This document shows positions 1 to 46,154 of a DNA stretch of 46,154 bases, piece after piece. The DNA is from an uncultured Alistipes sp. (GTDB lineage Bacteria > Bacteroidota > Bacteroidia > Bacteroidales > Rikenellaceae). The notes under the pieces are model-generated. The model was not told the DNA's origin, searched no databases, and worked only from the letters and a program-made list of their open reading frames with translations. A program made the position numbers and the translations under genes. The stretch's first letter is position 1; each line of letters opens with the position of its first letter. The stretch is taken from assembly GCA_944320665.1 (NCBI GenBank), contig CALUII010000012.1:1-46154 (forward strand), written 5' to 3'.

Positions 1-75
1 GTGGCTGAAACCACCGGTTTGCTAAACCGACGTACGGGGCAACCCGTACCACGAGTTCGAATCTCGTTCTCTCCG
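1..75 (+). tRNA. tRNA-Ser (anticodon GCT), 5' end cut off by the window edge
   Basis: The 3' portion of a class II tRNA is visible. The anticodon GCT (21-23) sits in a seven-base loop, followed by a long variable arm (about 31-50) as expected for serine. The T arm has stem 51-55/63-67 around the loop TTCGAAT, then the acceptor strand TCTCTCC (68-74) and discriminator G (75). It would read AGC/AGU. The 5' acceptor strand and part of the D arm lie outside the window. No CCA is encoded. Confidence 0.9.
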
Positions 76-86
76 CTTGTTACGAA

Positions 87-121
87 GCATCTGCAACACC
101 CCCTCGTTGCAGATGCTTTTT
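87..121 (+). terminator. Intrinsic terminator after tRNA-Ser
   Basis: An 11-bp perfect stem (87-97 with 106-116) closes a 9-nt loop and is followed directly by TTTTT. It lies 11 bases past the tRNA and should end its transcript before the sufB promoter. Confidence 0.85.
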
Positions 122-222
122 CTGTTTCTCCATGTGTGCGGTCGAAATAAACTGCTGAAGCGTCTTGTAATCTCAATATCACGCATTCGCACATCCGAGT
201 CGATTCATCTCCGGTACGAGCC

Positions 223-252
223 TTGTATTTCGGAATTGATTTTGTATCTTTG
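223..252 (+). promoter_or_regulatory. Bacteroidetes-type promoter for sufB
   Basis: TTG at 223-225, a 19-nt spacer and TATCTTTG at 245-252 match the Bacteroidetes primary sigma factor pattern (TTG-N19-TAnnTTTG). Transcription should begin near 258, leaving a leader of roughly 28 nt before the ATG at 286. This placement argues against the upstream in-frame start at 223. Confidence 0.8.
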
Positions 253-285
253 CACGATAAACCGTACTACAACAGTACCACTATT

Positions 286-1731
<1,446 letters not shown>

Positions 1732-1734
1732 CGG

Positions 1735-2145
1735 ATGGACGCGATGGGACATCAGGTGGTGATACGGAACGGAAGCCTGCGGCACGACGGTGCCGTATCC
1801 CGGATGTTGGCACTAATGGCCGAGCGATTGCAGGAACGTGGTTGAGAGGTGCAGTCGTTCCACGTGCAAGACTTGTCGTTTGTCTCTTGCTGCGGATGTA
1901 TGCCACGTCGTTCGCAATGTCGATGTCTTTCGCCCGGGGATGTTGCCCATCGAGTGGCAGAGACCGTATGCGGGGCCGACGTTCTGATGCTCGGATCGCC
2001 CTGTAGCTGGGCCTGTTTGAACGGCGTCTTCCGTGCGTTTGGCGAAATATGGAAATGGAACGGCTACCGCGTGGTGGACCGCATCGCCCGCAGCGGCGCC
2101 CGGAATCGGGGACGCAGTCGGAGCGGAAATATAAAAAATGTATAA
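1735..2145 (+). pseudogene. Flavodoxin-fold NAD(P)H-dependent FMN reductase-like gene, broken by an in-frame TGA
   Basis: Translation from ATG 1735 gives 36 residues with the FMN-reductase start signature VVIRNGSLRHDGAVSRML, which matches the phosphate-binding loop consensus (NGSxRxxGN). TGA then stops it at 1843-1845. The same frame continues with no frameshift: HVQDLSF, a Cys-rich CCGCMPRRSQCRC stretch like the CxxC motif of iron-sulfur flavoproteins, then ADVLMLGSPCSWACLNGVFRAF, which matches the family block ADxIVLGSPVYWGxxxxxLKAF (the flavin-contacting loop). The frame ends at 2145, about 40-60 residues short of a normal 170-200-residue protein, so the C-terminus is missing too. It probably derives from a functional reductase that lost its role. 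An internal GTG restart at 1849 could give a 98-residue fragment lacking the FMN loop. Confidence 0.8.
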
Positions 2146-2161
2146 AATTGGTTGATAAGAT

Positions 2162-2914
2162 ATGTTAAGCGTTAAGAATTTACACGCCTCTGTCGAGGGT
2201 AAGGAGATCCTGCGAGGCATTGACCTTGAGGTGAAGGCCGGTGAGGTCCATGCCATTATGGGCCCCAACGGCTCGGGCAAGAGTACGTTGGCTTCGGTGC
2301 TCGCGGGCAACGAGAAGTTTACGGTGACCGAGGGTTCGGCCACCTTCTGCGGACAAGATCTGTTGTCGATGTCGATCGAGGATCGTGCCCGGCTGGGATT
2401 GTTCCTCGGATTCCAGTATCCGGTGGAGATCCCGGGGGTGACGATGGCCAACTTCATGAAGCTGGCGGTGAACGAACACCGTAAGTTCCGCGGTGAGGAG
2501 CCCCTCACGGCGGCCGAGTTCCTGCGCCTGATGCGAGAGAAAAGCGCCATTGTCGAATTGGATGCCAAGTTGACGTCGCGTGCCGTGAACGAGGGCTTCT
2601 CGGGCGGTGAGAAGAAGAAGAACGAGATCTTCCAGATGGCGATGCTCGACCCGAAGCTGGCAATTCTCGACGAGACCGACTCGGGTCTCGATATCGACGC
2701 CCTGCGCATCGTGGCAACGGGCGTTACGCGGCTTCATACGCCGGAGAATGCCACGGTGGTCATCACGCATTACCAGCGTCTGCTGGACTACATCGTACCC
2801 GACGTGGTGCATGTGCTCTACCGCGGACGCATCATCTATACGGGAGACAAGACCCTTGCCCTGAAACTCGAGAAGGAGGGTTACGACTGGTTGATCAACG
2901 ATTATAAGGATTAG
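2162..2914 (+). CDS. sufC: SufC, Fe-S assembly ATPase
   Basis: 250 residues, full length. SufC is the ABC-type ATPase that drives conformational change in the SufBCD scaffold; it is soluble, not a transporter subunit. Walker A is GPNGSGKS (34-41). The family-specific signature GFSGGEKKKNE is followed by Walker B/D-loop LAILDETDSGLD and the H-loop histidine in VVITHYQR. The Q-loop lies in FLGFQYPVEIPGV. It starts 16 bp after the end of the reductase pseudogene and its stop is 4 bp before sufD. No clear Bacteroidetes promoter is visible just upstream, so it is probably transcribed from the sufB promoter through the pseudogene. Confidence 0.97.
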   Translation: MLSVKNLHASVEGKEILRGIDLEVKAGEVHAIMGPNGSGKSTLASVLAGNEKFTVTEGSATFCGQDLLSMSIEDRARLGLFLGFQYPVEIPGVTMANFMKLAVNEHRKFRGEEPLTAAEFLRLMREKSAIVELDAKLTSRAVNEGFSGGEKKKNEIFQMAMLDPKLAILDETDSGLDIDALRIVATGVTRLHTPENATVVITHYQRLLDYIVPDVVHVLYRGRIIYTGDKTLALKLEKEGYDWLINDYKD

Positions 2915-2918
2915 GACG

Positions 2919-3746
2919 ATGAAGGTGCAGGAGATCATCCGCAACGGCGAGGTTTTCCGTCCGTTTGCGGGCGAGGTGCTGCGTATCGGCGGCTCGTGTG
3001 AGCAACCCTGGGCGGTGTGCGACACACGTAAGTTGACCGTCGAGGTGGCACCCGGAGCATCCGGACGGCTCGTGTTGCTGCACGATTCGCCCGTTGAGTC
3101 GGAGATCCGGCTGATCGTAGGTGACGGTGCACGGATATCGGTTACGGAGCTCTTTATGGCCGAGGCCTTCGTGGCCCTCGGAGTCGAGCAGGCGGCAGAC
3201 AGCCGTTGCGAGATCACGATGGCCGAACTGACCAGTGCCAATGTGGACTACCGCGTGGCGATGAACGGGCGTGGTGCCGAATGTGCCTTGCAAGGCGTCT
3301 TCCTGGCAACAGATCAGGAGCATTGCGCCGTGTCGGTGCGGGTGGAGCACAACGTGCCGGATTGCCGGAGCAACTCGTTGGTGAAGGGGGTGGCCGGAGG
3401 TTCGGCGCGTGGCGAGTTCCGCGGCCTGGTCTACGTGGCCCCCGATGCGCAGCGTACCGATGCCCAGCAGCAGAGCCGCAACGTGCAGCTCAGCCGCGAG
3501 GCGCGTATCACGACGTTGCCGCAGTTGGAGATCTATGCCGATGACGTGAAGTGTTCGCATGGTGCAACGGTCGGTCAGATGGATGCCGATGCGATCCTCT
3601 ACATGCGTCAGCGCGGTCTGAGCGAGGTGCAGGCCCGGGCGCTGCAGATCGAGGGATTTGTCGGCGACGTGGTGCGCCGGTGCGACATCGAGCCGTTGCG
3701 TGAGGCGTTGGTTGAGGCCGTCGGCGCAAAATTGGAACGGATGTAA
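2919..3746 (+). CDS. sufD: SufD, Fe-S scaffold subunit, short form
   Basis: 275 residues. It pairs with SufB and SufC in the scaffold. The C-terminal half is clear: DAQRTDAQQQSRNVQLS, then QLEIYADDVKCSHGATVGQMD with Cys212 and His214 (the CSHG motif carrying the histidine implicated in cluster binding), then MRQRGLSEVQARALQIEGFV. Bacteroidetes SufD proteins known to me are about 430-450 residues, so roughly 150-170 N-terminal residues (the helical domain and first part of the beta-helix) are absent. The gene starts cleanly 4 bp after sufC, so the loss is not a frameshift within this window. The shortened form may be normal in this lineage. It is followed after 54 bp by sufS. Confidence 0.9.
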   Translation: MKVQEIIRNGEVFRPFAGEVLRIGGSCEQPWAVCDTRKLTVEVAPGASGRLVLLHDSPVESEIRLIVGDGARISVTELFMAEAFVALGVEQAADSRCEITMAELTSANVDYRVAMNGRGAECALQGVFLATDQEHCAVSVRVEHNVPDCRSNSLVKGVAGGSARGEFRGLVYVAPDAQRTDAQQQSRNVQLSREARITTLPQLEIYADDVKCSHGATVGQMDADAILYMRQRGLSEVQARALQIEGFVGDVVRRCDIEPLREALVEAVGAKLERM

Positions 3747-3800
3747 CTGCCGTCGGGAGGGTACAATTGCTGAATAGAGTCGTTTGGATATAAATTAGAA

Positions 3801-5021
3801 ATGGGTATGTTCGACGTCGAAAAGATACGGGCTCAGTTTCCGATTCTCGCCCGCACGGTCTATGGCAAACCGCTGGTCTATCTCGACAGCGGCGCAACGG
3901 CTCAGAAACCGCAGTGCGTGATCGATACGGTGAACCGGCTGCACTGTGAGTTGAATGCCAACGTACATCGCGGAGCACACTACTTGTCGGAGGAGATGAC
4001 CGAACGCTACGAGGCAGCCCGCGAACGGATCGCGCGCTTCATCGGCGGCGAAAAGGAGGAGGTCGTCTTTACGGCCGGTGCGACGGCTTCGCTCAACACG
4101 GTGGCCTATGCCTGGGGCATGTCGCACGTCGGGCCTGGTGACAACGTGGTCGTCAGCGAGATGGAGCACCACTCGAATCTGGTGCCGTGGCAGATGGTCG
4201 CACAGCACAAAGGGGCTGAATTGCGCATGTTGCCCTTCGATGACGCGGGACGTCTGATGACCGAGCGGTTGCCCGAACTGCTCGACAGCCGTACGAAGGT
4301 AGTGGCTGTGACGCAGGCGTCGAATACCCTGGGCACGCGTCCCGATCTACGTCCGGTGATCGATGCGGCACATGCCGTGGGTGCGGTTGTGGTGGTCGAT
4401 GGGTGTCAGGGAGTAGTGCACGGCGGGGCGGATGTTGCAGCCTTGGGTTGCGACTTTTATGCCTTCTCGGGCCACAAGCTCTACGGTCCGACGGGAATCG
4501 GCGTGTTGTGGGGCCGTCGCGAACTGCTCGAAGAGATGCCGCCGTTCCTCTGTGGCGGCGATATGGTTGACCGGGTTTCGTTCGAGCGGACGACCTATGC
4601 ACCTGTACCGCTCAAATTTGAGGCCGGTACGGCCAATTTCATCGGAGCCATCGGTTTGGGTGAGGCGGTGCGTTTCCTTGAGGAGCTGCCGCTCGATGAA
4701 GTGGAGGCCCACGAAGCGAATCTGTTGCGTGCCGCGACCGAACGATTGCAGTCGATCGATGGATTGCGGATCTACGGGTCGACGCCGGATAAATGTGCCA
4801 TCGTATCGTTCAATATCGAGGGGGTACATCCTTATGACTTGGGAATGATTCTCGATAAGATTGGCATTGCCGTACGCACGGGGCAGCATTGTGCCGAACC
4901 GGTCATGGCGCACTTCGGCGTGACGGGTATGTGTCGGGCGTCGCTGGCACTCTACAATACGGAGGCCGAGATCGAGGCACTGGGAGCCGGCATTGAGCGT
5001 GCCGTGCGCATGTTGCGTTGA
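3801..5021 (+). CDS. sufS: SufS, group II cysteine desulfurase
   Basis: 406 residues, normal length. This PLP enzyme converts cysteine to alanine and passes persulfide sulfur to the SufB scaffold. The PLP-binding lysine is K226 in SGHKLYGPTG. The persulfide-forming cysteine is C364 in RTGQHCAEPVM, with the short active-site loop of group II desulfurases. The N-terminal stretch YLDSGATAQKP and NVHRGAHYLS also match the family. ATG 3801 is used; ATG 3807 two codons later is equally possible. No sufE or sufU is visible next to it, so the sulfur-transfer partner must be encoded elsewhere. The 215 bp after the gene hold no recognisable gene and no clear T-tailed terminator. Confidence 0.97.
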   Translation: MGMFDVEKIRAQFPILARTVYGKPLVYLDSGATAQKPQCVIDTVNRLHCELNANVHRGAHYLSEEMTERYEAARERIARFIGGEKEEVVFTAGATASLNTVAYAWGMSHVGPGDNVVVSEMEHHSNLVPWQMVAQHKGAELRMLPFDDAGRLMTERLPELLDSRTKVVAVTQASNTLGTRPDLRPVIDAAHAVGAVVVVDGCQGVVHGGADVAALGCDFYAFSGHKLYGPTGIGVLWGRRELLEEMPPFLCGGDMVDRVSFERTTYAPVPLKFEAGTANFIGAIGLGEAVRFLEELPLDEVEAHEANLLRAATERLQSIDGLRIYGSTPDKCAIVSFNIEGVHPYDLGMILDKIGIAVRTGQHCAEPVMAHFGVTGMCRASLALYNTEAEIEALGAGIERAVRMLR

Positions 5022-5236
5022 TTCCCTACCGGTAAAAGGTCGACAGGCCCTTTCTCGGGTAACGGGATGGGGCCGGTTTCGGCGTGTGTGGTGCTGTGGG
5101 AACGGTATGTCGTTGTGCCGGAATGATGCACAGCGGGACACAGGTGCCGTTAGCGCGAGATGGAGAGACCCTTCCTGAATGGTCGGCTTGAGTGGAAGCC
5201 GCCGATCGGGGAAGCTGCTAAATTATATAAGAAGAG

Positions 5237-5935
5237 ATGTTTTTAGTTCTGGAAGGCCTGGACGGAGCCGGAAAATCAACCCAGGTGCGACGTCTGCGTG
5301 ACGCCCTCGAGTCAACCGGTCGCAAGGTCGAATACCTGCATTTCCCGCGTTTCGATGCTCCGGTCTATGGCGAGTTGATAGCCCGTTTTCTGCGCGGCGA
5401 ATTCGGAGCGGCCGATTCGGTCGATCCATATCTTGTGGCATTGCTTTTTGCCGGGGACCGGGCCGATGCGGCCCGGCAGATCCGTACGTGGCTCGCGGAG
5501 GGGCACGTCGTGTTGCTCGACCGCTACGTGTGGTCGAACGTGGCTTATCAGTGTGCCAAACTTCAGGGTGAGGCGGAGCGCCAACGCCTTCAGCACTGGA
5601 TTCTCGAATTGGAATATGGTTATCATGCCATTCCACGCCCCGACGTATCCCTTTTTCTCGATGTCCCGATGGGGTTCGTGGCCGACCGATTGGCTGAGGC
5701 GCGCACGGGAGACGACCGTGCCTATCTGCAAGGTGGGGAGGACATTCACGAGTCGTCGCTCGAATTGCAGCGACGTGTGCGCGAAACCTACCTTGCGGCG
5801 GCCCGCAGCGACGAGCGGTTGCGGGTGGTCGACTGCAGCGACGAGCAGGGCGGTATGGCCGCTCCGGACCGGGTGTTTGAGCGGATTTGCGATGCCCTTG
5901 CCCCCTATGTATCACTCGAAACGGTGAAATCATGA
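5237..5935 (+). CDS. tmk: Thymidylate kinase
   Basis: 232 residues. It phosphorylates dTMP to dTDP with ATP, an essential step of dTTP supply. Walker A is GLDGAGKST (7-15), the DRY motif is at 95-97 (LLDRYVWSN), and the substrate-binding FPRFD segment is at 36-40. Thymidylate kinases are usually about 205-215 residues, so this one is slightly longer. It ends in an ATGA overlap with the next gene, which implies translational coupling. The start lies just after an A/T-rich stretch with no classical Shine-Dalgarno, which is ordinary in Bacteroidetes. Confidence 0.94.
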   Translation: MFLVLEGLDGAGKSTQVRRLRDALESTGRKVEYLHFPRFDAPVYGELIARFLRGEFGAADSVDPYLVALLFAGDRADAARQIRTWLAEGHVVLLDRYVWSNVAYQCAKLQGEAERQRLQHWILELEYGYHAIPRPDVSLFLDVPMGFVADRLAEARTGDDRAYLQGGEDIHESSLELQRRVRETYLAAARSDERLRVVDCSDEQGGMAAPDRVFERICDALAPYVSLETVKS

Positions 5936-7047
5936 ACCCGCAGAGACTTCGTATTGCAGCGCGCATTTGTCGGATAATACTGGCACTGACGTTCATTGTC
6001 TCCGGCTTCACGAAGGTGGTCGATCCGTGGGGAACGGCGATCAAAATCAATGAATATTTGGCCATATATGGTTTCGAGTACCTCGAACCCTGGAGCATGG
6101 CCTTCTCGATCTGGCTTTGTGGGGCGGAATTCATGATGGGATGCATGTTGCTGTGCAAGGTGCGGATCCGACTGATTTCGATCTTCGCTTTGGCGTCGAT
6201 GGGCTTCTTTACGGTGCTTACTCTGCTGAGTGCCACGGTACTGCCGGTGGAGGACTGCGGCTGTTTCGGCGATGCCATCAAACTGACGCCCTGGCAGACC
6301 TTCTTCAAGAATCTGATTCTGCTGCCCATGGCTTTTGTGGTCTGGTATCGTTATCGGCCCGACAAGATTTTTGCCTTCCGACCGCTGGAGATCGTTCTCA
6401 CGCTCTTCTTTTTCGTGTTGTCGATGGGGTTTGGAACGTTCTGTTACCGGCATTTGCCGTTGGTGGATTTTCTCCCCTATAAGGTCGGGGTCAATATTTG
6501 GGAGGAGATGCACGCTTCGTCGGCAGTCTCCGACGAGGAGCTGCCCGAGACGGTGTTGATCTATCGTGACCGCACGTCGGGCGAAGAGCGCGAATTTGCA
6601 CTCGACGATCCCGAATGGCAGGATACGACCCGTTGGGAGTGGGTCGATACGCGTACGGAGAGTGATCTACCGGCGGTGAAGCCTCTGCTGGGCGAGTTCT
6701 CCCTGCGAGATGCCGAGGGCGACGCTACGGAACGCATCCTGACCACGCCCGGAAGACTTTATATGATTTGTGTGACCTCATTTGATGACGTGCGCCGTGG
6801 GTGCGAACGTCGTCTGGGCCGTTTGGTGCGGGCGGCTGTAGCCGAAGGTGCCCGGGTGGTTTGCCTGACACCGGAGCCGTTGCGCGAGGAGGTAACCTGT
6901 CATGTGTTCGATGGAGCTCCCGAGGTGCGCTGCTACAACATCGATGCCACCGTGCTGAAGACCATGCTCCGTGCCACGACCGGGGTGGTGGTGCTGGAGG
7001 ATGGCGTGATTGCGCTCAAGCGTAATTGTCGCGACGTGCAGCCCTGA
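5932..7047 (+). CDS. DoxX/MauE-like membrane protein with soluble C-terminal domain
   Basis: 371 residues. The first roughly 180 residues form a four-to-five-helix DoxX/MauE-like membrane domain: a start of type ILALTFIVSGFTKVVDPWGT, then the conserved VEDCGCFGDAIKLTPWQTF loop typical of MauE-type proteins, which are linked to disulfide and redox handling in the cell envelope. The remainder is a soluble region with a thioredoxin-like pattern (RLYMICVTSFDDV near 275) but no CxxC pair that I can see. It resembles the Bacteroidales family annotated as BT_3928-type. Start 5932 overlaps the tmk stop (ATGA); longer in-frame starts would overlap tmk further. The function is unproven; redox protein maturation is inference. 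Confidence 0.8.
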   Translation: MNPQRLRIAARICRIILALTFIVSGFTKVVDPWGTAIKINEYLAIYGFEYLEPWSMAFSIWLCGAEFMMGCMLLCKVRIRLISIFALASMGFFTVLTLLSATVLPVEDCGCFGDAIKLTPWQTFFKNLILLPMAFVVWYRYRPDKIFAFRPLEIVLTLFFFVLSMGFGTFCYRHLPLVDFLPYKVGVNIWEEMHASSAVSDEELPETVLIYRDRTSGEEREFALDDPEWQDTTRWEWVDTRTESDLPAVKPLLGEFSLRDAEGDATERILTTPGRLYMICVTSFDDVRRGCERRLGRLVRAAVAEGARVVCLTPEPLREEVTCHVFDGAPEVRCYNIDATVLKTMLRATTGVVVLEDGVIALKRNCRDVQP

Positions 7048-7110
7048 GTGCAAGGGCTGCGGGTTGGGCGTGGCAGCGCGGCCGTTATGTGCGGGCCGCT
7101 GCAAGAAACA

Positions 7111-7157
7111 AAACCGGACCGAATCCCAGATGGCTGGGAACGGTCCGGTTTGTTTTT
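7111..7157. terminator. Bidirectional terminator between convergent genes
   Basis: An 11-bp outer stem (7111-7121 with 7141-7151) encloses a second 6-bp stem (TCCCAG/CTGGGA) and is followed by TTTTT within 7152-7157. On the minus strand it lies after the OsmC-like gene and is followed by TTTGTTT. Confidence 0.8.
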
Positions 7158-7204
7158 CGAATCCGGTCTGCGCTACACGGGTTTCGAGTGGAAATACAGC
7201 CGGT

Positions 7205-7615
7205 TCAGGCGTGGGCAGGGGCCCCGGTTGTCACGATGTCGATCTCGTGACTCAGCGGTGCAATCCGCTCGAGCATCCGCAGGGTCCCGCAGTACTTTTC
7301 GTGGGCCAACCGTACGGCGTGGCTTAATTTGGCTTGTTGGTTGTCGTCGCTGCAGGCTACGTTGTAGACGATGTGAAAGCGCAGAAAGAGACTCTCGGAG
7401 CGAAGCATTTCGGTGTCGAGTTCGCCCGTAAGCGTGATCTCCAGACGTGCGGGCCGAACCCGTTCGGCCTGCATGATCCGCAATGCAGTGAGCCCGGCAC
7501 ATTTGGCGCCTGCGTAGAGAAGCAGCGCTTAGGGATTGAGGTCGCAGCAGGAGGTATCGCCCGCAAGATCGAGCCCTCCGCGATCGTTCATTTCGAGTGT
7601 GACTTTTTCGATCAT
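7205..7615 (-). pseudogene. OsmC-family protein interrupted by one in-frame TAA
   Basis: Read from ATG 7615, the frame gives MIEKVTLEMN...GDTSCCDLNP (28 residues), a TAA at 7531-7529, then continues in the same frame as ALLLYAGAKCAGLTALRIMQ... to TGA at 7205, 136 codons in all. Both halves match OsmC/Ohr-type peroxiredoxin-like proteins: MIEKVTL at the start, and two cysteines in the expected places (GAKCAGLT and EKYCGTLRM). The stop falls at a position normally read as Tyr or Lys in NP(Y/K)AL, so one substitution explains it. No frameshift or deletion is seen. It is either a very recent nonsense mutation or a base-call error. An internal TTG/ATG restart would remove the first conserved cysteine. 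Confidence 0.8.
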
Positions 7616-7694
7616 GACTGAAGAATGTTTTGGTGATATGGCGTATACGACAAGAATCGTTCCTCTTCGGTGCGACACGACTCGAAAATTTACG

Positions 7695-7702
7695 TATCTT
7701 TG
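7695..7702 (+). promoter_or_regulatory. -7 box for the TPR/beta-barrel operon
   Basis: TATCTTTG matches TAnnTTTG exactly, 29 bp before the ATG at 7732. No convincing TTG lies 19 bp upstream, so only the -7 element is called. Confidence 0.6.
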
Positions 7703-7731
7703 TCCGACTGTATACATACTCCATATAAACC

Positions 7732-10700
7732 ATGACGATGCACATGATGCGTAGAAATCTGTTGATGCTTCTGCTTCTCTTCAGTCCGGGTCTATGCCCC
7801 ACGCTTGTGGCGCGGGACGCCGAGCCCGAGACTCTCGCGTTGATCAACCGCGGTGTCGAACTCTTCGATTATGGTCGTTGGATCGACGCCCGGCACGAAT
7901 TCCTGCGGGCTCAGGAGAGTCTGGATCCGGCCGATCGCTATGAACGACAGAAGGTCGAATATTATCTTGCGGCTTGTGCCGTCGAACTTGGTGAACGGGA
8001 TGCCGAAGCTACGCTGCTGCGTTTCGTGGCGCAGTGGCCCGGTTCGGTCTTCAGCAACGACGTCCTCTTTTCGCTGGCGTCGTACTACTGCACGCAGGGG
8101 GATATGGCCGCGGCGGCCCGCACCTTCGCCGAGGTGGATTACGACTCGCTGACGCCCCAGCGCAAAGCGCAGTACGACATCCGTATGGGGTATGCAGCCT
8201 TCGGCGCAGGACGCTACGACGAGGCGTACGACTATTTCGAGCGGGTCGATCCTCGCAGCGAATATGCCGACCATGCGCTCTACTACCGATCCTATATTGA
8301 GTATTCACGCGGCGATTATGCCCGGGCCAAAGCCGGATTTGACCGTCTGGCGACGAGCGCCGCCTATGCCGATCTGGTGCCTTACTACCTCCTGCAACTC
8401 GAATTCATGGAGGGAAATTACCGCTATGTGGTGCAGCGAGGCGATGCCCTGATTGCGCAGGCCGCACCGCAGCATCGTGTCGAACTTGAACGCGTGATGG
8501 CCGAGTCGTGGTATCATCTGGGCGACTTCAACCGCACGCTTGAGTACCTGTCGGCCTATCGGCGCCACGACGGTGCCTTCGGTCGCAACGAAGAGTATCT
8601 GATGGGGTACTCGCTCTACCGTACGGCGCGTTACAGCGATGCGGAGGCCTATCTGCGGCGTGCGTGCGGTGCCGATGATGCCCTCACGCAGAATGCGTCG
8701 TACCATCTGGCCGACTGCTACGTGCGTCGCGGCGCCAAACGTGAGGCCATGCAGTCGTTTGCCATGGCGGCCAACGATGCGTTTGACACCACGATTGCCG
8801 AAGATGCCCTCTTCAACTACGGGAAGTTGCAGTACGAGTTGGGTGGCGGCGTTTTCAACGAGGCGATCAACGTGCTGACGCGCTACATCGAACGTTATCC
8901 TGCGTCGGAGCGCGTACCGCAGGCCCGCGAATTGTTGATCGCAGCTTATTACAACTCGCGTAACTACGACGCGGCTTACGATGCCATCAAAGCGGTTGCT
9001 TCGCCCGATTCGGAGGTGCGCGCCGCCTTGCAGAAGATCGCCTACTTCCGTGCACTGGAGGCCTGGACGGCCGGAGACCGCAATGCAGCCAAACGTTTGC
9101 TGGCAGAATCCGCAGCCGTGGGGGTGAGCCCGAAGTATAATGCGTTGGTGCTCTTCTGGCAGGGCGAGATCGCCTATGCCGAGGGGGACTATGCTACGGC
9201 AGCCGAGCGTTACTCCTCCTACATGCGGCGAGCTCCACGCAACGCGTCGGAGTATGCACTGGCCAGCTACAACCTGGGGTATACCCGGTTCGAGCAGCAG
9301 CGGATGAAGGAGGCGGGGGATGCCTTCACGCGTTTCCTTTCGTTGCACCGCACGGCTGATGCCTACCGGGCCGATGCATGGAATCGTTTGGGAGATACGC
9401 AGTACAGCAGTCGCCAATTTTCCCAGGCTGCCGAGAGTTACGCCAAGGCGATGTCGTCGTCGGGCCCCGAACGTTACTATGCACAATATCAGCGTGCGGT
9501 GACGCTCGGCATCCTCGGTAGGAGCGATGCCAAGATCGAAGCTCTGCAGCGAATTATAACCGCCGGGGAGGGCGACTATACGGACGACGCCTCTTATGAG
9601 TTGGGGCGCACCTACATCGCGCGTGGCAACTATGCCGAAGGAGCCCGGGCGCTGGAGCGTTACGTCGAGGAGTATCCGGCTTCACCCATGCGCACGCAGG
9701 CCCTGTCGGAATTGGGCCTCGCGTGGCTTAACCTCGGGAATCAGGAGAAGTCGCTTCGCTATTACGATGCCGTGGTGGCCGCTGCGCCGCAGTCGGCCGA
9801 GGCCAAAGGGGCAATGGAGGGCATCCGCGATATCTATGTGTCGCGAGGGGATGTGGATTCCTACTTCGCTTATGCCGAAAAGGTCGGGCTGGAGAGCGAC
9901 GTGACGCTGGTGGCCCGCGATTCGCTGACCTTTGCCGCAGCCCAGCAGCTCTACCTGGCCCAGCAGAATGAACCGGCTGCCCGCGCTTTGAGCAGCTATA
10001 CGGAACGTTTCCCGAAGGGCTACTACCTGACCGATGCGCTCTATTACCTGAGTGATTGTTATCTGCGTCTCGGGCGTCGTGACGAGGCGATTACCACCCT
10101 CGGGGCGCTGGCCGACCGCACACCCAATCCCTACCTGGCGACGGCGCTCGAACGGTTGGCCGAGATGACCTATGCCGACAAACGTTATGCCGAGGCTGCT
10201 TCGGCCTACCGTCGCCTGTATGATGCCGCGAGTGAACGCGCAAAACGTGAAGCAGCCATGACGGGCTACGTGCGCGCCACGCTGGCGCAAAACGATCCTG
10301 CGCTGATCGCGCCGATGGCAACTGATGTGGCGGCCGCGGCCGATGCGGGAACGGTGGCCGTGCGTGAATCGCAGTTCGCCTGGGCCGAGCAGCTCCGTCT
10401 GCGGGGCGAAACGAAGGAGGCACTTAAGATTTACCGCAAACTGGCCGGCGAGGTGAAGAGTGCCGAAGGGGCGGCGGCGGCCTACTATGTGCTTGAGGAT
10501 GCTTTGGCGAACGGCGATCCGGGTGAGGCTGAAAAACTGGTGTTTGCTTATATCGATCGCCAGACGCCTCACGCCTATTGGTTGGCAAAGGCCTACCTGC
10601 TTCTGGGTGATGCCTATGCCCGCAAGGGGGACGCCTTCCAGGCCCGAGCCACGTGGCAGAGCGTGGCCGATGGATATTCACCGGCCGACGATGGCATCGT

Positions 10701-10737
10701 CGACGAGGCCAAACGCCGCATTGCCACACTCAATTGA
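7732..10737 (+). CDS. Large exported tetratricopeptide-repeat protein
   Basis: 1001 residues. The first roughly 27 form a signal peptide (LLMLLLLFSPGLCPTLVAR), so it should act in the periplasm or at the outer membrane. The rest is a near-continuous array of TPR-type helical pairs with repeating features such as YxLGxxYxxxGxYxxAxxxF and AxYxLAxCYxRxGxxxEA, probably more than 20 repeats. TPR superhelices bind other proteins; no catalytic motif is visible. Several ATGs cluster at 7732, 7738, 7744 and 7747. The first is used, though a start at 7744 or 7747 would give an equally good signal peptide. It is followed 13 bp later by an outer-membrane beta-barrel gene, which suggests the two work together. 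Its partner and function are unknown to me. Confidence 0.85.
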   Translation: MTMHMMRRNLLMLLLLFSPGLCPTLVARDAEPETLALINRGVELFDYGRWIDARHEFLRAQESLDPADRYERQKVEYYLAACAVELGERDAEATLLRFVAQWPGSVFSNDVLFSLASYYCTQGDMAAAARTFAEVDYDSLTPQRKAQYDIRMGYAAFGAGRYDEAYDYFERVDPRSEYADHALYYRSYIEYSRGDYARAKAGFDRLATSAAYADLVPYYLLQLEFMEGNYRYVVQRGDALIAQAAPQHRVELERVMAESWYHLGDFNRTLEYLSAYRRHDGAFGRNEEYLMGYSLYRTARYSDAEAYLRRACGADDALTQNASYHLADCYVRRGAKREAMQSFAMAANDAFDTTIAEDALFNYGKLQYELGGGVFNEAINVLTRYIERYPASERVPQARELLIAAYYNSRNYDAAYDAIKAVASPDSEVRAALQKIAYFRALEAWTAGDRNAAKRLLAESAAVGVSPKYNALVLFWQGEIAYAEGDYATAAERYSSYMRRAPRNASEYALASYNLGYTRFEQQRMKEAGDAFTRFLSLHRTADAYRADAWNRLGDTQYSSRQFSQAAESYAKAMSSSGPERYYAQYQRAVTLGILGRSDAKIEALQRIITAGEGDYTDDASYELGRTYIARGNYAEGARALERYVEEYPASPMRTQALSELGLAWLNLGNQEKSLRYYDAVVAAAPQSAEAKGAMEGIRDIYVSRGDVDSYFAYAEKVGLESDVTLVARDSLTFAAAQQLYLAQQNEPAARALSSYTERFPKGYYLTDALYYLSDCYLRLGRRDEAITTLGALADRTPNPYLATALERLAEMTYADKRYAEAASAYRRLYDAASERAKREAAMTGYVRATLAQNDPALIAPMATDVAAAADAGTVAVRESQFAWAEQLRLRGETKEALKIYRKLAGEVKSAEGAAAAYYVLEDALANGDPGEAEKLVFAYIDRQTPHAYWLAKAYLLLGDAYARKGDAFQARATWQSVADGYSPADDGIVDEAKRRIATLN

Positions 10738-10750
10738 TATTTCGCGCATC

Positions 10751-12454
10751 ATGAAACGAATACTCTATACCATGTTGTTTGCCGTGCTGCCCGTGGTGGC
10801 GGCCGCGCAGGTCGAAAAAAGCGTCGAGGTGACCAAGGAGTACGTACCTGCCGTCGCTTCGGCTCAGAAACTGGCCATCGTGCCCGATATGACCGATACG
10901 GTGCGTCTGCGTCCCGATATCGACTATACGATCACCCCGTTGTCTCTTGCCACCACCCTTGCTTCGGAGCCGATCCGTCCGGCAACGGTCACCTATTGGG
11001 AGTTCAACCGCCCGCGCCCCTTCTACCTGAAGTTGGGAGCCGGTTGGCCGCTCAACTCCGTGGCCGACTTCTATGCCTCGACACAGAACCCGAGCACGGG
11101 CTATCTGATGGGGTATATTAACCACGAGGGACGTTATGCTGACATTCGCAACAATTTCGGCTTCAAGACCAACTCGCTTCGGATGGTGAATCGGGCCGGC
11201 ATTGCGGCCGGCAAGTATCTGGGTCGTCGGATTCTCGAAGGTGAGGTGTCGTACGATGACCGTCTGTATCACCGTTACGGACAGTATGTGACCGATCCGA
11301 TGCCCGAGGAGTTCGGTCCGAAGATCAATTACGGGGAGTTTGGACTGCGGCTGCGCGTGGGAGATGATTTCACCGATCTGAACCGTTGGAATTTCAATCT
11401 GGGTGTGGAGGGCGACCTCTTTTTCGATCGAACCGACGGCCGGCAGTCGGCCGGTGGCGTGCGCCAGACGCACGTTGGTGTGGAGGGTGCTCTGGCACGC
11501 GGATTCGGAGCACATGCCCTGCGCCTGGATCTGAGGTATCGTTACGACGGCGGAGCAAAGTCGATAGCGGAACTCGAACACGATATCTTTTCGGCGGGTC
11601 TGCGGTACGATCTGACGGGTGGACGCCTCCTGTTGCGTCTTGGGGCAGATTACTATTACGATCAGCCGGTTCGGGGCGAGGAGCATCACTACGTACTGCC
11701 TGATGTGAAGTTGCAATTCGATCTGGGAACCAAGGCATTCGCTCCTTATCTTGAGGTCGACGGATCGTTGCGGGACAACACGTTGCGAACGCTCTCGCGT
11801 GAAAATCCCTATTTGTGGGGACGCCTCTGGGGCGATAAAAGTACGGTGTCGTACGACGCGCGGCTGGGTGCTACGGGTGCTTTTGCCGATTCGCGGGTAA
11901 CCTATCGTCTCTTTGCATCGGCCGGTGTGGTCGAAAATCAACTCTTCTGGTATGGCGTGCGTCGCACGACCGGATTGACGTCGTTTCTGGATGCCTTCGG
12001 ATTCGTGCAGGCGCGTCAGCGTGTGGCCTCGCTCAATGGCGAGATGGAGTTCAAACCGGCGAGCCGTTTCTACCTTATGGTGGGAGCGCACGGCTATCTC
12101 TATGATGACGATACGGCCTATGCGTGCGGCATGCCTTCGTTCGAGGGGCGCGTAGCGGCACGTTATACCGGACGCAAAATCTCGTTTGGGGCATCGGTCG
12201 ATCTGCAGAGCGTGCGTCATTGGACCGTCCTGTCGGGTACGTCGTTGCCCGGTGGCGGGGTGGAGGCGGTCGATGCCGAGACCTTTGCTGCCCCGTTTGG
12301 GGTGGATGTAGGCGTGGATTTTGACTGGCGGATTACACCGGGCTTCTCGCTCTTTGCCGAAGCACACAATCTGGCCAACATGAAGCTGTATCGCTATGCG
12401 TTCTATCCTGAATACGGAATTAACTTTACGGCCGGTGTGAAGTTCGTCTTCTGA
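10751..12454 (+). CDS. Outer-membrane beta-barrel protein (TonB-receptor-like, no plug seen)
   Basis: 567 residues with a signal peptide ending near VVAAAQ. A short periplasmic segment follows (VEVTKEYVPAVASAQKLAIV, then a proline-rich linker). From about residue 90 the sequence alternates in the manner of amphipathic strands rich in Tyr, Arg and Asp, and it ends in FTAGVKFVF with the terminal aromatic residue used for barrel insertion. The barrel is probably about 16-18 strands. A TonB plug domain is not recognisable, although pipelines often name such proteins TonB-dependent receptors. The open frame reaches back to 10460 but that part overlaps the TPR gene; ATG 10751 begins the signal peptide. 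It is likely co-transcribed with, and functionally tied to, the TPR protein. Confidence 0.8.
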   Translation: MKRILYTMLFAVLPVVAAAQVEKSVEVTKEYVPAVASAQKLAIVPDMTDTVRLRPDIDYTITPLSLATTLASEPIRPATVTYWEFNRPRPFYLKLGAGWPLNSVADFYASTQNPSTGYLMGYINHEGRYADIRNNFGFKTNSLRMVNRAGIAAGKYLGRRILEGEVSYDDRLYHRYGQYVTDPMPEEFGPKINYGEFGLRLRVGDDFTDLNRWNFNLGVEGDLFFDRTDGRQSAGGVRQTHVGVEGALARGFGAHALRLDLRYRYDGGAKSIAELEHDIFSAGLRYDLTGGRLLLRLGADYYYDQPVRGEEHHYVLPDVKLQFDLGTKAFAPYLEVDGSLRDNTLRTLSRENPYLWGRLWGDKSTVSYDARLGATGAFADSRVTYRLFASAGVVENQLFWYGVRRTTGLTSFLDAFGFVQARQRVASLNGEMEFKPASRFYLMVGAHGYLYDDDTAYACGMPSFEGRVAARYTGRKISFGASVDLQSVRHWTVLSGTSLPGGGVEAVDAETFAAPFGVDVGVDFDWRITPGFSLFAEAHNLANMKLYRYAFYPEYGINFTAGVKFVF

Positions 12455-12477
12455 CGGTCGGACGGTCGATGTTATGA

Positions 12478-12519
12478 GGTGCCGGCAACCTGCCATGTGG
12501 GTTGTCGGCACCTGTTTTT
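12478..12519 (+). terminator. Intrinsic terminator after the TPR/beta-barrel pair
   Basis: A 13-bp stem (12478-12490 with 12500-12512, one G-T pair) is followed by TGTTTTT. It separates this unit from the next promoter. Confidence 0.85.
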
Positions 12520-12562
12520 GTATAAAAACGTATACTGTGTTTAATATAATTAAGCTTACATT

Positions 12563-12592
12563 TTGTTTTATTAAAATAAGGTTGTATATTTG
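12563..12592 (+). promoter_or_regulatory. Bacteroidetes promoter for the DUF2089 gene
   Basis: TTG at 12563-12565, a 19-nt spacer and TATATTTG at 12585-12592 fit the consensus exactly. The surrounding 60 bp are very A/T-rich compared with the genes. The leader would be about 20 nt. Confidence 0.8.
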
Positions 12593-12618
12593 TGATGGAG
12601 TTTAAAAAATAGTTGATT

Positions 12619-12897
12619 ATGGAATCCATCAAAAACCTTCCGGTCGTATGCCCGTCGTGCGGTGCGGAACTTCGTGTGCGGGCCCTGGCCTGTCCGAAGT
12701 GCGACACCCGTGTCGAGGGCGACTACGACTTGCCGCTCTTCCTGCTGCTGACGGCGGAGGAGCAACGCTTCGTACTCGATTTCGTGAAGTGCAGCGGATC
12801 GCTCAAGGAGATGGCCGCACAGCTCGGATTGAGCTATCCAACCGTCCGGAACCGTCTGGATGATTTGATCGAACACCTTAAAACACTCGAATTATGA
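12619..12897 (+). CDS. DUF2089-type zinc-ribbon/HTH regulator
   Basis: 92 residues. The N-terminus carries a zinc ribbon with two CxxC pairs (CPSCG near residue 11 and CPKCD near 26). The C-terminal half is a helix-turn-helix with SLKEMAAQLGLSYPTVRNRLDDLIEHLK. This matches the DUF2089 family, thought to be transcription regulators. It overlaps the next gene by 4 bp (ATGA), so the two proteins are made together, and the membrane protein may be its partner or target. ATG 12619 fits the promoter spacing better than the TTG two codons earlier. Confidence 0.85.
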   Translation: MESIKNLPVVCPSCGAELRVRALACPKCDTRVEGDYDLPLFLLLTAEEQRFVLDFVKCSGSLKEMAAQLGLSYPTVRNRLDDLIEHLKTLEL

Positions 12898-13466
12898 AAA
12901 AACTGATCTATCCGTTCCGCTACTTCTCGGGCGAAAAGACGCTCGTGGCGGGACTCGTACTGATGATGGTTGCAACGATCCTGGCCCGCATTGCGGGCTC
13001 AACATTCCGTGGGGTTGTGTCGCAGGGGATTGACTCGTTGAGTTTCGGACAGCTGCTCCTGCAGTGGCTGGTCGGATGGCTCGTATTGTCGGCGCTGCTC
13101 TATGCCGCAGCCCGGATCTTCTCGCGTACCCGCACCCGAATCGTCGACCTGGTGGGCAATCAGGCGTGGGCCCGGCTGCCGTTGCTCTTTATCCTGCTGG
13201 GCGGGATGCTGCCCGCCGTGCGCCGCACGATTGACGCCATGGAGTGCATGGCGCCGAACGAGATGATGCAGCTCGACCTGACGTGGGTTACGATCTATGG
13301 ATTTTTTGTGGTCGTGATGCTCGTTTGGTTCCTCTGGTGGAGCTACTGCGGTTTTGCCGTGGCCACGAATCTGCGTCGGGGCAAGGGCATCGCAATTTAT
13401 ATCGTATGTTACCTGCTGGCCGAAGTGGCCGCTACGTGGATGACCAACGCCATTGCGAGATGGTAG
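12894..13466 (+). CDS. Small polytopic membrane protein coupled to the DUF2089 regulator
   Basis: 190 residues with about five predicted membrane helices, around residues 17-38, 50-72, 90-110, 128-155 and 164-186. No catalytic or transport motif is recognised; the layout vaguely recalls Yip1-type membrane proteins, but I cannot confirm that. It begins within the stop of the DUF2089 gene (ATGA) and ends before a strong terminator, so the two form a closed two-gene unit. A regulator/membrane-sensor pair is a reasonable inference from the arrangement only. Confidence 0.7.
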   Translation: MKKLIYPFRYFSGEKTLVAGLVLMMVATILARIAGSTFRGVVSQGIDSLSFGQLLLQWLVGWLVLSALLYAAARIFSRTRTRIVDLVGNQAWARLPLLFILLGGMLPAVRRTIDAMECMAPNEMMQLDLTWVTIYGFFVVVMLVWFLWWSYCGFAVATNLRRGKGIAIYIVCYLLAEVAATWMTNAIARW

Positions 13467-13493
13467 GACCGTAGGTCCCTAACCAAAATGTAG

Positions 13494-13540
13494 GGCCGGA
13501 TGTGGGCAAACATGCTTGACATCCGGCCTTGTGTGTTTTT
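13494..13540 (+). terminator. Intrinsic terminator after the DUF2089 operon
   Basis: A 10-bp perfect stem (GGCCGGATGT 13494-13503 with 13519-13528) has a 15-nt loop and is followed by TTGTGTGTTTTT. It lies between convergent genes. Confidence 0.8.
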
Positions 13541-13567
13541 GGGGAGGAAGGTGCCTGGATGTTTGGA

Positions 13568-14290
13568 TTACTGTGGACCCGTTTCAGACGACTGCAGGTC
13601 GGCAAACCAATAGCTGTAGCGGTGGAGTGTGCCGTCGTCGTGGCGGATGTCGTAACTGCGTCGGACCGGCGTGCCCAACCGATAGGAAATTGGGTGGCGG
13701 AAGATTGGGCCGTCATAACAAAAAGTGTGGTATTCGCCGTTCTCGCCGTTGGGATCGATGTTGCGGGGCAGGGAGTCGATGAATGCCCGGTCGAGTGTGC
13801 GTCCGATGGCTGCGGCGCCGAGTCCGTCAGCCATCGTGGTGACGACGACGCTCTTCAGTCCCGTCTGGAGAAAGTCGTCGATCACCTCCTCTGAGGTGCG
13901 GTTCCAGAGAGGTTCGATCACCTCGATACCCAGTGGGGCAAGTTGTTCCTCGCGGTAGCGGCGGACGTCGTGCAGAAAGATGTCGCCGAAGATGAAATGT
14001 CGGACCCCCATCCTTGCGAAGTGACGGGCCTCCCGTTCCATAGAGGCGCCGTACTCCTCCATGCCTCCGCCTGCTGAAAGTTCTACAGCGTGGAGCGGCA
14101 GGCCGATGCTGTCGGCCTGCGCCTGCAGTAGCGCGAGCGGTATGTCGTGCATGGTTGATCGGTGCGAACGGCCGTTTACGGTGGTCATCAGCGCCACGAT
14201 CTCATAACGCTCCGACTGCTGTGCGCGCAGCAATGCATGGGCCGAATCCTTGCCCCCGCTCCAGTTGAAGAGTGCCTTTAACCGTTCCAT
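13568..14290 (-). CDS. Dph6-like ATP pyrophosphatase (PP-loop amidoligase family)
   Basis: 240 residues. The PP-loop SGGKDS (11-16) binds ATP. The family signature GENGEYHTFCYDGPIF near residue 185 and TADGLGAAAIGR-type spacing match the diphthine-ammonia ligase (Dph6/YbgI-like ATPase) family. In eukaryotes and archaea Dph6 amidates diphthine on elongation factor 2. Bacteria lack diphthamide, so the substrate here must differ, perhaps another amide-forming reaction. It is the last gene of a five-gene minus-strand operon and overlaps the DUF2284 gene by 13 bp. Confidence 0.87.
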   Translation of the reverse strand: MERLKALFNWSGGKDSAHALLRAQQSERYEIVALMTTVNGRSHRSTMHDIPLALLQAQADSIGLPLHAVELSAGGGMEEYGASMEREARHFARMGVRHFIFGDIFLHDVRRYREEQLAPLGIEVIEPLWNRTSEEVIDDFLQTGLKSVVVTTMADGLGAAAIGRTLDRAFIDSLPRNIDPNGENGEYHTFCYDGPIFRHPISYRLGTPVRRSYDIRHDDGTLHRYSYWFADLQSSETGPQ

Positions 14291-14862
14291 ACGACCTTGT
14301 TGGCGGGTAGGTTGTGGAAGAAGCCGCAGACCAACGTCAGGTATTCGGGCAGCCTTCCTTCACGTCCCCATTGCAGCCCGAATCCAAAGAGCTCCTCGAC
14401 CATCGGTCCGAGGTCGAATCCGCATGCCTCGAGCGACGGCCGTACCCATTCCGGGTGGCGGCACGCTGCGCCCGATGGGCGGGTGCAGGTCCCTTCGGGG
14501 CAGTAAAGACAACTGCCGGCATAGGCAAACGACCGTCCGCCGTAGCGCTGCTCCATATCGAGCAGGTGCCGTTCGAGACGCTGTCGTTCGGGACGGATCA
14601 GGGCGCGTGCCTCGGAGAGCGGCAGTCCTGCTTTGAGGGGGCGGATGCGTGTGGCTACGATCAGGGCCGTCGAGTAGTGTTCCAGGTATTTCGTCACATC
14701 GAAATCGAAGGGCGGGCAGCCCCAGCTGCGTCCGTATTGCGGACAGCTGCGACAATAGCCACCGATACGTTCGGCGTCGCGGTATCGGGTGATGCAGTTG
14801 CTCACGGGGAGTGTTGCCGTGAACTCTTCGGTAGTATAGTCGGGAGTGTTCATTGCGTTCAT
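14278..14862 (-). CDS. DUF2284 putative metal-binding protein
   Basis: 194 residues, cytosolic by appearance (no signal or membrane segment). It is rich in paired cysteines: CITRYRD and YCRSCPQYGRSWGCPPF in the N-terminal third, CLYCPEGTC and AACRHPE in the middle. This is the DUF2284 layout, which suggests a bound metal or Fe-S cluster. Its role is not known. Starts at 14862 (MNAM) or 14853 are both possible. It overlaps the upstream DUF6064 gene by 4 bp (ATGA) and the downstream Dph6-like gene by 13 bp, so translation is tightly coupled. Confidence 0.82.
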   Translation of the reverse strand: MNAMNTPDYTTEEFTATLPVSNCITRYRDAERIGGYCRSCPQYGRSWGCPPFDFDVTKYLEHYSTALIVATRIRPLKAGLPLSEARALIRPERQRLERHLLDMEQRYGGRSFAYAGSCLYCPEGTCTRPSGAACRHPEWVRPSLEACGFDLGPMVEELFGFGLQWGREGRLPEYLTLVCGFFHNLPANKVVWNG

Positions 14863-15596
14863 ATGGTTTCACTGTACAGGTCGAACTGGTGGAGCAGCGT
14901 TACCGTGAAGAAGGCGCCGATCAGCAGACACAATACCAACAGCAGCGTGTTGAGTACGCGGGTCGAGGGTTTGGTGACCTGCGAACGGTGCTGGTCGATG
15001 TATTCGCGGAAGAAGAGGTAGAGTGCCGGAACCACGCTGCAGGCCAGCAGATAGTCCTCCGGAATGCCGAAGAGGTAGACCTTCGACAGTCCGATCAGTG
15101 CCCAGTGGCAGAGGAACATGGCCAGCACGATATTGACCCGTTCGGAAAAGGCGAGCATCACGCCGATGGTGAATACGGCAACCGAGCAGGGCATCACGGG
15201 AGAGGTCATCTCGGGAAACGTGCGTCCGAGGGCCAGCGACACGAGCGGGTAGATCAGCGGCATGGCGAAAAGCAGCAGGGCAAAACCGTTTCGGCGTGAG
15301 GTGCGATGCAGCGAGGCGTGCCCTACGGCCAGGTCATAGATCCACAAGGTTCCCATCACCGCCCAGAAGAGCGCCAGCATGCCGTGGTACTCGCGCGGTT
15401 CGCAGTAGATCAGATAGTAGACGCCGGCGATCCAGAAGTTCAACAGTGCCATGAAGAGCTTCATAGCCAATCGCACCCCGGCTGTCGGGTGGCGATAGAG
15501 CAGCACGACGAGCATGATGCCGAGAAGGGTCAGCAGCAATTGTGCAGGCCATGTGGCGGCATTGTAGGCGGCAATCGTGTTCCAGAAGGTTTCCAT
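14859..15596 (-). CDS. DUF6064-type integral membrane protein
   Basis: 245 residues. The start METFWNTIAAYNAATWPAQ is characteristic of the DUF6064 family. About eight hydrophobic helices follow, with short polar loops such as YCEPREYHGMLALFWAVMGTLW and a charged loop FREYIDQHRSQVTKPSTR before the last helix. No transport or enzyme motif is recognised. It lies 36 bp after the YjjB-like gene and overlaps the DUF2284 gene, placing it in the middle of the operon. Confidence 0.8.
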   Translation of the reverse strand: METFWNTIAAYNAATWPAQLLLTLLGIMLVVLLYRHPTAGVRLAMKLFMALLNFWIAGVYYLIYCEPREYHGMLALFWAVMGTLWIYDLAVGHASLHRTSRRNGFALLLFAMPLIYPLVSLALGRTFPEMTSPVMPCSVAVFTIGVMLAFSERVNIVLAMFLCHWALIGLSKVYLFGIPEDYLLACSVVPALYLFFREYIDQHRSQVTKPSTRVLNTLLLVLCLLIGAFFTVTLLHQFDLYSETI

Positions 15597-15632
15597 GGTG
15601 TTTTTTCGACAGGCTGGTGGGATGGAAAGAGA

Positions 15633-16145
15633 TTATTGTTTTCGGCGCACCGGGGGTATTTTGCGTCGTGTGAGCGAAAAGGCCCGGCGGTTGAAGATGA
15701 AAATCGGAAAAGTCGCACCGGCTGCCAGCATGAAGATTACGCTCAGTGATACCGTGGCGTTGAGGAAGAAGAGTTGCATGTACTGCATGCTTTGGCCCGG
15801 GTCGCCGAGCGACTGCATGAACAGGATGAGTGAAAAGACCGTCTTGTAGGCGTAGATGCCCGGGATCATGGGCAGCAGGGCCGGGATGTAGAGTACGGTC
15901 ATCGGGCAGCGCACGCCGCGTCCGAGCCAAAGGCTGCCGAGGCCGATGACCACAGCAGCGCAGAGCGATGCACTGGCGATGTCCGCGCCTCCGTAATGCA
16001 TCATGCAGAATCGCAGTGCGTGTCCCACGGCGGCGAGCAATGCGATACGCGGAAATGCGCGCATCGGGGGATCGGATATGGCCCCGAAACCGATGGCGGC
16101 GACGGCGGCCAGCAGACCGTCGAGCAGGATGTCCGTAACGATCAT
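15633..16145 (-). CDS. YjjB-like half of a ThrE-type exporter
   Basis: 170 residues with four to five membrane helices. It matches the ThrE_2/DUF3815 family, including the segment YIPALLPMIPGIYAYKTVF, which carries the conserved PxxPG. In E. coli YjjB works with YjjP as a split transporter reported to export succinate; related fused proteins export threonine and serine. Succinate is a main fermentation product of gut Bacteroidales, so succinate or a related acid is a plausible substrate, but this is inference. It overlaps the YjjP-like gene by 4 bp. Confidence 0.87.
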   Translation of the reverse strand: MIVTDILLDGLLAAVAAIGFGAISDPPMRAFPRIALLAAVGHALRFCMMHYGGADIASASLCAAVVIGLGSLWLGRGVRCPMTVLYIPALLPMIPGIYAYKTVFSLILFMQSLGDPGQSMQYMQLFFLNATVSLSVIFMLAAGATFPIFIFNRRAFSLTRRKIPPVRRKQ

Positions 16146-16909
16146 AACAGGCTGTCTTTAACCATGAGTAATGTGGCGCCGAGACCGATGGCGATGCAGA
16201 CGATCAGTAGCAAGGCATTGATCAGTCGGCTGACTCCGACCAGAACGTGCCCTTCGACGATGTCGATTACGCCGTTGATGAGCGGCACGCCCGGCACCAG
16301 AAACAGCGGGCTGGTGGCCAGTGCGATTTGGGCCGTGCAGTCGAAGCGCAGGGCGGCCGAGGCGCAAAGTGAGGCGATAAAGGCGGCGGCAATGACAATC
16401 AGATAGTGGTTCAGGCCGTGGGCTTGCATGCGTTGTTTGGCGGCGAAGCCCACGAGTGTGGCCGTGAAGACGATGGCCGAAGCCGTGAGGTCGCCGCCGA
16501 AAAGTCCGCAGAACGAGGCGTTGGCCAGACCGACGGTCAGCAGCACGAAGATCGGATCCATGCGTGGTTTGTCGATCAAACGGTCGAACCGTTGGCGGAT
16601 CTCGTCGAGCGAGAGTTTTTCGTCGACAGCATCCCAACTCAGGGCGCTGAGGTCCGAGTTGCGTTCGAAACTGATGGGAAGGGCCGGAATACCGACAACG
16701 CGTGTAAGGGCTTCTCCGCCTTCGGTGTCTCGGGCCGTGAGGATGATGTTTTTCAGCGAGCTTGACAGTTGGATGTCGATACCCTGTGAAGCCCCGAGGC
16801 GTTGCGAGTTGCGGAATACGCGCGAGGTGTGGACGCCCGACCCGAGCAGGTAGGAGGCATACGTAGCGATGAAGTCGAGTGTGTCGTGCAGTTCGCGTTG
16901 AGTCTTCAT
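16142..16909 (-). CDS. YjjP-like half of a ThrE-type exporter
   Basis: 255 residues. A cytosolic N-terminal region of about 115 residues holds the family motif YLLGSGVHTSRVFRNSQRLG; about five membrane helices follow, including FLVPGVPLINGVIDIVEGH with the PGxPxxxG signature of the ThrE/DUF1212 family. It should form a heteromeric inner-membrane exporter with the downstream YjjB-like protein. It is the first gene of a five-gene minus-strand operon. Its ATG lies only 8 bp from a good -7 box, implying a very short leader. Confidence 0.88.
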   Translation of the reverse strand: MKTQRELHDTLDFIATYASYLLGSGVHTSRVFRNSQRLGASQGIDIQLSSSLKNIILTARDTEGGEALTRVVGIPALPISFERNSDLSALSWDAVDEKLSLDEIRQRFDRLIDKPRMDPIFVLLTVGLANASFCGLFGGDLTASAIVFTATLVGFAAKQRMQAHGLNHYLIVIAAAFIASLCASAALRFDCTAQIALATSPLFLVPGVPLINGVIDIVEGHVLVGVSRLINALLLIVCIAIGLGATLLMVKDSLL

Positions 16910-16917
16910 AATGAAGA

Positions 16918-16925
16918 CAAATTTA
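16918..16925 (-). promoter_or_regulatory. -7 box for the yjjP-yjjB-DUF6064-DUF2284-dph6 operon
   Basis: TAAATTTG on the minus strand (16925 down to 16918) matches TAnnTTTG. It ends 8 bp before the ATG at 16909, so the transcript leader would be only a few bases. A TTTG lies upstream but at about 14 rather than 19 bp. Confidence 0.6.
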
Positions 16926-17044
16926 GTATAAAATTATTGCAAATCGGGCCGAGCTTCGGGAAAATTTGCATAATGCGTCGTTTTTTGAGGGCGTATGTGA
17001 GTTCGATGCCGATCATGAGCTGTGGAGATGTGAATCTTTTGCCG

Positions 17045-17052
17045 TATCTTTG
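17045..17052 (+). promoter_or_regulatory. -7 box placed almost on the cobA start codon
   Basis: TATCTTTG matches the consensus and ends 5 bp before ATG 17058. Since Bacteroidetes transcription starts a few bases past this box, the mRNA would be leaderless or nearly so. No good TTG is seen 19 bp upstream. Confidence 0.6.
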
Positions 17053-17057
17053 TCCAT

Positions 17058-17603
17058 ATGGAACGAGGATACATACATCTTTATACGGGCAACGGTAAGG
17101 GTAAGACCACGGCGGCGTTCGGTCTGGCTCTGCGGGCGCTGTGTGCGGGCCGCGATGTAGCCGTAGGACAGTTCGTCAAATCGATGTCGTACAACGAGAC
17201 CCGGGCTGAAGCCCTCTTCGACGGGAGGGGTACGCCGGTGCCCTCCTTCGGGCGGTTGCATGTCGAGCAGTTCGGCCGCGGTTGTTTTTTGGACCGCAGG
17301 CCCGATCCGGCCGATGTCGCGTGTGCCCGTGACGGATTGGCCCGTTGTGCGGTGTGGCTCTCGGAGGGGAAGTACGACGTGGTGGTGCTTGACGAATTGA
17401 ACATTGCGCTCCATTTCGGGTTGCTTGACATCGGCGAGGTGCTCGATGTGCTGGCGTCACGGACTCCGCACGTCGAAGTGGTTATCACGGGGCGTTATGC
17501 GCCGCAGGAGCTCTATGCGGTGGCCGATCTGGTCACCGAGATGCACGAGGTGAAGCACTATTACAGTCAGGGGGTTCTGTCTCGCGACGGCATCGATCAT
17601 TGA
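17058..17603 (+). CDS. cobO: Cob(I)alamin / cob(I)yrinate adenosyltransferase (CobA/BtuR/CobO type)
   Basis: 181 residues. It transfers the 5'-deoxyadenosyl group from ATP to reduced corrinoid to make adenosylcobalamin. The P-loop variant GNGKGKTT is at 11-18 directly after the family start MERGYIHLYT. Further family marks are VGQFVKSMSYNE, LSEGKYDVVVLDELNIALHFGLL and VVITGRYAPQELYAVADLVTEM. The start is secure because homologues begin the same way. It is convergent, with a 14-bp gap, to a BtuF-like corrinoid-binding lipoprotein, which supports a role in salvaging imported B12. No cobalamin riboswitch is visible upstream. Confidence 0.94.
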   Translation: MERGYIHLYTGNGKGKTTAAFGLALRALCAGRDVAVGQFVKSMSYNETRAEALFDGRGTPVPSFGRLHVEQFGRGCFLDRRPDPADVACARDGLARCAVWLSEGKYDVVVLDELNIALHFGLLDIGEVLDVLASRTPHVEVVITGRYAPQELYAVADLVTEMHEVKHYYSQGVLSRDGIDH

Positions 17604-17617
17604 TCGGGAGTGACCGT

Positions 17618-18784
17618 CTATTCCAGACGGCGGTAGTAGTAGAGTTCGGGCGCAGGGCTCTCCAGCACCTCGGGATGGAAGATGCCGATCAGGTCCTGCA
17701 GCACGATATCGGGACGCACCACGCCCGATTCCCAATAGTCGTTTCCGCCGGTCGAATTGGTGCGGCGGTCGCAATTGTAGACCGCGCCGTGCTGCACACA
17801 GGGCACGTTGGCAAATTTGGGCAGTTGCTTACGCAGCTCTTCGAGCGAGGTGTAGCTGCCGACATTGATCCAGACGTCGGCCTCTGAAGCCAGCAGATAG
17901 GCTTTTTCGAGGTCGATGGGCAGTGAACGGTTCGATGTGTTGTCCGTGTAGACGTAGTCGCCGCCGGCATCGGCAATGAGCCGGGCCACGTAGCTTCCCC
18001 GAGAGGCCATGAACCACGAATCGCCATAAGGCGTGTTGATCATCACGTGCGGACGGGGAGTCGCTGCGGCAGCGGCCCGGGCTCGGAGCGCCTCATAGCG
18101 TGCGGGAATTGTTTCGAAAAGTTTCAGCCCTTCGGTGCGAAGATCGAGCAGCTCGGCAACGGCAATCAGCCATTCGGCCTTGCCGAGGGGTGACTCCTCG
18201 AGGTAGTCGCTGATGTAGGCATAGGGGATCTGCAGTTCGCGCAGTTTGGTCTCCATGGGGCTGGCTCCGTTCACGCCGTAGAGCAGCACGAGGTCGGGCT
18301 GCAGGGCGACGAGCAGTTCGTAGTCGATGTTGCCGTCGTAACCCACATCGCCGATTTGGTCGCGATGTGCGGTGACGTAGGCATTGGTGATGTTGTTGAG
18401 GCCCGAGACTCCGACGACACGATCGGCGGCACCCAGGGCGTCGAGCATCGCCACGTAGGTTGACGACATGCAGACGATGCGCCGTGCTCCGGCCTCGACA
18501 ACCGGGCCGTCGTATCCGACCGGAGCTTGCTCGCCGTTGCGTGCGATGAAGAGGGTGGTTTCGACGTCACGGGCTCCCTGCCATGGATTTTTCGAACGGA
18601 GCAGCGTGCTTTGCGAGCCGTCGGCCCCGACGATTTCGAAGCCTGTGGCGTAGTGCGGTGTCAGGATCGGCTGGTCGAATGCCTCGAGTGAGACGGTGGG
18701 GCGACTTCCGCAACCCAGGGTGGTGGCGGTGAGCAGCAGAAGGATGGCGAGGCGTCGAACGTGGACGGTCAGAGCAAGATGCAT
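17618..18784 (-). CDS. BtuF-like periplasmic binding lipoprotein of an ABC importer
   Basis: 388 residues. A signal peptide with lipobox TTLGC places the lipidated cysteine at about residue 25. The body is a helical-backbone (class III) substrate-binding protein: ARRIVCMSSTYVAMLDALGAADRVVGVS, then NIDYELLVALQPDLVLLYGV, then a C-terminal lobe with VMINTPYGDSWFMASRGSYVARLIADAGGDYVY. Such proteins bind corrinoids or iron complexes. Pairing with the convergent adenosyltransferase favours a corrinoid, but no BtuC/BtuD genes are in the window. ATG 18784 is used; the longer frame begins with a TTG inside a hairpin. It lies downstream of the SRP RNA gene on the same strand. Confidence 0.85.
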   Translation of the reverse strand: MHLALTVHVRRLAILLLLTATTLGCGSRPTVSLEAFDQPILTPHYATGFEIVGADGSQSTLLRSKNPWQGARDVETTLFIARNGEQAPVGYDGPVVEAGARRIVCMSSTYVAMLDALGAADRVVGVSGLNNITNAYVTAHRDQIGDVGYDGNIDYELLVALQPDLVLLYGVNGASPMETKLRELQIPYAYISDYLEESPLGKAEWLIAVAELLDLRTEGLKLFETIPARYEALRARAAAAATPRPHVMINTPYGDSWFMASRGSYVARLIADAGGDYVYTDNTSNRSLPIDLEKAYLLASEADVWINVGSYTSLEELRKQLPKFANVPCVQHGAVYNCDRRTNSTGGNDYWESGVVRPDIVLQDLIGIFHPEVLESPAPELYYYRRLE

Positions 18785-18800
18785 GTCGTTTTCGTGTTTC

Positions 18801-18817
18801 GGAGAGGACAACTCTCC
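18801..18817 (-). other. Small hairpin before the BtuF-like gene
   Basis: A 6-bp perfect stem (GGAGAG/CTCTCC) with a 5-nt loop lies between the SRP RNA terminator and the ATG at 18784. It could shield the 5' end of read-through transcript or be incidental. Confidence 0.4.
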
Positions 18818-18835
18818 GGGGTGAGGTATGGGTAC

Positions 18836-18842
18836 AAAAAAA
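18836..18842 (-). terminator. T-run ending the SRP RNA gene
   Basis: Seven consecutive T on the minus strand follow the closing CTTTCCC strand of the SRP RNA, whose terminal stem acts as the terminator hairpin. Confidence 0.75.
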
Positions 18843-18938
18843 GGGAAAGCTACTTATATCGCACCGCTACGACCACATACCCTTGCTCGATTCCTCGCCT
18901 GGGGGATTCTGTGGGAGCTGGTCGTATAAGACTTTCCC
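18843..18938 (-). ncRNA. ffs: Small bacterial signal recognition particle RNA (4.5S-type)
   Basis: About 96 nt on the minus strand. A 7-bp terminal stem GGGAAAG/CTTTCCC (18938-18932 with 18849-18843) encloses an 8-bp stem TACGACCA/TGGTCGTA (18926-18919 with 18875-18868). The apical part reads CAGG-CGA-GGAA-TCG-AGCA (18901 down to 18884): the GGAA tetraloop on a 3-bp stem flanked by the CAGG and AGCA strands, which is the Ffh-binding helix 8 signature of SRP RNA. The RNA joins Ffh in targeting membrane and exported proteins to the translocon. It has its own consensus promoter and a T-run directly after the terminal stem. Confidence 0.92.
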
Positions 18939-18942
18939 GTTG

Positions 18943-18972
18943 CAAAAGTAGAAAAATTTCGGCACTCTGCAA
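18943..18972 (-). promoter_or_regulatory. Consensus promoter of the SRP RNA gene
   Basis: On the minus strand TTG (18972-18970, in a run of T), a 19-nt spacer and TACTTTTG (18950-18943) fit the Bacteroidetes promoter. Transcription would start around 18939-18936, right at the GGGAAAG that begins the RNA. Confidence 0.85.
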
Positions 18973-19095
18973 AAAAATGATCTTTTTTTTGTGCCGGAGC
19001 CGTTTCGGGGCCTCGGTGCGGGCCCGTGCCGAAGGTAATGCCGGGACGTTGCGGGAAAAAGGTGCCGCGGATGCAGGCGACTGCGAATTTTCTTG

Positions 19096-19103
19096 TATCT
19101 TTG
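19096..19103 (+). promoter_or_regulatory. -7 box for mltG
   Basis: TATCTTTG matches TAnnTTTG, 27 bp before ATG 19131. An in-frame extension to 19026 would start upstream of this promoter and is therefore unlikely. The -33 element is not clear. Confidence 0.6.
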
Positions 19104-19130
19104 TCCTCCACAGTTAATCGTTTCGAAGAG

Positions 19131-20153
19131 ATGGGAAATGCCAACAAACGCACGTGGCTCATCGTGCTCTGTACCGTTGTTGCCGTTGTGGTTGCGGCGT
19201 TGTTCGTGGCCTGGAGTCAGTTCTGGGGCAATGCCGTGCGGGCGGAGCGCGAACTCTACGTCAGCTCGCGTGCCGACTATGCCGCGCTGACCGATTCGCT
19301 GATGCCGTCATTGCGCCATCGGACGGCCTTCCGCCTCTATGCACGGCGACTTGGGTTGGCCGAATCGTTCAAGCCTGGACACTATGTGCTGAAGCGTGGA
19401 ATGAGCGTAATCGAGGTGGCGCGGATGCTTAAACTCGGAATGCAGACTCCGGTGCGTGTGGCGATCCATAATGTACGTATTCCGGCACAACTGGCGGCCC
19501 GTCTGGCGCGTCAGCTTGATGCCGATTCGACCGCCTGGATGGAGGTGCTGACCTCGCCCGAGATGGCCCGGGAGGTGGGATTTGACAGCGTTACGCTCTT
19601 CTCGATGTTTCTGCCCAACACCTATGAATTCTATTGGACGGTGCGTCCCGAGGAGTTCGTACGGCGCATGCGCCGGGAGTACGACCGCTTCTGGACCCCC
19701 GAGCGCGATGCCAAACGCGCTCGCAGCGGGTTGAGTCGTCTGGAGGTGATGACCCTGGCCTCGATCGTTGCCGAGGAGACCCGCCAGACGGACGAAATGC
19801 CCCGCATCGCCGGCGTCTACATGAACCGCCTGCGTCGCGGAATGCCCCTGCAGGCCGATCCCACGGTGAAGTACGCTCTGCAGGACTTCGGCCTGCGGCG
19901 TATCCTGCACAAACACCTGAAATACCAATCGCCCTACAATACCTATGTCAACAAGGGGCTGCCTCCTGCGCCGATTTGCATGCCTTCGCTCGCGGCGATC
20001 GATGCCGTGCTCGATTTCGAACAGCACGACTACCTCTACTTCTGTGCCCGTCCGACCTTCGACGGCCACCACAACTTCGCCCGCACCTACCGCGAACACC
20101 TGGCCAATGCACGCGCCTACAGCGCCGAATTGAACCGGCGCAATATCAAATAA
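19131..20153 (+). CDS. mltG: Endolytic murein transglycosylase MltG (YceG-like)
   Basis: 340 residues. One N-terminal membrane helix (about 9-32) anchors it in the inner membrane with the catalytic domain in the periplasm. MltG cuts nascent glycan strands and is thought to set their length. The LysM-like subdomain comes first (ESFKPGHYVLKRGMSVIEVARML), then the YceG catalytic core: LASIVAEETRQ, with Glu216 the likely catalytic residue by family comparison, then AGVYMNRLRRGMPLQADPTV and SPYNTYVNKGLPPAPICMP. Length is normal. It is followed by the YrdC-family gene, which has its own -7 box only 7 bp after this stop. Confidence 0.93.
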   Translation: MGNANKRTWLIVLCTVVAVVVAALFVAWSQFWGNAVRAERELYVSSRADYAALTDSLMPSLRHRTAFRLYARRLGLAESFKPGHYVLKRGMSVIEVARMLKLGMQTPVRVAIHNVRIPAQLAARLARQLDADSTAWMEVLTSPEMAREVGFDSVTLFSMFLPNTYEFYWTVRPEEFVRRMRREYDRFWTPERDAKRARSGLSRLEVMTLASIVAEETRQTDEMPRIAGVYMNRLRRGMPLQADPTVKYALQDFGLRRILHKHLKYQSPYNTYVNKGLPPAPICMPSLAAIDAVLDFEQHDYLYFCARPTFDGHHNFARTYREHLANARAYSAELNRRNIK

Positions 20154-20159
20154 AATTCG

Positions 20160-20167
20160 TATATTTG
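20160..20167 (+). promoter_or_regulatory. -7 box for the YrdC/YciO-family gene
   Basis: TATATTTG matches TAnnTTTG and ends 8 bp before ATG 20176, again implying a very short mRNA leader. No TTG is seen at 19 bp. Confidence 0.55.
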
Positions 20168-20175
20168 CCCTTGTT

Positions 20176-20775
20176 ATGCTGATCAAACTCTACGCCGACA
20201 ACCCTTCGGAGCGCGAGTTGGCCAAAGTGGTCGCAGCGCTCGAACACGACGAAATCATCATCTATCCGACCGACAGCGTCTATGCATTCGGATGTTCGAT
20301 TCGTTCGCCGCGGTCCATCGAACGTCTGCGCCGCATCAAGGGCAAGGGCGAGACGACTTGTGCGGTGGTGTTGCATGACCTGTCTCAGGCAGCCGAGTAC
20401 TGCCGTGTGGACAATGCCGCATTCCGTGTGCTCAAACGGAACCTGCCGGGGCCGTTCACCTTTATTTTGCCGGCCTCGACGCGCATGCCCGACAAGGCGC
20501 TCGAACGGCGCAAGACCATCGGTATCCGCATTCCTGACAATGCCATTCCGCGTGCGATTGTTGAGGCGCTGGGATGTCCGCTGCTGACCACCTCCGTACG
20601 CGACGATGGGGAGGAGGAGTATACGACCGATCCCGAACTGATCGAAGAGCGCTATGGTGCTGAGGTGGCGCTGGTGATCGATGGCGGGGTAGGACAGACC
20701 GTGCCGACGACTGTGGTTGACCTCACGCAGGGTGAACCCGAAGTGGTGCGCGACGGGTTGGGCGAGTTGAACTGA
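20176..20775 (+). CDS. Sua5/YciO/YrdC-family protein, probable threonylcarbamoyl-AMP synthase
   Basis: 199 residues. The YrdC fold is shown by IIIYPTDSVYAFGCSI near 30-45, the KGKGET basic stretch, GPFTFILPAS near 95, GIRIPDN near 117 and PLLTTSVRDDG near 138. In the TsaC/Sua5 branch the enzyme makes threonylcarbamoyl-AMP for the t6A37 modification of tRNAs. The start (LIKLYADNP) and motif wording look nearer the YciO branch, whose activity is weaker or different, so t6A synthesis is likely but not certain. No Sua5 C-terminal extension is present. Confidence 0.85.
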   Translation: MLIKLYADNPSERELAKVVAALEHDEIIIYPTDSVYAFGCSIRSPRSIERLRRIKGKGETTCAVVLHDLSQAAEYCRVDNAAFRVLKRNLPGPFTFILPASTRMPDKALERRKTIGIRIPDNAIPRAIVEALGCPLLTTSVRDDGEEEYTTDPELIEERYGAEVALVIDGGVGQTVPTTVVDLTQGEPEVVRDGLGELN

Positions 20776-20930
20776 GTGAAACTGAACTTGAAGGGACCTT
20801 TTCTCGTGATACCGGAGCTTTGAGTGCAGGCGAGTGCCCCTTGTTGCGGAAGAGACAAGCCGGAATGAGCCGGAGAAACGGATTGCTGCGGGGGGGGGAA
20901 GGAAGACTGAGCATGATACCTTAAAATTAT

Positions 20931-21488
20931 ATGGAAAAGAAAAATCTGTGGAATGACGCTGCGAAATACGGAGCGATCATGGGCATGGTCTCCATCCTGT
21001 TCGGAGTCATCGCCAATTTCGTGCAGGGATGGTGGCTGTCGTTGTTGTCGCTGGCCGTATTCATCACGCTGCTTTTTCTCTTCACGCGGCGCCGTGTGCG
21101 ACTCTATGGTGACGGTCCGACAGGCTATGGCTACGGCCAGTGTCTGAAGTACATCTTTCTTATGATGCTTTTTGCCGGCATACTTGACGGTGCCTACCAG
21201 ATTGTGGCCGTGAACTGGCTCTTTGCCGCCCATTACGACGAAGTGCTCAATACGACGATTGCCACGTTGGCCTCCTCGGGCCTCTATACCGACGAGCAGC
21301 TCGACCTGGTAATCGGCATGACGCGCAATCTGATGCACTCGCCGCTCTATCTGGTATTCAGCAGCGTGCTGGGGGCTGTGATCAAGGGCGTCTTCTTCGG
21401 GCTGATCGTCTCGGCTTATGCCAAGCGTGACCCCAACATGTTCTCCGGAAACGGCCCGGAACAGGATAATGTCAATCCTTTGGCATGA
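20931..21488 (+). CDS. DUF4199 membrane protein
   Basis: 185 residues with four membrane helices (about 14-32, 35-52, 75-98, 140-165) and the GYGQCLKYIFLMMLFAGILDG segment typical of DUF4199 proteins in Bacteroidetes. Function unknown. It overlaps the downstream glycosyltransferase by 4 bp (ATGA). The DUF4199-GT2-DUF4293 order recurs in Bacteroidetes as far as I know, which suggests a shared role in envelope lipid or glycan work. The 155 bp upstream contain a run of nine or more G (about 20889-20898) and no clear promoter. Confidence 0.85.
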   Translation: MEKKNLWNDAAKYGAIMGMVSILFGVIANFVQGWWLSLLSLAVFITLLFLFTRRRVRLYGDGPTGYGYGQCLKYIFLMMLFAGILDGAYQIVAVNWLFAAHYDEVLNTTIATLASSGLYTDEQLDLVIGMTRNLMHSPLYLVFSSVLGAVIKGVFFGLIVSAYAKRDPNMFSGNGPEQDNVNPLA

Positions 21489-22474
21489 GTGCGCAGGATC
21501 ACAATCTCGATGTCTCGATCGTCGTGCCGTTGTACGACGAGGCCGAATCACTGCCCGAACTTACGGCATGGATCGATCGCGTGATGCGCGAGCATGCACT
21601 TTCGTATGAACTCATCCTGGTTGATGACGGGTCGGATGACGGGTCGTGGGCGGTGATCGAGCAGTTGTGTGAGACGTATCCGGCTTTGTGTGCCATCGGT
21701 TTCACGCGTAATTACGGCAAGTCGGCGGCACTCTATTGCGGGTTCGAGGCGGCGCGGGGCGAAGTGGTCATCACGATGGATGCCGACTTGCAGGATTCGC
21801 CCGACGAGATCCCCGAATTGCGGCGCATGATCCTCGAAGAGGGCTACGATTTGGTTTCGGGATGGAAGAAGCATCGTTACGACCCCATCGGCAAGCGCTG
21901 GCCCAGCAAATTCTTCAACTGGACGGCCCGCACGGTGTCGGGCATTCGGCTTCATGATTTCAATTGCGGATTGAAGGCCTATCGGCGCAAAGTGGTGAAG
22001 GCCATCGAGGTTTATGGCGAGATGCATCGTTATATTCCGATTCTTGCGAAACAGGCCGGCTTCCGCCGCATCGGCGAGAAGGTGGTTGAACATCGGGCCC
22101 GAAAGTATGGACATTCGAAATTCGGCATCGAACGTATGGTCAAGGGATACCTCGATCTGATTACCGTGTCGTTCATGTCGCGTTTCTCGCGATCGCCCAT
22201 GTACTTTTTCGGCGGCCTCGGCACACTGATGTTCCTCATCGGTGGCGCAACGACCGTTTGGGTCATCGGGGTCAAACTCTATCGACAGGTCCATGCCCTG
22301 CCGTTGCGTGCCGTTACCGATCAACCGCTCTTCTATCTGGCGATCCTGGCCATCATTCTGGGAGTACAGCTTTTCCTGGCGGGATTCCTGGGCGAGATGA
22401 TATACCGCGGATCGAGTGATCGGAACAAGTATCTGATCGACCGGACGATAAACAATAAAACAGAAACGATATGA
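21485..22474 (+). CDS. Family 2 glycosyltransferase of the GtrB/ArnC/DPM type
   Basis: 329 residues. The N-terminal GT-A domain has VSIVVPLYDEAESLPEL, LVDDGSDDGSW and the metal-binding DADLQDSPDEIPEL motif near residue 98-110. Two C-terminal membrane helices (about 240-262 and 280-302) match polyprenyl-phosphate glycosyltransferases, which move a sugar from a nucleotide donor to undecaprenyl phosphate on the cytosolic face of the inner membrane. The acceptor and sugar cannot be read from sequence. Both ends overlap neighbours by 4 bp, so it sits in a tightly coupled operon. Confidence 0.92.
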   Translation: MSAQDHNLDVSIVVPLYDEAESLPELTAWIDRVMREHALSYELILVDDGSDDGSWAVIEQLCETYPALCAIGFTRNYGKSAALYCGFEAARGEVVITMDADLQDSPDEIPELRRMILEEGYDLVSGWKKHRYDPIGKRWPSKFFNWTARTVSGIRLHDFNCGLKAYRRKVVKAIEVYGEMHRYIPILAKQAGFRRIGEKVVEHRARKYGHSKFGIERMVKGYLDLITVSFMSRFSRSPMYFFGGLGTLMFLIGGATTVWVIGVKLYRQVHALPLRAVTDQPLFYLAILAIILGVQLFLAGFLGEMIYRGSSDRNKYLIDRTINNKTETI

Positions 22475-22920
22475 TTCAACGTATTCAAACCCTCTATCTG
22501 CTGATCGTGGCGGCGTTGATGGCCGTGACGCTCTTTGCGCCGCTGGCCTGGTTCGGAATGGACGGTCAGCAGCTGACGTTGCATGCCTTTGCTCTCAAAT
22601 CATCGACGGGCGAGGTGGTGCGTCCACCCATTTGGACGGGGTTGCTGTTGTCGCTTGCGTGCGTGTTGCCGTTGGTGGTCATCTTCCTTTACAAGCGACG
22701 GATGTTGCAGCTTCGCCTGTGTGTGGTTGAGATGGTGCTGCTTGTCGGCAGCGCCGTAATGTTGGCTGTTGCCTACTTCTGGGGACACGCCGAAGCCGCG
22801 GCTCAGGGCGTCAAACCGGCGATGATTCTGCCGGTTATTGCGCTGGTATTTGCCTGGCTGGCAGCACGTGGCATTTTTCGGGACGAGTTGCTCGTGCGTT
22901 CGCTCAACCGGATCCGTTGA
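22471..22920 (+). CDS. DUF4293 membrane protein
   Basis: 149 residues, four membrane helices, with the characteristic start MIQRIQTLYLLIVAALMA and a second-helix region PPIWTGLLLSLACVLPLVVIFLYKRR. It matches DUF4293. Function unknown. It overlaps the glycosyltransferase gene by 4 bp and ends the operon. No T-tailed terminator is obvious before the next promoter. Confidence 0.87.
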   Translation: MIQRIQTLYLLIVAALMAVTLFAPLAWFGMDGQQLTLHAFALKSSTGEVVRPPIWTGLLLSLACVLPLVVIFLYKRRMLQLRLCVVEMVLLVGSAVMLAVAYFWGHAEAAAQGVKPAMILPVIALVFAWLAARGIFRDELLVRSLNRIR

Positions 22921-23042
22921 CGCTGCAAACTGGACACTGTGTTAAAAATGACGGGGTGTGCTTCGAAAGAGGTGCATTCCGTCTTGTTTTGTGTGTAATC
23001 GGATTGTAATTGTATTTTGATGTGAAAAAAACAACGACAATT

Positions 23043-23072
23043 TTGTTTTGTTCAGAAATAGTTTTATTTTTG
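23043..23072 (+). promoter_or_regulatory. Promoter of the putative surface nuclease/uptake operon
   Basis: TTG (23043-23045), a 19-nt spacer and TATTTTTG (23065-23072) fit the Bacteroidetes consensus in a strongly A/T-rich stretch. The leader is long, about 125 nt, and ends with a T-run (about 23178-23184) shortly before ATG 23204, which leaves room for leader control. Confidence 0.75.
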
Positions 23073-23203
23073 TCTATCTGAAAGATATAGTACGTTAGGT
23101 TAAAAAATGAGCATTCGGTGCTGCTGCATGATGGCCCGAAATATGAATGAGCGTTTGAGTAATAGTGTGATAGACTCTTTTTTTATTTAATACCTTATTA
23201 TTT

Positions 23204-25657
23204 ATGAGAAAGTTTAACCTATTCCGATTTATGCTCGCCGCCTTGTCTCTGGTGGCGACGACAGCAGCCTTTACGGGTTGTTCGGATGACAAGGACGACG
23301 AATTCGTATTCCCGTCCCTCGAGGTGTCGGCTACGGAGTTGACGTTCGATGAAAAAGGCGGTGCCAAGACCTTCGATATTACGACCGAGGGCAAGTGGAC
23401 GATCTCGGGTGCCGAGAGCGATTCGTGGCTGGCTATTACTCCGGCTCGTCAAGGTGCGGGCAACCAGCAGATTACGGTGACGGTTGCTGCTTCCGAAGAG
23501 GCTCACAGCGCCGAGTTGACCATTACGTGCTACGGTACCTATTACGGTATTGACAAGGAGATGGGTACCAAGACCGTGAAGATTACCCAGACCAAGGGCG
23601 GTGAGGCTCCCTCGACCGAGGAGTTCTACTACAACAACTTCGACAAGGAGGAGGCCACAGAAACCTACGGATCTGGCAAGTCGTATCCCTATCTTGATCA
23701 GTTCGACGGTTGGCAGAATGCTACCGGAACCGGTATTGCCGAGGTGACTTATGAGTACAACGGTATGAGTGTCCGTTCGAATTCGACGTCGAACAGCAAC
23801 TATTCGGACTACGAAGGTTCGGGTATGAACAATCTCTTCTTCGGTAACGGCGGTACGTTCACCATTCAGAAGATTGCCGTGACGACGACGAACCTCTGCC
23901 TGACTTTCGGTGCCGAGCGCTATGTATATGGTGCCGAAGATAATACGTTTGTGATCGGCGACCTGAACGTGCAGCTGAGTGCCGACGGTACCAACTGGTC
24001 CGACCCGATCGAGTATGCTTTCCCGGCCGGTGCCAATACGAACGGCCGCTGGAACCTGGCTACGGCCAACTTCACGCTGCCCGACGGCACGACGACGCTC
24101 TACATTCGCTATACGACCAAGGTGGCCAGTGCACACCGTGTTGATGACGTTCGCCTGACGGGCGGCGTCGGCGGCCAGCAGATCACCTTCAATGGCGGTG
24201 GCAGTGGCGAGACCCCCTCTGGCGAGGAGAAGGCCATTACGATTCCCGAAATCATTGCAGCTCTGACGTCGACGGAGACGGTGCTCGATGCACAGTACGA
24301 CCGCGTATTCGAGGCCGTTGTCGTGACCGACAAGGCCGGAGGCAATGTGAATAACAACAACTTGCAGGTGATGACTCCCGGTGCAACCGAGGCCGGTAAC
24401 GGTATTACGCTCTTTGGCAGCGGTGTGACCAATCCCAACGATGCAAGCTTTACGTTCGCTAAGGGCGACCGTGTGAAGGTGACGCTCAAGGCCGGTCAGG
24501 CCCGTATTGTTAACTACAATGGCCTCTATGAGGTGACGGGCGACAAGAATGCTGCATGGGTAACCATCGAAAAGGTCGGCACGGAGACGATCACTCCGAT
24601 CGTGGTCGATGCCAAGGATCTGGCGGCATACCAGGCTATGGTAGTGACGCTGAACGACATGACGGCTCCGACGACGGCTGCCGTATGGTGCGAGGCCGAG
24701 AAGTATGGCCAGCATACCTTTACAACGGGCGGTCAGAACGTGACAGTATTTGTCCAGTCGAACATGCCGGGTCTGGTCAATACGCAGTTCATTGCCGGTG
24801 CAACGGGTTCGATTACGGGCTATGCCACGGTTTACAAAGGGAATGCCCAGATCTGCCCGCAGACCCCGAGCGATGTGGCTGCTTTCATGAGTGCTGCCCC
24901 CTCGATGCTTGTTTCACCTACTACGTTGTCGTTCAGTGCAACCGGTGATAGCAAGACGGTTTCCGTGACTAAGATCAATGCTGATGATACCTACACGATC
25001 GAGGCTACGGCCGACAACGGCTTCACGGCTTCGGTCTCGGGTACGACTGTGACGGTAACAGTCGGTGCCAACGAAACTGAAAATACGGTCTCGGGAACGC
25101 TGACCGTGCAGCTGATGAAGGAGGGGGCGGCTGTCGATACGAAGACCGTCACCCTCTCGCAGGCGGCCCCTATTGTGGGTAATGCCGTGGCCATGACCAA
25201 GACGGACATCGAGAATGCATCGCGTGTGAGCAACTATGCGAATTTCACGGTAACTGCCGCTGACGGTAGCGTCTGGACCGGTTTCGGTATGGGATTCGGT
25301 TTTTCCAATGCGGGTAACTTCATGCCGTTGCAGTTGGGCTGGACTACCGATACGAGCAAGGATGCTTCGAAGTCCTATGTGAAGGTTCCTACCTTGACCG
25401 GTAATGCTACGAAGGTAACGATTGTTCCTAATGAAAAGACGATTGCCGAGCGTGCGTTCGTAGTGCTGCCGGCTGACTATGTCTACGGCGGCGAGGATGC
25501 CGAGACGGTGATTGCTTCGGCATTGGCTTCGGTACCTACGACCGGAACGACCGATCCACTGGTGATTGATCTTACGGGCAAGAATCTGAAGGATTTCATT
25601 ATCCGTTCGGTAGGTGGTGCTTGTTATATTGACTCTATTACGGTCGAGTACGAATAG
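23204..25657 (+). CDS. BACON/DUF5689 surface lipoprotein
   Basis: 817 residues. The signal peptide ends in a lipobox with Cys26 followed by SDDKDDE, an acidic stretch of the kind that sends Bacteroidetes lipoproteins to the cell surface. Domains in order: BACON-type beta-sandwich (about 38-131); a jelly-roll region resembling choice-of-anchor or carbohydrate-binding modules (about 140-325, starting FYYNNFDKEEATETYG); a DUF5689 OB-like domain (about 345-460); a second OB-like region (about 465-570); another BACON-like sandwich (about 580-670); and a C-terminal beta domain. No catalytic motif is seen, so a binding role is likely. It heads a five-gene run with two nucleases and a TonB receptor. 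GC content appears a little lower than in neighbouring housekeeping genes. Confidence 0.82.
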   Translation: MRKFNLFRFMLAALSLVATTAAFTGCSDDKDDEFVFPSLEVSATELTFDEKGGAKTFDITTEGKWTISGAESDSWLAITPARQGAGNQQITVTVAASEEAHSAELTITCYGTYYGIDKEMGTKTVKITQTKGGEAPSTEEFYYNNFDKEEATETYGSGKSYPYLDQFDGWQNATGTGIAEVTYEYNGMSVRSNSTSNSNYSDYEGSGMNNLFFGNGGTFTIQKIAVTTTNLCLTFGAERYVYGAEDNTFVIGDLNVQLSADGTNWSDPIEYAFPAGANTNGRWNLATANFTLPDGTTTLYIRYTTKVASAHRVDDVRLTGGVGGQQITFNGGGSGETPSGEEKAITIPEIIAALTSTETVLDAQYDRVFEAVVVTDKAGGNVNNNNLQVMTPGATEAGNGITLFGSGVTNPNDASFTFAKGDRVKVTLKAGQARIVNYNGLYEVTGDKNAAWVTIEKVGTETITPIVVDAKDLAAYQAMVVTLNDMTAPTTAAVWCEAEKYGQHTFTTGGQNVTVFVQSNMPGLVNTQFIAGATGSITGYATVYKGNAQICPQTPSDVAAFMSAAPSMLVSPTTLSFSATGDSKTVSVTKINADDTYTIEATADNGFTASVSGTTVTVTVGANETENTVSGTLTVQLMKEGAAVDTKTVTLSQAAPIVGNAVAMTKTDIENASRVSNYANFTVTAADGSVWTGFGMGFGFSNAGNFMPLQLGWTTDTSKDASKSYVKVPTLTGNATKVTIVPNEKTIAERAFVVLPADYVYGGEDAETVIASALASVPTTGTTDPLVIDLTGKNLKDFIIRSVGGACYIDSITVEYE

Positions 25658-25685
25658 TCTTGTGAATAGTATGCTCCAGTAATTT

Positions 25686-25715
25686 ATCCCCGGCGGAGCT
25701 GATTCCGTCGGGGAT
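25686..25715 (+). other. Intercistronic hairpin between the BACON lipoprotein and nuclease genes
   Basis: A 12-bp stem (25686-25697 with 25704-25715, one G-T pair) with a 6-nt loop lies 28 bp after the first gene. It has no T-run, so it is more likely a partial terminator or RNA-processing/stabilising element that would lower expression of downstream genes relative to the first. Confidence 0.6.
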
Positions 25716-25748
25716 GATTATCTGAACACAAAGAGTTGATAGAGAGTT

Positions 25749-26930
25749 ATGTATCGAAAGGTTTTTGAGAGATTGTTTGCTTGGTGTTGTTTGGTGTTTC
25801 TACTTTCCTGCAGCAAGGACGATGGCACGGGAAGCGGGACGGCTACGGCTGCTTTTAAGACCGAAACCGTCAATTGTGAAACGACCGTTACTCAGATGTT
25901 GCTCTCCGGTGGAGCCAATCTGACCTGTATCGCAACAATTGTTGAGGGGGAAGATTGGGTGTCGTTTGCAGCAACGCAAGTGCAGACCGTTTGGGAGGGG
26001 AGTCTCACCCCGGTGGTTTTTGTCTATCTGCAGAAAAATACCGCACCCGAGGAGCGTACGGCACGTGTGCAGGTGGCTTTTTCGAATGGCGATCGCACCG
26101 AATTGACGCTCACTCAATCGGCCTATACCTCTTCGGCTCTTTATGACCGCGAATGGGCCGAGCAACCTGGATACGTGGCGCAATCCGATTACATCTATAA
26201 AACCTACTTCACGACGCTGGCCGAATCGTCACGCCGCGTGCGCAACTATTCGATTTGCTACGATACGCAGAAGCGTGTGGCTCGCTGGGTGGCTTATCCG
26301 CTCCATACGTGTTACACGATGCCCAGCTTAGATCGTACGAATGCGTGGGCCTACGATCCCAACAATCAGTTGCCCGAAATTCCGCAATCCGTACAGCAGT
26401 ATGTGATCGACAGCTACGGTACGGGGTATGCCCGCGGCCACCAGTGCCCGTCGGCCGACCGCTACAGTACGATTGCGACCAACGAGATGACCTTCTATGC
26501 CACCAATATGATGCCGCAAGAGAGTAAGTTCAACAGCGGCGTCTGGGGAACCCTCGAAAACAAGGTGCGCGCCAACATCGTGCGCGATACGCTCTATGTG
26601 GTGACGGGTACATGGTTTGGCGATTCGAAGACCATGACCGATCGCAAGGGAAACCGCATCGGTGTGCCATCGGACTGTTGGAAGGTATTGCTGCGGACGA
26701 AAAAGGGAAATTCGGGTAAGCGCGTGCAGGAGTGTACGGCCGACGAATTGATCGGCATCGGATTCTGGATGCCCAACGCTTCGTCAACGGGTGGAACTCC
26801 GGCACAGTATGCCGTCTCGATCGCCGAGGTGGAGGAACGTACGGGATTCACCTTCTTCCATAACCTGCCCGAGGAGGTGGCGACCGCGGTCAAACAGCAG
26901 AATAACCCGTCGGACTGGAATATAAACTAA
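25749..26930 (+). CDS. NUC1-type DNA/RNA non-specific endonuclease lipoprotein
   Basis: 393 residues. The signal peptide has lipobox LLSC (Cys21) followed by SKDDG, pointing to a surface-exposed lipoprotein. About 40-130 is a BACON-like beta-sandwich. About 150-380 is a NUC1 (beta-beta-alpha metal) nuclease: GYARGHQCPSADRY with the catalytic His231 in a variant DRGH motif (Asp replaced by Ala), followed by FYATNMMPQESKFNSGVWGTLE, which supplies the metal-binding Asn and the downstream Glu. The family cuts single- and double-stranded DNA and RNA. Other NUC1 members tolerate changes at the first position of DRGH. It lies between two lipoprotein/enzyme genes of a TonB-receptor operon, so extracellular nucleic acid is the likely substrate. 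Confidence 0.9.
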   Translation: MYRKVFERLFAWCCLVFLLSCSKDDGTGSGTATAAFKTETVNCETTVTQMLLSGGANLTCIATIVEGEDWVSFAATQVQTVWEGSLTPVVFVYLQKNTAPEERTARVQVAFSNGDRTELTLTQSAYTSSALYDREWAEQPGYVAQSDYIYKTYFTTLAESSRRVRNYSICYDTQKRVARWVAYPLHTCYTMPSLDRTNAWAYDPNNQLPEIPQSVQQYVIDSYGTGYARGHQCPSADRYSTIATNEMTFYATNMMPQESKFNSGVWGTLENKVRANIVRDTLYVVTGTWFGDSKTMTDRKGNRIGVPSDCWKVLLRTKKGNSGKRVQECTADELIGIGFWMPNASSTGGTPAQYAVSIAEVEERTGFTFFHNLPEEVATAVKQQNNPSDWNIN

Positions 26931-26948
26931 CTTTAAAACCATAACCTG

Positions 26949-27983
26949 ATGAAAAGACTGCTTTTTACCGGCTTGTTCGTGCTGCTGTTGGCGGCCGGAT
27001 TTGCCCAGAAGCCTTACAAGGTGATGTTTTACAACTTCGAGAACCTCTTCGATACGATCAACGATCCCGACGTACTCGACGAAGAGTTCACTCCCGAGGG
27101 CCCCAAAAAGTGGAACTCGGTCAAGTACGAACGCAAACTCGGTAATCTCGAACGCGTGCTCTTCGACATTGCAGCCATCGATCGTGACTATCCGATTGTG
27201 ATCGGCGTCTCGGAGATCGAGAACCGTTCGGTGATGGAGGATGTGGCCGCACGGCCCAAATTGGCCCCGGCGCACTACAGCATCGTGCATTACGACTCGC
27301 CCGATGCCCGAGGCGTGGATGTCGGATTCTTCTATCGCCCCGACGTCTTCCAGCTCGAAGGCAGTGCCCCGATTCCCTACACGCTGGAGAGTGATCCCGA
27401 TTTCAAAACACGTGACATCGTCACGATGTGGGGAACAATCGACGGTGCTCCGTTCTATTTCATGGTTGCGCACTGGCCGTCGCGTTTGGGTGGTAAGGAG
27501 GCTTCGGCTTACAAGCGTATGCGTGCGGCCGAGATCATGCGCCATGCGGCCGATTCGGTGCTGCAGCTCAACCCCCAGACACGTGTGGTGATGATGGGTG
27601 ACTTCAACGACGACGCTACGGACGACAGCATTACCGAAGTGCTCGGCGCCAAGGGGGACATCCGCAAGCTGGAGTCGGGCGATTACTACAATCCCTTCAT
27701 CAACGTGCTGAAGGCCGGATACGGTACGCTGGCCTATCAGGACATGTGGAACCTCTTTGACAACGTGGTCGTATCGGCCAATCTGGCCACGGGTGCCGAT
27801 GGCGGATGGCGGATTGTCAAGGCATCGCCCAAGGCCCGTTTCTATGGCAACATCTTCAAACGTAACTACATGATTCAGCAGGAGGGCCAGTATAAGGGGT
27901 ATCCGTTGCGTACGTTCGTGGGCAATAATTTCCAGGGCGGATTCAGCGACCACTTCCCGGTCTATATCTGCATCGAAAAGTAA
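26949..27983 (+). CDS. Exported endonuclease/exonuclease/phosphatase-family hydrolase
   Basis: 344 residues with a signal peptide cleaved near FAQ (residue 20); no lipobox, so periplasmic or secreted. The EEP fold motifs are in order: MFYNFENLFD (Asn), VIGVSEIENR (catalytic Glu), VAHWPSRLGG (His), MMGDFNDD (Asp, Asn) and GFSDHFPV (Asp-His pair). Family members hydrolyse phosphodiester or phosphomonoester bonds in DNA, RNA, inositol phosphates or sphingomyelin. Beside a NUC1 nuclease the best guess is cleavage of oligonucleotides produced at the surface, but the substrate is not fixed by sequence. It starts 18 bp after the nuclease gene and lies 24 bp before the TonB receptor. Confidence 0.9.
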   Translation: MKRLLFTGLFVLLLAAGFAQKPYKVMFYNFENLFDTINDPDVLDEEFTPEGPKKWNSVKYERKLGNLERVLFDIAAIDRDYPIVIGVSEIENRSVMEDVAARPKLAPAHYSIVHYDSPDARGVDVGFFYRPDVFQLEGSAPIPYTLESDPDFKTRDIVTMWGTIDGAPFYFMVAHWPSRLGGKEASAYKRMRAAEIMRHAADSVLQLNPQTRVVMMGDFNDDATDDSITEVLGAKGDIRKLESGDYYNPFINVLKAGYGTLAYQDMWNLFDNVVVSANLATGADGGWRIVKASPKARFYGNIFKRNYMIQQEGQYKGYPLRTFVGNNFQGGFSDHFPVYICIEK

Positions 27984-28007
27984 CTTCATCCATAAAACGA
28001 AAAACAT

Positions 28008-30821
28008 ATGAAGATGAAATTTTTACTCTTATCGTTACTCACGTTGTTCTCGGCGGAGGCTTTCGCCCAGGCGGACGGCGGTATCCGCGGGCAGGTTGTT
28101 GCCCGTGACGGCCGTGCGGCGTTGAGCAACGTGCAGGTGGTTGTCGAACCGTCGGGTGTGACGGCCGTGACGGACGAGCAGGGCCAGTTCCAGCTCGGCG
28201 ATCTGCCTGCGGGCAATTATCAGGTGCGATTCCTTACGCCGGATTATGAGGAGTTGATCCTCCATGTGCGTGTGTCAAACGGCGTGAAGGATATCCGTTC
28301 GGTGGTGCTGACGCCGGATATGGCCGTTCCGGTCGATGATTCGGTGTTTGCCGAATTCGATACCGATGTCGAGAGCGACGGGGGCTCGGAATTGCCGTCG
28401 TCGCTGGGCGCTTCGAAGGATCTGTTCAACAGCATTGCTTCGTACAAGTTCAGTGAAATGCGCTTCAACGTGCGCGGTTACGATTCGCCCTACACGGACG
28501 TCTATCTGAACGGCATCCGTTTCAATGACGCCATGACGGGCTACGGTCCCTGGTCGTTGTGGAGCGGATTGAACGACGCGACACGCAACCAGGAGGCTAC
28601 GGCCGGCCTTACCGCGACGGATTACGGCGTGGGTGGCATCGGCGGTTCGACCAACATCAATGCCCGTGCCTCGCAGGTCCGTCAGGGCTTCCGTGCCAGT
28701 GCCGTGACGGCTAACTCGATGTATCGCTTCCGACTGATGCTTTCGTATGCCTCGGGTGCGCTGGATAACGGATGGTCCTATGCCTTCTCGTTCTCGACGC
28801 GTCAGGGTGGTAACGATTATGTCGACGGTGTCTACTACAATGCCTACGCATATTTCGCTTCGGTCGAGAAGTTGCTTGGGGCCGAGCGCAACCACCGCCT
28901 GGGTTTGACGGTGATGGGAGCCCCGACGCAGCGCGGTGCTCAGCAGGCCTCGACGCAGGAGGCCTACGACCTCTTTGGTAACAACTACTATAATCCGAAT
29001 GTGGGTTATCAGATGGGCAAATTGCGCAATTCACGTGTGCGCGACATGCACGAGCCGATCGTGATGCTGACCTATAATTGGGATATCGACGAGGCAACGC
29101 GTCTGACGGCTGCCACGTCGCTGCGCTTCGGCTATAATGGCTATTCGGCCCTCACGTGGAAGGACGGTCCCGACCCGCGTCCGGATTATTACCGCAAATT
29201 ACCCTCGTACTACATCTTCAAGTGGGCGCAGGGTATTACGCCCGAGGGTGACGCCACCTGGTGGCAGCAGGCCATGGAGGCCGGAAGCCAGTGGGACGGC
29301 ATGATGGATTGGGATGGATTCTACCAGCAGAACTATACCAATACGCCCGATCCCGGTACGGCCGAGTCGACGTATGCCGGAACAATGCGTCCGTCGAATA
29401 CGATCATCGAGGAGCGCCATACGGATCAGCTCGACTATAACTTTGTGGCGAATGTCTCGCACCTGTTCGAGAACAACTCGCGTTTGGTGGGCGGCGTGAA
29501 ACTGCGTATCAACCGCACGGAGTATTACGACGAGGTGAAGGATCTGTTGGGTGGCGATTATTGGTACGATATCGACAAATTTGCTCTGCGCGATATGGGA
29601 TCGAGTACGATTGCCTACCAGAACGATCTGGACTACTACTTGCAGAACGGCCACGCACGTTTTGCCAAAGAGGGCGACAAGATCTCGTATGATTACTATG
29701 CCAACCTGCGTGATGCACGTCTGTGGGCCATGTATCAGATTGCGTTCGGAGGCTTCTCGATGAACGTCGGTGGCGAGGTGGGGTATGCAGCCATGTGGCG
29801 TGACGGCCGTTGGCGCAAAGGCCTCTTCCCGAACGACTCCTACGGCAAGTCCGAAACACTCGATTACCTGACGTATCGCGTGAAGGGCAATTTCGAATAT
29901 CGTTTCTCGGGTGCCCACTCGCTTACGGCCGGCATCACGATGATCCAGGATGCTCCGAAGTTCCAGTCGGCTTTCGTTTCGGCACGTACGCGCAACGAGG
30001 TGACTCCCGGTCTCTCGGCTGAGAAGATTTTCGGCGCCGAGTTGACCTACAACCTCAATCTGCCATATCTGCGTGCCCGACTGACGGGTTACTACTCGCA
30101 GATGAACGATCTGTCGAAGGTGATTTCGTTCTACGACGATACGCAGAATTCGTTCATGAACTTCGCCATGAGCGGTATCGACAAACGCTACTATGGCGTG
30201 GAGCTCGGTCTGAATGTGCCGATCTGGAACGGTATCTCGTTTGAGGGCGGTCTGAGCTGGGGCAACTATCAGTACACGTCGAATCCCGAGTTCACGAGCA
30301 TCGTCGATAACAGCGCTACGGTGCTGGTTAAGGACCGTGTCTATTGGGATGGCTTCCATGTGGAGAGTACGCCGCAGTTTGCTGCCAGCATCGGTCTCGA
30401 CTACCGCGGCCCGCACATGTGGTTTGCTTCGATCGAGTACAACATCTACGACAACATCTATCTCTCGATGAACCCGTTCTATCGTACGGGTACAGCCGTT
30501 GAGTCCTACATTCTGGCCAACGGTGGAGCCAACGATGTGGAGCAGATCAATTACATCCGCCATCAGGAGAAATTCGGCGCTTACGGGGTGCTCAATGCCA
30601 GTGTCGGCAAGAACTGGTCGATCGCACGCCGCTATACGCTCGGCTTCAGCCTGCAGATGCGCAACCTGCTCAACAATCAGGATATCCGCACGGGCGGTTA
30701 CGAGCAGATGCGTATGTATCGCAGTCGTACGGCCGATGGTACGTTCTATACGCGTTTCCCGTCGAAGTACTTCTATCTGCTGGGGACTACCTATTATCTG
30801 AATGTCTATTTCCGCTTCTGA
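28008..30821 (+). CDS. TonB-dependent outer-membrane receptor
   Basis: 937 residues. A signal peptide (to about 21, SAEAFAQ) is followed by a carboxypeptidase-regulatory-like domain (about 25-105, GIRGQVVARDGRAALSNVQVVV). A plug domain follows (about 125-230, with FNVRGYDSPYTDVYLNGIRFND and GGIGGSTNIN), then a roughly 700-residue, 22-strand barrel ending in YYLNVYFRF. It should import a bulky ligand across the outer membrane using TonB energy. It is not followed by a SusD gene; a DUF5689 lipoprotein occupies that place. Its neighbours are a nuclease and a phosphoesterase, so an oligonucleotide, nucleotide or phosphate-bearing ligand is inferred. Confidence 0.92.
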   Translation: MKMKFLLLSLLTLFSAEAFAQADGGIRGQVVARDGRAALSNVQVVVEPSGVTAVTDEQGQFQLGDLPAGNYQVRFLTPDYEELILHVRVSNGVKDIRSVVLTPDMAVPVDDSVFAEFDTDVESDGGSELPSSLGASKDLFNSIASYKFSEMRFNVRGYDSPYTDVYLNGIRFNDAMTGYGPWSLWSGLNDATRNQEATAGLTATDYGVGGIGGSTNINARASQVRQGFRASAVTANSMYRFRLMLSYASGALDNGWSYAFSFSTRQGGNDYVDGVYYNAYAYFASVEKLLGAERNHRLGLTVMGAPTQRGAQQASTQEAYDLFGNNYYNPNVGYQMGKLRNSRVRDMHEPIVMLTYNWDIDEATRLTAATSLRFGYNGYSALTWKDGPDPRPDYYRKLPSYYIFKWAQGITPEGDATWWQQAMEAGSQWDGMMDWDGFYQQNYTNTPDPGTAESTYAGTMRPSNTIIEERHTDQLDYNFVANVSHLFENNSRLVGGVKLRINRTEYYDEVKDLLGGDYWYDIDKFALRDMGSSTIAYQNDLDYYLQNGHARFAKEGDKISYDYYANLRDARLWAMYQIAFGGFSMNVGGEVGYAAMWRDGRWRKGLFPNDSYGKSETLDYLTYRVKGNFEYRFSGAHSLTAGITMIQDAPKFQSAFVSARTRNEVTPGLSAEKIFGAELTYNLNLPYLRARLTGYYSQMNDLSKVISFYDDTQNSFMNFAMSGIDKRYYGVELGLNVPIWNGISFEGGLSWGNYQYTSNPEFTSIVDNSATVLVKDRVYWDGFHVESTPQFAASIGLDYRGPHMWFASIEYNIYDNIYLSMNPFYRTGTAVESYILANGGANDVEQINYIRHQEKFGAYGVLNASVGKNWSIARRYTLGFSLQMRNLLNNQDIRTGGYEQMRMYRSRTADGTFYTRFPSKYFYLLGTTYYLNVYFRF

Positions 30822-30846
30822 TCCGGAGACACCGATTTATTTTTGA

Positions 30847-32064
30847 ATGAAGATTATGAAAACGACGAAAATAGTTCTGATGGCTCTGGCCGCTGCGCTG
30901 ATGGCCGGCTGCTACAACGACTTCGACAATCCGGCCCCGGCGCCCGTGTGGACCGATGCCCAGGTCGAGGCTACGGGAGCCAAACTCATCTCGATTGCCG
31001 AGGTAAAACAGATCTTTATCGATCAGTTCGGCAGTCTGAGCGGTACGGGCAGCAATTCGAGTTGGAATGATACGAAATACTATCAGTTCGACCAGGATCT
31101 CTACATTAAGGGCAAGGTGATCTCGAACGACCGTGAGGGCAATGTCTACAAATCGCTCTTCCTGCAGGACGAGACGGCGGCCATCGAGATCCGTCTGACC
31201 AACGGAAACTTCCTCACCTACCATATGGGTGAATACAACGAGGCGAAGACCGAGATCCCCTCGCAGTGGGTCTATGTGTTGCTTCGTGGACTCTATATCG
31301 GCAACTACCGCATGATGCTCAGCATCGGCAACGGTCCGACGGATTCGTACAATGCCGTGGGCGAACATAAGTTCTATGCCAATTCCAACATCGAACTGGC
31401 GGACGAAATCGCTGCGCATGTGCTCCCGGGTGAGCCGGCTACACTGGTCGTAGGGGAAGACATCAAGGTGGTGAACAGTTCGAACTATACGGAGTTGGGT
31501 GAGGCCGATTTCGGCCGTCTGATCCGTTTCGAGGGGCTGGAGTGCTACTATGCGGGTGTCGATACGCAGGAGTCGCTCTATCCGGAGACCTATCCCGATT
31601 ACGTGAAACCGGCTCCGCTGCACAACGGTTCCTACGAGCAGATCTATCCGAGCTGGATCTACACGGACATTCGCCCGATTGTGAACAAGCCGTGGTATGA
31701 ATGGGCTTTCAGCCACAATACGACCAACTTGTATGGGTCGGTATGCTTTGTGTACAATCCCAATCCGCAGTATACGTCGGACAAGGGTGTCTACATGGTG
31801 CGAACGAGTGGATATTCGCGTTTTTCGGGCCGCCGTGTCGTGAAGGACGGGGCAGTGGGTACCATTACGGGTATCTACGGTATCTATTCGAAGGAGAGCA
31901 ACTATTCGGGTGGCTCGCGTGATTATGCGACTTATCAGTTGACCTTGAACCGTTATGCGGATCTCGAGTTCGCTGAGGAGGATTTCCTGACGGCAGCCGA
32001 AGTGGAGGCTCTGACGCCGGCCGATTCCTATGTGACGCCCGATGTCGAAGGTGAGGTGGACTGA
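30847..32064 (+). CDS. DUF5689 lipoprotein, possible SusD-like partner of the TonB receptor
   Basis: 405 residues. The signal peptide ends in lipobox LMAGC followed by YNDFDNP. The DUF5689 domain fills most of the protein: SIAEVKQIFIDQF, then an OB-like strand pattern YIKGKVISNDREGNVYKSLF, LQDETAAIEIRL and WVYVLLRGLYIGNY. The C-terminal half repeats a second OB-like unit (YGSVCFVYNPNPQYTSDKGVYM, GAVGTITGIYGIY). No enzyme motif is seen. It lies 25 bp after the TonB receptor, in the position SusD usually takes, and shares DUF5689 with the first gene of the operon. ATG 30847 or 30856 may be the start. A ligand-capturing role is inference. Confidence 0.85.
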   Translation: MKIMKTTKIVLMALAAALMAGCYNDFDNPAPAPVWTDAQVEATGAKLISIAEVKQIFIDQFGSLSGTGSNSSWNDTKYYQFDQDLYIKGKVISNDREGNVYKSLFLQDETAAIEIRLTNGNFLTYHMGEYNEAKTEIPSQWVYVLLRGLYIGNYRMMLSIGNGPTDSYNAVGEHKFYANSNIELADEIAAHVLPGEPATLVVGEDIKVVNSSNYTELGEADFGRLIRFEGLECYYAGVDTQESLYPETYPDYVKPAPLHNGSYEQIYPSWIYTDIRPIVNKPWYEWAFSHNTTNLYGSVCFVYNPNPQYTSDKGVYMVRTSGYSRFSGRRVVKDGAVGTITGIYGIYSKESNYSGGSRDYATYQLTLNRYADLEFAEEDFLTAAEVEALTPADSYVTPDVEGEVD

Positions 32065-32124
32065 TGACGTACAGGATCTCAATCTGGACGGTTATGCCTC
32101 CTGAAGTGGCATGACAAAATGTGC

Positions 32125-32160
32125 AAGCGGCGCATCCCATTGGGGGATGCGCCGCTTCTT
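32125..32160. terminator. Terminator between the nuclease operon and the LTA-synthase-like gene
   Basis: A 14-bp perfect stem (32125-32138 with 32144-32157) closes a 5-nt loop. Only short T tracts flank it, so efficiency is uncertain, but the position between convergent genes supports termination on both strands. Confidence 0.7.
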
Positions 32161-32177
32161 TGTGTGCATGTTCTGCG

Positions 32178-34235
32178 TCAACGTCTGTTCCAGATCGAGG
32201 AGGTCTGGTAGAGGCTGATGGCGCGGTTGAGGTGCGTCTGGTCGATTGTATCGGTCGGTTGCATGGCAAACGGCTCTTCTGCTGTCGGGGTCAGGCGATA
32301 CTGCTCCGCACGACGCACCGGTGAGAGTACCGTGAAGAGGTCCCCTTCGAGATAGCCCAAATCCTGGTACGTGGCGATAAAGGCCCGCGGTTCGAAATCC
32401 TCGGCCAAAGCATCGCGGCCGTAGAAATACGAGTCATACTCGAGTCCCATCAAGGCGAAGAGCGTCGGCATGAGGTCGATCTGCGAGACCGTATGATCTA
32501 CGATGCGCGGCTCGATCAGGGACGGAGCGTAGATCAGGGCCGGGATGTGGTATTTGTCGAGTGGAATTTCGGTTTTACCGGCACTTGAGGCGCAGTGGTC
32601 GGCCGTGACGACGAAGATGGTCTGATCGAACCACGGTTGACGGGCCGCCTCGCGGAAGAATTCGCCCAAGGCATAGTCGCTGTACATCACGCCACCGGCG
32701 CGTGATTTGGCGTCGTGCGGGATGGGAATGCGACCGTCGGGATAGGTGAACGGGCGATGGTTGCTGACGCTCATCACGTGGGCAAAAAAGGGCTTTCCCG
32801 ATGCGGCATCTTCACCCAGCGTGCGGATTACCTTGCGGTAGGCATCCTCGTCGCATACACCCCAGATATTGGCAAAGGTGATCTCCTCGGGGGCATATTG
32901 CCGCTGGTCTACGATGTCGTAGCCATTCCCGCCGAAGAAGGTCTCCATGTTGTCGAAGTAGCTGTTGCCGCCATAGAAGTAGCGAACCGTGTACCCTTTA
33001 TCGCGGAGCATGGCGCCGGTCGAGTGCATGTTGGCATTGTTCGGTCGTTTGATGATGCTCTGTCCGGGGCAGGGAGGTAACGAGAGGGTTACGGCCTCCA
33101 GACCGCGTACCGTGCGGTTGCCCGTGGCAAAGACCCGGTCGAAGGCCAGACTGCGTTCGTAGAGTGAGTCGAGCACCGGAGTGATCCCGTCGTGTGAGCC
33201 GAAACGCTCCATATAGGAGGCGCTCATGCTTTCGAGCGTAATCAGCACAATGTTGTAACGCGGCGCGTCGGCAACGCCTGCGATGTGACGGCGGTTTGTA
33301 TCTTCGCTGCCATACAGCGCATGGACCGTGGCTTCGGCCTCGGCCTGGGGAAGGGTCAGATAGAACTGCTCGTAGTCAAGTTCGTTTTTCAGAAAAGCGT
33401 CGTAGAATTTGTAGAGGCCGTTGGCCTGGAGCTCATTTACGTATACGTTTTCGCTGTTCTGAAACCGGGTGTTGAACCCCAGTACCAGGACTGCAAGTAT
33501 GCCTGCTGCTGCGTAGATAGGGGTTGCAACGCATTTCCATCGCCAGCCGTAGAGGGCGTCGTATCGGGCGAGCGGACGACGGAAGAGCAGCCACGTGATC
33601 AGCAGAGTCAGGAGCAGCAGGCCGAGCATCATCGGTACCACGGGGTACGACTCCATGATGTTGCCTACCACCTCGTTCGTATAGACCAGGTAGTCGACCG
33701 CAATGAAATTATAGCGTACGCCAAATTCACTCCAGAAGAAGTATTCGCACAGTCCGTTGAAGAGGATCAGTCCGACGTAAAGAACCAGGAGTATGCCGAG
33801 CCAGCTGCGGCCCCAGCGTTGTCGAAGAGACGGTACGAAGAGGCGCAGGGCAAAACTGATGGCCCAGTATCCGATCAGTCCGGCGGCGATGGCGGGAACT
33901 ACACTTCCGTATTCGTCGAAGATCGTGTGCCCGAAGGCAACGTAACAGAATGCGCCGATGAGTACGGCCAGCAGCACATATCCGACCGGTTTGCCGAACC
34001 GGGCCTTGCCGATGCTCATGACGTAGAGCCACAGGAAGACGAAGCAGATCGTGGCCATGCAGAGGTCGTTAACGGCACCGAGCAGGAAGATCTGGAGCCA
34101 TTCGCCGAAGCGAAAGCCGAGGTCGGTCGTCTGTTCGTTGAAGAGCAGAATGATGCGGACAAGGGTCTCGACGGCAAGGGTCAGAAGTGCCAGACGTGCG
34201 TAGAGCCGTCCGAACAGGTGGATGCTTTCTTTCAT
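32178..34235 (-). CDS. LTA-synthase-like sulfatase-superfamily phosphotransferase
   Basis: 685 residues. Five N-terminal membrane helices (first about 210 residues) precede a periplasmic alkaline-phosphatase-fold domain (about 300-650). Metal and catalytic motifs: NIVLITLESMSASY (Glu), ATGNRTVRGLEA (nucleophilic Thr), NHRPFTYPDG and FVVTADHCASSA (Asp-His). This is the layout of LtaS/OpgB-type enzymes, which move phosphoglycerol or phosphoethanolamine between lipids and glycans. Bacteroidetes have no lipoteichoic acid, so the acceptor is probably lipid A, an outer-membrane glycan or a periplasmic glucan. It is a single-gene unit; a near-consensus promoter lies at 34293-34322. Confidence 0.88.
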   Translation of the reverse strand: MKESIHLFGRLYARLALLTLAVETLVRIILLFNEQTTDLGFRFGEWLQIFLLGAVNDLCMATICFVFLWLYVMSIGKARFGKPVGYVLLAVLIGAFCYVAFGHTIFDEYGSVVPAIAAGLIGYWAISFALRLFVPSLRQRWGRSWLGILLVLYVGLILFNGLCEYFFWSEFGVRYNFIAVDYLVYTNEVVGNIMESYPVVPMMLGLLLLTLLITWLLFRRPLARYDALYGWRWKCVATPIYAAAGILAVLVLGFNTRFQNSENVYVNELQANGLYKFYDAFLKNELDYEQFYLTLPQAEAEATVHALYGSEDTNRRHIAGVADAPRYNIVLITLESMSASYMERFGSHDGITPVLDSLYERSLAFDRVFATGNRTVRGLEAVTLSLPPCPGQSIIKRPNNANMHSTGAMLRDKGYTVRYFYGGNSYFDNMETFFGGNGYDIVDQRQYAPEEITFANIWGVCDEDAYRKVIRTLGEDAASGKPFFAHVMSVSNHRPFTYPDGRIPIPHDAKSRAGGVMYSDYALGEFFREAARQPWFDQTIFVVTADHCASSAGKTEIPLDKYHIPALIYAPSLIEPRIVDHTVSQIDLMPTLFALMGLEYDSYFYGRDALAEDFEPRAFIATYQDLGYLEGDLFTVLSPVRRAEQYRLTPTAEEPFAMQPTDTIDQTHLNRAISLYQTSSIWNRR

Positions 34236-34292
34236 TTGTAGTAGAGTTGTACTTTTAGCTCTGTTGTAGTGAAGAATGGTTTATTTCGGGGA

Positions 34293-34322
34293 TAAAAGTA
34301 TGAATTTTTTTCTCAAATTCAA
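34293..34322 (-). promoter_or_regulatory. Possible promoter of the LTA-synthase-like gene
   Basis: On the minus strand TTG (34322-34320), a 19-nt spacer and TACTTTTA (34300-34293; last base differs from consensus G) are spaced correctly. The leader would be about 52-57 nt. Confidence 0.45.
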
Positions 34323-34325
34323 CAA

Positions 34326-34366
34326 TAAAAAGGACGGTTCCCTCTTTTCATGAGGGAACCGTCCTT
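34326..34366 (-). terminator. Intrinsic terminator of the M16 peptidase gene
   Basis: A 15-bp perfect stem (34366-34352 with 34344-34330 on the minus strand) closes a 7-nt loop and is followed by a T-rich tail. It lies 23 bp after the peptidase stop. Confidence 0.85.
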
Positions 34367-34389
34367 ATCGTTACTCGGACAGCGAAAAT

Positions 34390-37227
34390 CTATTCAGCCG
34401 TCGTCTGAGCTGCTGCGGGACGCATGACGATCTTAGCCTCGTTGCCGTCAGCCAGGATCTTGCGTGCGAGTGCCTGAACATCTGCGTTCGTCACCTGCTG
34501 CAGTGCCTGCTCGTAGTTCGAAAGGTAATCCAGACCGTTCGTGTAGTACTTGTCGATGTAGTTCATCCACGTGCCGTTCTCCTCGAGACCGTTCTTCCAC
34601 TCCTTGGCCAGATACTCGCGCGTCTTCTCCACATCTTCGGTCAGCGGGCCCTCTTCGGCGATCTTGTTGAGCTCGGCCATGATGTCACCCATCAGTTCGT
34701 CGGCCATCTGCTCGTTGGTGTCGAAGGTGATGATCAACGTGTAGTTCTCGTCCGGAACATAGGTCGTCATGCCTCCGACCTGCACGCCGTACGTGCCGCC
34801 CTTCTCCTCACGGATCGACTTCAGGTAGCGGGCGTTGAGTGCCTGCGAGAGGAACTCCATCGTCAGACGGTTCTCGATCGTGTAGGGCATCTTGCCCGTG
34901 AAGTAGTACCATACCGAGACCTTCGGCTGCTGCATCGGCGTGGTGAAGTCGTTGACCACCTTGCCCGTCACGGGGTGTACGCCGTCGTCGGTGAACGAGA
35001 GCTTCTTCTTGGAGGTGGGCAGCGAACCGATGTACTTCTCGACCAGCGGACGGAGCGTCTCGAGGTCGACGTTGCCTACGAACGTGAAGGTGAAGTTGTC
35101 GGCATTGCCGTAGAGTGCATCGTGGATAGGCTGCAGTTCGGCGAACTGTACTCCGTCGAGGATCTCAGGCGAGAGCATCTGTTTGCGCGGGTTGTTGCCG
35201 TAGACCGTCTCCATGATCTTGTCCTGGATGATGTAGTCGGGGTTGTTGAGCATGTTCTCGACATTGGCGCGCACCATTTTCATGAAGGTGTCGTAGTCGG
35301 ACTCACTGTAACGCGGCGACGTGAAGTTCAGATAGACCAGCTGCAGCATCGTCTCCAGATCTTTCGGCGAGGCCGAACCGCTCATGCCGTGCGTATAGCT
35401 GTTTACCGAGTAGCCTACGCTGGCAGCCTTGCCCGAGAGTTGCTTCTGCAGGTCGATGGCCGAGAATCTGTCTACGCCCGAACGATCCAGAATCTGCGGC
35501 ATCAACAGAGCTGTGTAGTACTGGTCGTCGCTCAGAATCGACGTACCGCCTTCGCCCTTGATCGAGAGGCGTACTTCGTCCTTGTTGAATTCGGTCGGCT
35601 TGACGATGATGCGCACGCCGTTCTTGAGCGTCCATTCCGTCGTGCCGAGCACGTCGTTGTGGGCCTCCTTCTTTACGCGCGAACCTTTCAGCGCCTTTTC
35701 GTTGGCGATCAGCGGTTCCTTAACCATATTGTCCTCATAGGGTTCAACCTCGGCCTCACGGGCGGCAACGATCATTGCCTGCAGCTCTTCGGCCGTCGGA
35801 TTGACCAGACCTTCCTTTTCGGGAACGTTGGCGATTACGACCCAGTTCTTGGGTTGGAGCAACTGCTGGCAGGCCATGTTCACGTCGTTGAGCGAGATGA
35901 GCTTGAGCAGCGTGCTGTCGAGTTTCCATTCGGTCTCGGCATCGGGTACCGGATAGCCGTACTGATAGTTGCGGACCATGCGTGCGTGGAAATCGCCGTT
36001 GCGACGGTCGTCACGGCTGGCGTACTGACGCTCAATGGTGCGCATCAGGTCGTTCTGTGCGCGTTCGAACTCTCCGGCCGTGAAGCCAAAGCGACGCGTC
36101 TTCTCCATCTCGGTCAGCACGGCCTGGAAACCTGCGGGCAGTTTACCCTCCTGCGTGCTGACATTGAAGGCCGTGACTTCGAGCGTCGGGATGATGCCGA
36201 CGTAGCCGTCACCCATTCCGGCACCGAGGAACGGAGCGTCGGGCTGCTGTGCGATCTCGGCGAAGCGGGCATTCTGCATGGTCGTGGCATAGAGAATCAG
36301 CAGATCCTGCATCTCACGCAGTACCAGTCCGTTTGCCTCTTTGGGCAGTGCGGGGCGTTTGATGTAGATCGAGGCCGAGGTCGAGGTCATCTCCGGATCG
36401 GCGAAGACCGAAATGATCGGTTCGTCGTTGTCGGGCACGACGATTACCTCCTTCTGCGGAGCGTCGGCTGCCGGAGCCGGGATGTCGGACATCAGCTTCT
36501 TGAGGTCGCTCTCGATGCGATCCACGTCGATGTCACCGACCACTACGATGGCCTGATAATCGGGACGATACCACGTGTGGTAGAAGTTTTCGAGCGTATC
36601 GTAATCGAAGCTTTTCAGCCCCTCGAGGTAGCCGATGACGTTGCGGTGCTCATACTTCGTACCTTTGGCGAGGTGCTTGATCATGTTGGTCTGCGAACGC
36701 CACATGGCACCGTCGCGCGTACGCAACTCCTCCATGATCACGCCACGCTCCGAGTCGATCTCTTCGGGCTGCAGGGCGATGAAGTGCGACCAGTCGTGCA
36801 GGATGAGCATCGCCGTATCGATGATGCCCTGGCGCGACGTCGGCACATCCTCGATCATGTACGACGTTTCGTCCTGTGTGGTATAGGCGTTGAGGTTGAT
36901 GCCGAACTTCACGCCAATCGTCTCCAGATAGTCGATCATCTGCTTTCCGGGCAGGTTCTTCGTGCCGTTGAAGGCCATGTGCTCCAGGAAGTGGGCCAGA
37001 CCCTGCTGTTCGTCATTCTCCTGAATGGCGCCCACGTTGTGCAGGATGTAGAAACTTGCCTGACCTTTCGGTTTCTCGTTGTGGCGGATGTAGTAGGTCA
37101 TCCCGTTGTCGAGCTTGCCCATCCGAATCTCCTTGTCCATCGGGATCGGCTCCATTGGATTGAGCTGTGCCTGTGCGTTCGTGAAGAAGAGGAACGCGGC
37201 GGACACGGCCAGCAGTAGTTTTTTCAT
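34390..37227 (-). CDS. Two-domain M16 zinc metallopeptidase (PqqL-like), exported
   Basis: 945 residues with a signal peptide (LLLAVSAAFLFFTNAQA, cleaved near 20), so periplasmic or outer-membrane associated. The inverted zinc motif HFLEH is at 79-83 with the downstream Glu in EEIDSERGVIMEELR. A second, inactive M16 half follows (about 510-930, with TPMQQPKVSVWYYFTGKMPY), giving the clam-shell chamber of the pitrilysin family that degrades peptides. ATG 37227 starts the signal peptide; in-frame sequence upstream to 37431 is a run-on with no signal. It has its own terminator. A 747-codon open frame on the opposite strand is a composition shadow. Confidence 0.92.
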   Translation of the reverse strand: MKKLLLAVSAAFLFFTNAQAQLNPMEPIPMDKEIRMGKLDNGMTYYIRHNEKPKGQASFYILHNVGAIQENDEQQGLAHFLEHMAFNGTKNLPGKQMIDYLETIGVKFGINLNAYTTQDETSYMIEDVPTSRQGIIDTAMLILHDWSHFIALQPEEIDSERGVIMEELRTRDGAMWRSQTNMIKHLAKGTKYEHRNVIGYLEGLKSFDYDTLENFYHTWYRPDYQAIVVVGDIDVDRIESDLKKLMSDIPAPAADAPQKEVIVVPDNDEPIISVFADPEMTSTSASIYIKRPALPKEANGLVLREMQDLLILYATTMQNARFAEIAQQPDAPFLGAGMGDGYVGIIPTLEVTAFNVSTQEGKLPAGFQAVLTEMEKTRRFGFTAGEFERAQNDLMRTIERQYASRDDRRNGDFHARMVRNYQYGYPVPDAETEWKLDSTLLKLISLNDVNMACQQLLQPKNWVVIANVPEKEGLVNPTAEELQAMIVAAREAEVEPYEDNMVKEPLIANEKALKGSRVKKEAHNDVLGTTEWTLKNGVRIIVKPTEFNKDEVRLSIKGEGGTSILSDDQYYTALLMPQILDRSGVDRFSAIDLQKQLSGKAASVGYSVNSYTHGMSGSASPKDLETMLQLVYLNFTSPRYSESDYDTFMKMVRANVENMLNNPDYIIQDKIMETVYGNNPRKQMLSPEILDGVQFAELQPIHDALYGNADNFTFTFVGNVDLETLRPLVEKYIGSLPTSKKKLSFTDDGVHPVTGKVVNDFTTPMQQPKVSVWYYFTGKMPYTIENRLTMEFLSQALNARYLKSIREEKGGTYGVQVGGMTTYVPDENYTLIITFDTNEQMADELMGDIMAELNKIAEEGPLTEDVEKTREYLAKEWKNGLEENGTWMNYIDKYYTNGLDYLSNYEQALQQVTNADVQALARKILADGNEAKIVMRPAAAQTTAE

Positions 37228-37346
37228 AGTTTTGCTGTTTTTGAAAGGTTTTACGTTGTTGTTTCTGTCTGTTTTAATTCTTAATGGCTTGAGGCAGCAT
37301 CTTTTCCCGCGCGGCCGGAGGCTGGAGTTCGTCTCCGAGGCGAGAT

Positions 37347-37583
37347 TCAATCCTCCCTTGAGGGGGCGTCCTCCATCTCTTCGGGGCGGTATTCGATGAT
37401 GTCGCCCGGTTGGCAGTCGAGTTCGCGGCAAATGGCTTCGAGCGTCGAGAACCGGATGGCTTTGGCCTTTCCGTTCTTGAGGATCGAGAGGTTGGCCGGC
37501 GTGATGTCGATGCGCTCCGCCAACTCGCCGAGCGAAATCTTGCGCTTGGCCATCATGACGTCTATGTTGATAATTATCGACAT
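37347..37583 (-). CDS. YozG/Xre-type helix-turn-helix regulator
   Basis: 78 residues. One HTH_3/Cro-CI domain fills the protein: ISLGELAERIDITPANLSILKNGKAKAIRFSTLEAICRELDCQPGDIIEY. This wording matches the YozG-like group usually encoded next to DUF2975 membrane proteins, as here (28-bp gap on the same strand). It ends with an acidic tail. It likely controls its own operon. Starts at 37583 or at the internal MM pair (about 37556) are possible. Confidence 0.87.
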   Translation of the reverse strand: MSIIINIDVMMAKRKISLGELAERIDITPANLSILKNGKAKAIRFSTLEAICRELDCQPGDIIEYRPEEMEDAPSRED

Positions 37584-37611
37584 GTTGCTCCTTCCGTTTT
37601 ACATGGTCAGG

Positions 37612-38331
37612 TTAAATGGTCAGCCGTTGCTCTTCGCTCAGATTCTGTCCGATAGCGAAGACTTCGGCCGTGAAGAAGATAATCACACCCATGATGATCG
37701 TCGGGTAGGAGACCATGAACGTGGTGTCGATATCAAGGTTTGTCCCGGCGAGCAGTTCCGCAGCCCGTACCTTCATGCGCCATGCGGTGAACGAAGTGCT
37801 CAGTTCGGCAAGAATAGTCAGGCATCCGATCGTACGCAGATACCAGATGTTACGGCGGTCGAGCGTGCGTTCTTCGCGGATCGAGCGGCGGATTGAGTGG
37901 ATGATGAGGAACATCAGTACTACGATAGCGATGTAGGCCACGACTTCGAGCATGGTAAGCAGATAGAAGAGCGGGCTGCCTCCGACTGAACTGAAAGCCA
38001 GACGCAGCGGACCGGTTCCGGGGTCGGCCGGACGGTCGACCGTAAGGCTCACGCGGCGAACCTCGGGAATGATGCGCACGGGCGAGAGCGAGTCGAGTCC
38101 CTCAACCGGGAAGGCGGTTTTGTGAACCAGCGGAATCTCCCCCAGCAGGAATATCTGTCGAGGTTCGCCTTTGGCCAGGCTGCGGGCGATGTCCTGTCCC
38201 ATGATGGCCCCCTCGTTGTATCCGCGCGAGAAGTTGGGCCAGAGGCTGTGGGCGAGTCCGGCGGCCAGTACGACGAAGAACGTGATGTAGATCACGAGCA
38301 TGCGTTGCAGGAGTGATTTCTTGTTTTGCAT
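37612..38331 (-). CDS. DUF2975 membrane protein
   Basis: 239 residues with about four membrane helices (about 11-33, 115-143, 164-185, 205-228) and a periplasmic loop of about 75 residues after the first. It matches DUF2975. The function is unknown; the DUF2975/YozG-like pair is widespread in Firmicutes and Bacteroidetes. It is the first gene of the two-gene unit and has a strong consensus promoter. Confidence 0.83.
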   Translation of the reverse strand: MQNKKSLLQRMLVIYITFFVVLAAGLAHSLWPNFSRGYNEGAIMGQDIARSLAKGEPRQIFLLGEIPLVHKTAFPVEGLDSLSPVRIIPEVRRVSLTVDRPADPGTGPLRLAFSSVGGSPLFYLLTMLEVVAYIAIVVLMFLIIHSIRRSIREERTLDRRNIWYLRTIGCLTILAELSTSFTAWRMKVRAAELLAGTNLDIDTTFMVSYPTIIMGVIIFFTAEVFAIGQNLSEEQRLTI

Positions 38332-38357
38332 GGTTACACTCTTTAAGGTTCCCAGGA

Positions 38358-38387
38358 CAAAGTTAGAAATAGATTTCTGAAAAACAA
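38358..38387 (-). promoter_or_regulatory. Consensus promoter of the DUF2975-HTH operon
   Basis: On the minus strand TTG (38387-38385, within TTTG), a 19-nt spacer and TAACTTTG (38365-38358) fit the Bacteroidetes pattern exactly. The leader is about 20 nt. Confidence 0.8.
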
Positions 38388-38488
38388 ATAATATTTATCG
38401 TTTTTCGATAAATTTTTTGTTTGTGAGGATAAAATAGAAGTGAAATCTCGTTTTTTGCCTTGTATGTCGCTATTTTTTGAGTCCGGGT

Positions 38489-38521
38489 TTGTCGACCCAG
38501 CCGGATTTTTTCCGATCTTTG
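38489..38521 (+). promoter_or_regulatory. Possible promoter of the acyl-ACP thioesterase gene
   Basis: TTG (38489-38491), 22-nt spacer and GATCTTTG (38514-38521) are one base and a few spacer bases off the consensus. It is 56 bp upstream of ATG 38578. Confidence 0.4.
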
Positions 38522-38577
38522 TACACGCGGGGCCTCAATGTGTTCGAAGGTCGAGGCCAGTGCATATACAACTTATT

Positions 38578-39303
38578 ATGGCTGAAAAGACTATCTATCC
38601 CTTCCGGGTTGAACCTCAGGAGGTTGACTTTACGATGTGTGCCACGGTGCCGGCTTTGGGCTGTGCCGTGCTCAATGTGGCCGGGATCGATGCCCACGGC
38701 AAAGGCTTTGGGGTCGATGTGCTCAACGAGCGAAACTGTTCGTGGGTGCTCTCCCGTATGGCCTTCGAGGTGGATCGGCGGCCGAAGCAATATACCGATT
38801 ACCGCATAGCAACATGGATCAGTGATTACGGTCGGGTGCTGTCGACGCGTAACTTTACCCTGACGGATTGTGCGGGCGAGGAGTTCGGACGTGCCGTCAC
38901 ACAATGGGCAATGATTGACCTCGAACGGCGTACGGCGCTCGATCTTTCGGGGGTGGGGCGAGCCCATGCCGAGGCGATGGTGCCGGAGCCGGCACCTGCC
39001 GAAAAACCCCGCAAGATTGCACCCTTTGAGGTGCAGCAGAGTGTGACGCATCGGGTGGCCTACAGCGACATTGACTTCAACCGCCACATGAATACGATGC
39101 GTTACATCGACTTGATGTTCGACTGCCTGCCGATCGAATTGCATGCGTCGCAACGCGGTATGCGGCTCGATATTCACTTCCTGCATGAGTGCCGTTACGG
39201 CCAGTTGCTTACGGTGGGGTGGAGCCGCGAGGCCGATCGCTGGCTCTTCTCGATCCGCAACGAAGAGCAGGAGGCCGTACGTGCTGCTGTCGAGTGGCGT
39301 TAG
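38578..39303 (+). CDS. Acyl-ACP thioesterase (FatA/FatB family)
   Basis: 241 residues forming two hot-dog folds. It releases free fatty acids from acyl carrier protein. The first half has the RCSWVLSRMAFEVDRRPKQYTDYRIATWISDYGR-type core; the second has HRVAYSDIDFNRHMNTMRYIDLMFDCLP, with the conserved Asn-His pair of the catalytic region. Length is normal for the bacterial form. The ATG at 38578 is chosen because the frame upstream to 38440 spans the promoter region. It is followed 37 bp later by a glycosyltransferase; both may be co-transcribed. Confidence 0.9.
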   Translation: MAEKTIYPFRVEPQEVDFTMCATVPALGCAVLNVAGIDAHGKGFGVDVLNERNCSWVLSRMAFEVDRRPKQYTDYRIATWISDYGRVLSTRNFTLTDCAGEEFGRAVTQWAMIDLERRTALDLSGVGRAHAEAMVPEPAPAEKPRKIAPFEVQQSVTHRVAYSDIDFNRHMNTMRYIDLMFDCLPIELHASQRGMRLDIHFLHECRYGQLLTVGWSREADRWLFSIRNEEQEAVRAAVEWR

Positions 39304-39340
39304 ATCCGCAAAAGTTGTTTTCACTGGCAGGTTGTAGGCT

Positions 39341-40501
39341 ATGAATCATCCCATTCGAAAAATAACGGTGCTGGGGCCGGCTCATCCCTATCGGGGTGGA
39401 TTGGCGGCCATAATGGAGACGCTGGCCCGCATTTTCCAGCGGCGCGGTGCCGACGTGCGCATCGAGACCTTCACGGTGCAGTACCCCTCCTTTCTCTTTC
39501 CGGGCGAGAGTCAGACGGTCGATACACCGCCGCCGTCGGATCTGCAGATTGTCCGTAGTGTCAATACGGTCAATCCACTCAACTGGTGGCGAGTCGGGAG
39601 CCGGTTGCGACGGGAATGCCCCGATGTCGTTCTGCTGAAATATTGGACTCCATTTATGGCCCCTTGTTTTGGGTCCATCGCACGGCTTGCACGACGTAAC
39701 GGCCACACGAAGGTACTGTGTCAGATCGACAACGTCGAACCGCACGAACACCATATTATAGACCGACCGTTTAACCGTTATTTCCTGCGTGCGGTCGATG
39801 GATTTGTCTATATGTCGGAACAGGTACATCGGGAGTTGGCTGCCTATACAGAGGCTCCGGCCCTCTTTTCGCCTCACCCGATGTTTGAACATTTCGGCGG
39901 GCCGATCGATCGGGCGGAGGCGTGTGCTCGGCTCGGGCTCGATCCGTCGTGCGGCTATGTGCTCTTTTTCGGCTTGATTCGCGAGTATAAGGGACTCGAT
40001 CTGTTGCTGGACGCCTGGGCCCGACTTAAGGACGGAGGATGTACGGCAGGGCGTAAATTGTTGATTGCCGGCGAGTTTTATACGGATCGTAAACCCTATC
40101 TTGAGCAAATCGAACGCATGGAGCTTGGGGACGACGTGGTATTGCACGATCATTTTGTGGCCGATGAAGCGGTGAAAAATTATTTTTCGGCAGCCGATTT
40201 CCTTGTTTTGCCCTATCGTACGGCTACGCAGAGCGGTGTGACGCAGATTGCCTACCGTTTCGGTGCGCCGATGGTGGTGACCGACGTGGGGGGATTGCCC
40301 GAGATTGTGCCCGATGGGCGTGCCGGCAGGGTCTGCCGTCCGGAGGTTGGAGCGCTGGCCGAGGCCATCGGCCAGTTGTTTGATGGGGAGACCCTGCGGC
40401 AGTTACGTGAGGGCGTGCAGCGCGAAAGCCGTCGTTTCTCGTGGGATGAGATGTGTAACCGTATCGAGGAGTTGTACACCCGGGTTGCGGGTTGCAGTTG
40501 A
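39341..40501 (+). CDS. Family 4 glycosyltransferase (GT-B)
   Basis: 386 residues, cytosolic. The N-terminal acceptor domain has the glycine loop VLGPAHPYRGGLAAIMETLA. The C-terminal donor-binding domain has VLFFGLIREYKGLDLLLDAWARL, then ATQSGVTQIAYRFGAPMVVTDVGGLPEIV, the usual nucleotide-sugar loop, although the first Glu of the common Ex7E motif is replaced. It transfers a sugar from a nucleotide donor; the acceptor is not identifiable. Neighbouring polysaccharide-cluster genes are absent, which argues for a housekeeping envelope role. Confidence 0.9.
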   Translation: MNHPIRKITVLGPAHPYRGGLAAIMETLARIFQRRGADVRIETFTVQYPSFLFPGESQTVDTPPPSDLQIVRSVNTVNPLNWWRVGSRLRRECPDVVLLKYWTPFMAPCFGSIARLARRNGHTKVLCQIDNVEPHEHHIIDRPFNRYFLRAVDGFVYMSEQVHRELAAYTEAPALFSPHPMFEHFGGPIDRAEACARLGLDPSCGYVLFFGLIREYKGLDLLLDAWARLKDGGCTAGRKLLIAGEFYTDRKPYLEQIERMELGDDVVLHDHFVADEAVKNYFSAADFLVLPYRTATQSGVTQIAYRFGAPMVVTDVGGLPEIVPDGRAGRVCRPEVGALAEAIGQLFDGETLRQLREGVQRESRRFSWDEMCNRIEELYTRVAGCS

Positions 40502-40527
40502 GTCGGACGAGTATAGTGAAAAGGAGG

Positions 40528-40568
40528 CGAGGGCCGCAACACCGGTTGAAAAGGTGTTGCGGCCCTCG
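40528..40568. terminator. Strong hairpin between convergent GT4 and MFS genes
   Basis: A 16-bp perfect stem (40528-40543 with 40553-40568) closes a 9-nt loop. A short TTTT follows on the minus strand after a few bases. It probably terminates both converging transcripts. Confidence 0.7.
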
Positions 40569-40591
40569 CGCATATCTCGGGAGTTGCCCGT

Positions 40592-42001
40592 TTACTTTTT
40601 GATGTTGGGCAACTCCAGTCCGTAGTGACGCTTGGCATCGAGACGCTTCAGCGCAATGCCCAGAATCATGGCTACGGCACCGCAGCTGGCGAAGATCAGC
40701 ATCGGGGCCGTGTAGTTATAAGCGGCACCTTCGACACCGGCCTTGATCTGCTCGGCCACGCCCGGGTTGGTGATCTTCAGTACGTTGCCGATCAGCAGCG
40801 GGAAGAGGCACAGACCGACGTTCTGGATCCAGAAGATGAGCGAGTAGGCCGAACCCAGATAACGCGTCTCCATGATCTTGGGTACCGACGGCCACAGGGC
40901 GGCGGGCACCAGCGAGAACGAAACGCCCAGCAGCACGATTGAACAGTAGGCGAGCAACTTGCTCGGGTAAGCCGGCAATACGAAGGCGAACGTCAGGTGG
41001 CAGATAATCATCAGCAGGGCACCGAAGATCAGCATCGAGGCTCCCTTGCCCTTATGGTCGAGGTAGCTGCCCAGGAAGGGGGTGATGGCCGCTGCGCCCA
41101 TCGGGAACCAGCGGAAGATATTGGCCGCATTGGCTGCCGAAATGCCGAGGTTGCTCTCGAGCATGTTGGTCGCAAAGCGCTGGAACGGGAAGATGGCCGA
41201 GTAGTAGAGTACGCAGAGGCAGGCTACGATCCAGAAGACCTTGCTCGAGAAGATCTTACCCAGGTCGCTGACGTGGAACTCCTCGTCGGCGCTCTTTTCG
41301 CCCTGCTGTTTTACGCCGATCTGGCGATCGAGCTTGCGGTCCATCACGCAGAAGACCGTGAAGCAGACGATGCCGATGAGCAGCAGCAGCGTGCAGAAGG
41401 CGATGGGACGTACGACCGATGCCGGAGCCATGTTGGCCAGCCAGGGCGAGATCGTGAAGATGAAGAAGACGCCGATGCGGGCGATGGCCATCTCGAGGCC
41501 CATGGCCAGTGCCAGCTCCTTGCCCTCGAACCACTTGGCAATGGCCTTCGATACGGTGATGCCGGCCATCTCGCAGCCGCAGCCGAAGATCATGAAGCCC
41601 AGCGAGGCCAACTTGGCCGAGCCGGGCATGGCGACCCACCAGCTGTTGAGCCAGGCTTCAAGCCCCGTGCCGATAAAGGCATCGCTCACGGCATAATACT
41701 TGATGCAGGCACCGATGAACATCAACGAGGCCGACAGCTCGCCCGTGAAGCGGATACCCATCTTGTCGAGGATGATACCCGCCAGGATCAGGAAGCCGAA
41801 GACATTGAAGATGAACTCCGAACCTCCATAAATACCGAAGACGTCGGGCGTCCATCCGCGCTGGGCCTCGATCATGCTCTGCAGCGGCGAGAGCAGGTCG
41901 ACGAACATGTAGCCGAAAAGCATCATCAGCGCAATCAGGATGAGCGCCATCCACCGTGCCACGGGTGAATCGTTGAGTCTTTTTTGGATGATTTCTGTCA
42001 T
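40592..42001 (-). CDS. Major facilitator superfamily transporter
   Basis: 469 residues with 12 predicted membrane helices and a charged central loop of about 45 residues (DRKLDRQIGVKQQGEKSADEEFHVSDLG, near 218-246). Start LNDSPVARWMALILIALMMLFGYMFVDLLSPL and the loop ILDKMGIRFTGE match the MFS fold; the usual loop 2-3 signature is degenerate. The substrate cannot be read from the sequence. It lies 67 bp after the TPR gene on the same strand, without a visible promoter of its own, so it may be co-transcribed with era and the TPR gene. Confidence 0.88.
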   Translation of the reverse strand: MTEIIQKRLNDSPVARWMALILIALMMLFGYMFVDLLSPLQSMIEAQRGWTPDVFGIYGGSEFIFNVFGFLILAGIILDKMGIRFTGELSASLMFIGACIKYYAVSDAFIGTGLEAWLNSWWVAMPGSAKLASLGFMIFGCGCEMAGITVSKAIAKWFEGKELALAMGLEMAIARIGVFFIFTISPWLANMAPASVVRPIAFCTLLLLIGIVCFTVFCVMDRKLDRQIGVKQQGEKSADEEFHVSDLGKIFSSKVFWIVACLCVLYYSAIFPFQRFATNMLESNLGISAANAANIFRWFPMGAAAITPFLGSYLDHKGKGASMLIFGALLMIICHLTFAFVLPAYPSKLLAYCSIVLLGVSFSLVPAALWPSVPKIMETRYLGSAYSLIFWIQNVGLCLFPLLIGNVLKITNPGVAEQIKAGVEGAAYNYTAPMLIFASCGAVAMILGIALKRLDAKRHYGLELPNIKK

Positions 42002-42068
42002 TTTTCTGTTTGTTTATTTATTTATTGATTAGAGTCATTCTCGTCGGTGTCTGTTTCCGGTCTCAGGC

Positions 42069-44081
42069 TTAGGGCCGAGGCTGTATGGCATAGCGTTTGA
42101 GCACCGTGTAGGCCTGTTCGATACCCAGTTCACCTGCCTTCGAGAGGTCGAGGCATCCCTTGCGCGTATCCTTCATGAAGATCTGGATCAGTCCGCGGTT
42201 GTAGTAGGCCTCGGCGAAGGTCGGATTCAACTCGATGGCGCGAGTGTAGTCCTCGTATGCCTCGGGCAGTTTGCCCGAGAGGGCCAGCAGTGTGGCCCGG
42301 TTGTAGTAGTTGTAGGCAAAATCGGGGAAGAGTTTGATCGCCTTGTTCAGGTCGGCAATCGCTTCGTCGTAACTATAGGTGCGCTTGCCGCTGTTCTGAA
42401 GCCGCTGAGCCGGGTCCGAGTCGATCGAGATGCGCTGGTACGAGTTGTCGATCGACGAGATGAAGTCGATCATCTCGGCTTGTGTGGTTGAGCGGTTCAG
42501 ATAGAGGAACGGATTGCCCGGATTCTGCTCAATGGCAGCCGAGTAGGTATTGACCGCATTGGTGTATTGCTTGATGAGCGACTGTGTGATGCCTCGTTCG
42601 AAGAGTACGGTCCATGTCTCCGTCGAAGGGGTGGTGCGCAGGCGGTCGGCATACTGCTTGTCGAGCAGGATGAGCGAGTCCGCCGGGATGTCGCTGTCGC
42701 CATAGGTCAGCTGCAGCAACCGGTTGCCGATACGTTGCCGGAAGTCTTCGACGCGTTGTACGTGGTACGCTTCCTCCTCCTTTTCGGTGAGGGTGTCGGG
42801 CCGCATGAGCGTAAACTTGAACAGCGGCAGCAGCTTCAGTTCTTCGCCTCCGGCACCCTGCGCCTTACCGGCGCGTTCAAAGGCACTGCCCGAGAATTGG
42901 CTGTCGAACGACAGCAGCCGATCGAAACGTTGGGTGGTGTCGGCAAAGATCGAGTAGGTGCTGTCGCTCAGACGCGAACGGTATTCGGCAATCTTGCGTT
43001 GGGCCGTCTCGCGGTCCGAACGGGAGCCCTTTTCGTCGCGGAGCAGGGCACGCAGGTTGCTGCGGTTGAGGTAGGCGTTGGCAAAGTCCGGATAGAGTTC
43101 AATGGCGCGTGTGTAGTCCTGTTCGGCTTCGTGCAGGTTGCCCAGATCGGTCTGTAGCAGGGCGCGGTTGTAGTAGACGAGGACGTTGTTCGGTGAGTAG
43201 AAAGCTACCTGGTTGTAGTCATCCAATGCGCGGTTGTAGTCACCGATTTGCGTGCGCAGGATGGCGCGGTTGAAATAGGTGAGGGCATTGGTCGAATCGA
43301 GTTGGATCACCCGGTCAAAATCGTGCAGAGCCTGCATCGGCCGCTGGGTCTCGGAGTAGACCAGCGCACGGTTGAAGTAGGAGAGCAGGTAGGTGGAGTC
43401 GCAGGCGATTGCCTGGTCGAAGTCGGTCTCGGCCTCACGATAGCGCCGTTGCTGCATGTAGAGCGAGCCGCGGCGGTTGTAGCTGTCGGGATTTTCGCGG
43501 TTGGTGCGGATGGCCGTATTGAAGTTCTCGTAGGCACGCGTGGTGTCTTTCAGGTAGAGATAGCAGACGCCGCGGTTGATGTAGGCATCGGCCACCTTGT
43601 TCTCCTGGCGGATGAACATGTCGAAATCCTCGATCGCTTCGCGGAACTGCTGGTTGAGCAGTCGCGTGACGCCGCGGCTGTAGTAGGGGCTCGGCAGATC
43701 GGGGCGCAGCTCGATGGCTTCGGCGAAATCGCGCAGGGCATCGTCGTAGTTGCCCAGACGCGAGCGCGTGATGGCCCGGTAGGTATAGGCCGTCGTGAAG
43801 ACGGGGTTCTTCTCGATGGCGATCGTGAAGTCGGCGTCGGCACCCAGCAGGTCGTCGAGGTTGTACTTGGCGATACCGCGCAGGAAGTAGCCTTCGTAGG
43901 CGTCTTCATCGAAACGCAGCAGTGTATTGAGAGTGCGGATGGCCTCCTGGTAGTCGTTGTTCATCATGCACGTACGTCCCAGCCAATAGAAGTAGTTCTT
44001 GTTGTACTGGGCGTGCACCTCCTGCCGTCCCACGGAGAGGAACAACAGAAGGAGTAGGAAGCCGAAGACCGTTTTGCGCAT
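42069..44081 (-). CDS. Exported TPR-repeat protein
   Basis: 670 residues. A signal peptide (FGFLLLLLFLSVGRQEVHAQ) is followed by about ten canonical TPR motifs (first about 340 residues, with repeating YNRGxxxxxxxxxxxAxxDYxxAI), then a linker of about 200 less regular residues and two to three more TPRs at the C-terminus (FAYNYYNRATLLALSGKLPEAYEDY). TPRs bind other proteins, probably in the periplasm or at the outer membrane. ATG 44081 is chosen because it begins the signal peptide, ten codons after the first in-frame start. It follows era by 56 bp. Confidence 0.87.
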   Translation of the reverse strand: MRKTVFGFLLLLLFLSVGRQEVHAQYNKNYFYWLGRTCMMNNDYQEAIRTLNTLLRFDEDAYEGYFLRGIAKYNLDDLLGADADFTIAIEKNPVFTTAYTYRAITRSRLGNYDDALRDFAEAIELRPDLPSPYYSRGVTRLLNQQFREAIEDFDMFIRQENKVADAYINRGVCYLYLKDTTRAYENFNTAIRTNRENPDSYNRRGSLYMQQRRYREAETDFDQAIACDSTYLLSYFNRALVYSETQRPMQALHDFDRVIQLDSTNALTYFNRAILRTQIGDYNRALDDYNQVAFYSPNNVLVYYNRALLQTDLGNLHEAEQDYTRAIELYPDFANAYLNRSNLRALLRDEKGSRSDRETAQRKIAEYRSRLSDSTYSIFADTTQRFDRLLSFDSQFSGSAFERAGKAQGAGGEELKLLPLFKFTLMRPDTLTEKEEEAYHVQRVEDFRQRIGNRLLQLTYGDSDIPADSLILLDKQYADRLRTTPSTETWTVLFERGITQSLIKQYTNAVNTYSAAIEQNPGNPFLYLNRSTTQAEMIDFISSIDNSYQRISIDSDPAQRLQNSGKRTYSYDEAIADLNKAIKLFPDFAYNYYNRATLLALSGKLPEAYEDYTRAIELNPTFAEAYYNRGLIQIFMKDTRKGCLDLSKAGELGIEQAYTVLKRYAIQPRP

Positions 44082-44137
44082 GTGTCGTGTGTTCGAAACG
44101 TTTGGGTGCATGAATTTCGTCGAAGGTCGGGAGTCGG

Positions 44138-45019
44138 TTATTCGGGGTCGTAGCCGAAGCGGCGCAGTTGGCGTTCGTCGTCGCGCCAGTTTTCGCTCAC
44201 CTTGACGAAGAGTTGCAGGAAGACCTTCTTGCCGAGAAATTGTTCCATGTCCTCACGGGCTGCCTGACCCACGCGCTTGAGTTTTTCGCCCTTGTGGCCG
44301 ATGAGGATACCCTTTTGAGAGTCGCGGGCCACGTTGATTACGGCACTGATGCGGTCGATCGTCGGCTCTTCGCGATAGCTTTCGATCTCGATCTCGCAGC
44401 AGTAGGGGATCTCCTTGTCGTAGAAACGCAGGATCTTTTCGCGGATGATCTCCGAGGCGAAGAAGCGCAGTGTTTTGTCCGTAAGCGTATCCTTCGGATA
44501 GAAGGCCGGCCCTTCGGGCAGTACGTCGAGGATCCGTTGGAAGAGCCCTTCGATGTTGAACTGCTCGCGGGCCGAGACGGGAACGATCTGGGCGTCGGGC
44601 AGCAGACCGTGCCATTTTTCGGTCAGTGCTTCCAGTGCTTCGGGAGTCGAGAGATCGATCTTGTTGATGACCACCAGCGTCGGGATGCCGCTGCGGCGGA
44701 TGTTCTCCACGATCTCCATCGAACGGTCGCTCTGTTCGACCGTGTCGGTCACGTAGAGAATCACGTCGGCATCGCTCACGGCACCGGTAACGAAGCGCAT
44801 CATTGCCTCCTGGAGCTTGTAGCCCGGCTTCAGAATGCCCGGTGTGTCGGAGTAGACAATCTGGAAGTCATCGCCCGAGACGATGCCCATGATGCGATGA
44901 CGGGTGGTCTGGGCCTTGGAGGTGATGATCGAGAGTTTTTCACCCACGAGGGCGTTCATCAACGTCGATTTGCCGACGTTGGGATTGCCGATGATGTTTA
45001 CGAAACCCGATTTATGCAT
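44138..45019 (-). CDS. era: GTPase Era
   Basis: 293 residues, normal length. Era binds the 3' end of 16S rRNA and helps 30S subunit maturation. G1 is GNPNVGKS (11-18), G2 lies in TTRHRIMG, G3 is DTPG (in YSDTPGI), G4 is NKID. The C-terminal KH domain has the IGHKGEKLKRVG signature for RNA binding. The start ATG 45019 fits the family start; the longer frame to 45064 crosses the promoter. It heads a probable era-TPR-MFS transcript. Confidence 0.96.
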   Translation of the reverse strand: MHKSGFVNIIGNPNVGKSTLMNALVGEKLSIITSKAQTTRHRIMGIVSGDDFQIVYSDTPGILKPGYKLQEAMMRFVTGAVSDADVILYVTDTVEQSDRSMEIVENIRRSGIPTLVVINKIDLSTPEALEALTEKWHGLLPDAQIVPVSAREQFNIEGLFQRILDVLPEGPAFYPKDTLTDKTLRFFASEIIREKILRFYDKEIPYCCEIEIESYREEPTIDRISAVINVARDSQKGILIGHKGEKLKRVGQAAREDMEQFLGKKVFLQLFVKVSENWRDDERQLRRFGYDPE

Positions 45020-45045
45020 AGTGCGCGTTTTTTGACTCGTTCGGA

Positions 45046-45053
45046 CAAAGGTA
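45046..45053 (-). promoter_or_regulatory. -7 box for era
   Basis: On the minus strand TACCTTTG (45053-45046) matches TAnnTTTG, 26 bp before the ATG. No TTG lies 19 bp upstream. Confidence 0.6.
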
Positions 45054-45206
45054 CGAATTTTCATCGGAAATCACTCCTTTGCCGTGAGCCTATTTTGCCG
45101 GATGGAGCGGTGGATAGGTGAGAATCTCTGGTTTTGACAGAAGAAGACGAAAGCATGAACTGACAAAAAGAGGTTGTCCCGGTGAGGAAATTTCGTAAAT
45201 TTCGGT

Positions 45207-45214
45207 TACATTTG
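45207..45214 (+). promoter_or_regulatory. -7 box for the terminal membrane protein gene
   Basis: TACATTTG matches TAnnTTTG, 86 bp before ATG 45301. The leader includes a run of nine G (about 45256-45264). No TTG at the right distance is seen. Confidence 0.5.
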
Positions 45215-45300
45215 TCTTTTAGTGCGAGCGCATTGCAAGGCGGCGAGGAGAATTGGGGGGGGAGCCGCCCCAGATTTGTAACTAAATTTATGTAAACAGC

Positions 45301-46128
45301 ATGAACAGCATGAATACCAATGTAAGTCCGCGTTCACGGGCCTCGCTGAAGAGGGCCCGTATCGTTCTGTGGGTGATGATCGCAGCTTCGTTGGCGGCCC
45401 TTGTCGCCATGGTGGAAGGCACGGTGCGGTTCGAGAATCCGTTGCCTGGCGGCGTCTTTCGCTACGACGGATGGCTGATCATACTCTTTGCTCTTGCCGC
45501 ACTGACGGGGTGCGGCCTGGGGCTCTGTTATGCCGTGCGCTTCGTCTCGAAGGGAACAACCTCCGACGAGCCGGTCCGCACCGGGGGCGCGGAGCCCGGG
45601 GCGCGGAGCATCGGCCGACGCGCCAAACAACTCCTCGTGGTGTTGGCGGCAATGGTCGGCGGTGCGCTGATCTTCTACGTGGGGGCGTATTACGTGATGT
45701 GGCTGATTCTGGAGGTCGGGGCTTATGTGCTGCCCTATGTGTTGTTGCTGCTCATGGAATTCGGCTGCTTCTGGTACGGGAAACGGTGGGTGAGCCGTCC
45801 GGTTGCAGCGGAGAGGTCTCAAGGTGGCGAGGCCGAGGCTCAGACTGATGAAGCGAAGCGGATTGAAGATCTGCGCGGAGTTCGCCGCTTCGGAGCCCGT
45901 CTGTGGCTTACCTATCGGGCCGAGGTGATCGGTATCGTTGCCGGGGTGGCCTATCTGATTGCCGGAGTGTTGTTCGTGGTGGATGGATTTGACCTCCGCG
46001 GGAGTGAGAGGCTGCAGATCGATGGCCGGGAAAAGTCCGGCAGAATTCAGGAGCTTCCCGAGAAGATCGATTCGTTGCGTGCCGGACTGCCCTCCGAGGT
46101 CGACAGCCGCTCTGCTTCGGCACAATAA
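45301..46128 (+). CDS. Membrane protein of unknown function
   Basis: 275 residues with about five membrane helices (about 20-40, 57-82, 109-131, 136-158, 203-226), a charged loop between helices 2 and 3, another after helix 4 (about 165-195), and a hydrophilic C-terminal tail with a short coiled-coil-like stretch (RIQELPEKIDSLRAGL). I recognise no family. Start 45301 (MNSMN) or 45310 is possible. It ends 26 bp before the window edge, so its downstream partners are not visible. Confidence 0.65.
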   Translation: MNSMNTNVSPRSRASLKRARIVLWVMIAASLAALVAMVEGTVRFENPLPGGVFRYDGWLIILFALAALTGCGLGLCYAVRFVSKGTTSDEPVRTGGAEPGARSIGRRAKQLLVVLAAMVGGALIFYVGAYYVMWLILEVGAYVLPYVLLLLMEFGCFWYGKRWVSRPVAAERSQGGEAEAQTDEAKRIEDLRGVRRFGARLWLTYRAEVIGIVAGVAYLIAGVLFVVDGFDLRGSERLQIDGREKSGRIQELPEKIDSLRAGLPSEVDSRSASAQ

Positions 46129-46154
46129 CCGCCAGGCGAACTTCCCAGATCGGA

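What the first reader, a model, noticed from the sequence alone, without database searches (positions are those of the whole stretch)
23043..32064. Candidate surface nucleic-acid (or organophosphate) acquisition operon: two nucleases plus TonB receptor, no SusD
Seen: five same-strand genes behind one consensus promoter encode a BACON/DUF5689 lipoprotein, a NUC1 endonuclease lipoprotein, an exported EEP-fold hydrolase, a TonB-dependent receptor and a second DUF5689 lipoprotein. Known: NUC1 enzymes cut DNA and RNA, EEP enzymes hydrolyse phosphoesters, and TonB receptors import bulky ligands. Inference: a PUL-like machine in which surface lipoproteins capture extracellular DNA or RNA, the nuclease cuts it, the receptor imports fragments, and the EEP enzyme trims them, for carbon, nitrogen, nucleobase or phosphate supply. 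I do not know of a named system with this exact set.
Basis: partly seen in the sequence, partly recalled or inferred. Interest (0 to 1): 0.78.

Follow-up and report, generated by a model that had tools for sequence, protein, structure and literature searches.

The report
Outer-membrane DNA import operon, Bacteroidales
Five neighbouring genes in a Bacteroidales genome look like a machine that grips DNA outside the cell, cuts it and pulls it through the outer membrane; its core pair matches two genes that a duck bacterium needs to take up DNA, which bears on the open question of how this large group of bacteria imports DNA.

Summary
The five genes are real, intact and operon-like behind a Bacteroidetes-type promoter motif. 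The receptor g4 is the reciprocal best match of a Riemerella anatipestifer receptor which, by gene order, is RA0C_RS04915; that gene and its DUF5689 neighbour RA0C_RS04920 are each essential for natural transformation (PMC8459023). Strong matches to g4 occur in 200 of 393 Bacteroidales genomes. In loci chosen by the receptor alone, a DUF5689 gene follows it in 137 of 140, and an EEP gene lies within two ORFs upstream in 115 of 137. NUC1, and once endonuclease I, also sit beside it. g4 models as a TonB-dependent receptor; g5's fold matches are weak but mostly DNA/RNA binders. Against: a genome with the contig length of naturally competent Porphyromonas gingivalis ATCC 33277 shows no match; g3 does not group with the Riemerella-type EEP; nothing was assayed. 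I file it as a new variant of the Riemerella-type DNA-uptake pair.

The parts
23042..23072 (+). Bacteroidetes-type promoter motif TTTG-N-TANNTTTG, 131 bp before g1
   Evidence: 4 in window against 0.18 expected; consensus recalled
23204..25657 (+). g1: lipoprotein with DUF5689 (817 aa); the most variable member
   Evidence: profile match to the DUF5689 part of flavobacterial partners E 2.7e-12
25749..26930 (+). g2: NUC1 (Endonuclease_NS) lipoprotein, motif YARGHQCPSA
   Evidence: nearest solved relative a nuclease, 2o3b, E 7.8e-24
26949..27983 (+). g3: exported EEP-family (Exo_endo_phos_3) enzyme, no lipobox
   Evidence: catalytic-type residues invariant among 19 aligned relatives
28008..30821 (+). 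g4: TonB-dependent outer-membrane receptor with CarboxypepD-type N-terminal domain
   Evidence: reciprocal best hit with the Riemerella receptor
30847..32064 (+). g5: DUF5689 lipoprotein, receptor partner

Best explanation
The operon encodes a TonB-powered DNA importer of the outer membrane. Surface lipoproteins g5 and g1 (DUF5689, perhaps OB-fold) hold extracellular DNA; the lipoprotein nuclease g2 cuts it; the receptor g4 passes it through the outer membrane; the exported nuclease g3 processes it, either towards a strand that ComEC can take in or down to nutrients. The core, receptor plus DUF5689 lipoprotein, is the Bacteroidales form of the Riemerella pair that is essential for natural transformation. 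Shown here: gene content, orthology of the receptor, conserved gene order, conserved catalytic-type residues, receptor fold. Shown by others in Riemerella: need for the pair, and an effect of TonB, in transformation. Inferred: surface location, that DNA itself passes through g4, and every step in this organism.
For: Reciprocal best hits of g4 and the Riemerella receptor: 304.9 bits against 96.9 for the next match, and 307.9 against 145.6. Gene order in G405 fits the published tags: RecA and ComEC nine and four genes before the receptor, DUF5689 plus DUF5017 after it. Clade of 82 receptors including both, none of the 14 paralogues inside, support 0.992. DUF5689 downstream in 137 of 140 and EEP within two ORFs upstream in 115 of 137 receptor-chosen loci. 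NUC1 beside the receptor in all 17 same-genus clusters (chosen by their EEP), in 6 of 140 receptor-chosen loci and in 4 of 4 Porphyromonas loci; endonuclease I in L266. Deleting either gene of the Riemerella pair puts transformation below detection (PMC8459023); tonBA or tonBB mutation lowers it (PMC8383284). The window's genome has ComEC, DprA, HHH and DUF1343 homologues.
Against: F. johnsoniae was not transformable under the conditions tried (PMC7965970). The window's EEP groups with non-adjacent EEPs, not with the Riemerella-type neighbour. In L049 g1-g3 persist without g4 and g5. g5's fold matches are weak (best E 0.014, TM below 0.24). The authors explain the tonBB effect by iron shortage. 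ComEC and DprA families occur in most control genomes, so they prove little.
Confidence: 0.68

Rival explanations
1. Feeding only: a DNA or RNA utilisation locus in which imported fragments are broken down for phosphate, nitrogen or nucleosides, and no DNA reaches ComEC.
For: Two nucleases in one operon with the receptor; NUC1 would cut DNA before import. R. columbina transforms more without peptone or phosphate (PMC7965970 abstract). The competent P. gingivalis seems to do without the receptor.
Against: The pair is essential for transformation in Riemerella. No nucleoside or phosphate uptake gene was recognised among the five.
Confidence: 0.2
2. Another TonB ligand: the receptor imports some other nutrient, such as a metal chelate, phosphoester or sugar, and its loss stops transformation in Riemerella indirectly; the nucleases are bystanders.
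For: TonBB acts on transformation through iron according to its authors. The best structural matches of g4 are siderophore, PQQ and copper receptors, as expected for any TonB receptor. EEP enzymes also act on other phosphoesters (recalled).
Against: Recurrent nuclease neighbours of three Pfam families; 48 of the 50 listed fold matches of g5 are DNA- or RNA-handling proteins by description, though weak; three of 60 partners hit the Pfam OB-fold nucleic-acid-binding model.
Confidence: 0.12

Closest known systems
Riemerella anatipestifer transformation pair RA0C_RS04915 / RA0C_RS04920 (PMC8459023)
   Same: Orthologous receptor followed by a DUF5689 lipoprotein; an EEP-family gene next to the receptor.
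   Different: There the EEP gene is divergent and of another branch; no NUC1 was found within three ORFs of the seven Weeksellaceae loci including it; g5 lacks the DUF5017 domain; the window has an extra DUF5689 lipoprotein.
SusCD polysaccharide utilisation loci
   Same: Outer-membrane receptor with CarboxypepD-type N-terminal domain next to a surface-type lipoprotein and degradative enzymes.
   Different: No SusD, no carbohydrate-active enzyme hit.
ExeM/NucH extracellular DNases
   Same: g3 matches NF033681 over its EEP region; OB-fold and lamin-tail companions recalled for ExeM; one of 60 DUF5689 partners carries a lamin-tail domain.
   Different: 24.4 bits against a cut-off of 300: not a member.
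EndA of pneumococcal competence (recalled)
   Same: A non-specific nuclease at the cell surface in a DNA uptake setting.
   Different: Gram-positive, no outer membrane; homology to g2 was not tested.

Membership tests
Riemerella-type outer-membrane DNA-uptake pair | Orthologous receptor | tested here: met
   Reciprocal best hits and tree clade
Riemerella-type outer-membrane DNA-uptake pair | DUF5689 lipoprotein encoded next to the receptor | tested here: met
   g5; profile match to flavobacterial partners E 4.2e-69, some rows bridging; pairwise with the Riemerella protein only E 8e-07
Riemerella-type outer-membrane DNA-uptake pair | DUF5017 domain on the partner (accessory, not taken as defining: 17 of 60 partners have it) | tested here: not met
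   g5 has DUF5689 only
Riemerella-type outer-membrane DNA-uptake pair | Requirement for transformation | not testable with these tools
   Shown only in Riemerella (PMC8459023)
SusCD polysaccharide utilisation locus | SusD-family lipoprotein | tested here: not met
   No SusD hit among the five proteins
ExeM/NucH DNases (g3) | Score above the NCBIfam cut-off | tested here: not met
   24.4 against 300 bits
NUC1 DNA/RNA non-specific endonucleases (g2) | Pfam gathering score and RGH catalytic motif | tested here: met
   138.3 against 23 bits; RGH motif
Exo_endo_phos_3 EEP family (g3) | Pfam gathering score and conserved catalytic-type residues | tested here: met
   377 against 27 bits; residues invariant in 19 sequences; activity not tested
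TonB-dependent receptors (g4) | Plug and barrel fold | tested here: met
   Model against PDB E 2.8e-28, though Pfam Plug is below cut-off
Type IV pilus / secretin competence | Secretin and pilus genes | not tested
   Not searched in the window's genome

The most novel reading that the evidence does not exclude
The class Bacteroidia has its own secretin-free, TonB-powered way of pulling DNA through the outer membrane: a dedicated receptor, a DUF5689 DNA-catching lipoprotein and recruited nucleases of at least three families. In gut-type Bacteroidales it has become a five-gene machine that serves both feeding and gene transfer.
Probability: 0.42. Interest if true: 0.88.

Novelty: new variant of a known kind. 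Interest (0 to 1): 0.7.

Why it matters
How DNA crosses the outer membrane in Bacteroidota is open: for P. gingivalis the import of DNA into the periplasm 'remains unclear' (PMC11532111, passage). In Riemerella two unfamiliar genes are essential; the paper says that homologues are widespread in the phylum Bacteroidetes, yet also that the receptor's homologue was found only in Flavobacteriaceae (PMC8459023). The present operon carries the pair firmly into Bacteroidales, shows that EEP and NUC1 nuclease genes recur beside it as candidates for the missing strand-processing step, and gives a direct test. If right, many gut and oral bacteria have a DNA intake that is not yet counted in gene transfer or in the fate of extracellular DNA. 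DUF5689 is named in one paper of the library searched.

Tried and rejected
g3 as an orthologue of the Riemerella EEP neighbour: not claimed. In a tree of 82 receptor-adjacent EEPs (of 146 found) and 28 others, the best split leaves 19 misplaced; the operon EEPs of the window's genus and of L120, L121, L053 and L239 fall with 24 non-adjacent ones (support 0.844).

Solved relatives by sequence: none for g3 and g5; for g4 none singly, and with a profile only N-terminal-domain matches; g1 only weak hits, the best E 0.004 to a GH16 entry, then thermonuclease at 0.072 and above, taken as chance.

What stands near the receptor where EEP is missing: ten proteins from eight loci; one is endonuclease I (L266), the other nine are not nucleases. 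L246 has a BipA-type GTPase.

Naming the window's organism: not achieved.

Papers: PMC8459023 (outline with abstract, passages, sections 18 and 20), PMC8383284 (passages), PMC7965970 (outline with abstract, section 14), PMC11532111 (passages, section 14); others only as search listings. Searches for a printed account; beyond PMC8459023 and its sister papers none was recognised from the listings. One search was a failed attempt to confirm a genome length.
Full report
What is there. The window lies on contig 12 of an unnamed 1.84-Mb draft genome (87 contigs, 88.5% complete). Between a DUF4293 gene upstream and an opposite-strand sulfatase-family gene downstream stand five same-strand genes, 23204-32064, with gaps of 91, 18, 24 and 25 bp. 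A Bacteroidetes-type promoter motif sits at 23042-23072. g1 and g5 carry DUF5689, g2 is an Endonuclease_NS (NUC1) protein, g3 an Exo_endo_phos_3 (EEP) protein, g4 a protein with a CarboxypepD_reg domain. g1, g2 and g5 have lipobox-like motifs followed by acidic residues, as in surface lipoproteins of this phylum (export signal recalled); g3 and g4 do not. The Pfam plug match of g4 is below its cut-off, but the predicted model (pLDDT 84.7) matches TonB-dependent receptors, best E 2.8e-28.

Conservation in the genus. A search with g3 matched 58 of 61 related genomes at 1e-20, paralogues included. Of the 36 other same-genus genomes I fetched regions from 24; 17 of the 24 hold g2-g3-g4-g5 in this order and strand. 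Seven do not: L049 has g1-g3 without g4 and g5, L050 has g3 alone, the other five have only a distant EEP, one of them beside a g1-like gene. g1 itself is matched by sequence in only seven of the 17, so it is the least conserved member. Of 16 regions from other families fetched by their EEP, six have the receptor and a DUF5689 gene beside it.

Distribution of the receptor. With a receptor alignment, 44 of 296 genomes of the phylum (the window's included) match at 1e-170 or better, all in the window's own class; two more have the gene in two pieces; genomes outside the class reach at best 1.1e-56. In the order, 200 of 393 match at 1e-170 or better and 204 at 1e-100; the four extra scores lie near that of a paralogue in the window's own genome (1.4e-119), so I do not count them. 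In the family that holds Kaistella, 193 of 197 match at 1e-40. A FastTree tree of 96 receptors puts 82, including the window's and the Riemerella one, in a clade free of the 14 paralogues added (support 0.992, midpoint rooting).

The link to DNA uptake. PMC8459023 reports that markerless deletion of RA0C_RS04915 (carboxypeptidase-regulatory-like domain, predicted outer membrane) or RA0C_RS04920 (DUF5689 plus DUF5017) brings natural transformation of R. anatipestifer ATCC 11845 below detection. Its authors proposed that RS04920 binds DNA and RS04915 carries it through the outer membrane. On distribution the paper says two things: homologues are widespread in the phylum, and the homologue of RS04915 was found only in Flavobacteriaceae. 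I take G405 for this strain: contig length 2,164,087 (recalled); RecA and ComEC lie nine and four genes before the receptor, as the tags RS04870, RS04895 and RS04915 demand (one 152-aa ORF without a Pfam hit is counted as a gene); the EEP gene then falls at RS04910; the gene after the receptor is DUF5689 plus a sub-threshold DUF5017 match, 467 aa. HHH, DUF1343 and DprA genes at 528 kb, 1.90 Mb and 1.065 Mb roughly fit their tags. The window's g4 hits this receptor best in G405 (304.9 bits, 29% identity over nearly the full length; next 96.9), and the Riemerella receptor hits g4 best in the window's genome (307.9 bits; next 145.6). RS04910 is not among the mutants of Table 2 nor in the Table 1 rows that I saw. 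g5 and RS04920 align weakly in pairs (E 8e-07), but the g5 family and the flavobacterial-type partners match as profiles with E 4.2e-69; some rows of the g5 profile bridge the two.

Gene order across the class. To avoid choosing loci by their nuclease, I counted loci chosen by the receptor: 20 from the phylum sample, the 80 named records (its best 80, mainly Flavobacteriia), and 40 from the order, one per family. A same-strand DUF5689 gene follows the receptor in 19 of 20, 78 of 80 and 40 of 40 by a profile made here. Pfam, run on 60 downstream proteins (three loci gave none by the length rule used), finds DUF5689 in 59. An EEP gene lies within two ORFs upstream in 17 of 20, 69 of 78 and 29 of 39; three loci end too early to tell. 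It is divergent in 111 of these 115, while in the window's genus it is co-directional. Signature residues are kept in the 145 adjacent EEPs: N-EN 140, E-E-N/T 143, HWPSR-like 137, GD-N 145, SDH-P 142. NUC1 lies within three ORFs in 2 of 20, 0 of 80 and 4 of 40 receptor-chosen loci and in the 17 same-genus clusters chosen by EEP; in 4 of 4 Porphyromonas loci examined it follows two DUF5689 genes downstream of the receptor. All five NUC1 neighbours sent to Pfam were confirmed. In L266 an endonuclease I lies directly upstream on the same strand. So nucleases of three Pfam families, differently placed, recur beside one receptor; this speaks for a nucleic-acid substrate. NUC1 and endonuclease I share a superfamily (recalled), so the folds are two.

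The lipoproteins. The model of g5 is confident (pLDDT 91.3). Foldseek finds no PDB match at E 0.001; of the 50 listed, 48 are by description DNA- or RNA-handling proteins (lysyl- and aspartyl-tRNA synthetases, MCM/CMG, Teb1, HIN domains, SSB), at E 0.014 to 0.083 with TM-scores below 0.24 to the query; the other two are an inulosucrase and Keap1. Which part of each was aligned was not shown. Three of 60 partners hit the Pfam OB-fold model tRNA_anti-codon and one a lamin-tail domain. This is suggestive, not proof; OB folds also bind sugars and proteins.

Results against. P. gingivalis is competent and needs ComEA and ComEC (PMC11532111). It may use another route, hold a strongly diverged copy, or show that the module is not the general route. 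F. johnsoniae was not transformable in the conditions tried, and its authors found some pilus homologues there that could form another uptake system (PMC7965970). The window's EEP belongs to another branch than the Riemerella-type neighbour. The TonB effect in Riemerella is explained by iron for tonBB; the tonBA mutant had no iron defect (PMC8383284). ComEC, DprA, HHH and DUF1343 are all in the window's genome, but the first three ring in 10 or 11 of 14 control genomes.

How it probably works. DUF5689 lipoproteins hold DNA outside, g2 cuts it, TonB energy drives it through g4, and g3 trims it in the periplasm. Whether the product goes to ComEC or to nutrition is open; both may happen.

Verdict. 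A new variant of the Riemerella-type uptake pair: same core, another order of bacteria, an extra nuclease and lipoprotein, an EEP of another branch.

Noticed in passing
G000 contig 14, 27658-30102 (L282): The window's genome holds a second, shorter relative of the receptor (814 aa), with a divergent DUF5689 gene close by.
   Followed up: partly
L266, 10444-11940 and 12393-13277: Endonuclease I with a DUF4493 domain directly upstream of the receptor on the same strand, and a NUC1 gene beyond it on the other strand.
   Followed up: partly
L120, 15557-16579: A second EEP gene on the far side of the five-gene cluster, divergent from it; in the tree it falls with the Riemerella-type neighbours, as if the operon's own EEP had been added later.
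   Followed up: partly
L049: g1-g3 kept without the receptor and g5, next to the M16 peptidase gene: partial loss of the operon.
   Followed up: no
L146 (CALQCV020000061.1): A receptor/DUF5689/EEP cluster in a record titled Candidatus Nitrotoga; probably a Bacteroidota contig put into the wrong bin.
   Followed up: no
window 12562-12592 (+), 18943-18973 (-), 38358-38388 (-): Three further Bacteroidetes-type promoter motifs.
   Followed up: no
window 32178-34235 (-) and 34390-37431 (-): A sulfatase-family protein with membrane-like N-terminus and an M16 peptidase follow the operon on the other strand.
   Followed up: no
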